The notes beneath the pieces were generated by a model. That model searched no databases. It saw only the letters and a list, made by a program, of their open reading frames with translations, and was not told the origin of the DNA. A program made the translations under genes and the position numbers. This document shows, piece by piece, positions 1 through 64,000 of a stretch of DNA of 64,000 bases (the stretch's first letter is position 1; every line of letters begins with the position of its first letter). The stretch lies in the NCBI RefSeq assembly GCF_902832845.1, contig NZ_CADFDB010000013.1, forward strand, positions 62,001 to 126,000. The letters run 5' to 3'. Source of the stretch: Burkholderia metallica (GTDB lineage Bacteria; Pseudomonadota; Gammaproteobacteria; Burkholderiales; Burkholderiaceae).

Positions 1-10
1 ATCGAGTCCT

Positions 11-595
11 ATGCTGCAAATGTCGTTCTACGCCGCCATCGTGCTGCTGGTGCCCGGGCCGACGAACACGCTGCTGCTTTCCGCCGGGCTCAAGCTGAAT
101 CTGCGCGGGGCGTGCAGACTGGTCGCGGCGGAGGCGGCAGGTTATGTGACGGCAATCACCGTATGGGGATTTTTTCTCTGGTCGCTGGCGGCGCGATATC
201 CGTGGATCGTCAGTTGCGTCAAGTTGATCAGCGCCCTGTTCATCTTCTACCTCGCGGTGAAGATGTGGTTCAAAGGTGCCGACTTCGACACGACCGACTC
301 GGCGCCGTTGGGCTTCCGGGGGCTTTTCGTGGCGACCTTGATGAATCCCAAGGCCCTGTTGTTTTCAAGCGCGATTTTCCCGGAGTCGGCATTCAGATCG
401 CTCGATGTCTTCCTGTTGTCGACCGGCGTATTCCTGATCACCCTGATTCCGATCGGACTGCTATGGTCGCGGTCGGGGCGGCTTCTGCTCATGAACCGGA
501 CGGAGGGTCGACTGGCTTCGATCGTGTTGCGATGCTCGTCGCTCGTGTTGCTGATGTTCGCAGCCACGCTGGCCGGTTCCGTGCTCGATCGATGA
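11..595 (+). CDS. LysE/RhtB family amino-acid exporter
   Basis: A 194-residue inner-membrane protein with the LysE/RhtB hallmark PGPTN near residues 15-19 of the first membrane helix, then about five hydrophobic helices with few charges. The family exports amino acids or their analogues. The product is slightly short for the family (usually about 205). The ATG lies only 11 bases from the window edge and no in-frame stop precedes it, so a start further upstream cannot be excluded. It converges on the TetR gene downstream. The substrate cannot be told from the sequence. Confidence 0.85.
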   Translation: MLQMSFYAAIVLLVPGPTNTLLLSAGLKLNLRGACRLVAAEAAGYVTAITVWGFFLWSLAARYPWIVSCVKLISALFIFYLAVKMWFKGADFDTTDSAPLGFRGLFVATLMNPKALLFSSAIFPESAFRSLDVFLLSTGVFLITLIPIGLLWSRSGRLLLMNRTEGRLASIVLRCSSLVLLMFAATLAGSVLDR

Positions 596-697
596 GGCAG
601 TCATCGCGCGTGCCTGCCGTCGCTGCCCGCTGCCGGCCGGTCGTGCGACGCGGCGCAGCTCGATGAAGCACGCGCCGAACGCACGGTTCGCACACCG

Positions 698-1300
698 TCA
701 AGCGTCGCGGCTATGGCGCTTGCGCGTGCTTTCCGTTGCGGCTCTGGATTCGTTCAGCAGCATCTCCGCCGCCTGCCACGCACGCGCGGCAGCACGCGCA
801 TCCCCGATCGCACGCGCATCCGCGGTCGCCCCGCTCAGCAACATCACGTACACGCCTGCAAGCTGACGTGCGCGGCGACGCGGAATGAGCTCCGACAGCA
901 ATTGCTCCATGAGGGCCAGCAGGTCATCGCGATAGCGCACCGCCACGTCGGTCACCTTCGGGCAGGTCGCGCCGAATTCGGCCAGCGCACGCTCGAACAG
1001 ACAGCCCGCGAACTCCGGGCTGCCGAACCACGTGCCGTACCAGTCGAAAATTCCCTTCAGGCGCGCAGCGGCATGCGGCATGCGGTCAAGCTTGGCGGCG
1101 ATGCTCTCCATGATGAACGTGTAGCGCTGCTCCAGCACCGCCTTGATCAGATCGTCCTTGCTCGCGAAGTGATGGTAGAGCGTCATGCGGGCAACGTCCG
1201 CCTCGGCGATGATCCAGTCGATACCGACCGGATGAAAGCCGTGGCGGGAAAACAGCTCACCTGCCTTGTCGACCACCTGCTGGCGTTTGCTCGCGCGCAT
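698..1300 (-). CDS. TetR family transcriptional regulator
   Basis: A 200-residue protein with an N-terminal TetR helix-turn-helix at about residues 10-50 (motifs AGELFSRHGFHPVGID and TLYHHFASKDDLI), followed by an all-helical ligand domain with a Cys in FAGCLFERA. TetR proteins are dimeric repressors released by a small ligand. It is convergent with the LysE exporter and divergent from nothing obvious, so its target may be itself or the exporter. The start codon is the first ATG, at a normal family N-terminus. Confidence 0.85.
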   Translation of the reverse strand: MRASKRQQVVDKAGELFSRHGFHPVGIDWIIAEADVARMTLYHHFASKDDLIKAVLEQRYTFIMESIAAKLDRMPHAAARLKGIFDWYGTWFGSPEFAGCLFERALAEFGATCPKVTDVAVRYRDDLLALMEQLLSELIPRRRARQLAGVYVMLLSGATADARAIGDARAAARAWQAAEMLLNESRAATESTRKRHSRDA

Positions 1301-1659
1301 TCATGCATCTCCTGACGACTGGGCCGCATCTTAGCATCGCCGCCCGCACTGCTCGTTACCGTCGCGCACGATGTATGGAAGGTCCGAGGACATGCGCACT
1401 GCGACGCGACGCGCTGGGCGAACCGGCAAAACATCGTCAGCTGCCACGAAGCCAGACGAATCCGCAGCCTTTCGGATGCGGGCTTCGGCAATACGGGATA
1501 ACTTCGCCGCTACGACCTCGGCTGATTGCGATACGCAACCCGTGCGGCGTCAGCAAACGCCCTCCCCGAGCCGATACGCGCATCGCGTCCCACGTGCGTA
1601 GCGCGTGCGCGCCCGGCCGGCATCCACTCCGGCCGCCCATGCCGCTGCTCGCAGCGGTT
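1301..1659. other. Gene-free stretch between TetR gene and lipoprotein gene
   Basis: About 360 bases with no reading frame that looks like a real protein on either strand. It must contain the TetR promoter (minus strand) and the 3' end of the lipoprotein transcript. No terminator hairpin with a T run was seen. Confidence 0.4.
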
Positions 1660-2520
1660 TCAGCAAGGCACCCGGCCGCCGTTCATCATGCACCAGCGCT
1701 GCGTGTCCTGTTGCGGGGGCGCATACGGCAGTCCGGTCCTCGGATCGATGTGATCGTACTGGCCCATCGGGTGTTGCGCCCTCCACGCGGCCTGGTCGGC
1801 ATACTGTTTCGCGATCGCGGCTTGCTCTCGTGCGAGGTCTGCCTTCTGCGCGTCGTCCATTTTCTTCGTCATGGTCACGAGCCGTGCGAATTTCGGATCG
1901 CGCACATCCTGCAGGGGCGGAAACGGGGGCGCAGGCGGCATGATGAGCACAGGGCCGGTGTATTTCGGAATCGGCAACCTGGATGGCCGGCCAAAGTTCG
2001 CCGCCCTATCCATCTCCCACAGCGCAGCGTCCATTCCGAGCACATGTTCGTAGTCGCGATTGACGACTGCCAGCGTGACCGGCCCCGACGGCGCCGGCAA
2101 CGGCTGCAGGGAAGGCGGCAGCGTCTGTCGGGCGTCGGGATAGATGGTGCGGGCATACGCGATTGCAGCGACGGAGTATTGCTGGAGGACCGCCTCGTAC
2201 GCGTCCAGTATCTGCGCGCGGCCATAGCCGCCGGGATTCTCGAACATCGGCTTGTAGGCCAACATCTTCCGGCTGTACAACGCATTCGCATTGCGCTGCT
2301 CTGCGACAAACTGCTGTTGCGGATCGGCCGGCGCAGACGCCGACAGCGGCGCGCACCCCGATAGCACGCCGGCGACAAGCAGCAGCCCGGCTGTCGCGCG
2401 AACAGCCGACGGGCATAGACGCGACATATCGGCGATCGCCCGGTTGAGCGAGGCAAACAGAACAGAGGTTTTCTTGATCGCGCTGGTCGGCATCGAACGG
2501 TGTCTCGAAGGCTGGGTCAT
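1660..2520 (-). CDS. Putative lipoprotein of unknown function
   Basis: The protein has a hydrophobic segment ending in a lipobox (VAGVLSGC) and then a long soluble region rich in Pro, Gln and Tyr, ending WCMMNGGRVPC. A start at 2520 has an AGGA sequence ten bases upstream and gives a 58-residue leader up to the lipid Cys. A start at 2427 gives an ideal 25-residue lipoprotein signal but has no visible ribosome site. No family recognised. The Cys pair near the C-terminus could form a disulfide in the periplasm. Confidence 0.6.
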   Translation of the reverse strand: MTQPSRHRSMPTSAIKKTSVLFASLNRAIADMSRLCPSAVRATAGLLLVAGVLSGCAPLSASAPADPQQQFVAEQRNANALYSRKMLAYKPMFENPGGYGRAQILDAYEAVLQQYSVAAIAYARTIYPDARQTLPPSLQPLPAPSGPVTLAVVNRDYEHVLGMDAALWEMDRAANFGRPSRLPIPKYTGPVLIMPPAPPFPPLQDVRDPKFARLVTMTKKMDDAQKADLAREQAAIAKQYADQAAWRAQHPMGQYDHIDPRTGLPYAPPQQDTQRWCMMNGGRVPC

Positions 2521-3134
2521 TTTTGGGAGGTCCTGATCGCGACCGTGAATGCGATGCGTCGCAGTAGAAAAGGAAATCGGCACTCGGCCGTCTTTGGGGC
2601 CAACCGTTAATCCAGCGCACATCGCACAGGCTGCCGAGATCGACGAACGATGTCAGCAATCCCGTGCAAGTCGGACATGCCGCGAGCGCATTGCGGGCAA
2701 GTCCCTCATCGATGTCGGTCCGGTCGTTGTGCACGCACTCGTACCGCCCCGAACACGCGGCCCCGGCACCCGACGGGTATCGGGTGCGCTTCTTCATCAA
2801 TCGAGAGGCGCGACATGATGAATGTATACTAGTCGATCTACTTTGACTAGAATCGCGATCAGCGTAACTGACGCAATCGGCGCGGGCATAACGGCCGCCG
2901 TGTTTTTACTTCTCGATATATTTTCCGATCCTGATATCTGGGAAATGAACACGTTTCAAAAATGTGCGGCTCGGCAATTGATACCCGCCCGTAATGCGCG
3001 CGACAGGCAAACCCATGTGCGCCATGTCTTGAACACCGCCCTCTGCGGATCGCCCGCCGCGCCGTGCGCGAGTGCTGCCGTTCACGCATCATCGGCTGCC
3101 TCGCGCTGACCGCCGCGCAAACCCGGAGCGCCTG
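2521..3134. other. Intergenic region with an AT-richer patch
   Basis: About 610 bases without a convincing gene. The part from about 2815 to 2990 is clearly lower in GC than its surroundings (runs such as tgtatactag and ttctcgatatattttcc). It may hold promoters for the divergent lipoprotein genes on either side or be foreign filler. A 95-codon frame at 2822-3109 crosses it but has no protein-like composition. Confidence 0.35.
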
Positions 3135-3899
3135 ATGCAACGCCTGCCCATGCGACCCCCGTCCCTCATCCTGCGTGCGCTATGCGCCGGCGTCCTGTTG
3201 ATCGACCTGAACGCGTGCCAGCGCGCCGCGCCGTCCGCCAGCCCGGCGGCGGCACCCGCGTCCGTGGCGTCCTTGGCCGCCCATGCGCCGGAAACGGCCG
3301 CGGTATTGCCGCTGCAAGCGCTGTTGAGCGTATTCGGCGGTGCCAAGCCGGCAACCTGGACGGCGTTCGACGACGTGCCCGGTGTGCACTGGAGCGACGC
3401 GAAGCCGCTCGGCAATCCGGACAGCCACTCCCCCGACACCACGCACTACCGTGGCGGCAGCCTGCTGCTCGCCGGCTTCGGCGACGTGGATGTCCCGGAC
3501 GGCAAGGCCGGTGACGAAGCCGGCGTCAAAAAGGACAACGAAGGCCACGTCGGCGTCGTACTCAACGGCAACGCGGCCGCCGTCCTGTCGATCGCATTGC
3601 GCAAGTTCTACCCGAGCGACGACACGCAGGACATTCTGCTGCGTCAGTTCGGCGGCGATGCCAAGGTCAAGCGCATCGCCGGCCGATGTGCGTTCGACTA
3701 CGGCACCACGGCGCCGAACGTGCAAGATAACGTGTTCTACCGGGTCAGCATCGGCAGCGCTGCCGTGCCGGTGTTTGCGGAAACCTACGTCGAAGAGGAA
3801 GGCGGCAGTCAGGGGCCGGGAGCGACGAATTTCGTGTTCTACCGCACCCGGCCGGACCAACGTATCGCGAAGATGCAGTGCAAGGGCGCCGACGCCTGA
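3135..3899 (+). CDS. Putative lipoprotein, hypothetical
   Basis: The ATG at 3135 is preceded by GGAG at a good distance and begins a lipoprotein signal ending in LIDLNAC (Cys about residue 28). An Ala/Pro-rich linker follows, then a globular domain of about 190 residues with a single Cys pair (GRCAFDYG and KMQCKG). Total 254 residues. Family not recognised. It is probably an outer-membrane or periplasmic lipoprotein that stands alone. Confidence 0.65.
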   Translation: MQRLPMRPPSLILRALCAGVLLIDLNACQRAAPSASPAAAPASVASLAAHAPETAAVLPLQALLSVFGGAKPATWTAFDDVPGVHWSDAKPLGNPDSHSPDTTHYRGGSLLLAGFGDVDVPDGKAGDEAGVKKDNEGHVGVVLNGNAAAVLSIALRKFYPSDDTQDILLRQFGGDAKVKRIAGRCAFDYGTTAPNVQDNVFYRVSIGSAAVPVFAETYVEEEGGSQGPGATNFVFYRTRPDQRIAKMQCKGADA

Positions 3900-3959
3900 G
3901 CAGGAACGCTTCGGCATCGCGATCGTGGCCGAATCGACACATTGACCTGACCCTCAAAA

Positions 3960-3983
3960 CCATCCGGACTACTTATCGGATGG
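3960..3983. repeat. Perfect 7-bp inverted repeat, possible transcript end
   Basis: CCATCCG at 3960-3966 pairs with CGGATGG at 3977-3983 across a 10-base loop, 60 bases after the lipoprotein stop. There is no T run, so it is at best a weak terminator or an mRNA-stabilising hairpin. Confidence 0.35.
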
Positions 3984-4128
3984 ATGACGTCGGTTCGACG
4001 CGATGGCGACACGGGGAATCAGTCTCATGAGTTTCGGATACCTGATCATGGAAACCGCAGACAGGATGCCCTCGCGCATCTAACGTCGCTCCAGGCAGCC
4101 GCCGCGCGGGTCGTTGCACAGACCGGCC

Positions 4129-4623
4129 TTATCCATAGCGATCAGGCAAATGGCGAGCCCGAGCGCCGGATGCGACGCGCGTGTCAGGGTCGCGCGCGAG
4201 GCCCTGCGCGAACACCTTCAGACCTTCGAGCAACGGGGTCATCGCATCCCACAGCGCTTCGTCGTGCAGCAGCCGGTACACGCCGCGCACACCGGGCGCG
4301 ACGTGTTCGTGCTGCGACGGCTGCCACGCGCCGACGTGATGCAGCGCGTCGGCGGCCGCGAACGCGGCCTTGCCGAACTGCTCGGGTGGAATGCGCGACA
4401 GCGCCGTCACCAGCACCGCCAGATTCTGCACGCCGCTCTGCATGCCCGGCTTGTCGAGCGCGTCGACGAACGTGCCGGCCAGCTGCGCGTTCGCGCTGAC
4501 GATTTCGTTGGCGACATGCAGGAAGCCGTGCCGGTGCAGGCTGCCGAGCAGATGTTCGAGCGCGTCGTGCGCGCCGGGCTCCGCGTGCGGAGGTGTGTCG
4601 TCGGGGGACAGGCGTTCGGTCAT
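4129..4623 (-). CDS. DUF1641 domain protein
   Basis: A 164-residue helical protein with the DUF1641 pattern: HDALEHLLGSLHRHGFL, then VDALDKPGMQSGVQNLAVL, then a C-terminal YRLLHDEALWDAMTPLLEGLKVFAQGL. DUF1641 proteins are small cytoplasmic proteins often found beside formate dehydrogenase genes, but no such gene is in this window. The ATG at 4623 is preceded by a GGAG-like site. Longer upstream frames have no protein-like content. Confidence 0.7.
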   Translation of the reverse strand: MTERLSPDDTPPHAEPGAHDALEHLLGSLHRHGFLHVANEIVSANAQLAGTFVDALDKPGMQSGVQNLAVLVTALSRIPPEQFGKAAFAAADALHHVGAWQPSQHEHVAPGVRGVYRLLHDEALWDAMTPLLEGLKVFAQGLARDPDTRVASGARARHLPDRYG

Positions 4624-4918
4624 CGGCCGTGCTCCGGATGAGGCGTCGCAGCCGCGCCGCAGGCAACGGCGATCGCAAGATTCAACAACGGGTTCGAAGA
4701 TGTTCCGGTATTCATGTTGGCACCGTAGGGCAGCCCCCGAACGACCGGGTATCGTCGCAACGTCAAGCATGTGCCGTTCCCCGGGCGTTTGCGTCGGCGG
4801 CGGCCGGTGCATCGCGGGCGCCGCGGGTTCACACCGCGACGCCGGACAGAAATGACAAGCGCTTGAAAAAGCGTCCGCGAATCCCGCGCCAGCCGCTGCG
4901 CCGTCGCGTAGCCGCGCG

Positions 4919-5431
4919 TCAGGATTCAGGCGAGCGGTCGGCCGGCTCCCCATCGCGTCCGGGCTCATTGTCGTCACCCCGTTCGGCGACCCGCTTCGCC
5001 AGGTTGAGGTAGGTCTGGGCCATCGCGCGCAGTTCTTCTTCCGACGCGTCCTCGATCCCGATCAGCCGGTCGCTTGCCGCATGCGTGACGGCGACGAGTT
5101 CGTCGAGCTTCAGATGCATCGCGACGCTGTCGCGATTCTGGTTGCGCTGCAGCAGGAACACCATCAGGAACGTAATGATCGTCGTCCCGGTATTGATGAC
5201 GAGCTGCCACGCGTCCGAATAGTGGAACAGCGGCCCGGTGACGAGCCACAGCACCGTAATGGCGACCGCGCTGCCGAATGCGACCGGCGAACCGGCCCAG
5301 ACGGTCACGCGCGACGCAAACCGTTCGAACGCGCGCGTGACGGGATGCTCGACCGTGACCGCTCGCGGGTCGGACACGGTCCGGTCGGGTGCGCCCGACC
5401 GGGCGCGGGGTGAATCGTCTGCTGCTTGCAT
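4919..5431 (-). CDS. Low-affinity iron permease family membrane protein
   Basis: A 170-residue protein with two clear membrane helices (about residues 45-70 and 75-95, the second VINTGTTIITFLMVFLLQ), followed by QRNQNRDSVAMHLKLDEL and an acidic tail. This layout is the PF04120 low-affinity iron permease family, which in bacteria are small proteins with an unproven transport role. The ATG at 5431 has GGGAGA seven bases upstream, which decides it over longer upstream frames. Confidence 0.75.
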   Translation of the reverse strand: MQAADDSPRARSGAPDRTVSDPRAVTVEHPVTRAFERFASRVTVWAGSPVAFGSAVAITVLWLVTGPLFHYSDAWQLVINTGTTIITFLMVFLLQRNQNRDSVAMHLKLDELVAVTHAASDRLIGIEDASEEELRAMAQTYLNLAKRVAERGDDNEPGRDGEPADRSPES

Positions 5432-5907
5432 GGCGTCTCCCGGATACGAGTCTCGATCTCGGCGCACGCGCGAGCCCGCCGCGCGCGATGGCACGGGGTT
5501 CGGTCCCGTATGCCGGCGCCACCGACGAAGGAGCAGCTTGCGTGCCCGGCTGCGTGGCCTGCGCCGAAAGCGCCCCGGCTCATCGCCACCGCGCTCGCAC
5601 ACGCGCTTCGCCGAGCGCGGCGAGCGCGCGCATACGGTCGGCGGTGCGGCACACATCCGATCACCACCCGCTGGTCGCGCGGATGCGCGCGCCGGCCACG
5701 GTGAACGCAATCGATGCCACGAGCCTGCGCGGTCCGCCATGAGCGGGGTCAGGCGTTGCAATGCGCGTGCGTGCAAGCCAGCGGCGTTGCCGGAACGAAT
5801 CCCGGCTCATGACGTGCAACTCTCCCGCCCGACAATGAACCCACGGCGCGCTTCACTGCCGTCGCGTTCGTCCGATCACATCGAGCGACCGACCCGCTTT
5901 CCCCCTT
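5432..5907. other. Gene-free stretch
   Basis: About 475 bases upstream of the iron-permease-like gene. All frames are Arg/Ala-rich shadows with no recognisable domain. Presumably it contains the promoter of the minus-strand gene. No hairpin terminator seen. Confidence 0.35.
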
Positions 5908-6180
5908 TCACGACCACTCTTCCGGCGGCAACGGCCCGCCGTCGTCCTCCCACAACGGCTGAGCCGTCTCGTCGCCTTTACCCGCGGTGCCGGCCGTCAC
6001 CGGCCCGCTCTTCGTTGCCGGCTTCCGCGCCGGCCGCGTGCCGCGCGACGCCGCTCCTGCGTTGCGCTCGCGCGTGGGCGCCACGGTGCGCTTCGCGCCC
6101 GCGCGCCCCTCGTCGATCGATTCGGCCTGCTTCGGCGGCCGTGCCTGCGAAGTCGCGTTCGTGCTCCTCTCCCGTCTCAA
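5908..6180 (-). CDS. Small hypothetical protein, start uncertain
   Basis: A 90-residue, basic, probably disordered protein ending in the acidic tail WEDDGGPLPPEEWS. The only in-frame start before the upstream stop is TTG at 6180. A Shine-Dalgarno-like GGGAGAGGAG lies just inside the frame (about 6164-6173) with no ATG or GTG after it at a usable distance. Either the gene starts at TTG or its true start has been lost. It is divergent from the decarboxylase gene, which leaves room for a shared promoter region. Confidence 0.4.
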   Translation of the reverse strand: MRRERSTNATSQARPPKQAESIDEGRAGAKRTVAPTRERNAGAASRGTRPARKPATKSGPVTAGTAGKGDETAQPLWEDDGGPLPPEEWS

Positions 6181-6271
6181 CGATCAAGCAGCCGACCCGC
6201 AAGACCGATGCCCGCGCCGGGCAGGCGGATTGCTCCATCCGTCGGGTCCAGCTCATCGCCCGGAGACGACC

Positions 6272-7522
6272 ATGCCGACCGACCGCCCCACGCCGCCTGC
6301 CACGCGCCACCGCCTCGGCGAATGGATGGCCCGCGAAGAAGCACACATGGCCGCCTTCCGCGACAAGGTCGCAGCCGATGCGCGCGCGCATGCGGGCGAC
6401 CGGCTGCGTACGCCGGCCGTGCAGGAATTCGCACGGCTGTTCGACGACGACGCATTGCTGCGCATGAGCGTCGTGCGCGCGATCGACGAAGCGGCGGAGG
6501 CGGGCCATCGGCTCGGCTATGCATCCGTCGGCGAGCTGATGACCGTGCTGGATTTCCTGATGACCTACACGCCGCCGTTCAGCGAAGCGAGCCTGATCGT
6601 GTGCCCGATCAACGCGTTTCTCGACTGGCCGATGTGCATGCCGTCGGGCCATGCGCTGTTTCGCGACGCCACCGTCAACGCGCATCTGCAACGCATGCTG
6701 AACGTATGGTGCGACTTCCTCGGCGGCCCGCACTCGCGCGCGCATCTCGACACGTCGGCACCCGACGGCTGGTTCTGCGACGCCGCGCGCGAGCGCGTCG
6801 GGCTGTCGCAGTTCCAGTATCGCGACGACCTGCCGTACTGGGGCTTCACGTCGTGGAACGACTTCTTCACGCGGCGCTTTCGCGACGGCGCGCGCCCCGT
6901 CGCGGCTCCCGACGATCCGCACGTGATCGTCAGCCCGTGCGAGGCGGCCCCGTATCACACCGAATCGAACGTGAAGCTGCGCGACCGGTTCTGGTTCAAG
7001 GAGCAGCCGTATTCGCTGCGCGACATCTTCACGCCCGCATGGCTGTCGCTCGCCGAGCGCTTCGTCGGCGGCGACCTGTATCAGGCGTACCTGAGCGCAT
7101 ACAACTACCATCGCTGGCATGCACCGGTGCGCGGCGTCGTCACGCATGCGTACCGGGTCCACGGCACCTACTACTCCGTCGCGGACGCGGAAGGCCCCGA
7201 CCCGGCCGGGCTGAACGACTCGCAGGGCTACATGACGGCCGTCGCGACGCGCGCGGTGGTCGCGATCGCGTGCGACGATCCGGGCATCGGCACCGTGGCG
7301 GCCGTGTTCGTCGGCATGGGCGACGTATCGTCCTGCGTGATCGACGTCGTGCCCGGCCAGCGGGTCGACAAGGGCGACGAGATCGGCTATTTCCAGTTCG
7401 GCGGCTCGACCTGTTGCCTGCTGTTCGAAGCCGGCGTGATCGACCGGTTCCTGCATGCGCCGCCGCTCGCCGGCGACGCGCCCGTCGTGCCGGTCAATTC
7501 AGCGGTCGCGGTCGCCCGCTGA
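6272..7522 (+). CDS. Phosphatidylserine decarboxylase-like pyruvoyl enzyme (PSDC/PsiD type)
   Basis: A 416-residue protein whose C-terminal half matches the pyruvoyl-dependent phosphatidylserine decarboxylase family: the histidine segment NYHRWHAPVRG at about residue 280, GMGDVSSC, and the self-cleavage motif FGGST near residue 379, where Ser would become the pyruvoyl group. The N-terminal part (GEWMAREEAHMAAFRDKV, PSGHALFRD, YWGFTSWNDFFTRRF) is the extra domain seen in the PsiD-like branch, not in membrane-bound housekeeping Psd. No membrane anchor is visible. The substrate may be an aromatic or other amino acid rather than a phospholipid. Start at ATG 6272 behind CGGAGA. Confidence 0.8.
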   Translation: MPTDRPTPPATRHRLGEWMAREEAHMAAFRDKVAADARAHAGDRLRTPAVQEFARLFDDDALLRMSVVRAIDEAAEAGHRLGYASVGELMTVLDFLMTYTPPFSEASLIVCPINAFLDWPMCMPSGHALFRDATVNAHLQRMLNVWCDFLGGPHSRAHLDTSAPDGWFCDAARERVGLSQFQYRDDLPYWGFTSWNDFFTRRFRDGARPVAAPDDPHVIVSPCEAAPYHTESNVKLRDRFWFKEQPYSLRDIFTPAWLSLAERFVGGDLYQAYLSAYNYHRWHAPVRGVVTHAYRVHGTYYSVADAEGPDPAGLNDSQGYMTAVATRAVVAIACDDPGIGTVAAVFVGMGDVSSCVIDVVPGQRVDKGDEIGYFQFGGSTCCLLFEAGVIDRFLHAPPLAGDAPVVPVNSAVAVAR

Positions 7523-7648
7523 GTCGCGCGCCGCCCGTCAGGCCCGCACATCTCGCGCGGGCAGCGGTGCAATGTTTTCAACGATTTGTAATGCCGCCGC
7601 GCGAACGCCGCGCCGTCGACCGCCGGCCGATCGCTGGCCGACGCGGGT

Positions 7649-8197
7649 TCACGCCGCCTGCGGCGCCAGCGAATCGATCAGCGCGCCGTTGAACGCGGGC
7701 AGGTCGTCGGGCTTGCGGCTGGTGATGAAAGGGCCGTCGCGTACGACTTCCTGATCGACCCACTTGCCGCCCGCATGACGGATGTCGTCCTGCAGGCTCG
7801 GCCAGCTCGTCATCGTGCGGCCTTCCACGAGGCCGCAGGACACGAGCAGCCAGCCGCCGTGGCAGATCGCCGCGACCGGCTTGCCGGCGCCGACGGCCGC
7901 CGTCACGAACTCACGCGCGGCCGTCACCATCCGGATCGCGTCGCCGTTCACGACCCCGCCGGGCAGCACGACCGCGTCGTAATCGCCCTCGCGCACCTCG
8001 TCGAACGTATGATCGACCTTCACGCGCTTGCCCTTCTCGACGTGCCTGAAGCCCTGGATCTCGCCCGCTTCCTCCGAAATCACGTCGACCTGCGCGCCTT
8101 CGGCCGCCAGTGCGCGCTGCGGTTCGACGAGTTCGGCTTCCTCGAAACCATCGACCGCGAGGATCGCCACCTTGCAATGTTCCAGCCTTCCGCTCAT
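7649..8197 (-). CDS. DJ-1/PfpI family protein (YhbO/YraA-like deglycase or protease)
   Basis: A 182-residue DJ-1/PfpI domain: GFEEAEL near residue 19 supplies the conserved Glu, VVLPGG near 77 and AICHGG near residue 112 supply the nucleophile Cys and neighbouring His. The family members hydrolyse glycated adducts or act as intracellular proteases/chaperones in stress. The ATG at 8197 has a strong GGAGG upstream. It opens the stress island and is divergent from the DUF3175 gene. Confidence 0.9.
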   Translation of the reverse strand: MSGRLEHCKVAILAVDGFEEAELVEPQRALAAEGAQVDVISEEAGEIQGFRHVEKGKRVKVDHTFDEVREGDYDAVVLPGGVVNGDAIRMVTAAREFVTAAVGAGKPVAAICHGGWLLVSCGLVEGRTMTSWPSLQDDIRHAGGKWVDQEVVRDGPFITSRKPDDLPAFNGALIDSLAPQAA

Positions 8198-8577
8198 GAA
8201 ATCCTCCGTCAGTGATGCGGCACGCGTCGTGCCGAGCCGGTCTTGCAGCAAGCGGCGTGCCGATCGTGCCGACGGGATGCGCGCGGCAGACCCGGCGAAT
8301 GCTTGCGCGCCCCGACGCGCGCGGGTGTCGCGCTTCCAGAGTCCGCCGGACGTCGGCGGTCGGCGGCAGTCGGCGGCGACACTGCGCTACTGCAGGCGAC
8401 TTGCGGCGTCCGGCATCGCGTCGGTCACTTCGATCACGAGGCGGACATTCCTGCCCCATCGACTCGGCAACGCGCATGCCGTCGTCGGCAAGCTGGCGCG
8501 GCACGCGGCTTGCGTCGCTGTACCGCGTACGGACCCCTGTGTCCGCCACCGTCTGTCACTTTTACGGAGTCCTCGTT
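8198..8577. other. Divergent intergenic region between DJ-1/PfpI and DUF3175 genes
   Basis: About 380 bases that must carry both divergent promoters. No coding frame is convincing. No clear operator palindrome was seen by eye. Confidence 0.35.
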
Positions 8578-8928
8578 ATGCCTTCCGCTTCCGCTGCGCA
8601 CGGCAAGCGCCGCACGCGACGCCCGGGCCGCGCCCGCAGCACCGCCCCGACCCACCGCAAGCGCTGGTCCGGCGAAGTCACGCAAACAAGCGACGCGCTC
8701 GACATCGAGCCCGACATCTTCAAATCCGACGATCCGGCCGCCATCGCCGCGTCGCTGAAGCATTCGGCCGAACACAGCCGCCGCCGCAAGGCGTCGCCGT
8801 TCCAGTCGGCGATGTCGATGTTGAATTTCTACGTGAACCGGGCGGGCCGCAATTTGCCGAAGACGCGCCGCGCGACCCTCGAACGCGCGAAGCGGAAACT
8901 GCGCGAGGCGTTCGGCCGCAAGCCCTGA
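8578..8928 (+). CDS. DUF3175 domain protein
   Basis: A 116-residue very basic protein. After a Lys/Arg-rich N-terminal tail the DUF3175 core begins: KRWSGEVTQTSDALDIEPDI, then IAASLKHSAEHSRRRK and SMLNFYVNRAGRNLPKTRR. The family is small, cytoplasmic and of unknown function, often next to stress genes. The charge suggests nucleic-acid binding, which is only inference. Start ATG 8578 behind GGAG. It is followed 43 bases later by the antiporter gene on the same strand. Confidence 0.8.
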   Translation: MPSASAAHGKRRTRRPGRARSTAPTHRKRWSGEVTQTSDALDIEPDIFKSDDPAAIAASLKHSAEHSRRRKASPFQSAMSMLNFYVNRAGRNLPKTRRATLERAKRKLREAFGRKP

Positions 8929-8971
8929 GCGGCTTGCGCGCCCGTCCTGCCAACCATCGATAGCCGTACAC

Positions 8972-10291
8972 ATGCACGAAACGCTCTGGTACCTGATCGT
9001 CGGCGCCGTGCTGATGGGCATGGGCCTCGCGGCGTCCGCGCTGCGCCACCTGCCGTGCAGCACCGCGATGATCTATCTCGCGCTCGGCGTCGCGCTCGGC
9101 CCCGCCGGCGCCGGTCTGCTGCATCTCGATCTCGAACGCGACGCGCGGCTGCTGCGCGAAATCGTCGAAGTCGCGCTGCTCGTGTCGCTGTTCGCGATCG
9201 GGCTGCGGCTGCGCGTGCCGCTCACCGACCGGCTATGGCTCGTGCCGTGCCGCCTCGGGCTGCTCGCGATGATCGTCACGGTGCCGCTGCTCGCCGCATG
9301 CGCGGTGCTCGCGCTCGGGCTCGACTGGGGCCCCGCGCTGCTGCTTGCCGCGATCCTCGCGCCGACCGACCCCGTGCTCGCGCACGACGTGCAGGTGCAC
9401 GACCCGGGCGATCGCGACCTGGTGCGCTTCGCGCTGTCAGGCGAAGGCGGCCTGAACGACGGCGTCGCGCTTCCGTTCGCGCTGGCGGGGCTCGCGCTGT
9501 GCGGTACACGCGACGCGACGGAGGGACTGCCGCCGCTGTCCGGCGCGTTCGCGCTCGTCACGCTGTGGGGTATCGCGGGCGCGGCCGCGATCGGCGGCGG
9601 CCTCGGTTGGGCGGCCACCAAGACGATCGGCTGGCTGCGCACGCGTCATGCACAGGCGCTCGGCCTCGAGGGCTTCTTCGCGCTCGCGCTGATCGTGCTG
9701 TCGTTCGGCGCCGCGCAGCTCGCGCACACGTTCGGCTTCATCGCGGCATTCGCGGCGGGCGTCGCGATGCGCCGCGTCGAGCATCGTGCGAGCGGCGACC
9801 GCATGCCGCGCGAAGTGATCGGCCGGATCGATTCGGCAGACGTCGTCGCCACCGAGCAGCATCCGGACAAAGCGCATGCGTTCATGACCGAATCCGTACT
9901 CGGGTTCACGATCGAACTCGAACGGATCGCGGAAGCCGTCGTGATGACGATGATCGGCAGCGTGCTCGCGACGCTGCCCGGCCCGCTGATCACCGTGGGC
10001 GCCGCGATGCTGGCCGCCATGCTGTTCGTCGTCGTGCGCCCGCTGGCCGTGCTCGCCACGCTCACCGGCTCGCCCGCGACGCATGCGCAGCGGCGGCTGA
10101 TGGCATGGTTCGGCATCCGCGGGATCGGTTCGTTCTACTACCTGCTGTATGCGCTGGAACACGGGCCGTCGAATGTGGTGCGCCCGCTCGCGGCGCCGGT
10201 GCTGGCCGTGGTGTCGGCATCGGTGATCGCGCACGGCATCTCGGCGACGCCGCTGATGAACTGGTACCACCGGCTGCAGCAGCGGCGCTGA
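8972..10291 (+). CDS. Cation:proton antiporter, CPA1 family (NhaP-like)
   Basis: A 439-residue integral membrane protein with about twelve hydrophobic helices. The family signatures are APTDPVLA (about residues 130-137) and SGEGGLNDG (156-164), which hold the ion-binding acidic residues. It should exchange Na+ or K+ for protons at the inner membrane and help in pH or salt stress. A short polar insert rather than a long cytoplasmic tail follows helix 8. It ends 18 bases before the LigD stop on the other strand. Confidence 0.9.
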   Translation: MHETLWYLIVGAVLMGMGLAASALRHLPCSTAMIYLALGVALGPAGAGLLHLDLERDARLLREIVEVALLVSLFAIGLRLRVPLTDRLWLVPCRLGLLAMIVTVPLLAACAVLALGLDWGPALLLAAILAPTDPVLAHDVQVHDPGDRDLVRFALSGEGGLNDGVALPFALAGLALCGTRDATEGLPPLSGAFALVTLWGIAGAAAIGGGLGWAATKTIGWLRTRHAQALGLEGFFALALIVLSFGAAQLAHTFGFIAAFAAGVAMRRVEHRASGDRMPREVIGRIDSADVVATEQHPDKAHAFMTESVLGFTIELERIAEAVVMTMIGSVLATLPGPLITVGAAMLAAMLFVVVRPLAVLATLTGSPATHAQRRLMAWFGIRGIGSFYYLLYALEHGPSNVVRPLAAPVLAVVSASVIAHGISATPLMNWYHRLQQRR

Positions 10292-10308
10292 TGCACCCGC
10301 GCTCAGGC

Positions 10309-13041
10309 TCACGCATCGGCGCCCAGCTTGGCGCGCATCGCCGCGGTGATGCGCTGACGCGCGTTCGCATAACCTTCCCACGGGTCGCGCGTCAATGCGT
10401 CGAGGCGTTCGTGCAGCGTGTCGATCGTCCACTGCGCGCCACCGGTCGTCGCAGGCACCTCGTCCCAGTCGAGCGGCACCGACACGCCCAACCCGGGCCG
10501 CGCGCGCACCGAGTACGCGGCGATCGTGCTCGCGCCGCGCCCGTTGCGCAGGTAGTCGACGAAGATCTTGCCGCGCCGGTGACGCGGCCCCATCGTCGCG
10601 GTGAAGCGCTCGGGCAGCGTGCCGGCGACGTGCTGCGCCACCGCGCGCGAAAATGCCTTCACGTCGTCCCAGCCCGCGTGGCGCGTGAGCGGCACGACGA
10701 CGTGCAGCCCCTTGCCGCCGCTCGTCTTGCAGAACGACACGAGCCCGAGCGCGTTGAGCAGCCCGCGCACGAGCTGCGCGGCGTCGATCATCGCACGCCA
10801 CGGCAGCGCCGGATCGGGATCGAGGTCGAACACCATGCGGTCCGGCCGCTCGATGTTCGACGCATGCGCGTTCCATGTGTGCAGCTCGATCGTGCCCATC
10901 TGCGCGGCGCCGAGCAGCGCGTCGACGCTGTCGATCGACAGCAGCGGCCCGTGGCCCGGGTCGAGCCCGTCGTGCTGCGTGACGAACGGAATCTCGCGGC
11001 GCTCCGCATGCTTCTGGAAGAACAGCTCGCCGCCGATGTCGCCCGGGGCGCGCACGAGCGACACGGGCCGGCCTTTCAGATCCGGCAGCAGCCACGGCGC
11101 GACCCATTGCCAGTAATGCGCGAGATCGATCTTGCGCGTGCCGCTTTGCGGGTCGAGCACGCGGTCGGGGTGCGTGATGCGCACGCGGCCGACGTGGTCG
11201 GCGGCCTCGTCGTGCGACTTTCCTGAAGACGCGGACGAGCGCGCGCTTCTGCGCCCCGTGTCCGTCTTTCTTGCCGGCGGGGAAGATTCGTGCGCTGCGC
11301 GCGGTTCGTTCATGGTCGTCTCCGTTCCGGTTGGCTTTGGCACTTCGCGGACGATCTGCCGCGCCGGCTTGTCTTCGCGCAGCGCGATGAACGCAGCCTG
11401 CCGCACGATGCCGTCGCCCGTCCATTCCGCGAATTCGCATTCGGCGACGAGCGTCGGCTCGACCCAGTGGACACGCGTGCGAGAACGTTCGCGCGGCGGC
11501 GGATCGAACGGCGGCGTCGCGCGCTCGTGCCGGCGCAGCAGCGCGGCGAGCCGGTCGAGCATGCGCGTATCGAAGCCGGTGCCGACGCGGCCGACATAGC
11601 GCAACGGCGGCGCGCCGCGCTGCCGCTTGCCGCCCGCGGGCGGCTCGTGGACGCCGAGCAGCAGCGCGCCGAAGCCGTGCCGGCTGCCCGACGGCTCGGT
11701 GTAGCCGCCGATCACGAACTCCTGCCGGCGCCGGCATTTCAGCTTGATCCACGTGGACGAGCGGCCGCCGCGATAGCGGGAATCCGCGCGCTTGCCGATC
11801 AGCCCTTCGAGCCCCGTGTCGCACGCGTTCGCGAACAGCGCGGCGACGTCGTCGCCGAGGTCGGGCGAATCGCGCAGCCGCGCGGGATCGCTGCCGGCGA
11901 GCAAGGGCCCGAGCAGCGCGCGACGCGCGGTGAGCGGCGCATCGCGCAGGTCGTAGCCGTCGAGATACGGCAGGTCGAACACGAACAGCGTCACCGCCTC
12001 CGAGCGGCCCGCGCCGAGCGCGTTCTGCAGTGCCTGGAAATTGGGCAGGCCATTCTCGCCGAGCACGACCGCCTCGCCGTCGAGCCACGCGTTGTCGACG
12101 TCGAGCGCGGCGAGCGCGTCGCGCTGCACGCGCAATTTCGCGGTCCAGTCGCGACCTTCGCGCGTCATCAGCGTGACGTGCCGCCGCGTGCCGCGGCCCG
12201 CGATCCGCGCCAGGATCCGGTAACCGTCGAATTTCACTTCGTAGCGCCAGTCGTCCTGAGCGGGCGGTGTATCGACCAGTGTCGCGAGTTGCGGCGCGAT
12301 CCGGTCGGGCAACGCGGCGCGCACTGCGCCTTCCACGCGCGACGGATCGACCGCGGTCGTGCTCGCCCCGCCGTCATGCGGCGCCGCAGCCGACGCCGGG
12401 GGCGAGCCGTGCACGCTGCCCGGCCGCTGCGCGACCACGTCGAATGCTTGCGCATCGCGTGCGTCGTCGTCACGCTCCTTGATCAGCAGCCATTGCTCCT
12501 GGCGCCCCTGCTGCCGCCCGCTGCGCACCAGCGCCCAGCCCCCGTGCAGCTTCGTGCCGTCGAGCCGGAACGTCAGCTTGCCGGCACGATAGCCGGCGCG
12601 TGCCTGTGCGATGCCGCCATCGGGCGTCCACGTGCCTTCGTCCCATACGGTGACCGAGCCGGCGCCGTAGTGCCCGGCCGGGATCTCGCCTTCGAACGAC
12701 GCGTATTCGAGCGGATGATCCTCGACGTGCACGGCCAGCCGCTTCACCGACGGGTCGACGCTCGGCCCCTTCGGTATGGCCCATGACTTCAGCGTGCCGT
12801 CGAGTTCGAGCCGGAAGTCGTAGTGCAGCCGCCGCGCATGGTGCTCCTGGATCACGAAGCGCAGCGGCCGGGCCGTGCGCGCGGCCGCGCCCGACTTCCG
12901 CGCAGGCCGGGCCTTCGGGGTATCGCGGGCCGTCCGCGCATTCGCGTCGGCATGCGCGCGCCGCCGCCCGTGCGCGCCCTGCGGCTCCGGCGTCGCATCG
13001 AAGCGGCGCTTGCGGCGATAGGGGTCGAGCTTGCCGGCCAT
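10309..13041 (-). CDS. ligD: Multidomain ATP-dependent DNA ligase D (NHEJ)
   Basis: A 910-residue LigD with three domains in the order phosphoesterase, ligase, polymerase. The phosphoesterase carries HARRLHYDFRLELDG (about 70-85). The ligase has the nucleotidyl lysine in YEVKFDGYR (Lys about 270). The polymerase/primase has the metal-binding FDLDPDP near 738 and SFCKTSGGKGLHVVVP. LigD works with Ku to trim, fill and seal double-strand breaks when no sister chromosome is available. ATG at 13041 has GGAGGG seven bases upstream. The gene lies 24 bases after ku on the same strand, so the two form an operon. Confidence 0.95.
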   Translation of the reverse strand: MAGKLDPYRRKRRFDATPEPQGAHGRRRAHADANARTARDTPKARPARKSGAAARTARPLRFVIQEHHARRLHYDFRLELDGTLKSWAIPKGPSVDPSVKRLAVHVEDHPLEYASFEGEIPAGHYGAGSVTVWDEGTWTPDGGIAQARAGYRAGKLTFRLDGTKLHGGWALVRSGRQQGRQEQWLLIKERDDDARDAQAFDVVAQRPGSVHGSPPASAAAPHDGGASTTAVDPSRVEGAVRAALPDRIAPQLATLVDTPPAQDDWRYEVKFDGYRILARIAGRGTRRHVTLMTREGRDWTAKLRVQRDALAALDVDNAWLDGEAVVLGENGLPNFQALQNALGAGRSEAVTLFVFDLPYLDGYDLRDAPLTARRALLGPLLAGSDPARLRDSPDLGDDVAALFANACDTGLEGLIGKRADSRYRGGRSSTWIKLKCRRRQEFVIGGYTEPSGSRHGFGALLLGVHEPPAGGKRQRGAPPLRYVGRVGTGFDTRMLDRLAALLRRHERATPPFDPPPRERSRTRVHWVEPTLVAECEFAEWTGDGIVRQAAFIALREDKPARQIVREVPKPTGTETTMNEPRAAHESSPPARKTDTGRRSARSSASSGKSHDEAADHVGRVRITHPDRVLDPQSGTRKIDLAHYWQWVAPWLLPDLKGRPVSLVRAPGDIGGELFFQKHAERREIPFVTQHDGLDPGHGPLLSIDSVDALLGAAQMGTIELHTWNAHASNIERPDRMVFDLDPDPALPWRAMIDAAQLVRGLLNALGLVSFCKTSGGKGLHVVVPLTRHAGWDDVKAFSRAVAQHVAGTLPERFTATMGPRHRRGKIFVDYLRNGRGASTIAAYSVRARPGLGVSVPLDWDEVPATTGGAQWTIDTLHERLDALTRDPWEGYANARQRITAAMRAKLGADA

Positions 13042-13065
13042 CACGTCACCCTCCGTGCGGCGCCG

Positions 13066-14106
13066 TCACGCGGCGTGCTTGCGGCGCACGGCGGTCTTCT
13101 TCGCCGCGTGCGTGGCGCTCGCGCCGTGCTTCGCGGCCGCGCGTTTAGATGCCGTCTTCGTCGCGCCTTTCGCGGTACTTTTCGCGGCCGCTTTCGCCGC
13201 CCCTTTCGCGGCCCCTTTCGCCGCCGGCTTGCGCCGCGCGCCGGCCGCACGCGCAGGCGGCCGCGCGTCCTCGCCGTCGTCCTCGTCGTCGCCCGTGCGC
13301 GATCCACGCGCACCGCCGCCCTTCAGGCTGCGCTTCAGAAGCTCGGTGAGGTCGAGCACGTTGGTCGCCGTGCGCGCCGTCTGCGCGGGGCGGTCCTCGA
13401 TTTCCTCGATGCGGCCCGCGTGCACCTTGCGCTCGACCAGCTCGAGGATGTCGTCGCGGAACGTGTCGTGATACTCGTCCGGCGTCCACGAGCCGGCCAT
13501 GTCGTCGATCAGCTTCTTCGCCATCGCGAGTTCGCGCGCACTGACGCCCGCGCGCTTCGCGTCCTCGACCGGCGTCGACAACTCGTCGAGCGGGCGCAGT
13601 TCCTCCTGCCAGCGCAGCGTATCGAGCGCGAGCAGCGGGCCCACCGGAATCAGCGCGCCGAGATGCTGGCGGTCGCGTATCACGAGGTGCGCGATACCGA
13701 TCTTGCCGCTGTCCTTCAGCGCGTCGCGCAGCAGCGCGTAGACCTTCTCGCCCTTGCGGTCCGGCACGAGGTAGTACGGCGTGTCGAGATACAGGAACGA
13801 CACGGCATCCGCGTCGACGAACGTGACGATGTCGACGGTCTGCGTCGATTCGGGGTTCGCCGCGCGGATCTCGTCGTCGGTCAGCACGACGTAGCGCTCC
13901 TTCTCGTACTCGTAGCCGCGCACGATGTCCTCGCGCGTGACTTCCTTGCCGGTGCGCTTGTTGATCTGCCGGTAGCCGACCGGGTCCATCGAGCGCTTGT
14001 CGAGCAGCCGGAACGACGGCTTCACGGTGCGCGTGGCCGGGAACAGCTGCACGGGCACGTGAACGAGCCCGAAGCTGATCGCGCCTTTCCAGATCATGCG
14101 TGCCAT
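13066..14106 (-). CDS. ku: Non-homologous end-joining protein Ku
   Basis: A 346-residue bacterial Ku. It begins MARMIWKGAISFGLVHVPV, the standard Ku start, and carries the ring-forming core to about residue 260 (YLDTPYYLVPDRKGEK, SARELAMAKKLIDDM). The last 75 residues are a Lys/Ala-rich tail of repeated AKGAAK-type units, typical of Ku C-termini that bind DNA and thread along it. ATG 14106 follows GAGGAGG. Encoded directly upstream of ligD. About 100 bases separate it from the catalase gene upstream. Confidence 0.95.
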   Translation of the reverse strand: MARMIWKGAISFGLVHVPVQLFPATRTVKPSFRLLDKRSMDPVGYRQINKRTGKEVTREDIVRGYEYEKERYVVLTDDEIRAANPESTQTVDIVTFVDADAVSFLYLDTPYYLVPDRKGEKVYALLRDALKDSGKIGIAHLVIRDRQHLGALIPVGPLLALDTLRWQEELRPLDELSTPVEDAKRAGVSARELAMAKKLIDDMAGSWTPDEYHDTFRDDILELVERKVHAGRIEEIEDRPAQTARTATNVLDLTELLKRSLKGGGARGSRTGDDEDDGEDARPPARAAGARRKPAAKGAAKGAAKAAAKSTAKGATKTASKRAAAKHGASATHAAKKTAVRRKHAA

Positions 14107-14209
14107 CGATGTCCTCCTCGCGGCGTCCGTCGCCGCCTGCAACCGTCAGGGCCGACGGCCGCTGCGCACGATGCCGGCGCGCGCGCAGCGCACCGGCATC
14201 GCCGCGGCG

Positions 14210-16321
14210 CTACGCCGGCAACTCGGCCGCCTGCTGCTCGCGTGCCCATACGCGATGCTGGCCGATGTGGTCGGACAGCGCGTTCAGCACCGCGTCGAGA
14301 TCGGCGCTCTGCCCGACGCACACGCCTTCGGCCGGGTCCGGCAGGTGCGCGGCGCCCAGCAATTGCCGCCCCGACCCGACGGCCGCGATCGGCTTCAGGT
14401 GCTTGAACGCTTCGCGCACGAAATGCCGCGCGTCGGCACTGTGCGCGAGGTCGCCGCCATCGTCGTCGCCGCCGCACACGAATACCGCGTCGAACATCAC
14501 CGACGGCATGCCGACGAGCGTCGCCTGCGGCACGAGGCCGCCGACCGGCGCCAGCGTTGGCGCAACGATCGTCGGTACCGCGTGCTCGGCCAGTAGCGCA
14601 TCGCGCACCTGCTCGACGAGCGCCTGGCTCGCGCCGGCGGTCGCGATCAGCGCGATCTTGCGCGACCGGATGCCCGGTTTCGAGCGGCCGATCAGGCTCA
14701 GCGCGGGCGAACGCTGCGCGACGGCCGGCGCCACGGCCGCGGGCGGCGCGGGCAGCCCGAGCCGTTCGGCCACCTGCGCGGCCAGCCCCGCGTCGAAGCG
14801 CGCGATCGTCTCGTTCACCACGCGTTCGCGAATCTGCGGCTGCGTGACCTTGCCGAGTTCGAAGCAGTACGCGTCGCGGATATGCCGCTGCTCGATCTCC
14901 GTCATGCTCTGGTAGAACAGCGCGGGCTGCGAGAAATGATCGGCGAACGATTCGCTGCGCACGCGCACCTTGTCGCCTTCGAGCGGCTCGTGCACGGTTT
15001 CGAAGCCGCCGCCGGCCGGCGCGGGCGGCGTCTCGCGCGGCCAGCCGCCGCTCGTCGAATTCGGCTCGTACGACGCCTGGCCGACGTTGATCGTCTGCCG
15101 GTGCATCGCGTCGCGCTGGTTGTTTGCGAACGGACACACCGGCCGGTTGATCGGAATCTCGTGGAAATTCGGGCCGCCGAGCCGGCTCAGTTGCGTATCC
15201 GTGTACGAGAACAGGCGCCCCTGCAGCAGCGGATCGTTCGTGAAGTCGATGCCCGGCACCACGTGGCCCGGGTGAAACGCGACCTGCTCGGTTTCCGCGA
15301 AGAAGTTGTCGGGATTGCGGTTCAGCGTCATCCGGCCGATCGGCCGCACCGGCACCAGCTCTTCCGGCACCAGCTTGGTCGGGTCGAGCAGGTCGAAGTC
15401 GAAGGTATCCGCATCGGCCGGATCGATCATCTGCACGCCGAGTTCGAACTCCGGATAGTCGCCGCGCTCGATCGCCATCCACAGGTCGCGCCGGTTGAAA
15501 TCCGGGTCGTGGCCGGCGATCCGCTGCGCTTCGTCCCACAGCAGCGAATAGGCGCCGCTCACGGGCCGCCAGTGGAATTTCACGAACCGCACGTCGCCGG
15601 CCGCGTTCACGAAGCGGAACGTGTGCACGCCGAAGCCGTCCATCGCGCGGTAGCTCGCGGGCAGCGCGCGGTCGGACATCAGCCACAGCACCGTGTGCGT
15701 GGTTTCCGGCACGAGCGACACGAAATCCCAGAACGTATCGTGCGCGGACGCGCCGGTCGGCATTTCGTTCGGCGCCTCCGGCTTCACCGCGTGGACGAAA
15801 TCGGGGAACTTGATCGCATCCTGGATGAAGAACACCGGCATGTTGTTGCCGACGAGGTCGTAGTTGCCCTCTTCCGTATAGAACTTCACCGCGAAGCCGC
15901 GCACGTCGCGCACGGTGTCGGACGAACCGCGCGGCCCCTGCACCGTCGAGAAACGCACGTACACCGGCGTTTCGGCGGCCGGGTCCTGCAGGAACGCGGC
16001 CTTCGTGTAGTCGGCCATCGGCTCGTACACGCGGAACACGCCGTGCGCGGCCGAGCCTCGCGCGTGCACCACCCGCTCCGGAATGCGCTCGTGATCGAAG
16101 TGCGTGATCTTCTCGCGCATGATGAAGTCTTCGAGCAGCGACGGGCCGCGCGGGCCGCCGCGCAACGTGTTCTGGTTGTCGGCGATGCGCACGCCCTGGT
16201 TGGTGCGCAGCGCCTCTTGGTCGGGCCGCGCGCGGTGCTCGTCGAGCTGGCGCGATTTCGCGCTGTCGGACGGCTGCGTGGGCTTGGCGGCCGGTTTCTT
16301 GCCGGATGGGGAACGGGTCAT
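14210..16321 (-). CDS. katE: Large-subunit (clade 2) catalase HPII
   Basis: A 703-residue monofunctional haem catalase. The catalytic His is in RVVHARG (about residue 86), the catalytic Asn in VGNNMPVFF (about 159), and the haem-ligand Tyr in LFSYTDTQ. After residue 530 it has the extra DJ-1/PfpI-like domain ([23 protein letters not shown]) that marks the large clade 2 enzymes such as E. coli HPII. It destroys hydrogen peroxide in the cytoplasm and is usually stationary-phase induced. Start ATG 16321 behind GAGGA. First gene of a katE-ku-ligD run. Confidence 0.95.
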
Positions 16322-16449
16322 CGATCGGTCCTCGTAGTATTCGGGTGGACAGCCGCCACACACGCGGGGTCGCTGCGGCGCGCGCATGCGGACAGCAGGA
16401 AAAGGCCGGCGCGGCCGGGCGCGTCAGCACCCGCTGGCCGGCCGTGGCA

Positions 16450-16836
16450 TCAGGGCGCGCGCAGCGCAGCGTCGAATTCGGCGCGCGTCACGTCGAGCGC
16501 CACGTCGCATTCGATCGCCGCATCGTCGACGCGCGGCTTGCGCTCGTCCACCGCGCGCCGCGCGCTGTCGCACAGCTGCGTGCGCACGCGCAGGCGGTCG
16601 GCTTCGCCGAGCGACGCGTAGCGCGTGATCACGTCCGGATCGAGCCGCAGATCGACCGTGCAACGCCATTCGCGCGCGCTCGGGTCCGCCGGCTCGCGCA
16701 CCCACGACACCTGGATCGTCAGCCGCCCGGATGCATCGTCCGCATGCACGACGACGGTCGACTCCGACGGGAAGCTGTTCGCGAGCGCATGCTCGAGTTC
16801 CTCGATGCGCTGCGAGCGGTCGGGCGCGTGGCTCAT
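16450..16836 (-). CDS. Small protein resembling DUF3022
   Basis: A 128-residue cytoplasmic protein starting [20 protein letters not shown] with a core of beta-type segments ([38 protein letters not shown]). It looks like the Burkholderia family DUF3022, of unknown function. Its ATG overlaps the TGA of the DUF1328 gene by four bases (ATGA), so the two are probably translationally coupled. Confidence 0.65.
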
Positions 16837-16994
16837 CGTCGGACGACGCCCAGCAGCAGCGTGACCAGGAAGATCACGACGAAGATGTAGAACAGGATCT
16901 TCGCGATCTCCGCCGCGCCGGCGGCAATGCCGCCGAAGCCGAACACGGCCGCGACGATCGCGATGATGAAGAAGATGATGGCGTATCGAAGCAT
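16833..16994 (-). CDS. DUF1328 small membrane protein (YtjA family)
   Basis: A 53-residue hydrophobic protein that reads [19 protein letters not shown], then [19 protein letters not shown], then a second helix ending LLLGVVRR. This is the YtjA/DUF1328 pattern of two membrane helices with a Gly/Ala-rich turn. A GGAGGG site precedes the ATG at 16994. The stop overlaps the next gene's start by four bases. Family members are general-stress inner-membrane proteins with no known biochemical role. Confidence 0.85.
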
Positions 16995-17045
16995 GGAACC
17001 CTCCTGGATGACAGCGCTCGCCGACGCACGTCGGCATCGGTCACG

Positions 17046-17234
17046 TCATGCGTCGTGCTTGTGTTTCGGCTTGCCGTGGACCGGCGTGGAGGCCATTTTC
17101 TCGAGCTCCTTCTCGCTCATCGATTTGGCCATCGACTTCGACGGTCCCTTGAGGTCCTTCATTTTCGTGTCGCCGCGCTTGGCCGACAGGGCGGCCCCCG
17201 CCGCGCGCTGCTGGGCCTGGGATTTGGCTGGCAT
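17046..17234 (-). CDS. DUF3008 small stress protein
   Basis: A 62-residue, Lys/Ala/Ser-rich protein: MPAKSQAQQRAAGAALSAKR, then KMKDLKGPSKSMAKSMSEKE, ending GKPKHKHDA. This is the DUF3008 pattern, highly conserved in Proteobacteria and probably disordered. Function unknown. ATG 17234 follows GAGGAG at seven bases. It precedes the DUF1328 gene by about 50 bases on the same strand. Confidence 0.85.
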   Translation of the reverse strand: MPAKSQAQQRAAGAALSAKRGDTKMKDLKGPSKSMAKSMSEKELEKMASTPVHGKPKHKHDA

Positions 17235-17653
17235 GGTCGTGCTCCTCTCGTGGGCGCGCGCATCGCCGTCAAGCGACGGCACGCGCGCGGTTGGTTGAAA
17301 CACCCGGCCTTCGACGTCACCACACCGCAGCGGCGCGGGACGGGCGGCGCAATGTCCTGCGCGTGGCGACACCGGGGCCGCGTGCGATGCGCAAGAAGAA
17401 TGCCTCGACCCGCTGCGCGCACGGCGAGCAAGCGCGGCTTCGAAAGCCGGTTGAGCGGCCGGTACAACAGCAGGTCGTCTGCGGAAGTCATGCAGCTATC
17501 GTGCCAACCCGGCGAAGCGCGGCAGGCGCGGCTGTCGCGGGATCGCACCGCGTGGCGCGGCCGGCCGGGGGCGCTTATTTACAAGCCGGCGGCAAGTTTG
17601 GGGGCACGCCTTGCGCGCGCCGGATAACACGCCCGGCGCTCGACTGTCGACCG
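17235..17653. other. Gene-free stretch upstream of DUF3008
   Basis: About 420 bases with no credible gene. It contains TTTACAAGCCGGCGGCAAG at about 17578-17596, similar to short dyads at 23107 and 39029. It should include the promoter of the DUF3008 gene. Confidence 0.35.
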
Positions 17654-17970
17654 TCATCGCGTCGCATCGATGCGGTCTACGGACGAACGGCCGGGAAAGG
17701 CCGCCGTCAGCGCCGGCAGGTGGCGCAGCCGCCACGCGGCCATGTCGCGCGCCTGTTGCGGAATCCGTTCGCGGCACGCGCGGATTTCCGTTTCGCCCGC
17801 CGCCTGCGCGACCGCGGCGAGCGCCGTATAGGTGTCGATCCTTACCTGCGCGAACGCATGACCGGCCAGTGCCCCTTCACCCCTTCGACGGCGGCCAGCA
17901 TGCCGCCTGCGACCGGCCGCACGCGGCGATCCGCACAGCGCACGCGATACCGCGCGCACCGTGGGGTGAC
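17654..17970 (-). pseudogene. Remnant of a ferritin-like (DUF892/YciF-type) stress protein
   Basis: Reading the minus strand, one frame gives GGMLAAVEGVKG and, one base shifted, ALAGHAFAQVRIDTYTALAA, then QAAGETEIRACRERIPQQAR and AAWRLRHLPALTAAF. Joined, this is the C-terminal half of a ferritin-like four-helix protein of the DUF892 type. The two frames meet at a run of four C on the plus strand (17872-17875), and one extra base would restore the frame. The N-terminal half is missing. Probably a decayed stress gene. The family call rests on memory of the pattern. Confidence 0.45.
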
Positions 17971-17984
17971 GGGCCGGCGCCCGG

Positions 17985-18308
17985 TCAATACTGCATCGGC
18001 GGCGGCGTGCCCGGCAGCGGCTGGTCGCCCTGCGCGCCGCTGCGGCCCGACGACGGTCCGTCGGCCGGCTCACCGCCGGCCCTGCCCTGCGGCATCGTGT
18101 TGCCCGGCGACGGACGCTTGTCGTAGCGCGTATTCGCGTCGGGCATCGTCGTGGTCGTCTGGGCCCCGCGACCGTCCGGTGGCGCGGGTGGTGCGCCGTG
18201 CGTGCCGTAGGGGCCGTTCATCGACTGCGTACATGCCGCGAGCGTGCACGCCGCGGCAAATGCATAGAGGCCCGCGCGAATCGCGCGCCTCGTCTGGATC
18301 GTGTTCAT
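17985..18308 (-). CDS. Small Pro/Gly-rich lipoprotein
   Basis: A 107-residue protein with a signal ending FAAACTLAAC (lipid Cys about residue 26) and then a disordered stretch rich in Pro, Gly and Thr ending LPGTPPPMQY. The start ATG 18308 has GAGGAGG upstream. No domain. Probably a periplasmic or outer-membrane lipoprotein of the stress island. Confidence 0.75.
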   Translation of the reverse strand: MNTIQTRRAIRAGLYAFAAACTLAACTQSMNGPYGTHGAPPAPPDGRGAQTTTTMPDANTRYDKRPSPGNTMPQGRAGGEPADGPSSGRSGAQGDQPLPGTPPPMQY

Positions 18309-18519
18309 CGAATTCCTCCTCGGATCGACGGCTCATAGCCGATTGAAACTGGAAGTCGCCCGCGCAGGCGGCCGGTGAGCGGCGTGCCGTCATCTCGTCG
18401 AATTCCGCCGCGCTGCGCGCGAGCGTGCGGCGCCGCACGACGTACGGTGGCGTGACGTGACCTGCATGCCGTGGCGTGCATTCGCTACACCGTCCGCTGC
18501 AAAACTTGCAAGCAGGCCG

Positions 18520-18822
18520 TTACGCGTCGTACGCGGCCATCACGAGCCACAGCTCGCGGCCGTCGTCGCGCACGCGCGCCGCGAGCGCGTACGGGTCGGC
18601 CGGTTCGCACGCACACTGCAGCGCGAAACGCGCGGGCTCGGTCGAGCCGAACGTCTCGTCGCCGAGCGGCCGCACGTCGGCCTTGCCCTCGAACATCCGG
18701 CGCTCGGGCCGGTAGATCAGCGGTTCATGCTTCCATCCGTTGAAGTGGCTCTTCACCGAATCGAATCCGCCGCCGCATACGTTGATCTCGTAACGCACGC
18801 GTGGTCGTCGTTTCGGAATCAT
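18520..18822 (-). CDS. Conserved hypothetical protein, about 100 residues
   Basis: Starts MIPKRRPRVRYEINVCGGG behind GGGAGG at 18822 and reads through a compact beta-rich protein (GWKHEPLIYRPERRMFEGK, ARFALQCACEPADPYALA, ELWLVMAAYDA). Composition and third-position GC support a real gene. No family recognised. Two Cys in QCAC could bind metal, but this is speculation. It is divergent from the 84-residue gene that follows. Confidence 0.6.
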   Translation of the reverse strand: MIPKRRPRVRYEINVCGGGFDSVKSHFNGWKHEPLIYRPERRMFEGKADVRPLGDETFGSTEPARFALQCACEPADPYALAARVRDDGRELWLVMAAYDA

Positions 18823-18972
18823 CTTCGTGCCTCCCGCTCGATAGGCGCGGCCAACCTCTGCGGGGCCGCGCGTCATCGTCGCGATCGACGTGGCAATTCG
18901 CGTGCCGCGTCGCACGCGCGGGCACGGCCGTTGCGGATAGAACACGTCACCGCATCGACATGGAGGCTCGCG

Positions 18973-19227
18973 ATGAAGGATTCGACCCGTTCCGGCCGCG
19001 ACGCGCCGGCGCACGAGCAGCACCGCGATCCGTCGCCGCCGCTCAAGGACCACGACCACACACGTACGCGCCATTCGGAACGTCATATCGACAAGCAGCT
19101 CGAAGACACGTTTCCGGCGAGCGACCCGCCCGCGACCGGCGGCGTCACGCGCATCGATCCGGACACGGCGCCCGGCAAGCACGACGAAGGATCACGGCAG
19201 GACAAGCGCAAACGCGACGACGCGTGA
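18973..19227 (+). CDS. Small conserved hydrophilic protein with FPASDPP motif
   Basis: An 84-residue, very hydrophilic, His/Asp/Arg-rich protein. The conserved part is ERHIDKQLEDTFPASDPPAT, a pattern found in many short proteobacterial hypothetical proteins located in stress clusters. Probably disordered. ATG 18973 follows GGAGG at seven bases. It is followed by the CBS gene 105 bases downstream. Confidence 0.75.
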   Translation: MKDSTRSGRDAPAHEQHRDPSPPLKDHDHTRTRHSERHIDKQLEDTFPASDPPATGGVTRIDPDTAPGKHDEGSRQDKRKRDDA

Positions 19228-19332
19228 GCGTGCACGGCACGCGGCTTGCTGAATCCGTTGCCGGAGCCGGATTCGCCACGCGCGCGCCGACCCGGCCGCC
19301 CCATCCACCCCTTCAACCCGCAGGAGAATTGC

Positions 19333-19764
19333 ATGCATCGCGTCAACGAAATCATGTCGCAGGACGTCGTGCGCATCGCGCCGACCGATTCGATCCGTCA
19401 TGCCGCGCAACTGATGGAGCGCTACGACATCGGCGCGCTGCCCGTATGCGACAACAACCGGCTGGTGGGGATGGTGACGGACCGCGATCTCGCGGTGCGC
19501 GCGATCTCGGCCGGCAAGCCGCCGCAGACGCGGGTGCACGAAATCGCGTCGGGGCCGATCGAATGGTGCTTCGACGACGATTCGCTGGACGAGGTCCAGC
19601 ACTACATGGCCGATGCGCAACTGCGCCGTCTACCCGTCGTCGATCACGACAAGCGGCTGGTCGGCATGCTGTCGCTCGCGGACATCGCGACGCGCACGGC
19701 CGGCCCCGAACGCAACGACGTCGCGAACACGCTCGAAGGCGTGTCGCAACCGAAGCAGACGTGA
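19333..19764 (+). CDS. CBS-pair domain protein
   Basis: A 143-residue protein made of two CBS motifs (a Bateman module): VNEIMSQDVVRIAPTDS to VGMVTDRDLAVRAI, and VHEIASGPIEWCFDDDS to RLVGMLSLADIATRT. Stand-alone CBS pairs bind adenine nucleotides and act as energy or redox sensors. A GGAG site lies seven bases before ATG 19333. It probably forms an operon with the PRC-barrel gene about 90 bases downstream. Confidence 0.9.
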   Translation: MHRVNEIMSQDVVRIAPTDSIRHAAQLMERYDIGALPVCDNNRLVGMVTDRDLAVRAISAGKPPQTRVHEIASGPIEWCFDDDSLDEVQHYMADAQLRRLPVVDHDKRLVGMLSLADIATRTAGPERNDVANTLEGVSQPKQT

Positions 19765-19857
19765 CGGCGTGCAGCGCGTCTTCATACCGTCCCGACCACC
19801 CGCGCGGCCCGCGTCACTGACGAGCCCGGTCGCGCCCCATGCAGCCTGGAGGAAACC

Positions 19858-20340
19858 ATGCACACTCCCGATCAAGGTCAGACCCGCATCATCGGCAAGG
19901 GCGCCGCAACGGCGGCCGGCCCCGGCCCGGACGTAATGGCGGCCGATACGCTCGAAGGCAACAAGGTCTATACGACCGACGGCGACGACGTCGGCAAGAT
20001 CAAGGACATCATGCTCGACGTGCGCTCCGGCCGCGTCGCGTACGCGGTGCTGTCGAGCGGCGGCATCCTCGGCATCGGCGACAAGCTGCACGCGATTCCG
20101 TGGAGCGCGCTGACGCTCGACACCGAACGCAAGTGCTTCCTGTTGTCGGTGTCGTCCGAACGCATCCGCAATGCGCCGGGGTTCGACAAAGACCACTGGC
20201 CGGCGATGGCCGACCCGCAATGGGCCGCGCCGCTGCACGAGTTCTACGGCAGCACGCCGTACTGGAGCGCCGGCGACGAACTCGGGTTGACCGACCCGAC
20301 CGAAGATCTGAACGATCCGCGGGCGCGCGACCGTCACTGA
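19858..20340 (+). CDS. PRC-barrel domain stress protein
   Basis: A 160-residue cytoplasmic protein with a PRC-barrel at about residues 28-110 (ADTLEGNKVYTTDGDDVGKI, IMLDVRSGRVAYAVLSSGG, HAIPWSALTLD), then a tail with FYGSTPYWSAGDELGL. Such proteins are common in stress loci. Start ATG 19858 has an excellent GGAGG site. A strong terminator follows 45 bases after the stop. Confidence 0.85.
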   Translation: MHTPDQGQTRIIGKGAATAAGPGPDVMAADTLEGNKVYTTDGDDVGKIKDIMLDVRSGRVAYAVLSSGGILGIGDKLHAIPWSALTLDTERKCFLLSVSSERIRNAPGFDKDHWPAMADPQWAAPLHEFYGSTPYWSAGDELGLTDPTEDLNDPRARDRH

Positions 20341-20384
20341 CCGCGCCATGATGCGGCGCCGGTTCGCCGGCGCATCCGTTTCGA

Positions 20385-20414
20385 ACGCCCTGCCTACGCG
20401 GGGCGTCTTTTTTT
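20385..20414 (+). terminator. Rho-independent terminator after the PRC-barrel gene
   Basis: ACGCCC (20385-20390) pairs with GGGCGT (20401-20406) and is followed by CTTTTTTT. It ends the CBS/PRC-barrel transcript. Confidence 0.75.
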
Positions 20415-20450
20415 GCCGGAAGGGGCCGCGAACACGCCGGAGGCGGCGCG

Positions 20451-21344
20451 CTACGCGCGATGCCGCAACGCGTCGATCACGAGGGTGAACGCACGCGACG
20501 CCGGGCGGCGGCTCGGGTAGTACGCGTGATAGCCGGGAAACACCGGACACCAGTCCGGCATCACGATCCGCAGGTCGCCGTTGCGCACGTGCGCGAGCAC
20601 GACGTCCTCGGTGACGAACGCGATGCCGAAGCCGTCGAGCGCCGCCTGCACCATGTGCGGCTGCGTGTTGCAGGTGATCCGGCCGTTCACGCGGGCCAGC
20701 ACGTCGTTCCTGCCCTTCTTCAGCTCCCACGCATAGAGGCCCTTCGCGGTGGCGAGCCGCAGCGTGATGCAGTCGTGATCGAGCAGGTCCTGCGGCTTCT
20801 TCGGCGGCTTGCGCCCGTCGAGATACGACGGCGCCGCGACCATCGCCATCCGGACGTCCGGGCCGATGCGCACCGCGATCATGTCCTTCGCCACCTGGTC
20901 GCCGTACCGCACGCCGATGTCGTAGCGCTCCTCGACGATGTTCGACAGCCCGTAGTCGACCGACAGCTCGACGCGGATGTCCGGGTATTCGGGCAATACC
21001 GTCCTGAGCTTCGGCCAGATGATCGTGTCGATCGGATGCTCGGTGGCCGTGATGCGCACCACGCCGGCCGGCTTGTCCCTGAAATCGGACAGCGCGGCCA
21101 GTTGCGCCGAGATCTCGTCGATACGCGGCGACGCCGTCCGGAACAGCGCTTCGCCCGCCTCGGTCATCGACACGCTGCGCGTCGTGCGCGTGAGCAGCCG
21201 CACGCCCAGCCGCGCTTCGAGATCGCGCACGGTCTGGCTCAGCGCCGACTGCGACACGCCGAGCCGCGTGGCCGCGCGCGTGAAGCTGCGCTCGCGGGCC
21301 ACCGCGAGAAAAACGAGCACGTCGTTCAGATTGTCGCGCGCCAT
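20451..21344 (-). CDS. LysR family transcriptional regulator
   Basis: A 297-residue LTTR. The N-terminal winged helix-turn-helix is RSFTRAATRLGVSQSALSQT (about residues 19-38) and RTTRSVSMTEAGEAL closes it. The periplasmic-binding-like effector domain follows (PAGVVRITATEH, PDIRVELSVDYGL, YDIGVRYGD), of the CrgA/AaeR-like group. It is divergent from the DUF4148/MFS pair on the plus strand, so it probably controls that efflux gene. Confidence 0.9.
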   Translation of the reverse strand: MARDNLNDVLVFLAVARERSFTRAATRLGVSQSALSQTVRDLEARLGVRLLTRTTRSVSMTEAGEALFRTASPRIDEISAQLAALSDFRDKPAGVVRITATEHPIDTIIWPKLRTVLPEYPDIRVELSVDYGLSNIVEERYDIGVRYGDQVAKDMIAVRIGPDVRMAMVAAPSYLDGRKPPKKPQDLLDHDCITLRLATAKGLYAWELKKGRNDVLARVNGRITCNTQPHMVQAALDGFGIAFVTEDVVLAHVRNGDLRIVMPDWCPVFPGYHAYYPSRRPASRAFTLVIDALRHRA

Positions 21345-21538
21345 GTCGAAAGGCTACTGTCGGGACGGACGCCCATCGTAGCACCGCCGCGCGCGATTCA
21401 TCTGGCTGGCTAATAAGTCCAAGCGTGCCGCGCTACTTAATCGATCCGGCATCGGTCGCTAGACTGCGAAGCCATCGACCGAACGCGCCGTGGCCGAGCC
21501 ACGACGCACCGACCACCCGCTTTCCGGAGCCGCCCGTC

Positions 21539-21826
21539 ATGCCTACCCGTTTTCCCGCTGCCTCCGCCGCCGTCGCCGCGCTCGTTTCGCTTGTTTCTCT
21601 CTTCGCATCCGGCCCGCTGTTCGCGCAATCCGCGCCGGGCCTCACGCGCGAGCAGGTCCGCGAGGACATGCAGCGCTACGCGGCCGCGGGCTTCAATCCC
21701 GCGCACATGAACCCGCGCACCTGGGTCGACGACGCGCAGGCCGCCGCGGCCACGGTGCACGCGGCGCGCAACGACGATGCGCGCACGCAGCTGGCCGTGC
21801 ACGGCACGACGACGCGCTGCGATTGA
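21539..21826 (+). CDS. Small exported DUF4148-type protein
   Basis: A 95-residue protein with a cleavable signal (ALVSLVSLFASGPLFAQS) and a mature region LTREQVREDMQRYAAAGFNP that matches the VRxEL...AGY pattern of DUF4148, a Burkholderiales family of unknown function. ATG 21539. An MFS gene follows 34 bases later on the same strand. Confidence 0.65.
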   Translation: MPTRFPAASAAVAALVSLVSLFASGPLFAQSAPGLTREQVREDMQRYAAAGFNPAHMNPRTWVDDAQAAAATVHAARNDDARTQLAVHGTTTRCD

Positions 21827-21860
21827 GCGCGCCCCCCTTTCGATCCGATCCGGTTCCGTC

Positions 21861-23081
21861 ATGCAATCCGTTTCCACACCCGATCGCGGCACGGCACCTG
21901 ACGGCGCGGCCGCATGGGGCGCCGTCCTCGCGATGTCGGTCGGCGCATTCGCGCTCGTCGCGTCCGAATTCATGCCGGTCAGCCTGCTCACGCCGATCGC
22001 GGGCGACCTGCACGTCACCGAAGGCCAGGCCGGCCAGGCCATCTCCGTCTCGGGCGCGTTCGCGCTGGTGACGAGCCTGTTCATCGCGTCGCTCGCCGGC
22101 CGGCGCGATCGCAAGCCGTTGCTGCTGGTGCTGACGCTGCTGACGATCGTGTCCGGCACGGTCGTCGCCTTCGCGCCGGACTACGCCGCATTCATCGCCG
22201 GCCGCGCGCTGATCGGCGTGGCGATCGGCGGCTTCTGGTCGATGTCGGCCGCCACCGCGATGCGCCTCGTGCCGGCGCGGCAGGTGCCGCGTGCGTTGGC
22301 GATCGTCAACGGCGGCAACGCGCTCGCGACGGTCGTCGCGGCGCCGCTCGGCAGCTTTCTCGGCGGAATCGTCGGGTGGCGCTGGGCATTCTTCAGCGTC
22401 GTGCCGGTCGCCGCGATCGCGTTCGGCTGGAAGCTCGTCAGCCTGCCGTCGATGCAGTCCGCACCGCGCGGCAGGTCCGCCCATGCGCTCAGGCTGCTGG
22501 CCCGCCGGCCGGTCGCGCTCGGCATGGCGGCGGTCAGCCTGTTTTTCATGGGGCAGTTCGCGCTGTTCACCTATCTGCGTCCGTTCCTCGAAACCGTTAC
22601 GCACGCGGGCACCGTCACGCTGTCGCTGCTGCTGCTCGTCGTCGGCGTGGCGGGCGTCGCGGGGACGGTCCTGATCGGCAGGTTCCTGGAGAACGGGCTC
22701 TACCGGACCCTCGCGGCCACGCCCGTATTGATGGCCGCGATTGCGGTCGCGCTGACGGTGTTCGGCGGCTCGACGGCGGCGACCGCCTGCCTGCTCGGCG
22801 TCTGGGGCCTGCTCGGCACGGCGGCGCCGGTCGGCTGGTGGACGTGGCTCGCGCGCACACTGCCGCACGATGCCGAAGCCGGCGGCGGCCTGATGGTGGC
22901 CGTCGTGCAGCTCGCGATCGGGCTCGGCGCGACGGCCGGCGGGATGCTGTTCGACCTGCACGGCTACCGCGCGACCTTTGCGCTGAGCGCGGTGCTGCTC
23001 GCGCTCGCCGGCGCGCTGGCCGTGGTCGCGGGCCGCTCGGCCGCGCGCGCCGCCCGCGCCGCCCGCCGCGACGCACATTGA
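21861..23081 (+). CDS. MFS drug/metabolite efflux transporter (DHA1, NepI/AraJ-like)
   Basis: A 406-residue permease with twelve membrane helices. The start VLAMSVGAFALVASEFMPVS is typical of the DHA1 branch with NepI, AraJ and similar exporters, and the loop 2-3 motif is SLAGRRDRKPLL. The conserved GRALIGVAIGGFWS forms helix 4. It exports small organic compounds with proton antiport. Neighbour LysR gene is probably its regulator. A GC-rich hairpin and T run end it. Confidence 0.85.
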   Translation: MQSVSTPDRGTAPDGAAAWGAVLAMSVGAFALVASEFMPVSLLTPIAGDLHVTEGQAGQAISVSGAFALVTSLFIASLAGRRDRKPLLLVLTLLTIVSGTVVAFAPDYAAFIAGRALIGVAIGGFWSMSAATAMRLVPARQVPRALAIVNGGNALATVVAAPLGSFLGGIVGWRWAFFSVVPVAAIAFGWKLVSLPSMQSAPRGRSAHALRLLARRPVALGMAAVSLFFMGQFALFTYLRPFLETVTHAGTVTLSLLLLVVGVAGVAGTVLIGRFLENGLYRTLAATPVLMAAIAVALTVFGGSTAATACLLGVWGLLGTAAPVGWWTWLARTLPHDAEAGGGLMVAVVQLAIGLGATAGGMLFDLHGYRATFALSAVLLALAGALAVVAGRSAARAARAARRDAH

Positions 23082-23082
23082 C

Positions 23083-23108
23083 GGCCGCGCCGGCCCGGCG
23101 GCTTTTTT
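23083..23108 (+). terminator. Rho-independent terminator after the MFS gene
   Basis: A GC-rich dyad (GCCGCGCCGG with CCCGGCGGC) directly after the MFS stop is followed by TTTTTT at 23103-23108. It also overlaps the end of the convergent receiver gene. Confidence 0.6.
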
Positions 23109-23583
23109 ACAAGCGCCGTGTAACCGCCCCGTCCGGTTTCGCGCGGCCGCTCGCCGCTTCCAGATAGGCCAGCAGCCGGTGCGGCGTCAGCGGCTTTGCG
23201 CAGTGCGCGTCGAACCCGGCTTCCTTCGCCTCCTCGCGATCGCGTCGCGACGCCAACCCGCTGCACGCGATCAGCAACATGTCCGCGGTACGCGGATCGC
23301 CGCGCAGACGCGCCGCAAGTTGCAGCCCGTCGAGACCCGGCATCGCGATATCGAGCACGACGGCGAACGGCTGCCAGTCGCGCGCGATGCCGCAGACCGC
23401 GAACGGGTCGTCCGCAATCCGGCATTCGAAGCCGCACGCCTCGAGCACCAGGCGCAGCGCATCGGCCGCGTCGCGATAGTCGTCGACCACCAGCACGCGG
23501 TGCGCACGCGTCGGCACGCTGTCGGGCGCGCGCCACAGCAGTACGTCGTCCGCGGCCGGATCGTCGCCGAACTCGGGTTGCAT
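23107..23583 (-). CDS. Stand-alone response-regulator receiver protein
   Basis: A 158-residue protein with one receiver domain at about residues 28-145: HRVLVVDDYRDAAD, the phospho-acceptor Asp in VVLDIAMPGLDG, and the conserved Lys in HCAKPLTPH. No output domain, so it works as a phosphate relay or by protein contact, like CheY- or Spo0F-type proteins. ATG 23583 has AGGAG upstream. It lies divergent from the UdgX gene and may belong to one of the hybrid kinases further along. Confidence 0.85.
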   Translation of the reverse strand: MQPEFGDDPAADDVLLWRAPDSVPTRAHRVLVVDDYRDAADALRLVLEACGFECRIADDPFAVCGIARDWQPFAVVLDIAMPGLDGLQLAARLRGDPRTADMLLIACSGLASRRDREEAKEAGFDAHCAKPLTPHRLLAYLEAASGRAKPDGAVTRRL

Positions 23584-23778
23584 CGCGTTTCTCCTGTCTT
23601 CGACACGCCCGCTCCGCAAGCCGTGCGCACAGCTCGCCCGACGCGGTACGCCGGTTGCTGCACCTGTCGCATTCGCCGTACCGGAGCCCTTCATGCGTGT
23701 GACGCTGCGTGTTCGTATCGGTTTCATCCCGTGTGCGCGGGCGGCATGCCGCGCGCCGGCCCACCCGGGCGCCGCGAC

Positions 23779-24444
23779 ATGACGCGAACGCCGCCCTCCG
23801 CTGACGACGCCGCGCCGGCCACGCTCGACGCGTGCCGCCGCTGCACGTTGTGGGAACACGCGACGCAGCCCGTGCCGGGCGCCGGGCCCGTCGATGCGAC
23901 GATCATGCTGGTCGGCGAGCAGCCGGGCGACCAGGAGGACCGTACGGGCCTGCCGTTCGTCGGCGCGGCCGGCCGCATGCTCGACCGCGCGCTCGACGAA
24001 GCCGGACTCGACCGCGCGCGCTGCTACCTGACGAACGCGGTCAAGCACTTCAAATGGGAGCCGCGCGGCAAGCGGCGGCTGCACAAGACGCCTGCGCAAC
24101 GCGAAGTGGCCGCGTGCCGCTACTGGCTCGAGCGCGAACTCGACGCGGTACGGCCGCGCGTGATCGTCGCACTCGGCGCCACCGCGTTGCGCGCGGTGCT
24201 GCAGGACAACGACGCGACGCTCGAGCGCGCGCGTGCGCCGATTCGCACCGCGCAGGGCCGGCTCGTCGTCGCCACGTATCACCCGTCGTACGTGCTGCGC
24301 ACGCGCGGCGCCGATTCGCGCGAGCACGCATATCGCACCCTCGTCGACGCGCTGCGCACCGCGTCGCGGCTGGCCGGCGAACCCGACCATGACCACGACG
24401 CCAACCACCGCGACCGGCGCGGCGCGCCCGCAGAGCCGCGATGA
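23779..24444 (+). CDS. UdgX-type uracil-DNA-binding glycosylase (family 4-like, Fe-S)
   Basis: A 221-residue uracil-DNA glycosylase. Fe-S cysteines appear as CRRC (about 17-20) plus later Cys in ARCYLTN and AACRYW. Motif GEQPGDQEDRTGLPFVGAAG is the family 4 active site. KRRLHKTP is the diagnostic UdgX insertion whose His forms a covalent bond with uracil-containing DNA. Repair of deaminated cytosine fits the island. A weak ribosome site precedes ATG 23779. An upstream ATG at 23746 is possible. Confidence 0.9.
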   Translation: MTRTPPSADDAAPATLDACRRCTLWEHATQPVPGAGPVDATIMLVGEQPGDQEDRTGLPFVGAAGRMLDRALDEAGLDRARCYLTNAVKHFKWEPRGKRRLHKTPAQREVAACRYWLERELDAVRPRVIVALGATALRAVLQDNDATLERARAPIRTAQGRLVVATYHPSYVLRTRGADSREHAYRTLVDALRTASRLAGEPDHDHDANHRDRRGAPAEPR

Positions 24445-24510
24445 GCGCGCCGGAGCGACGACGCGCGGCCGCGGCCGAACGCGGGCGCCGCAGCGCCCGG
24501 CCCGCCGCGC

Positions 24511-25119
24511 TTACATCATCTTGCCGCGCGACCGTTCGGCGCGCGCCGCCTCGGCGGCCGACTCGACCTTCTTCACTTCTTCCGGCGGCGGCAGCACGGC
24601 CTTGAAGCCCATCGATGCGATCCACATCTCGCGCGCCCAGCCGCGGGTGTGATACAGGTGATGATCCTCGTCGGCCTCGACCTCGTCGTGCGCGGCCTTC
24701 AGCGTCTTCGCGGCGTCGCCCGACAACTGGTCGGCCGCATAGCCGATCAGCTCCCAGTTCAGGTGATCCTTCGTCTCGGCGAGCACCACGCACTCGGCCG
24801 CGACGACCTGCGCAACGCCCGGATCGGCCTTCTTCTGCGCCTGCTCGATCGTATGCACGAGCGCCTTGCCGATGGCCGACACAGCGCTGCGCCCCGGCGT
24901 CTGCGCGTCGGGGTCCAGGCCCAACGTCTCGAACACCTCACGCAGCACCTCCTGGTGGTGCAGCGTCTCGCGATGATATTTCTCCCATTCCTTGTGCAGA
25001 TCCTCGTCGGTCGCGCATTGCAGCGCGGCCTCGTAGATCTTCGCGCCGCCAAGCTCGGTCTCGTATGCCTGGCACAGCAATTCGTGGATGCCTTCATGCT
25101 TCGGTTGCCGATGGGCCAT
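24511..25119 (-). CDS. Ferritin-like domain protein
   Basis: A 202-residue helical protein with spaced carboxylate/His motifs: HELLCQAYETELGGAKIYEA, KYHRETLHHQEVLREVFE, LAETKDHLNWELIGYA and HDEVEADEDHHLYHTRGW. These Glu and ExxH elements fit a four-helix di-iron ferritin-like fold. It could store iron or protect against oxidative stress. The DUF4142 gene lies just upstream on the same strand. Confidence 0.75.
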   Translation of the reverse strand: MAHRQPKHEGIHELLCQAYETELGGAKIYEAALQCATDEDLHKEWEKYHRETLHHQEVLREVFETLGLDPDAQTPGRSAVSAIGKALVHTIEQAQKKADPGVAQVVAAECVVLAETKDHLNWELIGYAADQLSGDAAKTLKAAHDEVEADEDHHLYHTRGWAREMWIASMGFKAVLPPPEEVKKVESAAEAARAERSRGKMM

Positions 25120-25176
25120 GACTCACTCTCCAAAAAGACGGGCCGCATGCGCAGCCCGGGGTTGAACGGGCACGCG

Positions 25177-25794
25177 TTATTGCGCGCCCACCTTGCGTTC
25201 GAGCGCCTGCGCCATGCTCAGGTGATGCCGCAGCGTCGGCAGCGTCGTGTTCGCAAACGCGCGCAACTGCGGGTCCCGGCCGTCGCGCGCCTCGCCCTCG
25301 AACAGCGCGACGGCCTTGCGGTGCGCAGCCGGGCCGACCGCCGCGACGTACGCGACGTCGAAATCGTGACCGCTCTTGCCGCGCAGCGCCTCGACGTCGG
25401 GGTCCTGGATCTGTTCGACCTGCGGCTTCATGCCCTTGCGCGCGGCGATCTCGTTCAAGCGCGCGTTCGCCTTGCCGTGGTCGGTCACCATCCGCTGCGC
25501 GAACGCGCGCACGGCCGGCGACTGCGCCTGCTTCAGCGCGAGCTGGCTGGCCTGCATCTCGGCCTTGCCGGCCATCGCGGCCTTGTCGACGAATTCCGCA
25601 TCGCCGCCTTGCGGCGCCTTCGCGATCCGCGCGTCGCCCGAGCCCGCGCTTGCGCCCGGCGACGGATTGATCACGCCGCCCGGCACGTGGCCGTTCGATG
25701 CAGGCGGCTCGCTCGGCATCTGCGCGCGGGCGAGCCCGGCGGTGGCGAGCACGCCCGCGGCGAGCGCCGCGATCGTCCAGTGGGGTCGTTTCAT
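25177..25794 (-). CDS. DUF4142 exported protein
   Basis: A 205-residue protein with a cleavable signal (AALAAGVLATAGLARAQ), a disordered linker and a DUF4142 helical domain at about residues 68-200 (DAEFVDKAAMAGKAEMQASQ, AFAQRMVTDHGKANARL, RAFANTTLPTLRHHLSMAQ). Such periplasmic proteins are stress-linked and distantly ferritin-like. ATG 25794 behind an AAGGAGA site. It precedes the ferritin-like gene by 57 bases, likely one transcript with the SDR gene upstream. Confidence 0.85.
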   Translation of the reverse strand: MKRPHWTIAALAAGVLATAGLARAQMPSEPPASNGHVPGGVINPSPGASAGSGDARIAKAPQGGDAEFVDKAAMAGKAEMQASQLALKQAQSPAVRAFAQRMVTDHGKANARLNEIAARKGMKPQVEQIQDPDVEALRGKSGHDFDVAYVAAVGPAAHRKAVALFEGEARDGRDPQLRAFANTTLPTLRHHLSMAQALERKVGAQ

Positions 25795-25828
25795 CGATGT
25801 TCTCCTTGCACGTGGCGTGAGGCGGCCG

Positions 25829-26686
25829 TCAGCCGCCGACGATCGAGCCGCCGTTCGGGTGCAGCGTCTGCCCCGTCATGTAGCTCGCGCCGTCCGACGC
25901 GAGCAGCACGTAGCAGCCGATCAGTTCGTCCGGCTGGCCCGGCCGCTTGAGCGGCACGTTCGAACCGAACTTCGCGACCTGCTCGGCCGTAAACGTCGAC
26001 GGAATCAGCGGCGTCCAGATCGGCCCGGGCGCGACCGCGTTGACACGGATGTCGCGTTCGGCCAGTTCCGCCGACAGCGAGCGCGTAAACGCGACGATCG
26101 CGCCCTTGGTCGCCGAGTAGTCGGGCAGCGTCGGATTGCCGTGATAGGCGGTCACCGACGCGGTATTGACGATGCGTGCGCCGGGCTTCATGTGCGGCAG
26201 CGCCGCCTGCGTGCAGAAGAACGTCCCGTACACGTTCGTGCGGAACGTGCGTTCGAGCTGTTCCTCGGTCACCGCCTCGATGCCCGGCTGCGGATGCTGT
26301 TCGCCCGCGTTGTTCACGAGCACGTCGAGCCGCCCGAGCCGCTCGACCGTGCGCGCCACCGCGTCGTACGCCTGACGCCGATCGCCGACGTCGCACACGA
26401 TCGCCTCGCAGCGCCGGCCGGCCTGCTCGATCAACTGCTTCGTATGCGCGGCATCGTCCGACTCCTTCAGGTAGACGATCGCGACGTCGGCGCCTTCCTT
26501 CGCGAAACCGATCGCGACCGCGCGCCCGATTCCGCTGTCGCCGCCCGTCACGAGCGCGACCTTCCCGGCGAGCTTGCCGCTGCCGACGTAGTCCGCCGCG
26601 TCGTCGCGCGGCCGCGGATGCATGTCGCGCTCGGTGCCCGGCTGGTGATCCTGGTGCTGCGGCGGCGGGGTCTGTGCGGTAGTCAT
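25829..26686 (-). CDS. SDR oxidoreductase, general-stress type (YdaD/YhdF-like)
   Basis: A 285-residue classical short-chain dehydrogenase. The hydrophilic start (PPPQHQDHQPGTERDM) is normal for the stress branch. NAD(P) motif TGGDSGIGRA lies near residue 51, NNAG at about 128, and the catalytic Ser, Tyr and Lys in NTASVTAYHG and DYSATKGAIV. The end reads ASYMTGQTLHPNGGSIVGG. ATG 26686 follows GGAGG. It precedes the DUF4142 gene by 34 bases. Confidence 0.9.
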   Translation of the reverse strand: MTTAQTPPPQHQDHQPGTERDMHPRPRDDAADYVGSGKLAGKVALVTGGDSGIGRAVAIGFAKEGADVAIVYLKESDDAAHTKQLIEQAGRRCEAIVCDVGDRRQAYDAVARTVERLGRLDVLVNNAGEQHPQPGIEAVTEEQLERTFRTNVYGTFFCTQAALPHMKPGARIVNTASVTAYHGNPTLPDYSATKGAIVAFTRSLSAELAERDIRVNAVAPGPIWTPLIPSTFTAEQVAKFGSNVPLKRPGQPDELIGCYVLLASDGASYMTGQTLHPNGGSIVGG

Positions 26687-26777
26687 GGATGCGTTCCTCC
26701 CTGAACGGTGTCGTCGAGACGTCGCAAGCGGCGTGCCGCGCGCGGCACGCATGCGACGCTGCATACGGGTGCAAGCA

Positions 26778-27347
26778 TCAGCGCGTCTCGCCCCCCGATG
26801 CGGGTTCGCCCGGCCGGCGCACCGGATCGAAGTCGCGCCACTCGCCGTCCTGCCAGTCGCCGTCGACACGCTCGACCGACTTCGCACCGGACGCGCGCAG
26901 CACGTCTTCCGCGGTGGTCGCGGTATCGGGCGCCACGCGCACCGCGAGGATCACGCCGGTTTCGCTGTGCGCGAGCGTGCCCTTGCCTTCGGCCTGCTCG
27001 CCGCGCATGCGGCCGAGCGCGCCGCCGAATGCGCCGAGATATGCGCCGGCCAGCGCGCCGACGGCCGGCACGAACCAGTAGCGCACGCCGATCGCATAGA
27101 CGACGAGCCCCACGACGGCACCGATCAGCAACCCGCGGATCGCGCCGATCATCGCGCCGCGCCCGCCCGGTTTCGCCGCCGAATCGGCGTACACGTCGCC
27201 GCCGATCGGAAAGCGCGCGTGCTGGCCACCCGGATTCAGGAAGAAAATCGATACGTCATCCGAACCGAATGCGCGCTCGTACAGGTGGCGCGCTCCACCT
27301 TCCGCTTCGTTGAACGTCGTGAAGCGGCCTGCGACGATCATCGTCAT
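26778..27347 (-). CDS. Membrane protein with glycine-rich central helices, stress island
   Basis: A 189-residue protein: soluble N-terminal part (IVAGRFTTFNEAEGGARHLY), central hydrophobic hairpin (AIRGLLIGAVVGLVVYAIGV and GALAGAYLGAFGGALGRMRG), then a soluble C-terminal part VILAVRVAP resembling a small ACT-like strand set. It resembles stress-induced membrane proteins with an N-terminal general-stress domain. ATG 27347 behind GAGGAGG. Function not known. Confidence 0.7.
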   Translation of the reverse strand: MTMIVAGRFTTFNEAEGGARHLYERAFGSDDVSIFFLNPGGQHARFPIGGDVYADSAAKPGGRGAMIGAIRGLLIGAVVGLVVYAIGVRYWFVPAVGALAGAYLGAFGGALGRMRGEQAEGKGTLAHSETGVILAVRVAPDTATTAEDVLRASGAKSVERVDGDWQDGEWRDFDPVRRPGEPASGGETR

Positions 27348-27411
27348 GGTCGTCCTCCTCGTGACGGTAGTTAGGCCGCACGCGACCGGCCGTGGCGCGG
27401 TGCGGCCGTTC

Positions 27412-27712
27412 TCACATCAGCCGGCCGGGTTCCTTCGACGCCAAGGCCGGCGTGCCGTACTCGCGAGCGGGAATGCGGCGGAGCATGTCGAGCCCGTCCA
27501 GGGCCGCGCGCGGGCATTCCGCGCACCCGTCGACCGCTGCCTTGCCGGCCCGATAGCCCATTGCCCGTCAGCGCCTTCCGCACGCCGATCGGGCTGGGCC
27601 CATTGCCATGCCCGCCCTGATGGCCGCCGTTGTCGTGGTCCTGGCGGATGCGCTCGCCTTCGTACACGCACGAGCAGCTGTATTCGTGGCCCGTATGCTG
27701 TCGGGATGTCAT
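27412..27712 (-). pseudogene. Frameshifted DUF2795-type protein gene
   Basis: From ATG 27712 the frame reads MTSRQHTGHEYSCSCVYEGE, then GHGNGPSPIGVRKALTG. One base later another frame continues MGYRAGKAAVDGCAEC and LDMLRRIPAREYGTPALASK to a stop at 27412. The join is a DUF2795 domain (RKALTG-MGYPAGK...REYGTP). The shift lies near 27558-27566. An AAGGAT site precedes the start. So the gene is probably dead, unless there is a sequencing error. The GEYSCSCVYEG region may bind metal in intact relatives. Confidence 0.55.
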
Positions 27713-27738
27713 GGCAATCCTTCGGAAAAGCATCGGCA

Positions 27739-28767
27739 TCACGACGACGCACGGCGCGACCGCGTCAGCGCGGCGACCACGAGCGCGGCCGCGCCGAGTG
27801 CGACCGCACCGGCCACCTTCGGCCGCTGGACCACCGTGTTGTACGCGCAGCCGCGCAACACGGGCCCGTCCATGCCTTCGCGCTCGTGCAGCGCATGGCG
27901 CGGCGCGTACAGCGCGTTGTCGTCGCGCGGGCGGGCCGGGCGGTCCGTGCGCTGGCTGCGCCAGAAGAGCCGGGACGCGATGCGATCGAACAGGCGCGGC
28001 GCGTGGTACGCACTCGCCGACGTGAACTTGGCCGCGCCGCCCACGAACAGCGCGCGGCGCGGATGCGCGGCCGCGAACAGGATCGCGTCGGCCACGAGTT
28101 CCGGGTCGTAGATCGGCCCCGGCAGCTTCGCTTCGACGTTCATGTAGTTTTTCGCGTGCATCACGAACATCGTGTCGATCGCGGCCGGCTTGATCAGCGT
28201 GACGGACACGGGCAGATGGTCGCCCTCCATCTCGAGCCGCAGCGAATCGGTGAAGCCCTTCACCGCATGCTTGGACGCCGCATACGCGCTCTGCAACGGC
28301 ACCGGTGCGTCCGACGCCTCGCTGCCGATGTTGATGATCGCGCCGCCGTGAAAGTCGCTCTTGCGCCGGAAGTGGTCAGCCGCGACGAGCGAGCCGTGCA
28401 CGACACCCCAGTAGTTGGTGTCGAACAGCCTGCGCTGGTCGTCGAGCGGCACCGCGGACGCCGGCCCGAAGATCGACACGCCGGCGTTGTTGATCCACGT
28501 ATCGAAGCCGCCGTAGGTCTCGACCGCCTTCGCAGCCGCGCGCTGCACGTCTTCGAGATTGCCCACGTCGCCCGCGACCGCCACCGCCAGGTCGCCATGC
28601 TGGCGAAGCTCGTCGCACAACGTGTTGAGCGCCTCCTCGTTGCGCGCGAACAGCACCAGCTTCGCGCCGCGGCGCGCCGCCTTGCGCGCGGTGACGAGGC
28701 CGATGCCGCTCGTCGCGCCGGTGATCACGATCGTCTGTTCGCCGACCGGTTTGAGCATGCAGTTCAT
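27739..28767 (-). CDS. SDR family oxidoreductase with C-terminal membrane anchor
   Basis: A 342-residue short-chain dehydrogenase. TGATSGIGLVTARKAARRGA near residue 15 is the cofactor loop. NNAGVSIFGPAS and SAYAASKHAVKGF give the NNAG and YxxxK motifs. The last part is basic and ends in a hydrophobic helix AGAVALGAAALVVAAL, so the enzyme is probably tied to the membrane. This layout is common in stress-linked SDRs. ATG 28767 with AAGGAG. It precedes the DUF2795-type pseudogene. Confidence 0.88.
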   Translation of the reverse strand: MNCMLKPVGEQTIVITGATSGIGLVTARKAARRGAKLVLFARNEEALNTLCDELRQHGDLAVAVAGDVGNLEDVQRAAAKAVETYGGFDTWINNAGVSIFGPASAVPLDDQRRLFDTNYWGVVHGSLVAADHFRRKSDFHGGAIINIGSEASDAPVPLQSAYAASKHAVKGFTDSLRLEMEGDHLPVSVTLIKPAAIDTMFVMHAKNYMNVEAKLPGPIYDPELVADAILFAAAHPRRALFVGGAAKFTSASAYHAPRLFDRIASRLFWRSQRTDRPARPRDDNALYAPRHALHEREGMDGPVLRGCAYNTVVQRPKVAGAVALGAAALVVAALTRSRRASS

Positions 28768-28796
28768 GGTGGACTCCTTGTGCGGCGCGGCCGCGG

Positions 28797-29195
28797 TCAT
28801 TGGGCGCGGATCGTCAGCTGGTTGCGCACGTCCCGCACGCCGTCCACCTGCTTCACGACGCTGCCGGCCTGCGTGCGCTGCTGCTCGTCGGGCACGCTGC
28901 CGGTGAGCGTCACGATGCCGTGCCGCGTCTTCACGTGGATGTCGCCGGACGACAGGCCGTTCGCGCCCACCAGTTCGGCCTTCGCCTTGGTCGTGATCGT
29001 CGCGTCGTGGATCTTCATGCCGGTCGTCGAATGCGACGTGGACGTCGATGCGGCGCTGTCGTCGCCGGCGGCGAACACGTTCGGCGCGATGACCGCGCAT
29101 GCCGTCGTGGCGGCGATCGCGAGCGCCATGCCGGTACGCGTCGCGATGCGACCACGGAAACGCAACGCGCGGGCTTGCAGCGGGAATACCTTCAT
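28797..29195 (-). CDS. BON domain periplasmic protein
   Basis: A 132-residue protein with a signal (MALAIAATTACAVIAPNVFA) followed by one BON domain (DATITTKAKAELVGANGLSS, IHVKTRHGIVTLTGSVPDEQ, VVKQVDGVRDVRNQLTI), an OsmY-type module that binds membranes or lipids in osmotic stress. ATG 29195 behind GGAGG. Directly upstream of the SDR gene (29 bases), likely one operon. Confidence 0.9.
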   Translation of the reverse strand: MKVFPLQARALRFRGRIATRTGMALAIAATTACAVIAPNVFAAGDDSAASTSTSHSTTGMKIHDATITTKAKAELVGANGLSSGDIHVKTRHGIVTLTGSVPDEQQRTQAGSVVKQVDGVRDVRNQLTIRAQ

Positions 29196-29459
29196 CGTGA
29201 CCTCCTTTCGTCTGGCCGGGCGTGCCGGCGGGTCGACGGGAGAGCGCAAGTCGCGTGCCGCTGCATGGGCGCCGCACGCGCGCGCGCCGTCGCGATCGGC
29301 CGCCCTTTCATCCAATCCGTTGTAATTTTTTCGGCGCATCGGAGGGCGGGTTCTCGGCCGACGTCGCGGGTATGGCGCTTGCCGGGGGGAGGACAACGGC
29401 AGCCCATTCGCGCGGCCCCAATACCGGGCGCAACGCCATGCAAGGAATCGCGTTGATCA

Positions 29460-29669
29460 GTGAGCGTGCGTCGCTGTGCGCCAACGCTGTTCATGGACTC
29501 GCTGGAAATGAACGATTACCGCCGGTACGGCGTCGACGTGCGGATCGCGCAGATCTTCAACGCGTACGGCCCGCACATGTATCCGGCGGGCGGCAGCGTC
29601 GTGTCGAACGTCATTACGCAGGCGCTCGCCGACGCGCCGCTCACCGTGTACGGTGACGGCAGGCAGTGA
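29460..29669 (+). pseudogene. Fragment of an NAD-dependent sugar epimerase/decarboxylase
   Basis: A 69-codon remnant. After a weak start it reads [15 protein letters not shown], then [20 protein letters not shown], then [20 protein letters not shown] and stops. This is the middle of an extended SDR nucleotide-sugar enzyme such as UDP-glucuronate decarboxylase or a related epimerase, normally about 310-340 residues. Both the Rossmann N-terminus and the C-terminus are missing. It stands next to other remnants of glycan genes and is a relic of a sugar-nucleotide gene. Confidence 0.7.
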
Positions 29670-29720
29670 TGACGGTAGGGTGTCGGTGAGCGTGTCGGCG
29701 ACGGCGGCGTGCGTGCCGCG

Positions 29721-32030
29721 TCAACCGTCGCGCTGCGTCACGCGCATGATCTTGTGCGCCAGTTCGCGCACGTCGACCGGCTTGCACAGGTAGCCGTCGA
29801 AACCGGCCTCGAGTGCGCGGCGCTCGTCCGCTTGGCCCGCGTGCGCGGTGACGGCGAGCACGCACATGTTCCGCGTGTCCGCATGACCGTTTCCGGCCCC
29901 GTTGCGAAGCGCATCGAGCAGCCAGAAGCCGTCGCCGTCGGGCATCGCGAGATCGGACAGCACGACGGTGGGCTGCAGGTCGGCGGCCATCGCCAGCGCT
30001 TCGCGGCCCGACGAAGCAACCGTGACGGCCGCGCCGAACGTGGTCAGCGCGGCGGTGAGGCTCGCGCGCGTGGTCGCATCGTCGTCGACGATCAGGATCC
30101 GCTGCGCGGCGAGCCGCAGCGTTTCGTGCCGCACGCCCGGCTGCGGGTGGCCCCACGCCATCGCACCGGTCGGTTTCCAGCCGGTCGGCAGGGTCACCGT
30201 GAACGTCGTGCCGAGATTGCGCCCTGCGCTTTCGACCGCCACGCTGCCGCCGTGCAGTTGCGCGATATGCCGCACGATCGACAGCCCCAGCCCGAGCCCG
30301 CGCCGCGACGACGCGGGCGAATCGTCCGCGCGGCGGAACATGTCGAATACGTACGGCACGAACTCCGGTACGACCCCCTGCCCCGAATCGGTCACCTTCA
30401 ACACCGCGTGCGCACCGTCGTGCACCAGCTCGACCCGCACGCTGCCGCCGCCCGGCGTGAACTTCAGCGCGTTCGACACGAGGTTCGACAGCATCTGCCG
30501 CAACCGCTCGGCGTCGCCAGGCACGATGAACGTGCCGGTATCGCAATCGAATTCGAGCGCGACGCCGGCCGACGACGCGGCCGTCTGGAACGCGCCGACG
30601 GCATCGGCGAACAGCCGTGCGATGTCGACCGGCGCCGCATCGAGCCGCAGTTTGCCGGTCGCGAGCGACGACGCGTCGAGGATGTCGCCGACCATCCGCG
30701 TGAGCGAGCGCGCGCTGCGGTCGATCGCGTCGATTGCCTGAAGCTGCAACGCGTGGTCGGCCGAATTGCGCAGCACCTCGACCCAGCCGTAGATCACGTT
30801 CAGCGGCGTGCGCAGTTCGTGCGACACCGTGGCCAGCAATTCGTCCTTCAGCCGGTTCGACGTATCGGCCTGGTCGCGTGCATCGCGCGCGCCCTGCAGC
30901 GAGCGCTGCGCGCGCAAGTCGTGCCGGCGCTGCGCACCGGTCTCGCGCAGCGTCAGCGACAGTGCGACGCGCGCGCGCGCTTCGCCATCCACCGGGCACG
31001 CGGAGACGGTCGCGCGAAACCGCCGTCCATCGCGGCGCACGCACAGCAGATCGACCGGCCCGCCTCCCGCGCGCATGTCGTCGAACGATTCGGCGAACCG
31101 GCTGCGCCGCAGCCAGCGCATCGCGATCAGCGTCTCGAGGGGCCGGCCGCAGGCATCGCCTGCGTCATAGCCGAAGATCCGCTGCGCGGCCGGATTCCAG
31201 CTGACGATGCGACCCTCGCCGTCGACGCCGACGATCGCGTCGGGCGACGCGTCGACGACCGCGTGCTGAAGCCACGATGCATCGGCCCGCGCGCGGTCCG
31301 CGCCGGCGTCGCGCAGCAGCATCACCGCGCCGTCGATGTTGCCGTGCGTATCGCCGAGCGGCGACGCCACTTCGACGACTGGAACCGGCAGGCCGCCGCC
31401 GGCAGCCTGCAGCCAGTGCCGGTCGGACGTCGCATGGGCACCGCCGAGCGCGCGATCGAGCGGGGTCGTCTGTACGCGGCGGCCCTCGTGATCGACGATC
31501 CGCAGCACGTCGCGCGCGGGCCGCCCCGTCGCATCTTCAGGCCGGCAGCCGACGAGCTCGGCCGCCGCCGCGTTGACGTAGGTGAGCCGCCCTTTCGCGT
31601 CGACCGCGACCACCCCGTGCGGCAATGCCTGCAGCACGGCTTCGAGCCGCTGCCGCGCGGCCGCCTCGCGCCGGCGCGCGCGATCGTTCGTGAACCGCGT
31701 ATTGCGCAGCATCGCCGCGAGCGCACACACCAGCAGCCCGACCACCATGAACGTGCCGAGCTGCACGAGCCGGTTGGACAACGGCGCCGTATAGGCGGAC
31801 GAATCCGACAGGAACAGCGTCCACACGAGTATTCCGCTGACGACGGTCGACACGACGCCGAACAGGAACGACGTCGCCCACGCGGCCCCGGCGAGCAGCG
31901 GGTAATACAGCACGAACGGCAGATTCATGCCGCCGAAACGGATCGCGAGCGCCTGCAGTACGGTCGCGATCGCGACGAGCATCGCGGCCATCGCGTAATT
32001 GCCGGCTTGCGGTCGGGCCATTTCGATCAT
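29721..32030 (-). CDS. Membrane-bound hybrid sensor histidine kinase with PAS domains
   Basis: A 769-residue kinase: an N-terminal membrane segment of about four helices of DUF4118 type (residues 10-110), two PAS modules (about 125-245 and 260-370), HisKA with SHELRTPLNVIYGWVEVLR, HATPase_c (NLVSNALKFTPGGG, RGLGLGLSIV), and a C-terminal receiver with VVLSDLAMPDGDG and the Lys in YLCKPVD. ATG 32030 follows AGGAG. The phosphoryl group is likely passed to the nearby sigma54 activators or the receiver protein at 23107-23583. Confidence 0.9.
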   Translation of the reverse strand: MIEMARPQAGNYAMAAMLVAIATVLQALAIRFGGMNLPFVLYYPLLAGAAWATSFLFGVVSTVVSGILVWTLFLSDSSAYTAPLSNRLVQLGTFMVVGLLVCALAAMLRNTRFTNDRARRREAAARQRLEAVLQALPHGVVAVDAKGRLTYVNAAAAELVGCRPEDATGRPARDVLRIVDHEGRRVQTTPLDRALGGAHATSDRHWLQAAGGGLPVPVVEVASPLGDTHGNIDGAVMLLRDAGADRARADASWLQHAVVDASPDAIVGVDGEGRIVSWNPAAQRIFGYDAGDACGRPLETLIAMRWLRRSRFAESFDDMRAGGGPVDLLCVRRDGRRFRATVSACPVDGEARARVALSLTLRETGAQRRHDLRAQRSLQGARDARDQADTSNRLKDELLATVSHELRTPLNVIYGWVEVLRNSADHALQLQAIDAIDRSARSLTRMVGDILDASSLATGKLRLDAAPVDIARLFADAVGAFQTAASSAGVALEFDCDTGTFIVPGDAERLRQMLSNLVSNALKFTPGGGSVRVELVHDGAHAVLKVTDSGQGVVPEFVPYVFDMFRRADDSPASSRRGLGLGLSIVRHIAQLHGGSVAVESAGRNLGTTFTVTLPTGWKPTGAMAWGHPQPGVRHETLRLAAQRILIVDDDATTRASLTAALTTFGAAVTVASSGREALAMAADLQPTVVLSDLAMPDGDGFWLLDALRNGAGNGHADTRNMCVLAVTAHAGQADERRALEAGFDGYLCKPVDVRELAHKIMRVTQRDG

Positions 32031-32586
32031 CGGACACGCTCCTGCCGGATCGCGACGGTTCGGGCGCCTTCGGGAGACGGTGGGCCGGCACGGTGCATGC
32101 TTGCCCGCTGCAGCCGCCCGAGCGGCCGTCCACCCACGGAGATCCTCTCGTCATCGTCATGAATGCGCCGACAGGCAGGCGCGTTCTGTCGCCCCACCTC
32201 GCCGTCGCCGCCTTCAGTCACGCTCGCCTGCTCGCGGCCGCGCCCGGGTCGGTCGTCGTCACCGGCTTGGCCGGGATTGCACCGCGCAATACACGCGCGC
32301 CGCCGTCGGTTCGCCGCGCGGGCTCGCGCAACGCCGACGAGGCCGTGCATGTGCGCCACGACGAACACCGTCACGCGCTCACACGGCCCGGCGCCCCGGG
32401 CGGCCGCCGCGCAGATGGCGCCGCCGCGAAAGCTCCCGCCGTCGCCACACATGCGAGCCTGGTTGCGTTGTTCGATCCTCATATGCGCGCCAATCTCCAT
32501 GGACCCCAAACGTGCTGGCGGCTCGAACGCGACGTTACGTTCGCGTCACGCCCGCGCGCGACGGCTTGCCGCCGCCGGAACCGCGC
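32031..32586. other. Intergenic region upstream of the hybrid kinase
   Basis: About 555 bases. No intact gene seen. The right end runs into the GT2 pseudogene. It must contain the kinase promoter. Confidence 0.3.
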
Positions 32587-33396
32587 ATGACCGCCGTCGT
32601 GCCGACCTTCCGGCACACGACCGAACTCGCGCGCACGCCGGCGCACCGCTCGCCGCTGCCCGACCGGCCCGCGATCGTCGTCGTCGACAATGCATCGGTC
32701 GCCTGCACCGCCGCCTTGATCCGCAGCCGCTTTCCCCGCGTCGTACTCGTGCATGCGCCGGCTAGTGCCAATCCCGGCGTGGCCGCCGCGCGCACGCGCC
32801 ACGTCGCGTTTTGCGACGACGACACAGAGTGAGCGCCCGGCTGGCCCTAGCAAGCCGCGAACCTGCTCGATACCTGTCCGCACGTCGCGGTCATCACCGT
32901 GCGCTTGCTCGTCGGCCCCGACACGCGCGAAGACCCGACCTGCCAGTTGATGGCCGAACGCCCGCTCGATGCCCGCGTCGGGCTGCCCACCGACGCGACG
33001 GCCTTCCGGCGCGATGCGTTCGTGAACGCGGGCGACGTTCTCGGCGGCGAGGACGCACTGTTCGCGCTCGACCTTTACCGCGCCGGAGGATGACTCGCGT
33101 ATGCCCCGCGCCTGACGGTCCATCCTCACCCGTCGTCGCCGCGCGACGTGCACACCCGCACACGCATGGCCGCCCGCAACGACGTGCGGACCGCGTGGCT
33201 CGGATGACCGGCGCGGGCCGCGCTGCGGCAAACCGTGCGGCGCTTGCTCCGCCTGCGACGCGAACGCACGATCGCGCACACGTTCGCCGGCCTGACGCGA
33301 AACCTGCCGACGCGCCGTGCGATCCCGCCGCACGTCGAGCGCAGGCGTCGCCAACTCGAACGCGATGCGCGTCCTGATGAGCGAAATGGAGCATGA
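32587..33396 (+). pseudogene. GT2-family glycosyltransferase pseudogene with four in-frame stops
   Basis: One reading frame runs from MTAVVPTFRHTTELA through IVVVDNASVACTAALIRS, ARTRHVAFCDDDTE, then ITVRLLVGPDTREDPTC, TAFRRDAFVNAG, AYAPRLTVHPHPSPS to RAIPPHVERRR. It is a family 2 glycosyltransferase with the VDNAS and DDD (DxD) motifs, but stops occur at 32830 (TGA), 32848 (TAG), 33091 (TGA) and 33205 (TGA). The frame is kept to 33396, so decay is by substitution and in-frame loss. Neighbouring GT4 and GT9 genes are intact. Confidence 0.75.
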
Positions 33397-33413
33397 GCGC
33401 GATCGCGGCGGCA

Positions 33414-34781
33414 TCAGGAATCCGGCTTGTCCGCTTCGCCTTCGAGCTGCGCGAGCCGGTTGTAGATCGTCTTCAGGCTGACGTCGAGCACCTCGGCCGC
33501 CTGCGCCTTCACGCCGCCGCATTGCTCGATCGTGCCGAGAATCAGCTTGCGGTCGACTTCCTCGAGCGACGTGCCGAACGGCACCGTCACGCGATCTTCA
33601 TGCGAATCGACCATGTTCGACAGTTCGTCCATGATCGGCGGCGGCAGGCTGTCGATCACGTCCGCGTCGCTGAAGATGGCCGCGCGCTGCACGAAGTTGC
33701 GCAGCTCACGCACGTTGCCGGGCCACGCGTAGCACTTCAGCGCTTCGCGCGCGGCCGGCGAAAAACGCAAAGTGCGACCGGTTTCCTCGTTGTAGCGCTG
33801 CAGAAATGCGTCGGCGAGCATCGGGATGTCGTCGCCGCGCTCGCGCAGCGACGGCAGCGGAATCGGAAACACGTTGATCCGGTGAAACAGGTCGGGCCGC
33901 AGCTTGCCGTCCGCCATCGCGGCTTCCGGGTCGCGGTTGGTCGCCGCGACGATCCGCACGTCGACGTCGATCTCGCGCGTCGAACCGAGCCGCGTCAGGC
34001 GCCCCGTCTCCAGCACGCGCAGCAGCTTGACCTGCGATTCGAGCGGCATCTCGGTGATTTCGTCGAGGAACAGCGTGCCGCCATCCGCGCGTTCGAAGAA
34101 GCCCTTGTGCTGACGCTCCGCGCCGGTGAAGCTGCCGCGGTCGTGGCCGAACATCTCGCTCTCGACGAGGTTCGCGGCGATCGCCCCGCAGTTCACCGCG
34201 AGGAACGGGCCGCGCCGGCGCAGGCTCAGGTCGTGCACCGTCTGCGCGGCCAGCTCCTTGCCGGTGCCCGATTCGCCGGTCAGCAGCACCGACGCCTCGG
34301 TGCGCGCGACGCGGCCGATCGCGTCGTACACCGCCTGCATCGCGGGCGAGCTGCCGAGCATGCGGCCGAAGCGGCCGAGGCGCTGCAGCTCCGAGCGCAG
34401 CTCGGCGATTTCCTCATGCAGTGCGGTGGTGCGCGGCACGCGCGCGAAGATGCTGTTCAGCCGCTGCATGTTCAGCGGCTTCACCAGGTAGTCGGTCGCG
34501 CCGCGCCGCAACGCGTCGATCGCGGTTTCGAGGCTTGCATGGCCGGTAGTCAGAACCATTTCGCAATGGGAACGCTTCGGCAATGCATCGAACAGATCCA
34601 TCCCGTTGCCGTCCGGCAGCACGAGATCGCACAGCACGAGATCGGGGGTATGCGTCGACACGAGCGTGCGCGCTTCTTCGAGTGTCGCGGCCGTATCGCA
34701 GGCAAGCTGCTGCGTGCGCGCGAGCGCCGCAAGCATCGCCCGCGTATCGGCATCGTCTTCGACGATCAGCACGTAGGGCAT
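33414..34781 (-). CDS. NtrC-family sigma54-dependent response regulator
   Basis: A 455-residue activator. Receiver at 1-120 with the acceptor Asp in [13 protein letters not shown] and YLVKPLN. AAA+ domain at about 140-370 has Walker A GESGTGKE, the sigma54-contact loop GSFTGAE, and Walker [10 protein letters not shown] Fis-type helix-turn-helix ends the protein ([20 protein letters not shown]). ATG 34781 behind GAGGAG. It should activate sigma54 promoters when phosphorylated. Likely partner is the hybrid kinase at 29721-32030. Targets may include the adjacent glycan genes. Confidence 0.93.
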
Positions 34782-35128
34782 CGTGGCTCCTCGTGTGGCG
34801 GCCCGACACACGCATCGGCCGGCACACCGCGACGGGCGCGCAGCGCAATGCAGGCCGCCTCGCTCACGCGGCCTGCGCTGCGCTGCACATGAACGACCGG
34901 GCAAGCACTCCTGCCCGGTAGCGAGTGCTTAGCAGTATAGAAGAACCGTGTTGCGCATTCGTCGTCGATCGAATAAATCTATCCGGCGGCGCGAGCCGCA
35001 TTGCCAGATTCAATGTCACACCGTCGCTATAAAATGTATTCTCGATACCGGAAAGCGTGACGTGTGCCACGTCATTTCTTCACCTGGTCTCGACGCATTC
35101 GGTCAAATCTTCCGCTCGATAGCACACC
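34782..35128. other. Divergent intergenic region between the two sigma54 activators
   Basis: About 350 bases with lower GC. It holds an A/T-rich TATAAA at 35028-35033 as a possible -10 element and the perfect inverted repeat at 35058-35074. No gene of its own. Confidence 0.4.
35058..35074. promoter_or_regulatory. Perfect palindromic operator candidate upstream of orphan sigma54 activator
   Basis: TGACGTG-TGC-CACGTCA, a perfect 7+7 inverted repeat in the leader of the gene at 35129, 55 bases before its ATG. Fis-type helix-turn-helix dimers bind such dyads. It lies between two divergent sigma54 activator genes, so it may be a binding site for either one. Not tested against other copies. Confidence 0.4.
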
Positions 35129-36133
35129 ATGGCGAAATCCGTCGATGACGGCGCGCGGCTCGTCGGCCGCTCGCGTACGATCCAGACCCTGTTGCTGAAC
35201 ATCTCGCGCGTGGCCGCGACGCGCGTCGGCGTGCTGATCGTCGGCGAAAGCGGCGCGGGCAAGGACATCGTCGCGCGGCTCCTGCACGATATGAGCCCGC
35301 GCCGCCGCGGCCCGTTCGTTCCCGTCAATTGCGGCGCGATTCCTCACGACATTGCGGAGTCGCAACTGTTCGGTCACGAGAAAGGCAGCTTCACCGGCGC
35401 GGTTGCCCAGCATGTGGGCATGTTCGAAGCCGCGCGCGGCGGCACGCTGTTTCTCGACGAAATCGCCGAAATGCCGGCCGAGCTGCAGGTCAAGCTGTTG
35501 CGCACGCTCGAGTCGAACACGATCGTGCGTGTCGGCGGTCATGAATCGATTCCGCTCGACGTGCGGATCATCGCCGCCACCCATCACGATCCCGTCGAGG
35601 CGGTACGCAGCGGCCGGCTGCGCGAAGATCTGTTCTACCGGATCGCGACGGTTGCGCTGCACGTGCCCGCACTGCGGCAGCGCGAGGACGACGTCGACGA
35701 CATCGCGCTGCAGATCGTCGATCGGCTGAACGCGCGGCACCGCACCCGAAAGCGGCTGTCCATGCAGGCGATGAAGGCGTTGCGAACCTATACGTGGCCG
35801 GGCAACGTGCGTGAGCTGCGCAATACGCTCGAGCGCGCGTTCATCCTCGCGGACGAACAGATCGAACTGCAGTTGCCGCGCCGCGCGCCGCCGCGCGAGG
35901 AATTGCGCCAGAACGCGATCACGCTGCATATCGGCACGACGCTCGCGCACACGCAGCAGCGCTTCATCGTCGCGTCGCTGCGGCATTTCAACGGCGACAA
36001 ACCGCGCACGGCCAAGGCGCTAGGCATCAGCCTGAAGACGCTGTACAACCGGCTCGCGCTGCTGCCCGAACACGAACGGAACGCGGTGCGTGCAGCGGGT
36101 ACGTCGAGCACATCGAGCACATCGAACGTGTAG
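35129..36133 (+). CDS. Orphan sigma54-dependent AAA+ activator without receiver
   Basis: A 334-residue enhancer-binding protein that begins almost directly with the AAA+ domain: Walker A GESGAGKD (about 39), GSFTGAV loop, Walker B GTLFLDEI, then a Fis-like helix-turn-helix ([19 protein letters not shown]). No regulatory N-terminal domain, so activity is probably controlled by partner proteins or expression, like PspF. The extreme C-terminus is the low-complexity [10 protein letters not shown]. It is divergent from the NtrC-like gene. Confidence 0.9.
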
Positions 36134-36182
36134 TACGTATAGAACGCGTCGAATCGCCGAACCCGCGCCGCATGCGCGCGGC

Positions 36183-37133
36183 TCACATCGCGACGTCACA
36201 CAGCGCGGCGTCCCAGTCGCGCACGAACCGCTCGATGCCGAAGCGTTCGCACGCATCGCGTCGCGCGACGGCCCCCCACTCGCGCGCGAGCTCGGCATCG
36301 CGAATCAGCATGCGCATCGCATCGATCAGCACGGCCGGCCGCGTATCGGCCATCCCGTTGTGGCCGCTCCTGACGAGCTGCGCCATCTCGGTCGTCGCGA
36401 GCGCGACGATCGGCATCCCGATCATCATCGCCTCGATCACGGCGAGCCCGAGGCTCGTATAGCGGACCGGATTGAAGAAGAACCGGTAGTGCGACAGGAA
36501 GTGCGGCAGCGCCGGGTTCGGCACCTCGCCGATCCCCCCGAGTTCCTTCGAGCCCGTCCCGACGAGATCGAGCGGCACACTGTGGCGCACGACCTCGAAC
36601 AGGTCGGCACCGACACGGCGGCCGCGGCGCGCCAGGTCGTTCGCGACCGTCACGCCTTTCGGCAACGTGCCGCGATACTCGACGTTCTCGGGCATCAGCA
36701 CGCCGTGTTCGATCACGCGTGTCGGCGTCACGCCGTTGTCCCACATCAGCGCGTTGAACGGCGTCACATGCACGAGCAGGACGTCCGGGTCCTGCACCGG
36801 GTGCAGCATATCGGTCGGATGCTCGCGCGGCGGATCGTGCTCGACGAACAACGTCGGCAGCGCACGTTGCGCCTCGCTCAGCAGCCGCATCCGGTCGTGC
36901 TGGTAATGGCGCAGATGCTGGTACAGCACGCAGTCGAACGTCGTGTCGCGCACGCACTCCGCCGGCACCTCGTGCACGTTGTCGCCCCACGGCAGGCGCC
37001 CGACGCGGCCCGCGTAGCCGGGCGGATTGTGCGGCTTCGTCACGATGAAGAAATCGTGCGGCGCCTGCGACAGGTAATACAGGTAATTGCCATGCACGTG
37101 CCAGGTCAGCACGCGCAACCGCCTACGTGACAT
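36183..37133 (-). CDS. Glycosyltransferase family 4-like protein
   Basis: A 316-residue GT-B-like transferase. It starts MSRRRLRVLTWHVHGNYLYY and has the C-terminal nucleotide-binding half with NPVRYTSLGLAVIEAMMIGM, which holds the EX7E-type Glu of family 4, then MPIVALATTEMAQL. It should transfer a sugar to a glycan or lipid acceptor on the cytoplasmic side. ATG 37133 overlaps the end of the GT9 gene by 11 bases, so the two are coupled. Confidence 0.85.
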   Translation of the reverse strand: MSRRRLRVLTWHVHGNYLYYLSQAPHDFFIVTKPHNPPGYAGRVGRLPWGDNVHEVPAECVRDTTFDCVLYQHLRHYQHDRMRLLSEAQRALPTLFVEHDPPREHPTDMLHPVQDPDVLLVHVTPFNALMWDNGVTPTRVIEHGVLMPENVEYRGTLPKGVTVANDLARRGRRVGADLFEVVRHSVPLDLVGTGSKELGGIGEVPNPALPHFLSHYRFFFNPVRYTSLGLAVIEAMMIGMPIVALATTEMAQLVRSGHNGMADTRPAVLIDAMRMLIRDAELAREWGAVARRDACERFGIERFVRDWDAALCDVAM

Positions 37134-38208
37134 GACGCGCCTCCTGCGCGAGCAGTTCACCCGCCCGCTCGATCACGTCGCCGACGCCGATCGCCGTCGC
37201 GCACTCATGCCCGTGCGGGCACGTGTCGAACATGCAGGGCCGGCACGCCGGATAGTTCGCGAGTACGCGATGCCGCTCGCCGTCGGGCGGCGCCCAGCGG
37301 GTCGTGTCGCTGCCGCACGCGACGACCACGCTCGGCGTGCCGAGCGCCGCGGCGACGCGCGCTACGCCCGTGTCGTTGCACAGCAGCAGCCGTGCGCGGC
37401 CGATCAGTGCCGCGAGCGCGCCGAGCGGCGTCCGGCCGCAGAGGTTCACGCACGGCCGCGCGAGGTGCTCGGCGAACGCGCCGGCCAGCGCCATTTCCGC
37501 GCGCGTGCCGGTCAGCACGATCTGCCAGTCCTCGTCGGCGAGCTGCCGCGCGGCGAGCGCGAAGCGTTCGACCGGCCAGCGCCGCGACGCCATCCGCGCA
37601 CCGGGATGGACGATCACGTAGCGCCCCGGTTCGAGCGCATGCTCGTCGCACAGCACCTGCCATAAAGCATCGTCCAGGCCGCCGAGCGGGAATTCGAGGA
37701 AGTCCCCCCGCTCCGCATAGCCGAGCTTGCGCATCAGCGTCAGGTAGCGCGCGACCTCCGGCTCGCAGTCGCGCCACACGAGCGTGCAGTCGAGCGGCGT
37801 CGCGCCGCCGTCGGCCGGCATGAAGCCGGCCGTGCGCGTCGCGCCGAGCGACGCGACGATCGCATTGGTGTGCGTGCCGCTGCCGTGCAGCTGGATCGCC
37901 AGGTCGAAGTCCCGCGCGCGGCATTCCGCGACGAACGCTTCACGCGCGGCCGCGTCGGGCACCGGTTGTTCGTCGAGCCCCGGCGCACCGGGAAACGCGA
38001 TGAAACCGTCGATGTAGTCGGAAAAGCGCGACGCAAACTCGCGCGCCCACGGCAGCCCGATCAGCGTGATCCGGGCATCGGGTTCGCCGTGCCGCAGCGC
38101 ACGCAGCGCCGGCACCGCGCACAGCATGTCGCCGAGCTGCAGCGCGCGGAATACCGCGATCCGCCGCGGGCCGCACACGAGATCGAAATCGGCAGGATTG
38201 GACGTCAT
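37123..38208 (-). CDS. Glycosyltransferase family 9 (heptosyltransferase-like)
   Basis: A 361-residue GT9 protein similar to LPS heptosyltransferases: RRIAVFRALQLGDMLCAVPA at the start, LAIQLHGSGTHTN mid-way, YVIVHPGARMASRRWPVERF for the sugar-nucleotide site, and LLLCNDTGVARVAAALGTPS. The Cys-rich end (ACRPCMFDTCPHGHEC) occurs in this branch. ATG 38208 overlaps the TGA of the HAD gene (ATGA). Acts in the cytoplasm on an outer-membrane or exported glycan. Confidence 0.9.
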   Translation of the reverse strand: MTSNPADFDLVCGPRRIAVFRALQLGDMLCAVPALRALRHGEPDARITLIGLPWAREFASRFSDYIDGFIAFPGAPGLDEQPVPDAAAREAFVAECRARDFDLAIQLHGSGTHTNAIVASLGATRTAGFMPADGGATPLDCTLVWRDCEPEVARYLTLMRKLGYAERGDFLEFPLGGLDDALWQVLCDEHALEPGRYVIVHPGARMASRRWPVERFALAARQLADEDWQIVLTGTRAEMALAGAFAEHLARPCVNLCGRTPLGALAALIGRARLLLCNDTGVARVAAALGTPSVVVACGSDTTRWAPPDGERHRVLANYPACRPCMFDTCPHGHECATAIGVGDVIERAGELLAQEARHVT

Positions 38209-38864
38209 ACGAATGGAACCCGGAAATGAAGCGCGCCGCGCAGGCGCCGGTACGGCGACACCGGGGGCATCGCGATGGACGTCGCGATCCGCTCCGCGAC
38301 GTGCGGCGGCGCGCGCCGCGTGCCGCGCCGCCGCACGGCCTCGCGCATGACGATGTCCGCCTTGAGTTCGTCGCGTTCTCCCCCATGCTGCGCCGTGCGC
38401 ACGGCGTCGATGCGCGATTCGGTCTCGCGACCGCAGTCGACGAGGATCGTGCCGTACCGCGCGGCGCGGCCGGCCTCGACGTCGTCCGGGATGTTGCCGA
38501 TCAACCGGCTCCATTCGGGGACGCCGCCCAGGGTGGCGAGCGCGCGACGCAACCTGCGCGGGCGCGGCTTGCGGCACACGCGGTCGATCGGACAGGCCGG
38601 CACGCTGCCCCGCGGGTGATGCGGGCAGCAAAAAAAATCCGCCAGCGCCGCGCCGTTTGCTTCGAACAGTTCGGCGAAACGCTGGCGGACCGCGCCAAGC
38701 TTGTTTTCGATACAGCGGCCGGGCGCGACGCCCGGCTGATTCGACACGACCACGCGCGGCAGGCCGGTCGCACCGGGCGTGCGCCCTGCGCGCGCCGCGC
38801 CCGGCGCGCGTGCGGTGCGGCCGGCGAGCGATGCTCGCGCCGGATCGTGCATGACGTCGTTCAC
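38205..38864 (-). pseudogene. Degenerate HAD-IIIA phosphatase (GmhB-like)
   Basis: A 219-codon frame that keeps VVVSNQPGVA, FFCCPHHPRGSVPACPIDRV (Zn loop), CRKPRPRRLRRAL and LIGNIPDDVEAGRAARYGT of heptose-1,7-bisphosphate phosphatases, but the catalytic DxDGT at the start is gone. PKERQVNDVMHDPAR stands where LDKDGT...DDVPYN would be expected, and the metal Asp in IGDxxxD reads IGN. Catalysis is therefore unlikely. GTG 38864 has GGAGAGG upstream. The stop overlaps the GT9 start, so the operon context is kept. Confidence 0.6.
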
Positions 38865-39011
38865 CTGCCTCTCCTTTGGGACATCCGGGCGCATCCGAAC
38901 CAGAACCGACCGAGACAAACCGTGACGCTTGCCGCGACAGGCGTCGATGCAGGAGACCCAGCGAAAACCATGCCGGCTTGCGTGCGCCCGCGCCGCCATG
39001 CAGGCCGGTGC

Positions 39012-39064
39012 GCGGTCGCCGGATTTTTTTATAACCGGCTGTAAAAAGCGGCGCCGGCGACCGC
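39012..39064 (-). terminator. Large palindrome, probable terminator of the 171-residue gene
   Basis: GCGGTCGCCGG (39012-39022) and CCGGCGACCGC (39054-39064) are perfect 11-base inverted arms around a 31-base centre that itself has the dyad TTATA-ACCGGC-TGTAA. On the minus strand, just after the gene's stop, a GC hairpin is followed by TTTTT. Both strands carry T runs, so it may work in both directions. Confidence 0.5.
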
Positions 39065-39066
39065 AC

Positions 39067-39582
39067 TCAGATCGCCAGCGCGTCCGGCGTCGCCTGCGCG
39101 CGGCGCTTCGCGAGCGCGCGCAGGCAGTGCGCGATACAGCCCGCGAACGCCTCGTCGAACCAGGGCTGCGCGCCCGCCACGCCGACCACGATCCCGGCGA
39201 GCGCGACGCTGCCCCACAGGTTCGTGTCGCCCGCGCGCAGCCGGTACGGCTCCAGCGCCTGCACGACGTGGCCGTCGCGGCCCGTTTCCCACGACAGCCG
39301 CGCCTTCGCGCGCGCGTACGCGCGATAGTCGGCGTCCCAGTCCTTCGGGTCGGGAAGCGAGAACTCGTACAGGATGGCATCGTCGAACGCCGCATCGCCC
39401 GGCCCGAGCGCCGGGTCCATGACCACGATGTGCAGGCAGCCGCTGTCGCCGACGAAATCGCTCTGCAGCGCGGCCGACAGGCTCGGAAGGAGCAGTTCGA
39501 CGGCGGCGACCGCGACCGCGCGGTCCACGAACGCGCTACCGGCGCGGCGCCCGGTCAGCGTGCCGGATATCGGGTTCGGCAT
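39067..39582 (-). CDS. Conserved hypothetical protein, 171 residues
   Basis: A soluble protein with no signal or membrane helix, with segments DRAVAVAAVELLLPSLSAAL, AAFDDAILYEFSLPDPKDW and SVALAGIVVGVAGAQPWFDE. Coding composition and a good GGAGA site before ATG 39582 support it. Family not recognised. The Gly-rich VVGVAGAQPWFDEAFAG resembles small heme-binding GlcG/HbpS-like proteins only loosely. It starts immediately after a receiver remnant. Confidence 0.65.
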   Translation of the reverse strand: MPNPISGTLTGRRAGSAFVDRAVAVAAVELLLPSLSAALQSDFVGDSGCLHIVVMDPALGPGDAAFDDAILYEFSLPDPKDWDADYRAYARAKARLSWETGRDGHVVQALEPYRLRAGDTNLWGSVALAGIVVGVAGAQPWFDEAFAGCIAHCLRALAKRRAQATPDALAI

Positions 39583-39584
39583 GG

Positions 39585-39675
39585 GTTTCTCCAGAGGAAA
39601 ACGCGAGTGCGCGCAACGCCGCGATCAGGTCGGCCGTCGCCGCGGGCTTGGGTCACGTACGCTTGGAAACCGGCC
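39585..39675 (-). pseudogene. C-terminal remnant of a receiver domain
   Basis: Minus-strand frames read AGFQAYVT and, after one extra C, KPAATADLIAALRALAFSSG. Together this is the end of a CheY-like receiver (GFxxYVTKP followed by helix 5). It is about 30 residues, out of frame at 39650, and merges into the upstream end of the next gene. It is the tail of a lost response regulator or hybrid kinase. Confidence 0.5.
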
Positions 39676-39871
39676 CGGCTCGCGGCCGAAGTCGACATGC
39701 TCGAACGCGATCGCACCGCCGCGCGCCTCGAGCGCTTGCGCACCGGGCGGGCGAGTCATCGTTCTCGCCAGGCTTACGGTGCGCAGCGAACCGCCCGAAC
39801 CGCCGCCCGATGTCCGGCATCGCGTCGTTCGCCTCGCGGAACACGAAGCCGCGCGCGTTCCAAGGCGGGCC
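39660..39871 (-). pseudogene. Remnant of an ABC exporter (Atm1/heavy-metal type)
   Basis: One minus-strand frame gives GFVFREANDAMPDIGRRFGR and PGENDDSPARCASARG. A shifted frame gives PPGAQALEARGGAIAFEHV and DFGREPGR. Joined, it matches the linker of an ABC permease-ATPase, where the last membrane part (LGFVYREIRQALTDIERMFGLL) leads into the ATPase start (RFEHVSFGYEPGR). Walker motifs are absent. The fragment directly abuts the stop of the BON gene and the receiver relic. Confidence 0.55.
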
Positions 39872-39873
39872 GC

Positions 39874-40716
39874 TCAGTGAGGCGGATTGCGTTCGCGGTC
39901 GCGACCGACGGTGCCCGGCTCGGGATCGAGCACGGCAGGCTGCGTCGGCGTAATGGTCCGCTGTTCGGGATGCAGCACCATGCCCGTATCGTGCTCGCCG
40001 TCGCGGCGCACGCGCACGCGATTCTCGACGTCGCGCACGCCCATGCAGCCGTCGGCCAGATCCTCGATCCCGTGCTTCATCCACCGCGCCGGCACCGTGC
40101 CGTCCAGTTCGACGCGGCCCTCGTTGACCTGCACGGTGACGTCGCTCACGTCGATGTCGAGCGCATGGGCGAGCCGCTCGCACACGTCCTCGCGGATCCG
40201 CTCGTCCGTGCGCGTATAGCCCTTCGGCCCGCGGCGCCGGCGCAGCGCATCGCGTTCGGCTTCGCTGCCGAAACGCGACGGGTCGGAGCCGCCGTAGCGC
40301 GGATCGCCATACGTCCGGTCGCCGGCGTACCCGCCCGTGCGGTGCCGACCGCGAAATTCCGGGGCGTCGCCGCGGTCCCGGCCTTCCCGCCATTCGCGAT
40401 CCTGCGCGCGATGCTCGCGTGAGCCGTATTCCGGTTCATGCGGCTCACGCGGCAACCCGCGCTGCCAGGCGTCGGCCCTGCCGCGCCGCTGGCCGACCGG
40501 CCGCGCGTCGCGCTCGCTCCATTCGCTGCCCCAGTCTTCCGGCCCGACGTCCTCGCTCGCGAAGCGGCGATACGCCGCTTCGTCGTCTTCCGGCCACCGC
40601 GCCGGGTCGTCCCGCATCCCGCGCTCGCCGGCGCCGCGGTACGCGCGTTCGTCGCGCGCCTGCCAGTCGGACGGGTCACCGCGCTCGCCGTGCCGTCCCG
40701 GATATCGTCGTTGCAT
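39874..40716 (-). CDS. BON domain protein with long charged N-terminal region
   Basis: A 280-residue protein. About 170 residues of Arg/Asp/Gly/Tyr-rich low-complexity sequence come first (RDERAYRGAGERGMRDDPAR and similar repeats), then one BON module (DVCERLAHALDIDVSDVTVQ, VNEGRVELDGTVPARWMKHG, MGVRDVENRVRV) and a disordered tail. No signal peptide. Such SWFGD-like or swim-type BON proteins are linked to stress. ATG 40716 behind AAGGAGG. Confidence 0.85.
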   Translation of the reverse strand: MQRRYPGRHGERGDPSDWQARDERAYRGAGERGMRDDPARWPEDDEAAYRRFASEDVGPEDWGSEWSERDARPVGQRRGRADAWQRGLPREPHEPEYGSREHRAQDREWREGRDRGDAPEFRGRHRTGGYAGDRTYGDPRYGGSDPSRFGSEAERDALRRRRGPKGYTRTDERIREDVCERLAHALDIDVSDVTVQVNEGRVELDGTVPARWMKHGIEDLADGCMGVRDVENRVRVRRDGEHDTGMVLHPEQRTITPTQPAVLDPEPGTVGRDRERNPPH

Positions 40717-40865
40717 CGTGTCCCTCCTTGATCGCATGTGCGCCGCGCGCGGCCCATGCCGCGTCGCGACGCGCGTCGGTCCGGTCGAACGCAAGACGCG
40801 TGCCGATACCGTCGCCGATGCGGGACTCACGCGCCTCGCGACGTCGACGCGCGGCCGCACGCGCC

Positions 40866-40888
40866 AAACTGCAATGCGATTGCAGTTT
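40866..40888. terminator. Perfect 10-bp hairpin with T run
   Basis: AAACTGCAAT (40866-40875), loop GCG, ATTGCAGTTT (40879-40888) followed by TT. It is AT-rich compared with its surroundings and sits 14 bases after the stop of the acidic-protein gene. A bidirectional terminator is the simplest reading. Confidence 0.6.
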
Positions 40889-40902
40889 TTGCGTGCCGGA
40901 TG

Positions 40903-41271
40903 TCACGGCGTGCCGTCGTCGCCCTGCTCGCCCCGGTCGTCCGGATCGTCAGTACGACCGAGCTCGCTCAACCGCTCGGTGCGGTCCGGCCGGATGTCCG
41001 CGTCTTCGTCGAGCGTCGAATCGCCGTCGGCCGACGCGCGCTCGCCGGTGCCCGCGCGGTCCGTATCGCTGTCGAGCGAGGCATCGCCGCGCTCCAGCGC
41101 GTGATCGTCGAGCGGCGAATCAATGTCGAACGGATGACGCCGTGCGCCGGCCGTGTCGCTGCCGCTGTCGGACGAGTCGCCCGGGCCCAGCGCGCGGCCG
41201 TCGCGGCCGCGGCCGGCGTTGCCGTCGTCGGGGCCGGCCGGTTCGTTGTCGGGGTTCAGCGTACTGTTCAT
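40903..41271 (-). CDS. Highly acidic disordered protein
   Basis: A 122-residue protein consisting almost wholly of Asp, Gly, Ser, Glu and Arg (GPGDSSDSGSDTAGARRHPF, DGDSTLDEDADIRPDRTERL, DDPDDRGEQGDDGTP). No hydrophobic core. ATG 41271 has AAGGAG at a proper distance, so it is likely translated. Comparable stress-induced hydrophilin-type proteins guard against desiccation or salt, but this is only inference. Confidence 0.6.
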   Translation of the reverse strand: MNSTLNPDNEPAGPDDGNAGRGRDGRALGPGDSSDSGSDTAGARRHPFDIDSPLDDHALERGDASLDSDTDRAGTGERASADGDSTLDEDADIRPDRTERLSELGRTDDPDDRGEQGDDGTP

Positions 41272-41556
41272 CGCGTTCTCCTTTCCAGGCGCGTGGCCGC
41301 GGGCGGCCGGGCGTCCGCGCAACGGCACGCGGACTGGCAGGCCGTGCAATCGCCATGCCCCGTCGCGCGCCTCACCGCCCGGCCCCTGGTCGCCGGCCGC
41401 CGGCTCGGCCGACCGCACAACCGATGCGCACCCATTGATCAGCCGAAGCGAGTTCCCTTATGCTTCCGGGGTGCCAATCCGATTCGTATTGCCGCCGCCG
41501 GCGCCCCGACGGCGGCCGGTTGGCGTTTACCCGCTCTCCTTCGACCAGCCGCTCCG

Positions 41557-43146
41557 ATGAAGCAAGACGACGCCGATCCCCATTCGCCCCTGCCGCCGCA
41601 CGGGCAATCCGACGCGCGCGACCTGCAGCACCGTTTCGCCGAGTTCCGGTTCCAGACGGTGGTCGAGTCGATCACCGACTACGCGGTATTCATGCTCGAT
41701 CCGCACGGCAACGTCGCGACGTGGAACGCGGGCGCCCAGCGCATCAAGGGCTATCGCGCGGCGGAGATCGTCGGCCACCACTTCTCGCGGTTCTATCCGC
41801 CCGACGCGGTCGCGGCCGGCCGGCCGTCGTACGGACTCAACGAAGCGGCCACGAACGGCCACTTCGAAGACGAAGGCTGGCGCGTGCGCAAGGACGGCTC
41901 GCAGTTCTGGGCGAGCGTGACGATCACCCCCGTGCACGACCACACGAAGCAGCTGTGCGGCTTCATCAAGATCACCCGCGACATGACCGAACGCAAGCGG
42001 CTCGAGGAACTCGAGGCGTCGACGCAGCGGCTCAGCGTGTTCATCGCGATGCTCGCGCACGAGCTGCGCAACCATCTCGCGCCGCTGCGCCATTCGGTCG
42101 GCGTGCTGCAGAGCCTCGCCGATCCGGCGCCCGCGCTCGCCCAGTGCGGCGACGCCGTGAATCGTCAGGTCACGCAACTGACACGGCTCGTCGACGACCT
42201 GCTCGACGTCGGGCGCATCACGGCCGGCAAGGTCGAACTCGACGACCGGCCCACGACCGTGCGCGACATCGTGTGCCGCGGCGTGGAAAGCATCCAGCCG
42301 AAGCTGGCCGCGCGCGGCCAGCACATCCGCGTCGACCTGCCGCCCGATGCCGTACCGCTTCACGGCGACGATGCGCGGCTCGTTCAGGTGCTGCACAACC
42401 TGCTCGACAACGCGTCGAAGTTCTCGCCGCACGGCGGGCGCATCGAAGTCGGCGCACGCGTCGAAGGGCCGGTCGTCGCGATCCGCGTGGCCGACCACGG
42501 CGTCGGCATCGCGCGCGACGCGCTCGAAACCATCTTCGACCTGTTCGAACAGGAAAGCGGGTCGAGCCGGCAACCGGCCGAAGGCTTCGGGCTCGGGCTC
42601 GCGATCTGCCGGACCTTCGTCGAACTGCATGGCGGGCGAATCTCGGCCGAAAGCGGCGGGCTCGGTCAAGGTGCGACGTTTACGGTGCGGCTGCCGATCG
42701 ACCGGATGACCCGCGCGGCGCCCGTCGACGTGCCCGCGCCGGTCAAGCAGCCGGGCACCCGCCCGCTGCGCATCGTCATCGTCGACGACAATCGCGATTC
42801 GGCCGACACGCTCGCCGTGCTGCTGCAGGTCAAAGAGCACGCGCCGCGCGTCGCCTACAACGCGAACGACGCGCTGGCGCTCGCCCGCGACTACGCACCG
42901 CAGCTGATGATCCTCGACCTGACGATGCCCGACATTGACGGCTTCACGCTGCTGCACGAACTGCGCAAGCTCGACGCGCTGCGCGACGCGACCTGTGTCG
43001 CGCTGTCCGGTCATGCCAGCGCGGCCGACCGCGCACGCACCGAACACGCCGGCTTCGACGAGCACCTCGTGAAGCCCGTCGAGATGGCCGTGCTCGACGG
43101 GCTGCTGCAGCGCGTTGCGCGTAAGGTCGGCGACGACGCACCGTAA
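41557..43146 (+). CDS. PAS-containing hybrid histidine kinase
   Basis: A 529-residue soluble kinase: one PAS domain at about 25-145 (ITDYAVFMLDPHGNVATWNA, IVGHHFSRFYPPDA), HisKA with LAHELRNHLAPLRHS (His about 168), HATPase_c (LLDNASKFSPHGG, GFGLGLAICRTFVELHGG) and a C-terminal receiver with LMILDLTMPDIDG and HLVKPVE. No membrane segment, so it senses a cytoplasmic cue such as redox or light. ATG 41557 chosen because upstream frames are shadows. Confidence 0.88.
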   Translation: MKQDDADPHSPLPPHGQSDARDLQHRFAEFRFQTVVESITDYAVFMLDPHGNVATWNAGAQRIKGYRAAEIVGHHFSRFYPPDAVAAGRPSYGLNEAATNGHFEDEGWRVRKDGSQFWASVTITPVHDHTKQLCGFIKITRDMTERKRLEELEASTQRLSVFIAMLAHELRNHLAPLRHSVGVLQSLADPAPALAQCGDAVNRQVTQLTRLVDDLLDVGRITAGKVELDDRPTTVRDIVCRGVESIQPKLAARGQHIRVDLPPDAVPLHGDDARLVQVLHNLLDNASKFSPHGGRIEVGARVEGPVVAIRVADHGVGIARDALETIFDLFEQESGSSRQPAEGFGLGLAICRTFVELHGGRISAESGGLGQGATFTVRLPIDRMTRAAPVDVPAPVKQPGTRPLRIVIVDDNRDSADTLAVLLQVKEHAPRVAYNANDALALARDYAPQLMILDLTMPDIDGFTLLHELRKLDALRDATCVALSGHASAADRARTEHAGFDEHLVKPVEMAVLDGLLQRVARKVGDDAP

Positions 43147-44217
43147 CGTCGGCGCTCCGGGCGGCGAATCGCGCGGCACGTCGCTGCGCGTGATTCGTAC
43201 GCGAGTGCGCGAGTGCGCAGCGGCGGCAACGATCGTGCGCTTGCCGCGGGCATTCGGTCGCGCACAGGTCAGGTCGCACGCGTGCGCGCACAGCGCGAAA
43301 GTGCGCGGCGCGAGCAGGCCGCGTCGACGTGTCGCCGGCTTATTCCAGCCGCCCAGAGCAGCGGGCGCGCTTTGTTCAAGACGAAGTCTGCCGATACCGA
43401 GCGGCTATCACTTCCGGATTCCTATATAAATCGCTCTGCGCCGTCGAGCATCGCGGCCGCATTCTGCCGCGCGATGACTCTCCTCCCCGCGATCTTCCAA
43501 CACTGTTTTTTGCATTCGTCGCGCTGCCTTGACGAGCGGTTATTGCATCACGGGCAGATGCTTCCAAAGCAAACACGACAGCCACCGCTCACTCGACAAG
43601 GCCGCAAAAACCATAAGCGCCGCCTGATCAGGCTGGCTTCGCCTGCGAGCATCCTTCCCCGGCCGAAACGCGCGCATCCATCGGACGTTTGCCGCCCGTT
43701 TCGCACCTCGCATCACGGTTCACGGTGTGACCACAATTCGTTCGTTCGCGTCGCAGCGGTCTCTCGTCTTTCATCGGCTACTCCGTTCGGAAAGCGAACG
43801 GGTTCGGAGGATCGCTCGAGGCGCCGCAAGGTCTCGTAATAAGGGATCAGTACACGGATCGTCGGGCTACGCATCGTCGGCCCGGCGCAGCGGAGGGGCT
43901 GCGACTTGCGCGCAGTGTCGCGGCCGATGGCCACCGGAACATGCACGCACGTACAGTGTGTCGCTCGCGCGGTTCTCCTCCGATGAAAGAGGCGCGGCAT
44001 CAGGACAAGGAGAAAATTGCGACGATCGACAATGCGCGCGCTGTGATAGATACCGACGCGAGCAAGAGAGCGCGACATAGCGCGAAGCGCTAGCATCTCG
44101 GGCTCGCATACGCGGTCAACCGACACGCGCGAGCGGCCTGAACACCGATCGCACACGACATGCGCATCAGGTCGCCGTCAGGCAATGACGTCAAATCACC
44201 ACAACAAGCTCGCCGCC
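43147..44217. other. 1.07 kb gene-free region, lower GC
   Basis: The longest stretch of the window without a gene. It is less GC-rich than its surroundings, especially 43420-43580, and long frames here lack any domain or periodic codon use. No tRNA, insertion-sequence ends or direct repeats were spotted. It separates the stress/signal region from the lyase operon and may be an old junction. Confidence 0.5.
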
Positions 44218-44973
44218 TTACACCTTCCCCGCCAGATGAAACCGCGACGCCGGATGCCACAGCTGCACCGACGTCGCCACCTGCCCGCCCACCCACGTGC
44301 GCCGCCGCAGCAGCAGACACGGTTCGCCGATTTCCATCACGAGGTGCCGGCGCACCTGCGCATCGGGCTTCTGCGCGTAGATGCGGAACTCCGCGCGCTG
44401 GATCGGCGCGAGCCGCACCATGTAGTGGTTCGGCGTCTCGACCGTGAAATCCTGCTCGAGATAGGCGGGAAACAGCGCCGGATTGACGTAGCGATCCTCG
44501 AACTGGATCGGCTCGCCTTCCTCGCAATGCACGATGCGCGAATGAAACACCGGCCCCGTACGAAGCCCGAGCGCTTCGATCGCCTCGGGGTCGTCGCTGC
44601 GCTCGATCGTCAGCACGCGCGCCGTGTGCCGATGGCCGCGCTCGGCGATCTCGTCCGCGATATTGCGGATCTCGAGCACCGTCGATTCGTAATGACGGCG
44701 CTCGACGAAGGTACCCGCCCCCTGGATGCGGGTCAGCACGCGTTCGCTGGTCAGCTCGCGCAGCGCACGCGACACCGTCATCCGCGCCACGCCGAACTCC
44801 TTGACCAGCTCGGCTTCGGTCGGAATCGCGCTGCCGGGCTTCCAGTCGCCGTTCGCGATCCGGTCGACCACGTAGCGCTTGATCTGCTGGTACGCAGGCA
44901 GCGCACGCGCCGGCACGTCGTCGCCCGGTTCGCTGCCCGGCCGGGCAGCCGTGTATCGTCCCGCTTCGTTCAT
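44218..44973 (-). CDS. HutC/GntR family repressor of the lyase operon
   Basis: A 251-residue GntR regulator of the HutC branch: a winged helix-turn-helix (PAYQQIKRYVVDRIANGDWK, AELVKEFGVARMTVSRALRE) and a UTRA ligand domain (GHRHTARVLTIERSDDPEAI, FSRIVHCEEGEPIQFEDRYV, TSVQLWHPASRFHLAGKV). HutC proteins repress histidine utilisation and respond to urocanate. Here the ligand may be the lyase product. ATG 44973 behind GAGGG, 67 bases after the lyase stop. Confidence 0.88.
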   Translation of the reverse strand: MNEAGRYTAARPGSEPGDDVPARALPAYQQIKRYVVDRIANGDWKPGSAIPTEAELVKEFGVARMTVSRALRELTSERVLTRIQGAGTFVERRHYESTVLEIRNIADEIAERGHRHTARVLTIERSDDPEAIEALGLRTGPVFHSRIVHCEEGEPIQFEDRYVNPALFPAYLEQDFTVETPNHYMVRLAPIQRAEFRIYAQKPDAQVRRHLVMEIGEPCLLLRRRTWVGGQVATSVQLWHPASRFHLAGKV

Positions 44974-45040
44974 GCGCCCTCGATCGAATGAAGGTTGAAT
45001 GCAGATTGAATGACCTGCCGGCCGTCGCGTCGCCGATGCG

Positions 45041-46534
45041 TCACGCCAGCGACGGCGGTACACCCGCGACGATCGCGGCCGCGGTCGCGAAATCGTCCGC
45101 GAGCGGCCGGTCGTCGTGATACACCGGCACGCGTTCGCGCACGTAGCGCCACAGCGCATCGGTCGGCGCCGCCCGCGCCGCGCCGTTCTCCTGCAAATCG
45201 TACGCCTGCGCGGCGGCCAGCAACTCGATCGCGAGCACGCGCGTGGTGTTCTCGATGATGTCGAGCGTCTTCAGCGCGGCCGGCGTCGCATGGCACAGAT
45301 GATCTTCCTGCAAGCCCGACGTGATGCCGCCGTCGAGGCTCGCGGGCGCGGCAAGCCGCTGGTTCTGCGCGACCAGCGCGACCGCGGTGTACTGCGCGAT
45401 CATGAACCCCGAACACGTGCCGCCCGGCGCCGCAAGAAACGCCGGCAGCCCGCTCACGAGCGGATTGACGAGCCGGTCGAGCCGCCGCTCGGCAATCGCC
45501 GCGACCTGTGCCATCGCGGCCGCGAGGCTGTCCATCGCGAGCGCGATGCCCGCGCCGACCGCATGCGCCTGCGAATGGACGGCCGGCGCATCGGGCGTGC
45601 CCGCGACGATCGGATTGTCGGTAACGGACGCAAGCTCGCGGTCGACGACGTCCGCCGTGACCGCCAGCACGTCGCGCGCCGCGCCGTGCACGTGCGGAAT
45701 CGTGCGCAGGCTGAGCGGGTCCTGCGTATGCCGCCCGGTCGCCGCGGCGAGCATCGCGCTGTCGGCAAGCATCGCGCGCAGGCGCGCGCCGACATGCCCG
45801 ATGCCAGGCGAAATGCGCAGCGCCAGCGACGCCGGATCGAACGCGGCGAGCTGGCCGCCGAGATTCTCGAAGCTCGTCGCCGCGACCCAGTCGGCCCAGT
45901 CGAGCAAGCGCTCCGCACGCGCGAGCGCGAGCGCGGCGAGCCCCGTCACGCACGGCGTGCCGTTGACCAGGCTCAACCCTTCCTTCGCGCCGAGGACCAG
46001 CGGCTCGCGGCCGATGCGGCGCAAGGCTTCGTCGCCGCGCACGCGTTCGCCGCGATGACGCGCGTGGCCGTGCCCGATGCAGACGAGCGCGACGTGCGCC
46101 ATGTGCGTCAGGTAGCCGACCGAACCGTGCGCCGGCACTTCCGGCAGGCAATCGTGCTCGAGCAGCGCGACCAGCTGGTCGACGATGTCGGCGCGCACGC
46201 CCGAATGGCCGTGCGCATAGTTGTTGATCGCCGCCGCGATGATCGCGCGCGTCTCCGCCGCACCGAGCGGCGCGCCGACGCCGACCGCGTGGCTCATCAG
46301 GATGTTGCGCGACAGCGCGCCCTGCTGCGCCGGCGACACGATCACGTCGCACAACGCGCCGACGCCCGTGTTCACGCCGTACGCGCGGATGCCTTGCGCG
46401 ACGATCGCGTCGACGAGTTCGCGCGCCGCGACGACACGGCCGCGCGCGTCGTCGGTCAGCGCGAGCGGCGCGCCGGCCGCGACCGCTGCGATCTGCCGCC
46501 AGTCGAGCGGCCGTGCCGAACGGAAGACGGTCAT
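45041..46534 (-). CDS. Aromatic amino-acid lyase family protein lacking MIO (ergothionase-like)
   Basis: A 497-residue member of the histidine/phenylalanine ammonia-lyase family with YGVNTGVGAL, TQDPLSLRTIPHVHGAARD, SVTDNPIVAG and SGLQEDHLCH. The site that forms the MIO electrophile, normally GSVGASGDLAPLAHM, reads GSVGYLTHMAHV, so Ala-Ser-Gly is absent. A lyase without MIO cannot act on a free amine by the usual route. Known relatives without MIO are ergothionases, which eliminate trimethylamine from ergothioneine. ATG 46534 with GAGG. Confidence 0.8.
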   Translation of the reverse strand: MTVFRSARPLDWRQIAAVAAGAPLALTDDARGRVVAARELVDAIVAQGIRAYGVNTGVGALCDVIVSPAQQGALSRNILMSHAVGVGAPLGAAETRAIIAAAINNYAHGHSGVRADIVDQLVALLEHDCLPEVPAHGSVGYLTHMAHVALVCIGHGHARHRGERVRGDEALRRIGREPLVLGAKEGLSLVNGTPCVTGLAALALARAERLLDWADWVAATSFENLGGQLAAFDPASLALRISPGIGHVGARLRAMLADSAMLAAATGRHTQDPLSLRTIPHVHGAARDVLAVTADVVDRELASVTDNPIVAGTPDAPAVHSQAHAVGAGIALAMDSLAAAMAQVAAIAERRLDRLVNPLVSGLPAFLAAPGGTCSGFMIAQYTAVALVAQNQRLAAPASLDGGITSGLQEDHLCHATPAALKTLDIIENTTRVLAIELLAAAQAYDLQENGAARAAPTDALWRYVRERVPVYHDDRPLADDFATAAAIVAGVPPSLA

Positions 46535-46541
46535 GGCGGCC

Positions 46542-47333
46542 TCAGTTCGCGGCGCGGTCATGATGGCTCGACACAAACTGGCGGAAGCGCTCGGAACACT
46601 GGCCGCCGAACAGCTCGCCCGGTGTGCCGTCCGCATCGACCTCGCCTTGATGCAGGAACATCACGCGGTTCGACACGTGCCGCGCGAAGCCCATTTCGTG
46701 CGTGACGACCAGCATCGTGCGCCCTTCCTCCGCGAGCGAGCGCATCACGCGCAGCACCTCGCCGACCAGCTCCGGATCGAGCGCCGACGTCGGTTCGTCG
46801 AACAGCATCACCTTCGGATGCATCGCGAGCGCCCGCGCGATTGCGACGCGCTGCTGCTGGCCGCCGGACAGGTGGGCCGGGTAGTAGCCCCGCTTGTCCG
46901 CGAGGCCGACGCGCGCGAGCAGCGCCTCGGCCTCCTCGACCGCTTCCGCGCGACTGCGCTTCTGCACGCGCAGCGGGCCTTCGACGAGATTGTCGAGCAC
47001 GGTCATGTGCGACCACAGGTTGAAGTTCTGGAACACCATCCTGAGCTGCGAGCGGATGCGGTCGACCTGGCGCCGGTCGCCCGGATGCAGCTTGCCGTCG
47101 CGCGCGCGCTTCATCTTCAGTTCCTCGCCGGCGAGCGCGACGGTACCGTCGTCCGGTGTTTCGAGCAGGTTCAGGCAGCGCAGGAAGGTACTCTTGCCCG
47201 ATCCGCTCGCACCGAGGATCGAGATGACGTCGCCCTCGTGCGCGTCGAGCGAAATGCCCTTCAGCACGTGGTGATCGCCGAACGACTTGTGGATGTTCCT
47301 GACCGACAGGGCGACGGGAGCAGCGGTGTTCAT
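46542..47333 (-). CDS. Polar amino-acid ABC transporter ATPase (HisP/GlnQ-like)
   Basis: A 263-residue ATPase: Walker [10 protein letters not shown] (about 42-50), [16 protein letters not shown] (Q-loop), signature LSGGQQQR, Walker [10 protein letters not shown] and the switch His in [10 protein letters not shown]. The insertion [20 protein letters not shown] after Walker A is normal for the histidine/octopine branch. It powers uptake with the permease pair and binding protein encoded upstream. The stop is 8 bases from the lyase start. Confidence 0.93.
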
Positions 47334-47360
47334 CGGATTCTCCTGGAAGGAAGGATGCGG

Positions 47361-48107
47361 TCAGGATGCGACGCGCCGGGCGGCGCTGGCATCGGCGGCG
47401 GGCGCGCCGGACGGCTTCGGCCCGCGCAGGTGGCCCGACAGCCGCCATTCGAGCGCACCGAGCACGCGTACGACGATGAAGTTCAGGCCGAGGTAGATGA
47501 GGGCCGCGCACACGAACACTTCGGTCGTCCGGTAGGTTTGCTGAATGATCTGCTGCGCGACACCCGTCACCTCCCACACCGTCACGAGGCTCGCGAGCGC
47601 GGTCGACTTGACCAGCAATACGGCTTCGGTCGAATACGCGGGCAGGCACTGGCGCAGCGCGATCGGGCCGATCACGCGGCGCAGCAGCGCGAAGCCCGAC
47701 AGGCCGATCGAATAGCCTGCCTCGATCTGCCCGACCGGCACGGCCATCAGCCCGCCGCGCAGGATCTCGGCCGTATAGCCGGCCGTACACAGCGCGAGCG
47801 AGAGCACCGCGCACACGTACGGCTCGCGCAGCAGCGGCCACATGAAGCTTTCGCGGATCACGCCGAACTGGCCGAGCCCGTAGTACACGAGAAACATCTG
47901 GATCAGCAGCGGCGAGCCGCGAAACACGAGGATGTACGCACGCGCGAAGCGGTTCGGCAGCCAGCGCGGCGACACGCGCATCGTGACGATCACGAGCGAC
48001 AGCAGGCCGCCGAGCACGAGCGATGCGAAGAACAGGCCGAGCGTGGTCGGCACCGCCGCGAGCAACTGGCGCAGCGTGTCGAACAGGAAATCGAAATCGA
48101 GTGACAT
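47361..48107 (-). CDS. Polar amino-acid ABC transporter permease (HisM-like)
   Basis: A 248-residue membrane permease of the HAAT family. It has about five helices and the EAA loop near residue 165: QIEAGYSIGLSGFALLRRV ending IGPIALRQCLPAY. Starts MSLDFDFLFDTLRQLLAAVP. Together with the HisQ-like partner it forms the heteromeric channel. It lies 27 bases upstream of the ATPase gene and has a poorly conserved Ala/Pro-rich tail. Confidence 0.92.
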   Translation of the reverse strand: MSLDFDFLFDTLRQLLAAVPTTLGLFFASLVLGGLLSLVIVTMRVSPRWLPNRFARAYILVFRGSPLLIQMFLVYYGLGQFGVIRESFMWPLLREPYVCAVLSLALCTAGYTAEILRGGLMAVPVGQIEAGYSIGLSGFALLRRVIGPIALRQCLPAYSTEAVLLVKSTALASLVTVWEVTGVAQQIIQQTYRTTEVFVCAALIYLGLNFIVVRVLGALEWRLSGHLRGPKPSGAPAADASAARRVAS

Positions 48108-48117
48108 GTGCGCTCCG

Positions 48118-48840
48118 TCAGTTGCGTGCGAAGTTGCGGCGGAACGACCGGCCGACGATCGCTTCAGCCCGGTTGAACACGCGATTCGACAGCCCCGTCA
48201 TGACCAGGTAGAGCGCGCCGCCCGCGACGAAGAACACGAAATACTGATGGGTCGAGTTCGCCGCGATCTGGCTCGTGCGCAACAGCTCGGCGAGCCCGGT
48301 GACCGAGATCAGCGCCGAATCCTTCAGGCTCAACTGCCACACGTTGCCGATGCCGGGCAACGCGAAGCGCAGCACCTGCGGAATCAGGATGCGGCGCAGG
48401 ACCATGCCGCGCGGCATGCCGATCGAGCGCGCCGCTTCGAGCTCGCCCTTCGACACCGCGAGCACGGCCGCCCGATACACCTCGGCCTGGTACGCGCCGG
48501 AAATCATCCCCACCGCGAGCGCGCCGATCACGAACGGCGGCACACCGATGAAGCCTTCCGCGCCGAACCACTGGCCGACGGCCGTGACGAGCGTCGAGCC
48601 GCCGAAATAGAACAGGTAGATGACGAGCAGTTCGGGCACGCCGCGAAACACCGTCGTGTACAGGTCGCCGAGCAGGCGGGCGCTGCGGTAGCGCGACAGT
48701 TTCGCGGCCGCGATCGCCGCGCCGATCACGGCGCCGACCGCCAGCGCGGCAAGCGTCAGCGCGACCGTCATCAGCGCGGCGAGCAGCAGCACGCCGCCCC
48801 AGCCTTCGGTTCCGAAGCCCAGCATTTCAAGGATCGCCAT
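48118..48840 (-). CDS. Polar amino-acid ABC transporter permease (HisQ-like)
   Basis: A 240-residue partner permease. N-terminal helix MTVALTLAALAVGAVIGAAI, the region RGVPELLVIYLFYFGGSTLV, and the EAA-type loop ELEAARSIGMPRGMVLRRIL then PQVLRFALPGIGN. The two permease genes are 10 bases apart, consistent with one transcript. Upstream, the binding-protein gene ends 92 bases away. Confidence 0.92.
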   Translation of the reverse strand: MAILEMLGFGTEGWGGVLLLAALMTVALTLAALAVGAVIGAAIAAAKLSRYRSARLLGDLYTTVFRGVPELLVIYLFYFGGSTLVTAVGQWFGAEGFIGVPPFVIGALAVGMISGAYQAEVYRAAVLAVSKGELEAARSIGMPRGMVLRRILIPQVLRFALPGIGNVWQLSLKDSALISVTGLAELLRTSQIAANSTHQYFVFFVAGGALYLVMTGLSNRVFNRAEAIVGRSFRRNFARN

Positions 48841-48932
48841 GCGTGCCTCCCGGCAAGCGTTGATTGGATCGGCAGGATGTGCGCCGCCGCGCGTCGCTCA
48901 TGCCGCGTGCGCGTCGGCGGCCGGACGCGCGC

Positions 48933-49793
48933 TTACGGCGTGACGTCGGTCTTGAACCACTTGTCGGCGAGCTTCTTCACGGTGCCGTCCGCGAGAGCGG
49001 CGCCGATCGCCGAATCGAACTTCGTCTTCAGGTCGGCATCCTGCTTGCGGAACGCGAGGCCTTCACCGGGCCCCCAGATCGGGCCGCCGAGCTTCGGGCC
49101 GGCGAGCACGATCGACGCGTTGTCCTTCTTCGCGTTGTTCGCCGCGTAGTACGTGACGTCGTCGAACGATGCGTCGATGCGGCCGGCGACGAGGTCGAGG
49201 TCGCGCTCGGGCGACGTCTTGTACACGCGGATCGACGCGATGTCCTTGAAGCTGTCGTTGATGAACTTCGTGTAGACGGTGCCCGACTGGATGCCGATCG
49301 TCTTGCCCTTCAGCTGCTTGCGCAGCGCATCGACGGTGGGCTTGTCGGCATTCGCGTCGCCCGACAGCTTGACGATCGGCGCGCCCGGCGCCGCCTTCGG
49401 CAGAATCTTCGTGTCGGTGACCGCGAACGTCGCGGGCGTGGCCGCATACGGACGCGAGAACAGCAGGATCTTCTCGCGCTCCGGCGTGATCGAGATCGCA
49501 TCCATCAGGACATCGAACTTGCCGGCCTGCAGCCCCGGGATCATCCCGTCCCAGTCCTGCGCGACCATGTTGCACTGCACCTTGATGCGCTCGCACACGT
49601 TGGCGAGCAGTTCGGGCTCGAAGCCGCCGAGCTTGCCGCCCGGCAGCGTGAGGTTCCACGGCGCGTAGCCGCCTTCGAGCGCCACCGTCACGGTCTTCCA
49701 CTCCTTCGCTTGCACCGGCGCCGAAAGCGTGGCCGCTGCCGCCGCGATGATGCCGATCGTCCTGACTGCCCACTTGATGTGCTTGCCGTTCAC
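48933..49793 (-). CDS. Periplasmic solute-binding protein of the lyase-linked ABC transporter
   Basis: A 286-residue family 3 extracellular solute-binding protein with a signal peptide (AVRTIGIIAAAAATLSAPVQ then A-KEW) and the typical VTVALEGGYAPWNLTLPGGK, GFEPELLANVCERIKVQCNM, WDGMIPGLQAGKFDVLMDAI and ISITPEREKILLFSRPY. The GTG start at 49793 has AAGGAG seven bases upstream. Earlier ATGs lack a site. The acidic and aromatic pocket residues fit a cationic amino-acid-like ligand, possibly ergothioneine or a betaine, not provable here. Confidence 0.9.
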   Translation of the reverse strand: MNGKHIKWAVRTIGIIAAAAATLSAPVQAKEWKTVTVALEGGYAPWNLTLPGGKLGGFEPELLANVCERIKVQCNMVAQDWDGMIPGLQAGKFDVLMDAISITPEREKILLFSRPYAATPATFAVTDTKILPKAAPGAPIVKLSGDANADKPTVDALRKQLKGKTIGIQSGTVYTKFINDSFKDIASIRVYKTSPERDLDLVAGRIDASFDDVTYYAANNAKKDNASIVLAGPKLGGPIWGPGEGLAFRKQDADLKTKFDSAIGAALADGTVKKLADKWFKTDVTP

Positions 49794-49853
49794 GAGAGTT
49801 CTCCTTGCGTTGAAGATCGTCATCCCCTCGGACATGCAAGCCGCCTCAGGAAT

Positions 49854-49866
49854 TTGTCTATACAAG
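49854..49866. promoter_or_regulatory. Candidate HutC-type operator TTGTCTATACAAG
   Basis: TTGTCTATACAA matches the palindrome TTGTCTAGACAA in 11 of 12 positions, the kind of site used by HutC/YvoA-family GntR repressors (core TCTAGA). It lies 60 bases upstream of the binding-protein GTG start. Confidence 0.45.
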
Positions 49867-50016
49867 CATGCAAGAAGAAAAACGCAGCGACAAGCGTTGA
49901 TCAAAAAAAACCGGGAAAACGCGGGAAATCCCCTAATTACGCGGCTCCGGCGTGCCTCTCTGCGGTGATTCGCAGCACGAATATGGTGCATTCCGTACGA
50001 TCTTTCGATCAGAATG

Positions 50017-50026
50017 ACTAGACAAA
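50017..50026. promoter_or_regulatory. Second TTGTCTAG-type half operator
   Basis: On the minus strand TTGTCTAGTC; extended by two bases it is TTGTCTAGTCAT, a 10/12 match to TTGTCTAGACAA. About 160 bases upstream of the first site, in the same 321-base region. Two repeats of a rare word beside a HutC-like operon support regulation. Confidence 0.35.
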
Positions 50027-50114
50027 TTTCCGATTCGACCGCTTCGCTAAACACACCGTCATCGGCCACGCTTTCCGAGCGCCCCGCGACCGCCCCTCCC
50101 GCCTGCTCACGCGA

Positions 50115-51248
50115 TCACCACGCGGCAAACACGTCCTGCGCGATCCCGAAGCCCGTGCTCATGCCGGCGCCGCTCGTCACGACGACGACGCGCGTGGCGT
50201 CGTCCGGCGCGTCGATCACGCAATCGGCATCGGCTGCCGACGGATAGCTGCCGGTCCAGCGTTCGATCACGTCCAGTTCCGGCACGTCGAGCGTCTCGTG
50301 CAGCAGGCGCAGGATCTGCGCATCGATTGCCTGCGCCGCGAACGGCAGCGGTGCGGCGCCGTATTCGTGCGAATCGCCGACCACGAGACTGCCGTCCGCG
50401 CTCTGCACCGCGATCAGATGAATGCCGTGACCGACGCACACGGGCTCCTCCGCATTCAGGCGCGCGCGCAACGCGCCGGCGTCGGGCAACGCCGCGAAGC
50501 CCGAATAACGCAGCAGGCTCAGGTCGCTCATCACCGCGGCGCGCAGCGCCAGCGGGCGACGCGGCCGCACGCGCAGCATCTGCAACTGGCAGAGCCGTAC
50601 TGCATGCCGCGCGAACCAGTCGCCGTACAGGTGGCGGCTGTCCGCATTGCCGCAGACGATCACGCGCTCCGCATGCAGCACGCCGCGCGACGTCCGCACG
50701 GACGGCGTGCGGACTTCATGCACCATCTCGCCGTAGCGAAACCGCACCCCGAAACGTTCCGCGAGCCACGACGCCAGCAACGCGATCGCGGTGCGCGGCT
50801 CGATGCGCAGCTCATGCGGGCTGTGCAGGACGCCGTGCGCACCGTCCAGCTGCAGTTCCGGCGCGACGGCTGCCGCGTCGCCGGACGTCATGACCCGGCA
50901 GCCGTCGGCCATGCCGGTTTGCATGAACGCGTCGAGCACGCTCATCGCCTCGGGGCGACGCGCGATCAGATGCAGGCCCCGGTGAAGCACGTCGATTCCG
51001 GCTTGCGGCGCGATGTCAGCCCAGACTTCGCGGCTCCCGCGCGCCCGGCGCCAGCTGTGTTCGGCGCGCTGCCCGGTGACGGTGACGAAGCCGAAATTGC
51101 GGATCGACGCGCCCGTGCATGCGGCATCGCGCTCGATCACGCAGACGCGCAGCCCCTTGAGCGCCGCCGTATAGGCATGAGCGAGGCCGACGATGCCGGC
51201 GCCGACGACGATCACGTCATGAGAATCTGCCGCTGCGATGGCGTTCAC
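50115..51248 (-). CDS. FAD-dependent oxidoreductase, glycine-oxidase-like (TIGR03364-type)
   Basis: A 377-residue flavoprotein of the D-amino-acid/glycine oxidase fold. The dinucleotide fold is VIVVGAGIVGLAHAYTAALK (residues 12-31), then RVCVIERDA, GASIRNFGFVTVTGQ, and the C-terminal ERWTGSYPSAADADCVID and SGAGMSTGFGIAQDV. The NFGFVTVTG segment fits the TIGR03364 group, whose known members act on phosphonate or N-methyl amines. GTG start at 51248 with AAGGAA upstream. Its role in the lyase operon is unknown. It may oxidise a released amine or a modified amino acid. Confidence 0.82.
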   Translation of the reverse strand: MNAIAAADSHDVIVVGAGIVGLAHAYTAALKGLRVCVIERDAACTGASIRNFGFVTVTGQRAEHSWRRARGSREVWADIAPQAGIDVLHRGLHLIARRPEAMSVLDAFMQTGMADGCRVMTSGDAAAVAPELQLDGAHGVLHSPHELRIEPRTAIALLASWLAERFGVRFRYGEMVHEVRTPSVRTSRGVLHAERVIVCGNADSRHLYGDWFARHAVRLCQLQMLRVRPRRPLALRAAVMSDLSLLRYSGFAALPDAGALRARLNAEEPVCVGHGIHLIAVQSADGSLVVGDSHEYGAAPLPFAAQAIDAQILRLLHETLDVPELDVIERWTGSYPSAADADCVIDAPDDATRVVVVTSGAGMSTGFGIAQDVFAAW

Positions 51249-51866
51249 GATTGGATGTTCCTTCTGTGCGGATGACACGCGCCCCGCCGCCGGGAGCGAA
51301 CGCTTCGGTTGCCGCTCGCCGTCTCCGATGGACGGCTCCCCGGGAGTGGGGCGAACGGGCCGGCTTGCGCCGGTCGATGCCGGGACCGGTGCCCGTTCCG
51401 CACTATCGCTACGCGAAATGACATCCGGATGAAAAGCCACAAAACAGCATGAATTGGCATATTTTGCCATTACATCGGAGAGCATCGGATCGCGCGGAAA
51501 ATCCGCGTCGCCCTGCCCGTGCCGCGCATTCGCATACGCGGCCTCTCCGGATCGGTCGTTCCGTGCGCATCGATGCAGTACACGTCACGCGCAAGATTGT
51601 GCGGATGTGCGGCGGCCGCCGCGGGACGCGGCACCGGCGCCAAACCGACGTCGACGCCCTCGTGTTCTGCGGCGGCACTCGCGTTCGCGTGCGCGCAGAC
51701 CCTGCCATGGATGCCCGTCGGCCACACCGCACTGCACGTCGTGCTCCATCGGGACAAGAACTGCACCCGGCGGCAAAACGTCACCTGAAACAGATCGGTA
51801 AAGTGGCGAGCGGCTATTTGTAATGCTTCACGGCCGCCCCTAAAAAAACCGATTCAGGAGACATGA
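51249..51866. other. Intergenic region upstream of FAD oxidoreductase and GH3 genes
   Basis: About 620 bases with divergent promoters. It contains TGGCA-N5-TGCCA at 51455-51469 as a perfect dyad. No gene is supported. The TTTGTAATGC at about 51819 is AT-rich near the GH3 start. Confidence 0.4.
51455..51469. promoter_or_regulatory. Perfect dyad TGGCA-N5-TGCCA upstream of FAD oxidoreductase gene
   Basis: TGGCA at 51455-51459 and TGCCA at 51465-51469, about 207 bases before the GTG start at 51248 on the minus strand. It resembles a regulator site. The spacing is two bases too short for a sigma54 promoter. Confidence 0.3.
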
Positions 51867-53882
51867 ATGCAACGCTTCACGAGATCCGCCATTCGCCGAT
51901 CGGCTCTGACCGCGTCGGGCGCCGCAGTCACCGTCGGGCTGTTTGCCTGTGGCGGCGTCGACTCGACTTCCACGCCCGTGACGCAACAGGACTTCGGCTA
52001 CACGACGTTGAACGTACTCACCCGCGACGGCCTGAAGTTCAAGGACATGGACAAGAACGGCCAGCTCGAACCGTACGAAGACTGGCGGCTGAGTGCCGAA
52101 GTGCGTGCACGGGACCTGGTCGGCCGCCTCACGCTGGCCGAGAAGGCCGGCCTGATGATGCACGGCACCGCACCGGTGCTGAACGATACGACCGGTTCGG
52201 GCACCGGCTCCGCGTACGATCTGGCGGCGCTCAAGTCGCTGATCGATCAGCGGGGCATCAACACCTACATCACGCGCATGAGTGCCGATGCGCAGACGAT
52301 GGCCGACCAGTACAACCAGATTCAGACGCTGGCGGAGCAATCGCGGCTCGGCATCCCGGTGTCGATCAGTTCGGACCCGCGCAACCATTTCCAGTACACG
52401 CTCGGCGCCAGCGCCGGAGGCAGCGGTTTCTCGCAGTGGCCGGAAACGCTCGGCTTCGCCGCGATCGGCGACGCGGCGCTCACGCGGAAATTCGGCGATA
52501 TCGCGCGCCAGGAGTACCGCGCGGTCGGCATCACCGAAGCACTGTCGCCGCAGGCAGACCTGGCGACCGAGCCGCGCTGGTCGCGCATCAACGGCACGTT
52601 CGGCGAAGACGCCGATCTCGCGCGCGCGCAGGTGCAGGCGTATATCGAAGGGTTTCAGGGCGGCGGCAGCGGCGTTCAGGCCAATAGCGTGATCGCGGTC
52701 GTCAAGCACTGGGCCGGCTATGGCGCGCAGAAACTCGGGTTCGACAGTCACAACTACTACGGCCGCTATGCGACCTATCCGGGCAACAATTTTGCGTATC
52801 ACCTGAAACCGTTCGAAGGCGCGTTTGCCGCCAACGTCGGCTCGGTTATGCCAACCTATTCCGAACCGGACACGACGGTGACGGTCGACGGCATCACGCT
52901 GGAGCCCGTCGGAGGCGCGTACGACAAGGCGTTGCTGACCGACCTGCTGCGCGGGAAATACGGCTTCAAGGGCGTGATCCTGTCGGACTGGCTGATCGCC
53001 GACGACTGCGACGCGAACTGCATCAACGGCGTGTCGTCGGGGGCGCCGTCGTTTACCGGGCTCGGCATGCCGTGGGGAATGGAAGGCGCCACCCGCGTGC
53101 AGCGTTTCGTGCGGGCGGTCAATGCCGGTATCGACCAGTTCGGCGGCGACGACGATCCGTCCGACCTGATCGATGCCGTCAACCGCGGACAGTTGTCGGA
53201 AGATCGCCTGTCGGAGTCGGCCTATCGCGTGCTGCTGCAGAAGTTCCAGCAAGGCCTGTTCGACCATCCGTACGTCGACGCGGCCGCGGCCGGCAAGATC
53301 GTCGGCAACGCCGAGTTCCAGGCCCAGGCGCTCGACGCCCAGCGCCGCTCGATGGTGCTGCTGCAAAACAACGGCAAGCTGCTGCCGATGACGGCATCGG
53401 GCAAGAAAGTCTGGCTGTACGGCATCGACCCCGCGATCGCACGACAGTATGGGTATCAGGTCGTCGATACGCCGCAGGCCGCGGACGTCGCGATTCTCCG
53501 CGTGAGCACGCCATACGAAAGGCTGCACCCGAACTACATGTTCGGTTCGATGCAGCACGAGGGCAGTCTCGCGTTCGTCGACGGCAATGCGGACTACGAG
53601 GCAATCAAGCAGGCCGCGCTTGCGCCGCAATCGATCGTGTCGGTCTACATGGATCGTCCCGCGATCCTGACCAACGTGCAGGACAAGGCCACCGCGATTC
53701 TCGCCAATTTCGGCGTGACGGACGCCGCCCTGTTCGACGTGCTGACCGGGAAAGGTCAGCCGCAAGGGAAGCTGCCGTTCGAGTTGCCGTCGTCGATGGC
53801 TGAAGTCGTCGCCCAGCGGGAAGACGTGCCGCACGATACTGCGCATCCGTTGTATCCGTTCGGATACGGTCTGACGTATTGA
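51867..53882 (+). CDS. Glycoside hydrolase family 3 lipoprotein (beta-glucosidase-like)
   Basis: A 671-residue secreted enzyme. The lipobox is AVTVGLFACGG (Cys about residue 28). A GH3 N-terminal barrel follows (PVSISSDPRNHFQYTLGASA, SVIAVVKHWAGYGAQ) with the nucleophile Asp in KGVILSDWLIADD (about 374), then the second alpha/beta domain (RRSMVLLQNNGKLLPM and AHPLYPFGYGLTY). It should cleave beta-glucosides or similar at the cell surface. ATG 51867 with AGGAG. A short Cys pair DDCDANC is an unusual insertion. Confidence 0.88.
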   Translation: MQRFTRSAIRRSALTASGAAVTVGLFACGGVDSTSTPVTQQDFGYTTLNVLTRDGLKFKDMDKNGQLEPYEDWRLSAEVRARDLVGRLTLAEKAGLMMHGTAPVLNDTTGSGTGSAYDLAALKSLIDQRGINTYITRMSADAQTMADQYNQIQTLAEQSRLGIPVSISSDPRNHFQYTLGASAGGSGFSQWPETLGFAAIGDAALTRKFGDIARQEYRAVGITEALSPQADLATEPRWSRINGTFGEDADLARAQVQAYIEGFQGGGSGVQANSVIAVVKHWAGYGAQKLGFDSHNYYGRYATYPGNNFAYHLKPFEGAFAANVGSVMPTYSEPDTTVTVDGITLEPVGGAYDKALLTDLLRGKYGFKGVILSDWLIADDCDANCINGVSSGAPSFTGLGMPWGMEGATRVQRFVRAVNAGIDQFGGDDDPSDLIDAVNRGQLSEDRLSESAYRVLLQKFQQGLFDHPYVDAAAAGKIVGNAEFQAQALDAQRRSMVLLQNNGKLLPMTASGKKVWLYGIDPAIARQYGYQVVDTPQAADVAILRVSTPYERLHPNYMFGSMQHEGSLAFVDGNADYEAIKQAALAPQSIVSVYMDRPAILTNVQDKATAILANFGVTDAALFDVLTGKGQPQGKLPFELPSSMAEVVAQREDVPHDTAHPLYPFGYGLTY

Positions 53883-54025
53883 CGCAGTGTCGATGCCGGC
53901 TCGCGGATCGCGGCCGGCATCGCGCATCAAACGGCGATCGAACCGGCATCGCCCGCCGCCCGCCGCGCGGCAGTCGCGGCGGAATCGGGCAAAATGCTCC
54001 GCATCTGACATGCGGAGATGTACCC

Positions 54026-54949
54026 GTGGCAATCAATTTCGATTTAACCGACCTGCAGGCATTCCGCGCGGTCGTGGAAACGGGCAGTTTCCGCAAGGCC
54101 GCGGAGACGGTCAGCCTCTCGCAGCCCGCGTTGAGCCGCCGGATCGACAAGCTCGAGGAAGCGCTCGGCGTGCGGCTCATCGAGCGCACCACGCGCAGCG
54201 TTTCGCTCACCACCGTCGGCCGCGTGTTCGCCCAGAGTGCCGAACAACTGCTCGACGATCTCGACGCGGCCCTGCTCGGCATTCGCGACGTGTCGTCGAG
54301 CCGGCTGGGCCATGTGACCATCGCATGCGTACCGTCAGTGGCCTACTACTTTCTGCCCGGCATCATCGCGCGCTATCATCGCCGCTTTCCGCGCATCCGC
54401 GTCAAGCTGCTGGACGCGAGCGCGAACGACGTACTGGGCGCCGTCATCAGCGGCGAGGCCGATTTCGGCGTGAGCTTCATGGGCAGCCAGGAGGCCGACA
54501 TCGAGTTCAAGGTGCTGCTCCAGGAGCGCTTCGTCGCGGCCTGCCGCCGCGACCATCCGCTCGCGCTCAGGAAGCGCGTGACGTGGAACGAACTCTACGA
54601 GCACGATTACGTGTCGGTCGACAAAACGTCCGGCAACCGCCTGTTGCTCGACCAGGCGCTTGCCGCCGTGGCGCCGCGCGGGCCGAGCGTGTGCGAAGCG
54701 CGCCACGTGACGACCCTGCTCGGCCTGATCGAAGCGGGGCTCGGCGTCGCCGCGGTGCCGTCGATGGCGATGCCCGGGCACGACCATCCCGTGCTCACGA
54801 GCGTGCCGCTCGTCGAGCCGGTCGTCAAACGACGCGTGGGCATCGTGAAACGACGCGGGCGCCCGCTCACACCGGCCGCCGAAGCGTTTCATCGGATGAT
54901 CATCGAGACGAAACGTGCGGGTGCCGCAGATGGCGGCGCATCCGTATGA
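54026..54949 (+). CDS. LysR family regulator of the aconitate-type locus
   Basis: A 307-residue LTTR with the helix-turn-helix SFRKAAETVSLSQPALSRRI (about 19-38) and effector domain starting LGHVTIACVPSVAYYFLPGI. It begins GTG at 54026 behind GGAG. It is followed 34 bases later by a DctA-type transporter gene and probably controls it and the divergent-cluster transporter genes beyond. A T-N11-A box upstream of the MFS gene is a candidate target. Confidence 0.9.
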   Translation: MAINFDLTDLQAFRAVVETGSFRKAAETVSLSQPALSRRIDKLEEALGVRLIERTTRSVSLTTVGRVFAQSAEQLLDDLDAALLGIRDVSSSRLGHVTIACVPSVAYYFLPGIIARYHRRFPRIRVKLLDASANDVLGAVISGEADFGVSFMGSQEADIEFKVLLQERFVAACRRDHPLALRKRVTWNELYEHDYVSVDKTSGNRLLLDQALAAVAPRGPSVCEARHVTTLLGLIEAGLGVAAVPSMAMPGHDHPVLTSVPLVEPVVKRRVGIVKRRGRPLTPAAEAFHRMIIETKRAGAADGGASV

Positions 54950-54983
54950 CAACGACAGAAGCAACACGAAGGAAGACCGTACC

Positions 54984-56318
54984 GTGAGGTTGGCCAGGCT
55001 GCTCGGATCGCTTTATGTGCAGGTCCTGCTCGCGATGATGCTCGGCGTGAGCGTCGGGCACGTCTGGCCGGAAGCCGGCGCGATGCTCAAGCCCCTCAGC
55101 GACGCCTTCGTCGGCCTCGTCCGGATGACCATCGCACCGATCGTCTTCTGCACGATCGTCTCGGGCATCACGTCGCTGGCGAACGGAAAGGCAATCGGCC
55201 GCACGATCGTCCGGGCGCTGGCGCTCTTCTATCTGCTGACCGCCGCCGCGCTCGCGATCGGCCTCGTCACCGCGTTCGTATTGCGACCGGGCGCCGGCAT
55301 GCACATCGACGTCCACCACCTCGATTCGAGCATCCTCGCGCCGTACGTAAGGGAAGCGCAACCACGCGGGCTCGTGGCGTTCGCGCTGAGCGTGATCCCC
55401 GATACGATGCTCGGCGCGTTCGGGAACGGAGACGTGTTGCCGGTGCTGCTGCTGTCGCTGCTGTTCGGCTTCTCGCTGAACGCCCATCCGCGGGCCGGCC
55501 GGCCCGTTCTTGCACTGATCGACGGGGTCGCCCAGATCCTCTTTCGCGTGCTCGCGATGATCATGCGGCTCGCGCCGCTCGGCGCATTCGGCGCGATGGC
55601 CTTCACGGTGGGCCGCTTCGGGATCGGCTCGGTCGGCTCGCTGGCGAAGCTGATGCTGTCGTTCTACGTGGCCTGCGCGTTGTTCGTCGCGCTGGTGCTC
55701 GCCCCGCTCGCGCGGCTGCACGGCTTCGCGCTGTGGCGACTGCTGCGCTACCTGCGAGAAGAGTTGCTCATCGTCCTCGCGACGTCCTCTTCGGAACCCG
55801 TTCTACCTCGCCTGATCGTCAAGCTGGAGTCGCTCGGGTGCGACAAGGGCGTCGTGGGGCTCGTGCTGCCGGCAGGCTATTCCTTCAACCTCGACGGCAC
55901 CGCGATTTATCTGACGCTCGCAGCCCTGTTCATCGCGCAAGCGTGCGACGTGCCGCTGTCGGCGTCGCAGATCGCGATGCTGCTCGCCGTCATGCTGCTG
56001 ACGTCCAAGGGCGCGGCCGGCGTGTCCGGCAGCGGGCTGGTGGCGCTGGTCGCCACGCTCGCCGTCATGCCCGACCTGCCGGTTGCCGGGGTGGCCCTGC
56101 TGATCGGCATCGATCGCTTCATGTCGGAGGCGCGCGCGCTGACGAGCGTAATCAGCAATGCGTGCGCGGTCATCTTCGTTTCGACGTGGGAACGCGCGTG
56201 CGATCGCGAGCGTCTTGCACGGGTGCTCACCGCGGCCGGGTCCGCCTCGCGTGACGGAGCCGCTGAAGACCCCGCGGCGGTGGCGGCAGAGGCCGACGGT
56301 AACGGGAAGGCGTGCTGA
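54984..56318 (+). CDS. C4-dicarboxylate/Na+ or H+ symporter (DctA/GltP family)
   Basis: A 444-residue secondary transporter with eight membrane helices plus two re-entrant hairpins. Hairpin motifs are TSSSEPVLPRLI (first Ser-rich hairpin), GYSFNLDGTAIYLT and GVSGSGLVALVAT. Transports C4 or related organic acids with cations. GTG start at 54984 after AAGGAAG, 34 bases after the LysR gene, forming an operon. The C-terminus is acidic and low in complexity. Confidence 0.9.
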   Translation: MRLARLLGSLYVQVLLAMMLGVSVGHVWPEAGAMLKPLSDAFVGLVRMTIAPIVFCTIVSGITSLANGKAIGRTIVRALALFYLLTAAALAIGLVTAFVLRPGAGMHIDVHHLDSSILAPYVREAQPRGLVAFALSVIPDTMLGAFGNGDVLPVLLLSLLFGFSLNAHPRAGRPVLALIDGVAQILFRVLAMIMRLAPLGAFGAMAFTVGRFGIGSVGSLAKLMLSFYVACALFVALVLAPLARLHGFALWRLLRYLREELLIVLATSSSEPVLPRLIVKLESLGCDKGVVGLVLPAGYSFNLDGTAIYLTLAALFIAQACDVPLSASQIAMLLAVMLLTSKGAAGVSGSGLVALVATLAVMPDLPVAGVALLIGIDRFMSEARALTSVISNACAVIFVSTWERACDRERLARVLTAAGSASRDGAAEDPAAVAAEADGNGKAC

Positions 56319-56342
56319 CGCGAACCTTCCCGTCGTTCGGAT

Positions 56343-57131
56343 TCAGTGAGCGGCAGCGGAAACGGAATCGAGTCCGGTCGACTGCACGTCCACCTGCACA
56401 TCGGGCGACGCGAGATAGTCGAGCAACGCCTTCGCTTCGGCCGGATGCTGCGCGCCAACGGGGATGCCCGCGGCGAAGCGCGTGACGGACTGCAGCGACT
56501 CGGGAATCTTGCCCACGAAGGTTGCGCCCTTGACCGGCAACAGCTCGCTCACCTGCTGGAAGCCGATTTCGTAGTCGCCGTTCGCCACGACCGACGCCAC
56601 CGGAATCCGCGGAACCATCTTCGCCTTCGACTTCACCTGATCCTCGATTCCGAGCTTCCTGAACAGCTCCCGTTCGATATACACGCCGCTCGCGCTGTCC
56701 GAATAGGCGATCGACGTCGCATGCAGCAGCACCTGCCTGAGTTTGTCGGCCGAGCTGATGTCGGGCTTCGCCGCGCCTTCGCGCACGACCATGCCGATGC
56801 GCGAATCGGCCAGCTCGACCCGCGAGCCGGGCACGACCTTGCCCTGCTTGATCAATTCGTCGAGGGCGTAGCCGACCATGATCACGGCGTCGGCGGGCTC
56901 GCCGCGCGCGAGCCGGTTCGGAATCGCTTCGGGCGACTTGCCCATCGACGGGCCGAGCGCGGTATCGAGCGTATTGCCCGTCGCGGACGCGAACCGCGGG
57001 CCGAGCAGTTTGTACGCGGCGGTGAAGCCGCCCGAGCTCATCACGTGCAGTTCGGCGGCCTGCGCGTTGGCCGCCACCGCGGCGGCAAGGACGAGCGCGG
57101 TCGTGCAAAATTTCCGGAGCAGATTTTTCAT
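56343..57131 (-). CDS. Periplasmic ModA-like protein, probable aconitate isomerase
   Basis: A 262-residue exported protein: signal KFCTTALVLAAAVAANAQA-A, then ELHVMSSGGFTAAYKLLGPR and GTNTLDTALG-type fold of molybdate-binding proteins, with SDSASGVYIERELFRKLGIE and TGLDSV. No ABC permease or ATPase is nearby. Aconitate isomerase of Pseudomonas, as recalled, is a periplasmic ModA-like protein of this length beside a citrate-type MFS gene. That gene is directly upstream here. The identification is therefore plausible but rests on family likeness. Confidence 0.65.
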   Translation of the reverse strand: MKNLLRKFCTTALVLAAAVAANAQAAELHVMSSGGFTAAYKLLGPRFASATGNTLDTALGPSMGKSPEAIPNRLARGEPADAVIMVGYALDELIKQGKVVPGSRVELADSRIGMVVREGAAKPDISSADKLRQVLLHATSIAYSDSASGVYIERELFRKLGIEDQVKSKAKMVPRIPVASVVANGDYEIGFQQVSELLPVKGATFVGKIPESLQSVTRFAAGIPVGAQHPAEAKALLDYLASPDVQVDVQSTGLDSVSAAAH

Positions 57132-57192
57132 GATCGTGGTGTGGGTCGTGCGGATTCGTATGTACGGGTGAACCGTCCGGATGAACCGGGCA

Positions 57193-58488
57193 TCAATGCG
57201 CGGGCGTCAGCGTCGCTGCGTGGCGACGATAGAGCGCGAACGTCGCGAGCAGCGCGCACACCGCGGCGAAGCTCATCCAGTAGCCCGGGGCCGCCTTGTC
57301 GCCCGTCATGTGAATGAGCGCGGTCGAGATGGCGGGCGTGAAGCCGCCGAACACGGCCGTCGCGAGGCTGTATGCGAGCGAGAAGCCCGCGACCCGCACC
57401 TGCACCGGCATCACTTCCGTGAGCGCGACGACCATCGCGCCGTTGTAGATCCCGTACATGAACGAGAGCCACAGGAGGACGAGCAGCATGTTGACGAACG
57501 ACGGCGCGTGAGCGAGCAACGACAGCGCCGGGTAGGCGGTCACGATGGCGAGCATCGTCATGGCGACCAGTAGCGGCCGGCGGCCGATCCTGTCGGACAG
57601 CGCCCCGCCGATCGGCAGCCACACGAAGTTCGACACGCCGACGCAGAGCGTCACGAGCAGGCTGTCGGCGGTGCTCAGATGCAGCACCGTCTTGCCGAAG
57701 GTCGGCGCATAGACCGTGATCAGATAAAAGCTCGTGGTGGTCATCGCGACCAGCATCATGCCGGCCACCACGACGCCCCAGTTCTGCACCAGCGTACCGA
57801 ACACTTCCTTCATGCCCGGGCGATGCGTGCGTGCGTTGAATTCCCGGGTTTCCTCCAGGTTCCGGCGCAGCATGAAGATGAACGGCACGATCATGCAGCC
57901 GACGAAGAACGGCACGCGCCACCCCCATGCGGCGATCGCCGACGCGCTGAGCCAATGGTTGAGCGCAAAGCCGAGTCCCGCCGCGACGACGATCGCGACC
58001 TGCTGGCTGGCGGACTGCCAGCTCGTGTAGAACCCCTTGCGGCCGGGCGTGGCCAGTTCGGCGAGATAGACCGATACGCCCCCCAGTTCGGCGCCGGCGG
58101 AAAAGCCCTGCAGCAAGCGCCCGAGCAGCACGAGCGCCGGCGCCAGCAGGCCGATCGTCGCGTAGCCCGGCACGAACGCAATCAGCACGGTGCCGCTCGC
58201 CATGATCGCCAGCGTGACGATCAGGCCCTTGCGGCGGCCGACTTCGTCGATGTACGCGCCCAGCACGACGGCGCCCAGCGGCCGCATCAGGAAACCGGCG
58301 CCGAACACCGCGAACGTCATCATCAACGATGCGAACTCGCTTTGTGCGGGAAAGAAGACGTTGGCGATCTGCGTGGCATAGAAGCCGAACAGGAAAAAGT
58401 CGAACTGCTCGAGAAAATTCCCGGCCGTGACGCGGAAGACCGCGGCGGCCTTCGAACGTTCGGCCGGAAGGCTGGACGAGGGGTGCAT
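57193..58488 (-). CDS. MFS citrate/tricarballylate-type proton symporter
   Basis: A 431-residue MFS transporter of the metabolite:H+ symporter branch. It has [20 protein letters not shown] at helix 1, [20 protein letters not shown] in the loop 4-5 and the loop 8-9 motif [14 protein letters not shown], all typical of CitA/TcuC-type carriers. It starts at ATG 58488 with AGGAG. It precedes the ModA-like gene by 61 bases, on one transcript. Likely imports a tricarboxylate such as trans-aconitate. Confidence 0.85.
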
Positions 58489-58596
58489 CGGGGTGTCTCC
58501 TGAAGATTCGGAAGAATGCGGAAGAGGCGGATCGATTGTCGTTTTCCGGCATGTTCGCTCGGCGCCGGCCAAACGATAAGTGCAATTTTTGGAAGA

Positions 58597-58619
58597 ATTG
58601 ATGTTGATTGGTTATCAAT
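58597..58619. promoter_or_regulatory. LysR-type T-N11-A box upstream of the MFS gene
   Basis: ATTGAT-N11-ATCAAT, a perfect inverted repeat with the T-N11-A spacing that LysR regulators recognise, about 110 bases upstream of the MFS start. A likely binding site for the LysR protein at 54026-54949. Confidence 0.5.
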
Positions 58620-58784
58620 CGGCGCGGCGGCGCGCCCGGCCGCATACGTTTGCGCGCCCGTGCGCGATCGCCCGCGTCGACCCTGGCGCGATGCGCGGCC
58701 TCGATTTTCGGTTAACCGTGCCGTTAACCCGGATTTGACCCGCGCCGGATCACGTGCAGCCGGCCTCCCCTACGAGCGCGTAGC

Positions 58785-60305
58785 ATGCCCGCATTCACTT
58801 CGATCGAGAACATTGCCGACTGGGCCGGACGCAACCATCTGGTCGTCGGCGCATTGGGCACGCTGATGTCGCTTGCGGCGCTCGCGATCAGCGCGGCGAC
58901 CCTGTGGGCCGGACGCAGCGAAGTGGTCGAACACGCACACGAGACGTCGCGCAACGTCGCCGCGGTGCTGGCGAGCCAGATCGCGCGCACCGTCGAAACG
59001 TCGAACAACGCGCTGGTCGCGCTGGCGTCCGATCTCGGCAAGCCCGCGGTGCGGCGGATGGATGCCCGGCTGCGGCACGACCTGCTGTTCGAGCGCACGG
59101 CAGCCCAGTACGTGACCGGCATGGGCGTGACCGACGCGCGCGGCCGGTTGATCGACGGATGCTGCGGCACGACCCACCATTGGAATTTCAGCGATCGCGA
59201 CTATTTCACCGTGCATCGCGATTCGGACGCCGTCGGCCTCTACGTGTCCGAGGCCTATCGCGCGCGCTCGCGCGGCGGCAAGGAGTCCATCGCGCTGTCG
59301 CGGCGCATCGACCGGCCGGATCGCGCGTTCAACGGGATCGCGGTGGTCGCCATCGACCTCGCGTACTTCGAGCAGCTGCTGTCCCGTCTCGATGTCGGGC
59401 CGCACGGGGTCAGCGCCATTCTGCGCGCGGACGGCACGATCCTCGCGAGAAATCCGCCGTTGAGCGACGGGCAGATGAATCACCTGCGCCGCTCGAAGAC
59501 CTTCGTGCGGATGGTGAACAGCGAATCGGGCTTCTATCCCGCGCGTTCGAGCATCGACGGCATCACGCGGCTGTATACGTACCAGCGGGTGCCGGGCACG
59601 CCGCTGATCGCCGTCGTCGCGCCGGCCGAGCACGACGTGCTGGCGGGCATGACGCGCCTGTCGTGGACGGTCGGCGTATCCGCCACCCTGATCAGCGCAC
59701 TGTTCTGCGCGGTCGTATGGCTGCTTGCGTTCGCGCTGCGGGACAACCTGCGCAAGCAGACGCAGCTCACGGACCTCACGCGGACCGATCCGCTGACGGG
59801 CCTGTGCAACCGCCGCGCGCTCGACATCGCGCTGGCCGACGAATGGAGCCGGCTGCAGCGCAGCAGCAGCGGCAGCCTGTCGATCCTGTTCATCGATGCC
59901 GATCACTTCAAGCAGTACAACGACCGGCACGGGCATGCGCAAGGCGACACCGCGCTACGTTTTCTCGCCGAATGCATCCGCGCGCATACGCGGCGGCGCG
60001 GTGATCTTGCCGCGCGCTACGGCGGCGAGGAGTTCGTCGCGGTGTTGCCGGATACCGACGAGAACGGCGCCGCGCAGGTCGCGGAAGCCATTCGGCGCGA
60101 CGTCGAACGCAACCGGCTCGACGGATTTGCGGAAGCCGTTCCGGCCTTCACCGTCAGCATCGGCAGCGCGACGGGCCATCGCGCGCGGCCCGCGTCCGTG
60201 CATGCGCTGTCGCATCAGGCCGACATGGCGCTCTATCGTGCGAAGCGCGAAGGCAGGAACCGCGTGTGCTGCGCGGAAACGGAGCCGTTCGCGCGCTCGG
60301 CATGA
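58785..60305 (+). CDS. Membrane diguanylate cyclase with CACHE-type sensor
   Basis: A 506-residue protein: first membrane helix at about 20-40 (VVGALGTLMSLAALAISAAT), a periplasmic double-CACHE-like domain (FSDRDYFTVHRDSDAVGLYV, SALLSRRIDR), a second helix near 290-310 and a GGDEF domain with LTRTDPLTGLCNRRALD. The catalytic motif is GGEEF (about residue 413). RRGD lies five residues before it, so the inhibitory c-di-GMP I-site is kept. An active cyclase is expected. No EAL domain follows. Confidence 0.92.
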   Translation: MPAFTSIENIADWAGRNHLVVGALGTLMSLAALAISAATLWAGRSEVVEHAHETSRNVAAVLASQIARTVETSNNALVALASDLGKPAVRRMDARLRHDLLFERTAAQYVTGMGVTDARGRLIDGCCGTTHHWNFSDRDYFTVHRDSDAVGLYVSEAYRARSRGGKESIALSRRIDRPDRAFNGIAVVAIDLAYFEQLLSRLDVGPHGVSAILRADGTILARNPPLSDGQMNHLRRSKTFVRMVNSESGFYPARSSIDGITRLYTYQRVPGTPLIAVVAPAEHDVLAGMTRLSWTVGVSATLISALFCAVVWLLAFALRDNLRKQTQLTDLTRTDPLTGLCNRRALDIALADEWSRLQRSSSGSLSILFIDADHFKQYNDRHGHAQGDTALRFLAECIRAHTRRRGDLAARYGGEEFVAVLPDTDENGAAQVAEAIRRDVERNRLDGFAEAVPAFTVSIGSATGHRARPASVHALSHQADMALYRAKREGRNRVCCAETEPFARSA

Positions 60306-60515
60306 CCGGTCGCGGGCCGCGTCTGCGCGGTGCGTCGGCCGGTGACGGACGACCGATTGCGCATCGAATCCGGCGCCCGACATGTTCAGCACCGGAAATT
60401 AACCAGATAGTGGGAATTTTCGCGCATCGAGCACGTCGCGAAACAAATCCTTAACCGTCGCGTAACGATCCATCACCACAATTCGCCATCTTCGACCATC
60501 AGGATGGAGTCTTGC

Positions 60516-62474
60516 ATGTTTGCGTCACGAAGCCGTTTCCCGCTGCACGTCGCAGCATTGTCGACTGCGATCGTACTGGCTGCCTGCGGCGGCGGCGACG
60601 ATGTGGCGTCGACCGGCACGATAGCGGCAGCCGTTCCGGCGCCGCCGGCCGACCCCGGTTTCGTCGACAGTGCGCCGGTGCCGAGCGTACCCGCGTTCGT
60701 CGACAACATCGCGACCAACCAGCGCGGCGATGCGCGCTATGCGACGCTGTCGACCAACGCCGCGGTGCGCGTGGTGAGCCGCTTCCTCGATCTCTGGCAG
60801 CCGTCGACGATGCTGGTCGACGCGGGCGTGAGCGCGCCGGCGGTCGGCGCGTTTCCGGCCATCTCGCCGTCCGCATGCTCCGGCCTGCCCGGCAGCGGCA
60901 CACCGTGCGGCACGATCGTGAACGACGCGGTGCTGTCGGCCAACGTGCAGTACGTGGTCAACGCGACGACCGCGCGCACGCCGCAGCAGGCCGACGCCGC
61001 GTACTACGACGACCGGCGCGGCAAGGGCTTCAGCGTGACCGACGGCATGGGTCCGCTCACCGCCGCGTGGCGCACCGCGGCCCAGCAGACGACCAGCATC
61101 ACCAGCATTCCGTCGGACGCGACGTCGGTGCTGTACAACGACTCGGGCAACAACGTCGGCGTCGGCAGCAGCACGAACGCGAGCTTCGGGAAAGTCGTCG
61201 ACCTGCTGAACGAAATGGGCAACAACGCGTCGACCGAACCCGCCAAGCGCTTCTTCAAATACGCACGGCCGTACCGCTGGAGTTCGAGCGTCGTGGTCGC
61301 GCCGACGCTCGTACCGGCGGAAAGCACGACGCCCGCGACCGACGGCGGTTTCATCAGCGGCCACTCGGCCGAAGCGATGCGCGATGCGACGACGATGGCG
61401 TGGCTCGTACCGGAGCGCTTCCAGGAAATGGTCAGCCGCGGCCTCGAGCTCGGCGAGAACCGCATCATCGCCGGCATGCACTCGCCGCTCGACGTGATCG
61501 GCGGGCGCATGCTCGCGCTGGCCGTCAGCGCGGCGAACCTGACCGCGTATGCGGGCGACGCGCAGGCGGCGACCGCGCAAGCCCATCAGGCGCTGCAGCA
61601 ACTGACGGGCACGACCGCCGCGACGTTCCCCGCGTTCGCGCACGCCGCGACGACGGCAACCGACCGGTTCGCCGACTATGCGACGAACAAGGCCGCGTTC
61701 CTGCGCCGGATGACGTTCGGCTTCGCCGCGATCGAATCGACGGACGCGCCGCCGGTCGTGCCGAAGGGCGCGGAAGTCCTGCTGCAGACGCGCTTTCCGT
61801 ACCTGAGCGCCGACCAGCGGCGCGTCGTGCTGAAAACCACCGAACTGCCGTCCGGCTATCCGGTGATGGACGATGCGGAAGGCTGGGGCCGCCTGAACCT
61901 GTTCGCGGCGGCCGACGGCTACGGCGCGTTCTACGGCAACGTGATCGTGTCGATGGATGCGTCGCAGGGCGGGTTCAATGCCGCCGATCTGTGGCGTAAC
62001 GACGTCGTAGGCGCCGGCAAGCTGACGCTGCAAGGCACCGGCACGCTGACGCTCGCGGGCAACAACAGCTATACGGGCGGCACGCAGGTGAGCGGCGGCA
62101 CGCTGGCGGCCGCGTCGACGACCGCGTTCGGCAAGGGCGACGTGTACGTCGGCCCGGGCGGCAGCGTGAAGATCGCCGCCGGCGCGCCGGTGACGATCGC
62201 GGCCCGCTATACGCAGCTCGACGGCACGACGCTCGAACTCGACGTCGACGGCAACGGTGGCGGCCGCCTGCGCGTGGGCGGCCCGCTCACCGTCGCGGGC
62301 GGCACGCTGCACGTGAAGTTCGTGAACGGCTACACGCCGAAGGCCGGCGACACCATCGCGCTGATCGACGGCGCAGCGACAGCCGCGAAGTTCTCGACGG
62401 TGACGGTCGACGGGTTCAAGGCCACGCCGGTTTATACGGCGGCGGGCGTGTCGGTCAGGTTGTCGGCGTCGTAG
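60516..62474 (+). CDS. PAP2-type acid phosphatase lipoprotein with autotransporter-type repeats
   Basis: A 652-residue exported protein. Signal ends TAIVLAACGGGDD, a lipobox Cys near residue 24. The phosphatase signature reads KRFFKYARPYRW (about 242), GGFISGHSAEAM (about 278) and ENRIIAGMHSPLD (about 313), i.e. KX6RP, SGH and RX5HX3D of PAP2 enzymes. The last 160 residues have GTLTLAGNNSYTGGTQVSGG and other beta-helix repeats of autotransporter passengers, but no barrel follows. GGAG six bases before ATG 60516 fixes the start. Confidence 0.88.
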   Translation: MFASRSRFPLHVAALSTAIVLAACGGGDDVASTGTIAAAVPAPPADPGFVDSAPVPSVPAFVDNIATNQRGDARYATLSTNAAVRVVSRFLDLWQPSTMLVDAGVSAPAVGAFPAISPSACSGLPGSGTPCGTIVNDAVLSANVQYVVNATTARTPQQADAAYYDDRRGKGFSVTDGMGPLTAAWRTAAQQTTSITSIPSDATSVLYNDSGNNVGVGSSTNASFGKVVDLLNEMGNNASTEPAKRFFKYARPYRWSSSVVVAPTLVPAESTTPATDGGFISGHSAEAMRDATTMAWLVPERFQEMVSRGLELGENRIIAGMHSPLDVIGGRMLALAVSAANLTAYAGDAQAATAQAHQALQQLTGTTAATFPAFAHAATTATDRFADYATNKAAFLRRMTFGFAAIESTDAPPVVPKGAEVLLQTRFPYLSADQRRVVLKTTELPSGYPVMDDAEGWGRLNLFAAADGYGAFYGNVIVSMDASQGGFNAADLWRNDVVGAGKLTLQGTGTLTLAGNNSYTGGTQVSGGTLAAASTTAFGKGDVYVGPGGSVKIAAGAPVTIAARYTQLDGTTLELDVDGNGGGRLRVGGPLTVAGGTLHVKFVNGYTPKAGDTIALIDGAATAAKFSTVTVDGFKATPVYTAAGVSVRLSAS

Positions 62475-62521
62475 CCGGCAGCGGGCGCGCACGGACCGCG
62501 CCCCGCGTCGCGCGTGGCGCG

Positions 62522-62851
62522 TCAGCGCGCGATGACGGGCGCGGGCGCGTTCGCGGCGTTGCCGCATCGCTCCGCCCGCTCGACGACACGCGCCAGCCGG
62601 ATGATGTCGGACAGTGCGAAGTCGCTCGCGTCGGGCCTCGGCCGATCGCGCTCGTCGGCCATCCGCATCGCGAACGCAAGCGCTTCGGCGCGCTCGCGCA
62701 GCAGCGCGCGCAGCGCATCCGCGACGATGCGCCGGTCGCGCGGATCGCCCAGGCCGAGTACCGGCTCACGGGCGGGTTCGATCTCCGGCTGCGCGAGCGG
62801 CGTGGCCGCCTGCGCAGAACTGCCGGACATGCAAAAGGGGTTGCGTTTCAT
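62522..62851 (-). CDS. Small hypothetical protein after a sugar permease gene
   Basis: A 109-residue soluble protein starting MKRNPFCMSGSSAQAATPLA with helical content (RRIVADALRALLRERAEALA and LSDIIRLARVVERAERCG). No family recognised. It follows the permease gene by about 35 bases on the same strand with a GAGAGGA site, so it is probably the last gene of the operon. Cys residues at both ends could matter. Confidence 0.5.
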   Translation of the reverse strand: MKRNPFCMSGSSAQAATPLAQPEIEPAREPVLGLGDPRDRRIVADALRALLRERAEALAFAMRMADERDRPRPDASDFALSDIIRLARVVERAERCGNAANAPAPVIAR

Positions 62852-62886
62852 GTCGTCCTCTCGTTGACCGATGGCCGCGCGCGCCG

Positions 62887-64000
62887 TCACCGCCGGTTCG
62901 ACCGCGACACCACGTCGATCCACACGGCCAGCACCAGCACCGCACCCTTGACGATCATCTGCCAGTACGCGTCGACGTCGAGCATCGACATGCCGTTGTC
63001 GAGGCTCGCCATCACGAGCGCGCCGATCAGCGCGCCATAGACGGTGCCCGACCCGCCGCGCATCGACGTGCCGCCGATGAAGCACGCGGCGATCGCATCG
63101 AGTTCGCCCATCGTGCCGGCGGACGGCGACCCCGCCGCCAGCCGCGCCGTGTTGACGAGGCCGGCGAACGCGCACATCAGGCCCATCAGCCCGAAGATCG
63201 CGAGCTTCACGCGATCGGTATCGACACCCGACAGCCGCGTTGCCTCCAGGTTCGACCCCACTGCATAGATGCGCCGGCCGAACACCGTCTGCGTCGCGAT
63301 CCACGAGAACACGCCGAGCAGCGCGAGCAGCAGCAGCACCGGCACCGGGATGCCGCCGTAACGGTCGAGCATCGACACGAACGCAAGCAGCACCGCACCG
63401 GCGCCGACGATCTTCAGGACGTCCTGCCACAGCGGCGCAACCGCAAGCCGGTAGCGCCGCCGCGTCCCGCGCTGGCGCACCACCAGCAGCAACACGAGCG
63501 CGAACAGCAGGATCGCGAGGCCATCCCCCGCCAGGCGCGGCAGATAGCCCTGCCCGATGAACACGAAGCCGTCCGAGACCGGTGCGATCGTCGAGCCGCC
63601 CGTCACGCCGAGCAGCACCCCGCGAAACGCGAGCATCCCGCCGAGCCCGACGATGAACGACGGGATGCGCCGATAGGTCGACCACCAGCCGTTGAAGAGC
63701 CCGATCAGCACGCCGAGCGCGAGCACGGCCGGGACCGTCGCCGCCACCGGCCAGTGGCGGTTGACGTCGAGGATCGCGGCGACACCGCCGAGCAGCCCGA
63801 GCAGCGAGCCGACCGACAGGTCGATCTCGCCCGCGATGATGACGAACACCATCCCGCATGCGAGCATGCCGGTGATCGACATCTGCCGCAGCAGGTTCGA
63901 TACGTTGCGCGGCGTGACGAACGCGCCGTCCGTCAGCACCGAGAAAAACGCCCAGATCGCGGCGACCGCCAGCAGCAGCGCGAGCAGCTTGTAGCGCGCA
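62887..64000 (-). CDS. xylH: Xylose/ribose-type sugar ABC transporter permease (partial)
   Basis: The reading frame continues beyond the window edge. It has about ten helices with LLRQMSITGMLACGMVFVII, AGEIDLSVGSLLGLLGGVAA, GTVYGALIGALVMASLDNG and MSMLDVDAYWQMIVKGAVLV. It has an extra central insertion (VAPLWQDVLKIVGAGAVL), as in xylose permease XylH. It should pair with a sugar-binding protein and ATPase encoded beyond the edge. The true start is outside the window. Confidence 0.85.
   Translation of the reverse strand, partial: ARYKLLALLLAVAAIWAFFSVLTDGAFVTPRNVSNLLRQMSITGMLACGMVFVIIAGEIDLSVGSLLGLLGGVAAILDVNRHWPVAATVPAVLALGVLIGLFNGWWSTYRRIPSFIVGLGGMLAFRGVLLGVTGGSTIAPVSDGFVFIGQGYLPRLAGDGLAILLFALVLLLVVRQRGTRRRYRLAVAPLWQDVLKIVGAGAVLLAFVSMLDRYGGIPVPVLLLLALLGVFSWIATQTVFGRRIYAVGSNLEATRLSGVDTDRVKLAIFGLMGLMCAFAGLVNTARLAAGSPSAGTMGELDAIAACFIGGTSMRGGSGTVYGALIGALVMASLDNGMSMLDVDAYWQMIVKGAVLVLAVWIDVVSRSNRR

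Follow-up and report, generated by a model that had tools for sequence, protein, structure and literature searches.

Which reaction is catalysed by a member of the histidine ammonia-lyase (HAL) family that lacks the Ala-Ser-Gly (MIO) triad? This question is raised by a gene of Burkholderia metallica that lies in the 64-kb stretch of DNA analysed here (the window), and for which an earlier note had proposed a probable ergothionase or an enzyme acting on a related trimethylammonium substrate. The gene runs on the minus strand from an ATG at 46534 to a stop at 45041, and its product is a full HAL-family protein by the Pfam model Lyase_aromatic (E 9e-148). The earlier note named no strand; the plus-strand frame over 45041..46534 is an antisense open frame. 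The features of the surrounding cluster are listed in Table 1.

Table 1. Features of the lyase cluster in the window
Feature	Position	Strand	Remarks
HutC-like GntR/UTRA repressor	44218..44973	minus	TIGR02018 284 bits, cut-off 220; start codon chosen by us inside the longer ORF 44218-45159
MIO-free HAL-family lyase, predicted hercynine trimethylamine-lyase	45041..46534	minus	497 aa; orthologue of Pseudomonas HutH1 by tree and gene order
ABC transporter ATPase, polar-amino-acid type (HisP-like)	46542..47333	minus	7 bp from lyase
ABC transporter permease (HisM/ArtM-like)	47361..48107	minus	
ABC transporter permease (HisQ-like)	48118..48840	minus	
Periplasmic substrate-binding protein (SBP)	48933..49823	minus	closest solved structures nopaline-/octopine-binding proteins; start codon chosen by us inside ORF 48933-50069
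Palindromic HutC-type operator TTGTCTATACAA	49854..49865		precedes transporter-lyase-repressor operon; predicted HutC binding site

The HAL-fold motifs YGVNTGVGAL, SVTDNPIVAG and QEDH and the segment GSVGYLTHMA in place of GSVG-ASG-DL are all found in the lyase as the earlier note had described them. The alignment with HutH bears out a HAL-fold lyase without the MIO triad, since exactly Ala-Ser-Gly is missing, a precise loss of three residues (GSVG-ASG-DLAPLAH in HutH, GSVG-YLTHMAH in the window lyase). The motif GSxGY[LI] occupies the MIO position in 128 of 129 rows of the clade to which the lyase belongs (121 of these rows are distinct, as some genomes were fetched twice), and ASG occurs in none of them. 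The triad loss is therefore no sequencing accident. Only L059, an incomplete copy, does not show the motif in its translated frame. ASG is present in all 36 HutH-type rows, which comprise HutH and another MIO-containing group.

The equivalents of HutH Tyr53, His83, Asn195, Gln277, Arg283 and Glu414, which we take to be the active-site residues of HutH with the glutamate binding the imidazole, are kept in all 29 clade rows of the tree described below, including Tyr52 of the window lyase at the position of HutH Tyr53 (HutH numbers were carried over by alignment). In the same rows Tyr280 of HutH is always replaced by Leu, and Phe329 by Ala (15 rows) or Pro (14 rows), while Tyr141, His144 and Tyr382, the counterparts of Ala, Pro and Val in HutH, are invariant. 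The P. putida HutH mutants Y280F, F329A and D145A exist as deposited structures.

Two HAL-family members occur in the own genome (7.55 Mb in 37 contigs): the window lyase and, on contig 5, a HutH of the MIO type (L001, L072). The latter belongs to an operon-like run HutH-HutC-HutU-HutI-HutF-HutG that includes the only urocanase of the genome. Full-length orthologues of the lyase (at least 702 bits and at least 70% identity) are present in 37 of 200 own-family genomes, and G189 and G179 contain incomplete copies, that of G179 being split into two pieces; below these the matches in the 200 genomes fall to less than 300 bits and about 40% identity. The orthologue in Paraburkholderia xenovorans LB400 (L148) shares 77% identity with the window lyase.

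With the ergothionases, namely 6s7j/6s7q from Treponema denticola and the enzyme of Burkholderia sp. HME13 (the sequence of which lies outside this comparison), the lyase shares the HAL fold, the absence of MIO, a Leu at the position of HutH Tyr280 and, as a prediction for clade A, trimethylamine as the leaving group. Nevertheless, we rejected the identification as an ergothionase, which would convert ergothioneine to thiourocanate and trimethylamine, and regard it as improbable. The earlier note had itself proposed a sequence search for closeness to MIO-containing HutH, and in this search the window lyase is nearer to HutH structures (257-283 bits, 7tqr at 282 and P. putida HutH at 257-260) than to ergothionase 6s7j (171 bits). 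In a tree of 64 rows, the lyase belongs to clade A (29 rows, support 99), which is one group including lyases flanked by HutXWV and HutH. HutH (15 rows, support 99) and the ergothionases (9 rows, support 100) form groups separate from it; 6s7j lies outside the tree, and its nearest Burkholderia-family relatives are included. A MIO-free group B (4 rows) stands beside clade A with a support of 92, which is under the starred level. The tree was calculated by a quick method that gave long-branch warnings for several joins, including that of group B with clade A.

The two types of lyase also differ in their residues and in their neighbours. Thiourocanate hydratase was identified by the model NF058530 (NCBIfam), which is passed by 24 of 398 own-family genomes. 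A HAL-family gene lies near the hydratase in 17 of 20 fetched hydratase loci (it is absent in L115-L117), and the lyases beside the hydratase carry the segment GS[IL]GEADITILSH and are 29-31% identical to the window lyase. When one such Burkholderia-family ergothionase was searched, 6s7j was the sole structure at E ≤ 1e-60 (269 bits). Where these ergothionases have the GSIGEADIT-type segment, clade A has its three-residue deletion, and in the column of Tyr382 (Tyr in 29 of 29 clade A rows) eight of nine rows of the ergothionase group have a Lys, presumably the catalytic Lys384 of 6s7j. Their genes adjoin thiourocanate hydratase and not hut genes: in the fetched stretches of 17 ergothionase, four group B and seven group D loci (group D being another MIO-containing subfamily), we found neither HutI, HutF or HutG nor any HutU besides the thiourocanate hydratase.

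In the own genome nothing scores above the NF058530 cut-off, and there is only the one urocanase. At least five of the 37 lyase-bearing own-family genomes (G013, G032, G063, G183, G187) do have a thiourocanate hydratase, as do three of 20 outside-family genomes, in which it lies on contigs other than that of the lyase. Conversely, G168, G174 and G199 possess the hydratase without a clade A lyase. Since either occurs without the other, the two are uncoupled. Two genomes (G366, G376) each have a MIO-type HutH, a clade A lyase with HutU on one contig and a separate ergothionase with thiourocanate hydratase on another. Some ergothionases may take hercynine as a side substrate.

Two further lyases were noticed among the ergothionase-like proteins. 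One (L119:7341-8864, segment GSVGAADLVL) adjoins a gene of the S-methyl-thiourocanate-hydratase type, found in one of 398 own-family genomes, and joins the ergothionases in the tree on a long branch. The other (L269:5009-6544, GSLGAADLAQL) is a distant ergothionase-like lyase, 32% identical to a Burkholderia-family ergothionase, in a hut locus that contains a clade A lyase and a BCCT transporter as well.

The genome context of the relatives points to urocanate, and not thiourocanate, as the product of clade A lyases. HutU follows the lyase in four of 27 own-family sample loci (L050, L052, L053, L054; the sample consists of the window and L034-L059) and also in L271 and L272. In L052, L054, L271 and L272 the lyase stands at the head of HutU-HutI-HutF-HutG; in L050 it is followed by HutC and then by HutU-HutI-HutF-HutG, and in L053 by HutC and HutU only. 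The order in L054 is SBP-ABC-lyase-HutU-HutI-HutF-HutG, with HutI (imidazolonepropionase), HutF and HutG confirmed by NCBIfam models, and no HutH was found in the 20 kb fetched around this lyase. The hydratases of the four sample loci were identified as urocanate hydratases by TIGR01228 (940-973 bits); with the model for thiourocanate hydratase they reach 658-691 of the required 930 bits, and with that for S-methyl-thiourocanate hydratase 678-707 of 880. In three Caballeronia-like genomes (G009, G047, G139) the HutU after the lyase is the only urocanase, and a MIO-type HutH is on another contig, while G078 has two HutU, one adjoining HutH and one adjoining the clade A lyase. A profile search in 398 Pseudomonadota genomes found the clade in 23 of them (E ≤ 1e-125), three belonging to the own family. 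Outside the own family, HutU, HutI, HutF or HutG lie within 9 kb of the lyase in 17 of 20 loci, 14 of them also with HutH; no hut enzymes were found near the lyase in L254, L256 and L268.

No hut enzyme gene adjoins the lyase in the window or in most of the Burkholderia and Paraburkholderia loci examined, and among 80 named loci (L120-L199) only those of Caballeronia catudaia (L189) and C. arvi (L188) have hut enzymes near the lyase, in the same arrangement. For the loci without hut neighbours, the link to histidine utilisation is therefore provided by orthology, by the HutC-like gene and by the operator. The genes of the window cluster are co-oriented with the lyase, the ABC transporter and SBP genes lying 5' and the HutC-like repressor gene 3' of it. 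This composition is well kept: 26 of 27 sample loci (all except the partial copy L059) and all 80 named loci have ABC and SBP genes close to the lyase, and the HutC-like repressor gene is found there in 23 of the sample loci and 77 of the named ones.

The substrate is suggested by the transporters. Whereas the lyase is constant, the transporter beside it is of the polar-amino-acid/opine type in Burkholderiaceae and six outside-family loci, of the glycine-betaine type (OpuAC) in ten outside-family loci and a BCCT transporter in two (L269, L270); none was recognised near the lyase in L256 and L268. PF04069 was confirmed for L251, L252 and L259, the other OpuAC loci being assigned by similarity, and an OpuAC-type binding protein occurs with a ProV-type ATPase in Pseudomonas-like loci and in two alphaproteobacteria-like loci. 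On the clade tree (27 labelled rows) the transporter type changed at least three times. As glycine-betaine ABC and BCCT transporters are among the partners of one constant lyase, the substrate is probably a betaine, and a betaine substrate together with urocanate as product makes hercynine the simplest fit.

Overall, the lyase is likely to be a hercynine trimethylamine-lyase, which is predicted to convert hercynine to trans-urocanate and trimethylamine without MIO. Hercynine is N-alpha,N-alpha,N-alpha-trimethyl-L-histidine. We infer substrate, product and catalytic roles from the triad loss, the clade, the conserved residues, the cluster, the hut context of the relatives and the operator. The alternative given in the earlier note, a related trimethylammonium substrate, fits the urocanate-type context and the betaine transporters of the relatives; its interpretation thus stood for the MIO-free HAL-fold lyase and for the kind of substrate, and failed for the ergothionase.

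Hercynine would be taken up by the adjoining ABC transporter, with its opine-type SBP here, and by a betaine-type ABC transporter or BCCT elsewhere. In the active site Glu410 (HutH Glu414) would hold the imidazole side chain and Arg277 (Arg283) the carboxylate, while Tyr52 (Tyr53) would remove the beta proton. MIO activates a primary amine, and trimethylamine leaves unaided, a logic known for ergothionase. As trimethylamine is already a good leaving group, it could leave without an electrophile, and MIO would be dispensable. The loss of the triad, together with the replacement of Tyr280 by Leu and of Phe329 by Ala or Pro, may make space for the trimethylammonium group. The urocanate formed would be broken down by HutU-HutI-HutF-HutG and would relieve repression by HutC.

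The own genome also encodes EgtD, the histidine methyltransferase that forms hercynine (L286, G000:C11:246868-247782, 418 bits, cut-off 290.9), and therefore probably makes hercynine itself. The lyase could instead serve to limit an internal hercynine pool, so that the genome may both make and degrade this compound.

Equally improbable as the ergothionase is a MIO-free lyase that releases urocanate from another N-substituted histidine, such as N,N-dimethylhistidine or a histidine opine. Opines are N-substituted amino acids, and the SBP scores highest with nopaline- and octopine-binding proteins (206-212 bits), followed by 8hqr, described as 'ABC transporter' (144 bits), LAO-binding (about 103 bits) and histidine-binding (99 bits) proteins; moreover, the hut context fixes only the product as urocanate. 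On chemical reasoning, however, secondary and tertiary amines leave poorly without MIO, and the glycine-betaine ABC and BCCT transporters of other loci favour a quaternary ammonium compound, as hercynine would be.

There are also parallels to Pseudomonas. In nine loci of one family (f15) the lyase lies inside a hut locus, and in L259 the order is HutU, a PF02133 permease, OpuAC binding protein, permease, ProV-like ATPase, lyase, HutH, HutI and HutG. This is the same order as hutU-hutTu-hutXWV-hutH1-hutH in P. fluorescens SBW25 (PMC8871633). Since gene order and tree agree, we identify clade A with Pseudomonas HutH1, the SBW25 sequence itself lying outside the tree. The window cluster differs from the SBW25 arrangement in its polar-amino-acid/opine type transporter and in having its own HutC apart from the hut enzymes. 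HutXWV, beside hutH1 in P. fluorescens, is reported to contribute to histidine uptake (PMC8871633), which counts against hercynine as the substrate.

Still less probable is a HutH1 isoenzyme that deaminates histidine although it lacks MIO, or a paralogue that is inactive or has a regulatory role. The enzyme is called a histidase in Pseudomonas, is located in hut operons and, in the case of the L259 orthologue, passes the histidine ammonia-lyase model NF006871 (550.8, cut-off 524), though not TIGR01225 (536.4). The window lyase stays below both cut-offs (458.9 vs 524 for NF006871, 442.8 vs 539.15 for TIGR01225), and the BCCT-linked orthologue is narrowly under that of NF006871 (515 vs 524). Clade A resembles HutH in its fold, in the six retained residues, in its HutC-type control and in urocanate as the (predicted) product, but it is only about 40% identical, lacks Ala-Ser-Gly, is altered at Tyr280 and Phe329 and is paired with opine- or betaine-type transporters. 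The whole clade has lost the triad but retained the catalytic Tyr, His, Asn, Gln, Arg and Glu, and such strong conservation argues against an inactive paralogue. Furthermore, in each of the 12 lyase-bearing genomes searched, another gene of the HAL family carries the MIO triad and scores like HutH. PA5093 is presumably the HAL-family gene of the P. aeruginosa hut operon. In SBW25, hutH1 is dispensable for growth on histidine (PMC8871633). PA5093, in contrast, is named hutG in PMC12772324, where its deletion is reported to give growth defects on histidine and urocanate; if it belongs to clade A, this report conflicts with our assignment or reflects a problem of label or polarity.

The cluster is probably under HutC control. 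The palindrome TTGTCTATACAA is the single match in the 64-kb window, does not occur in 100 shuffles and ends 30 bp before the chosen SBP start, and HutC is predicted to bind at 49854-49865. Two copies of the operator core TGTCTAGACA precede hutH in the own genome. Genome-wide, TTGTNTANACA gave 14 rows corresponding to eight places, the reversed control pattern four rows. Two of these places are before hutH, one is at the window cluster, one at C9:293660 with a permease of PF02133 (the family of the gene at the HutTu position in L259) and one at C9:334523 with a ProY-like permease, while the remaining three (C13:50827, C7:101116, C4:330533) have no evident hut link. At a distance of up to 700 bp 5' of the SBP match, the operator core was found in 24 of 28 own-family clusters, 73 of 80 named clusters and two of six outside-family clusters, and was absent from the other four, seven and four, respectively. 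L268, despite having no hut enzyme nearby, has the operator-like palindrome CTGTATATACAG immediately 5' of its lyase. Repression by HutC prevails as long as urocanate is absent, and urocanate can induce the first hut enzymes (PMC8871633), which fits a lyase with urocanate as its product.

The least probable explanation, a mere historical relic of hut adjacency with an unrelated betaine such as hypaphorine or tyrosine betaine as substrate, would suit the separation of the cluster from hut enzyme genes in most Burkholderia and Paraburkholderia loci, but can virtually be dismissed in view of the HutC-like repressor in the cluster, the HutC-type operator that the cluster shares with hutH, the glutamate for imidazole binding kept in 29 of 29 rows and the Caballeronia-like genomes whose only HutU is directly linked to the lyase. 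It is possible that the hut adjacency elsewhere was inherited from an old duplication of hutH, which would count against hercynine; this is disfavoured, because the lyase-HutU link has changed its layout and the transporters have changed.

The hercynine trimethylamine-lyase would probably be part of a widespread betaine branch of histidine utilisation, a module in which this MIO-free enzyme is combined with interchangeable opine, betaine or BCCT importers under HutC control. A MIO-free trimethylamine-lyase of the HAL fold is already known in ergothionase (PMC13405746). Our literature search, with most subscription journals outside its coverage, found no description of a dedicated hercynine lyase. 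If correct, the predicted hercynine lyase and the candidate role for HutH1 would establish a lineage of MIO-free trimethylamine-lyases outside the ergothionases, give a function, with enzyme and substrate, to the 'second histidase' of Pseudomonas that is dispensable on histidine, and open a catabolic route for hercynine, the ergothioneine precursor, into ordinary histidine breakdown. They would also mean that bacteria have a source of trimethylamine which present models can label as a histidase: since the L259 orthologue passes NF006871 and the BCCT-linked one nearly does, trimethylamine producers may be filed as histidases. Eliminations with and without MIO could then be compared on a nearly identical substrate within one fold.

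Some minor observations concern the neighbourhood of the cluster and related lyases. Upstream of the transporter operon, a gene at 50115-51485 on the minus strand encodes a TIGR03364-type FAD oxidoreductase (467 bits, cut-off 285), for which no match was found among 40 relative loci examined. In five Paraburkholderia-like loci (L039-L042, L044) a second cluster adjoins the lyase cluster in opposite orientation, with a HutC-like regulator (40-45% identical), an ATPase, two permeases and an SBP (24-26% identical); in L039 genes for a 2OG-Fe(II) oxygenase and a FAD-linked oxidase come next. Another MIO-free HAL-family group with the segment GSVGYL[AG]PEAHMAL is present in Burkholderiaceae (L060:7932-9455, L061:5147-6703, L062:8163-9710, L066:8016-9533). 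No hut enzymes were matched in the stretches fetched around these four lyases, which lie near an SBP 57-67% identical to that of the window. In L060 there is also a GcvA-like LysR regulator, and its lyase passes the NF006871 cut-off for histidine ammonia-lyase (542 vs 524).
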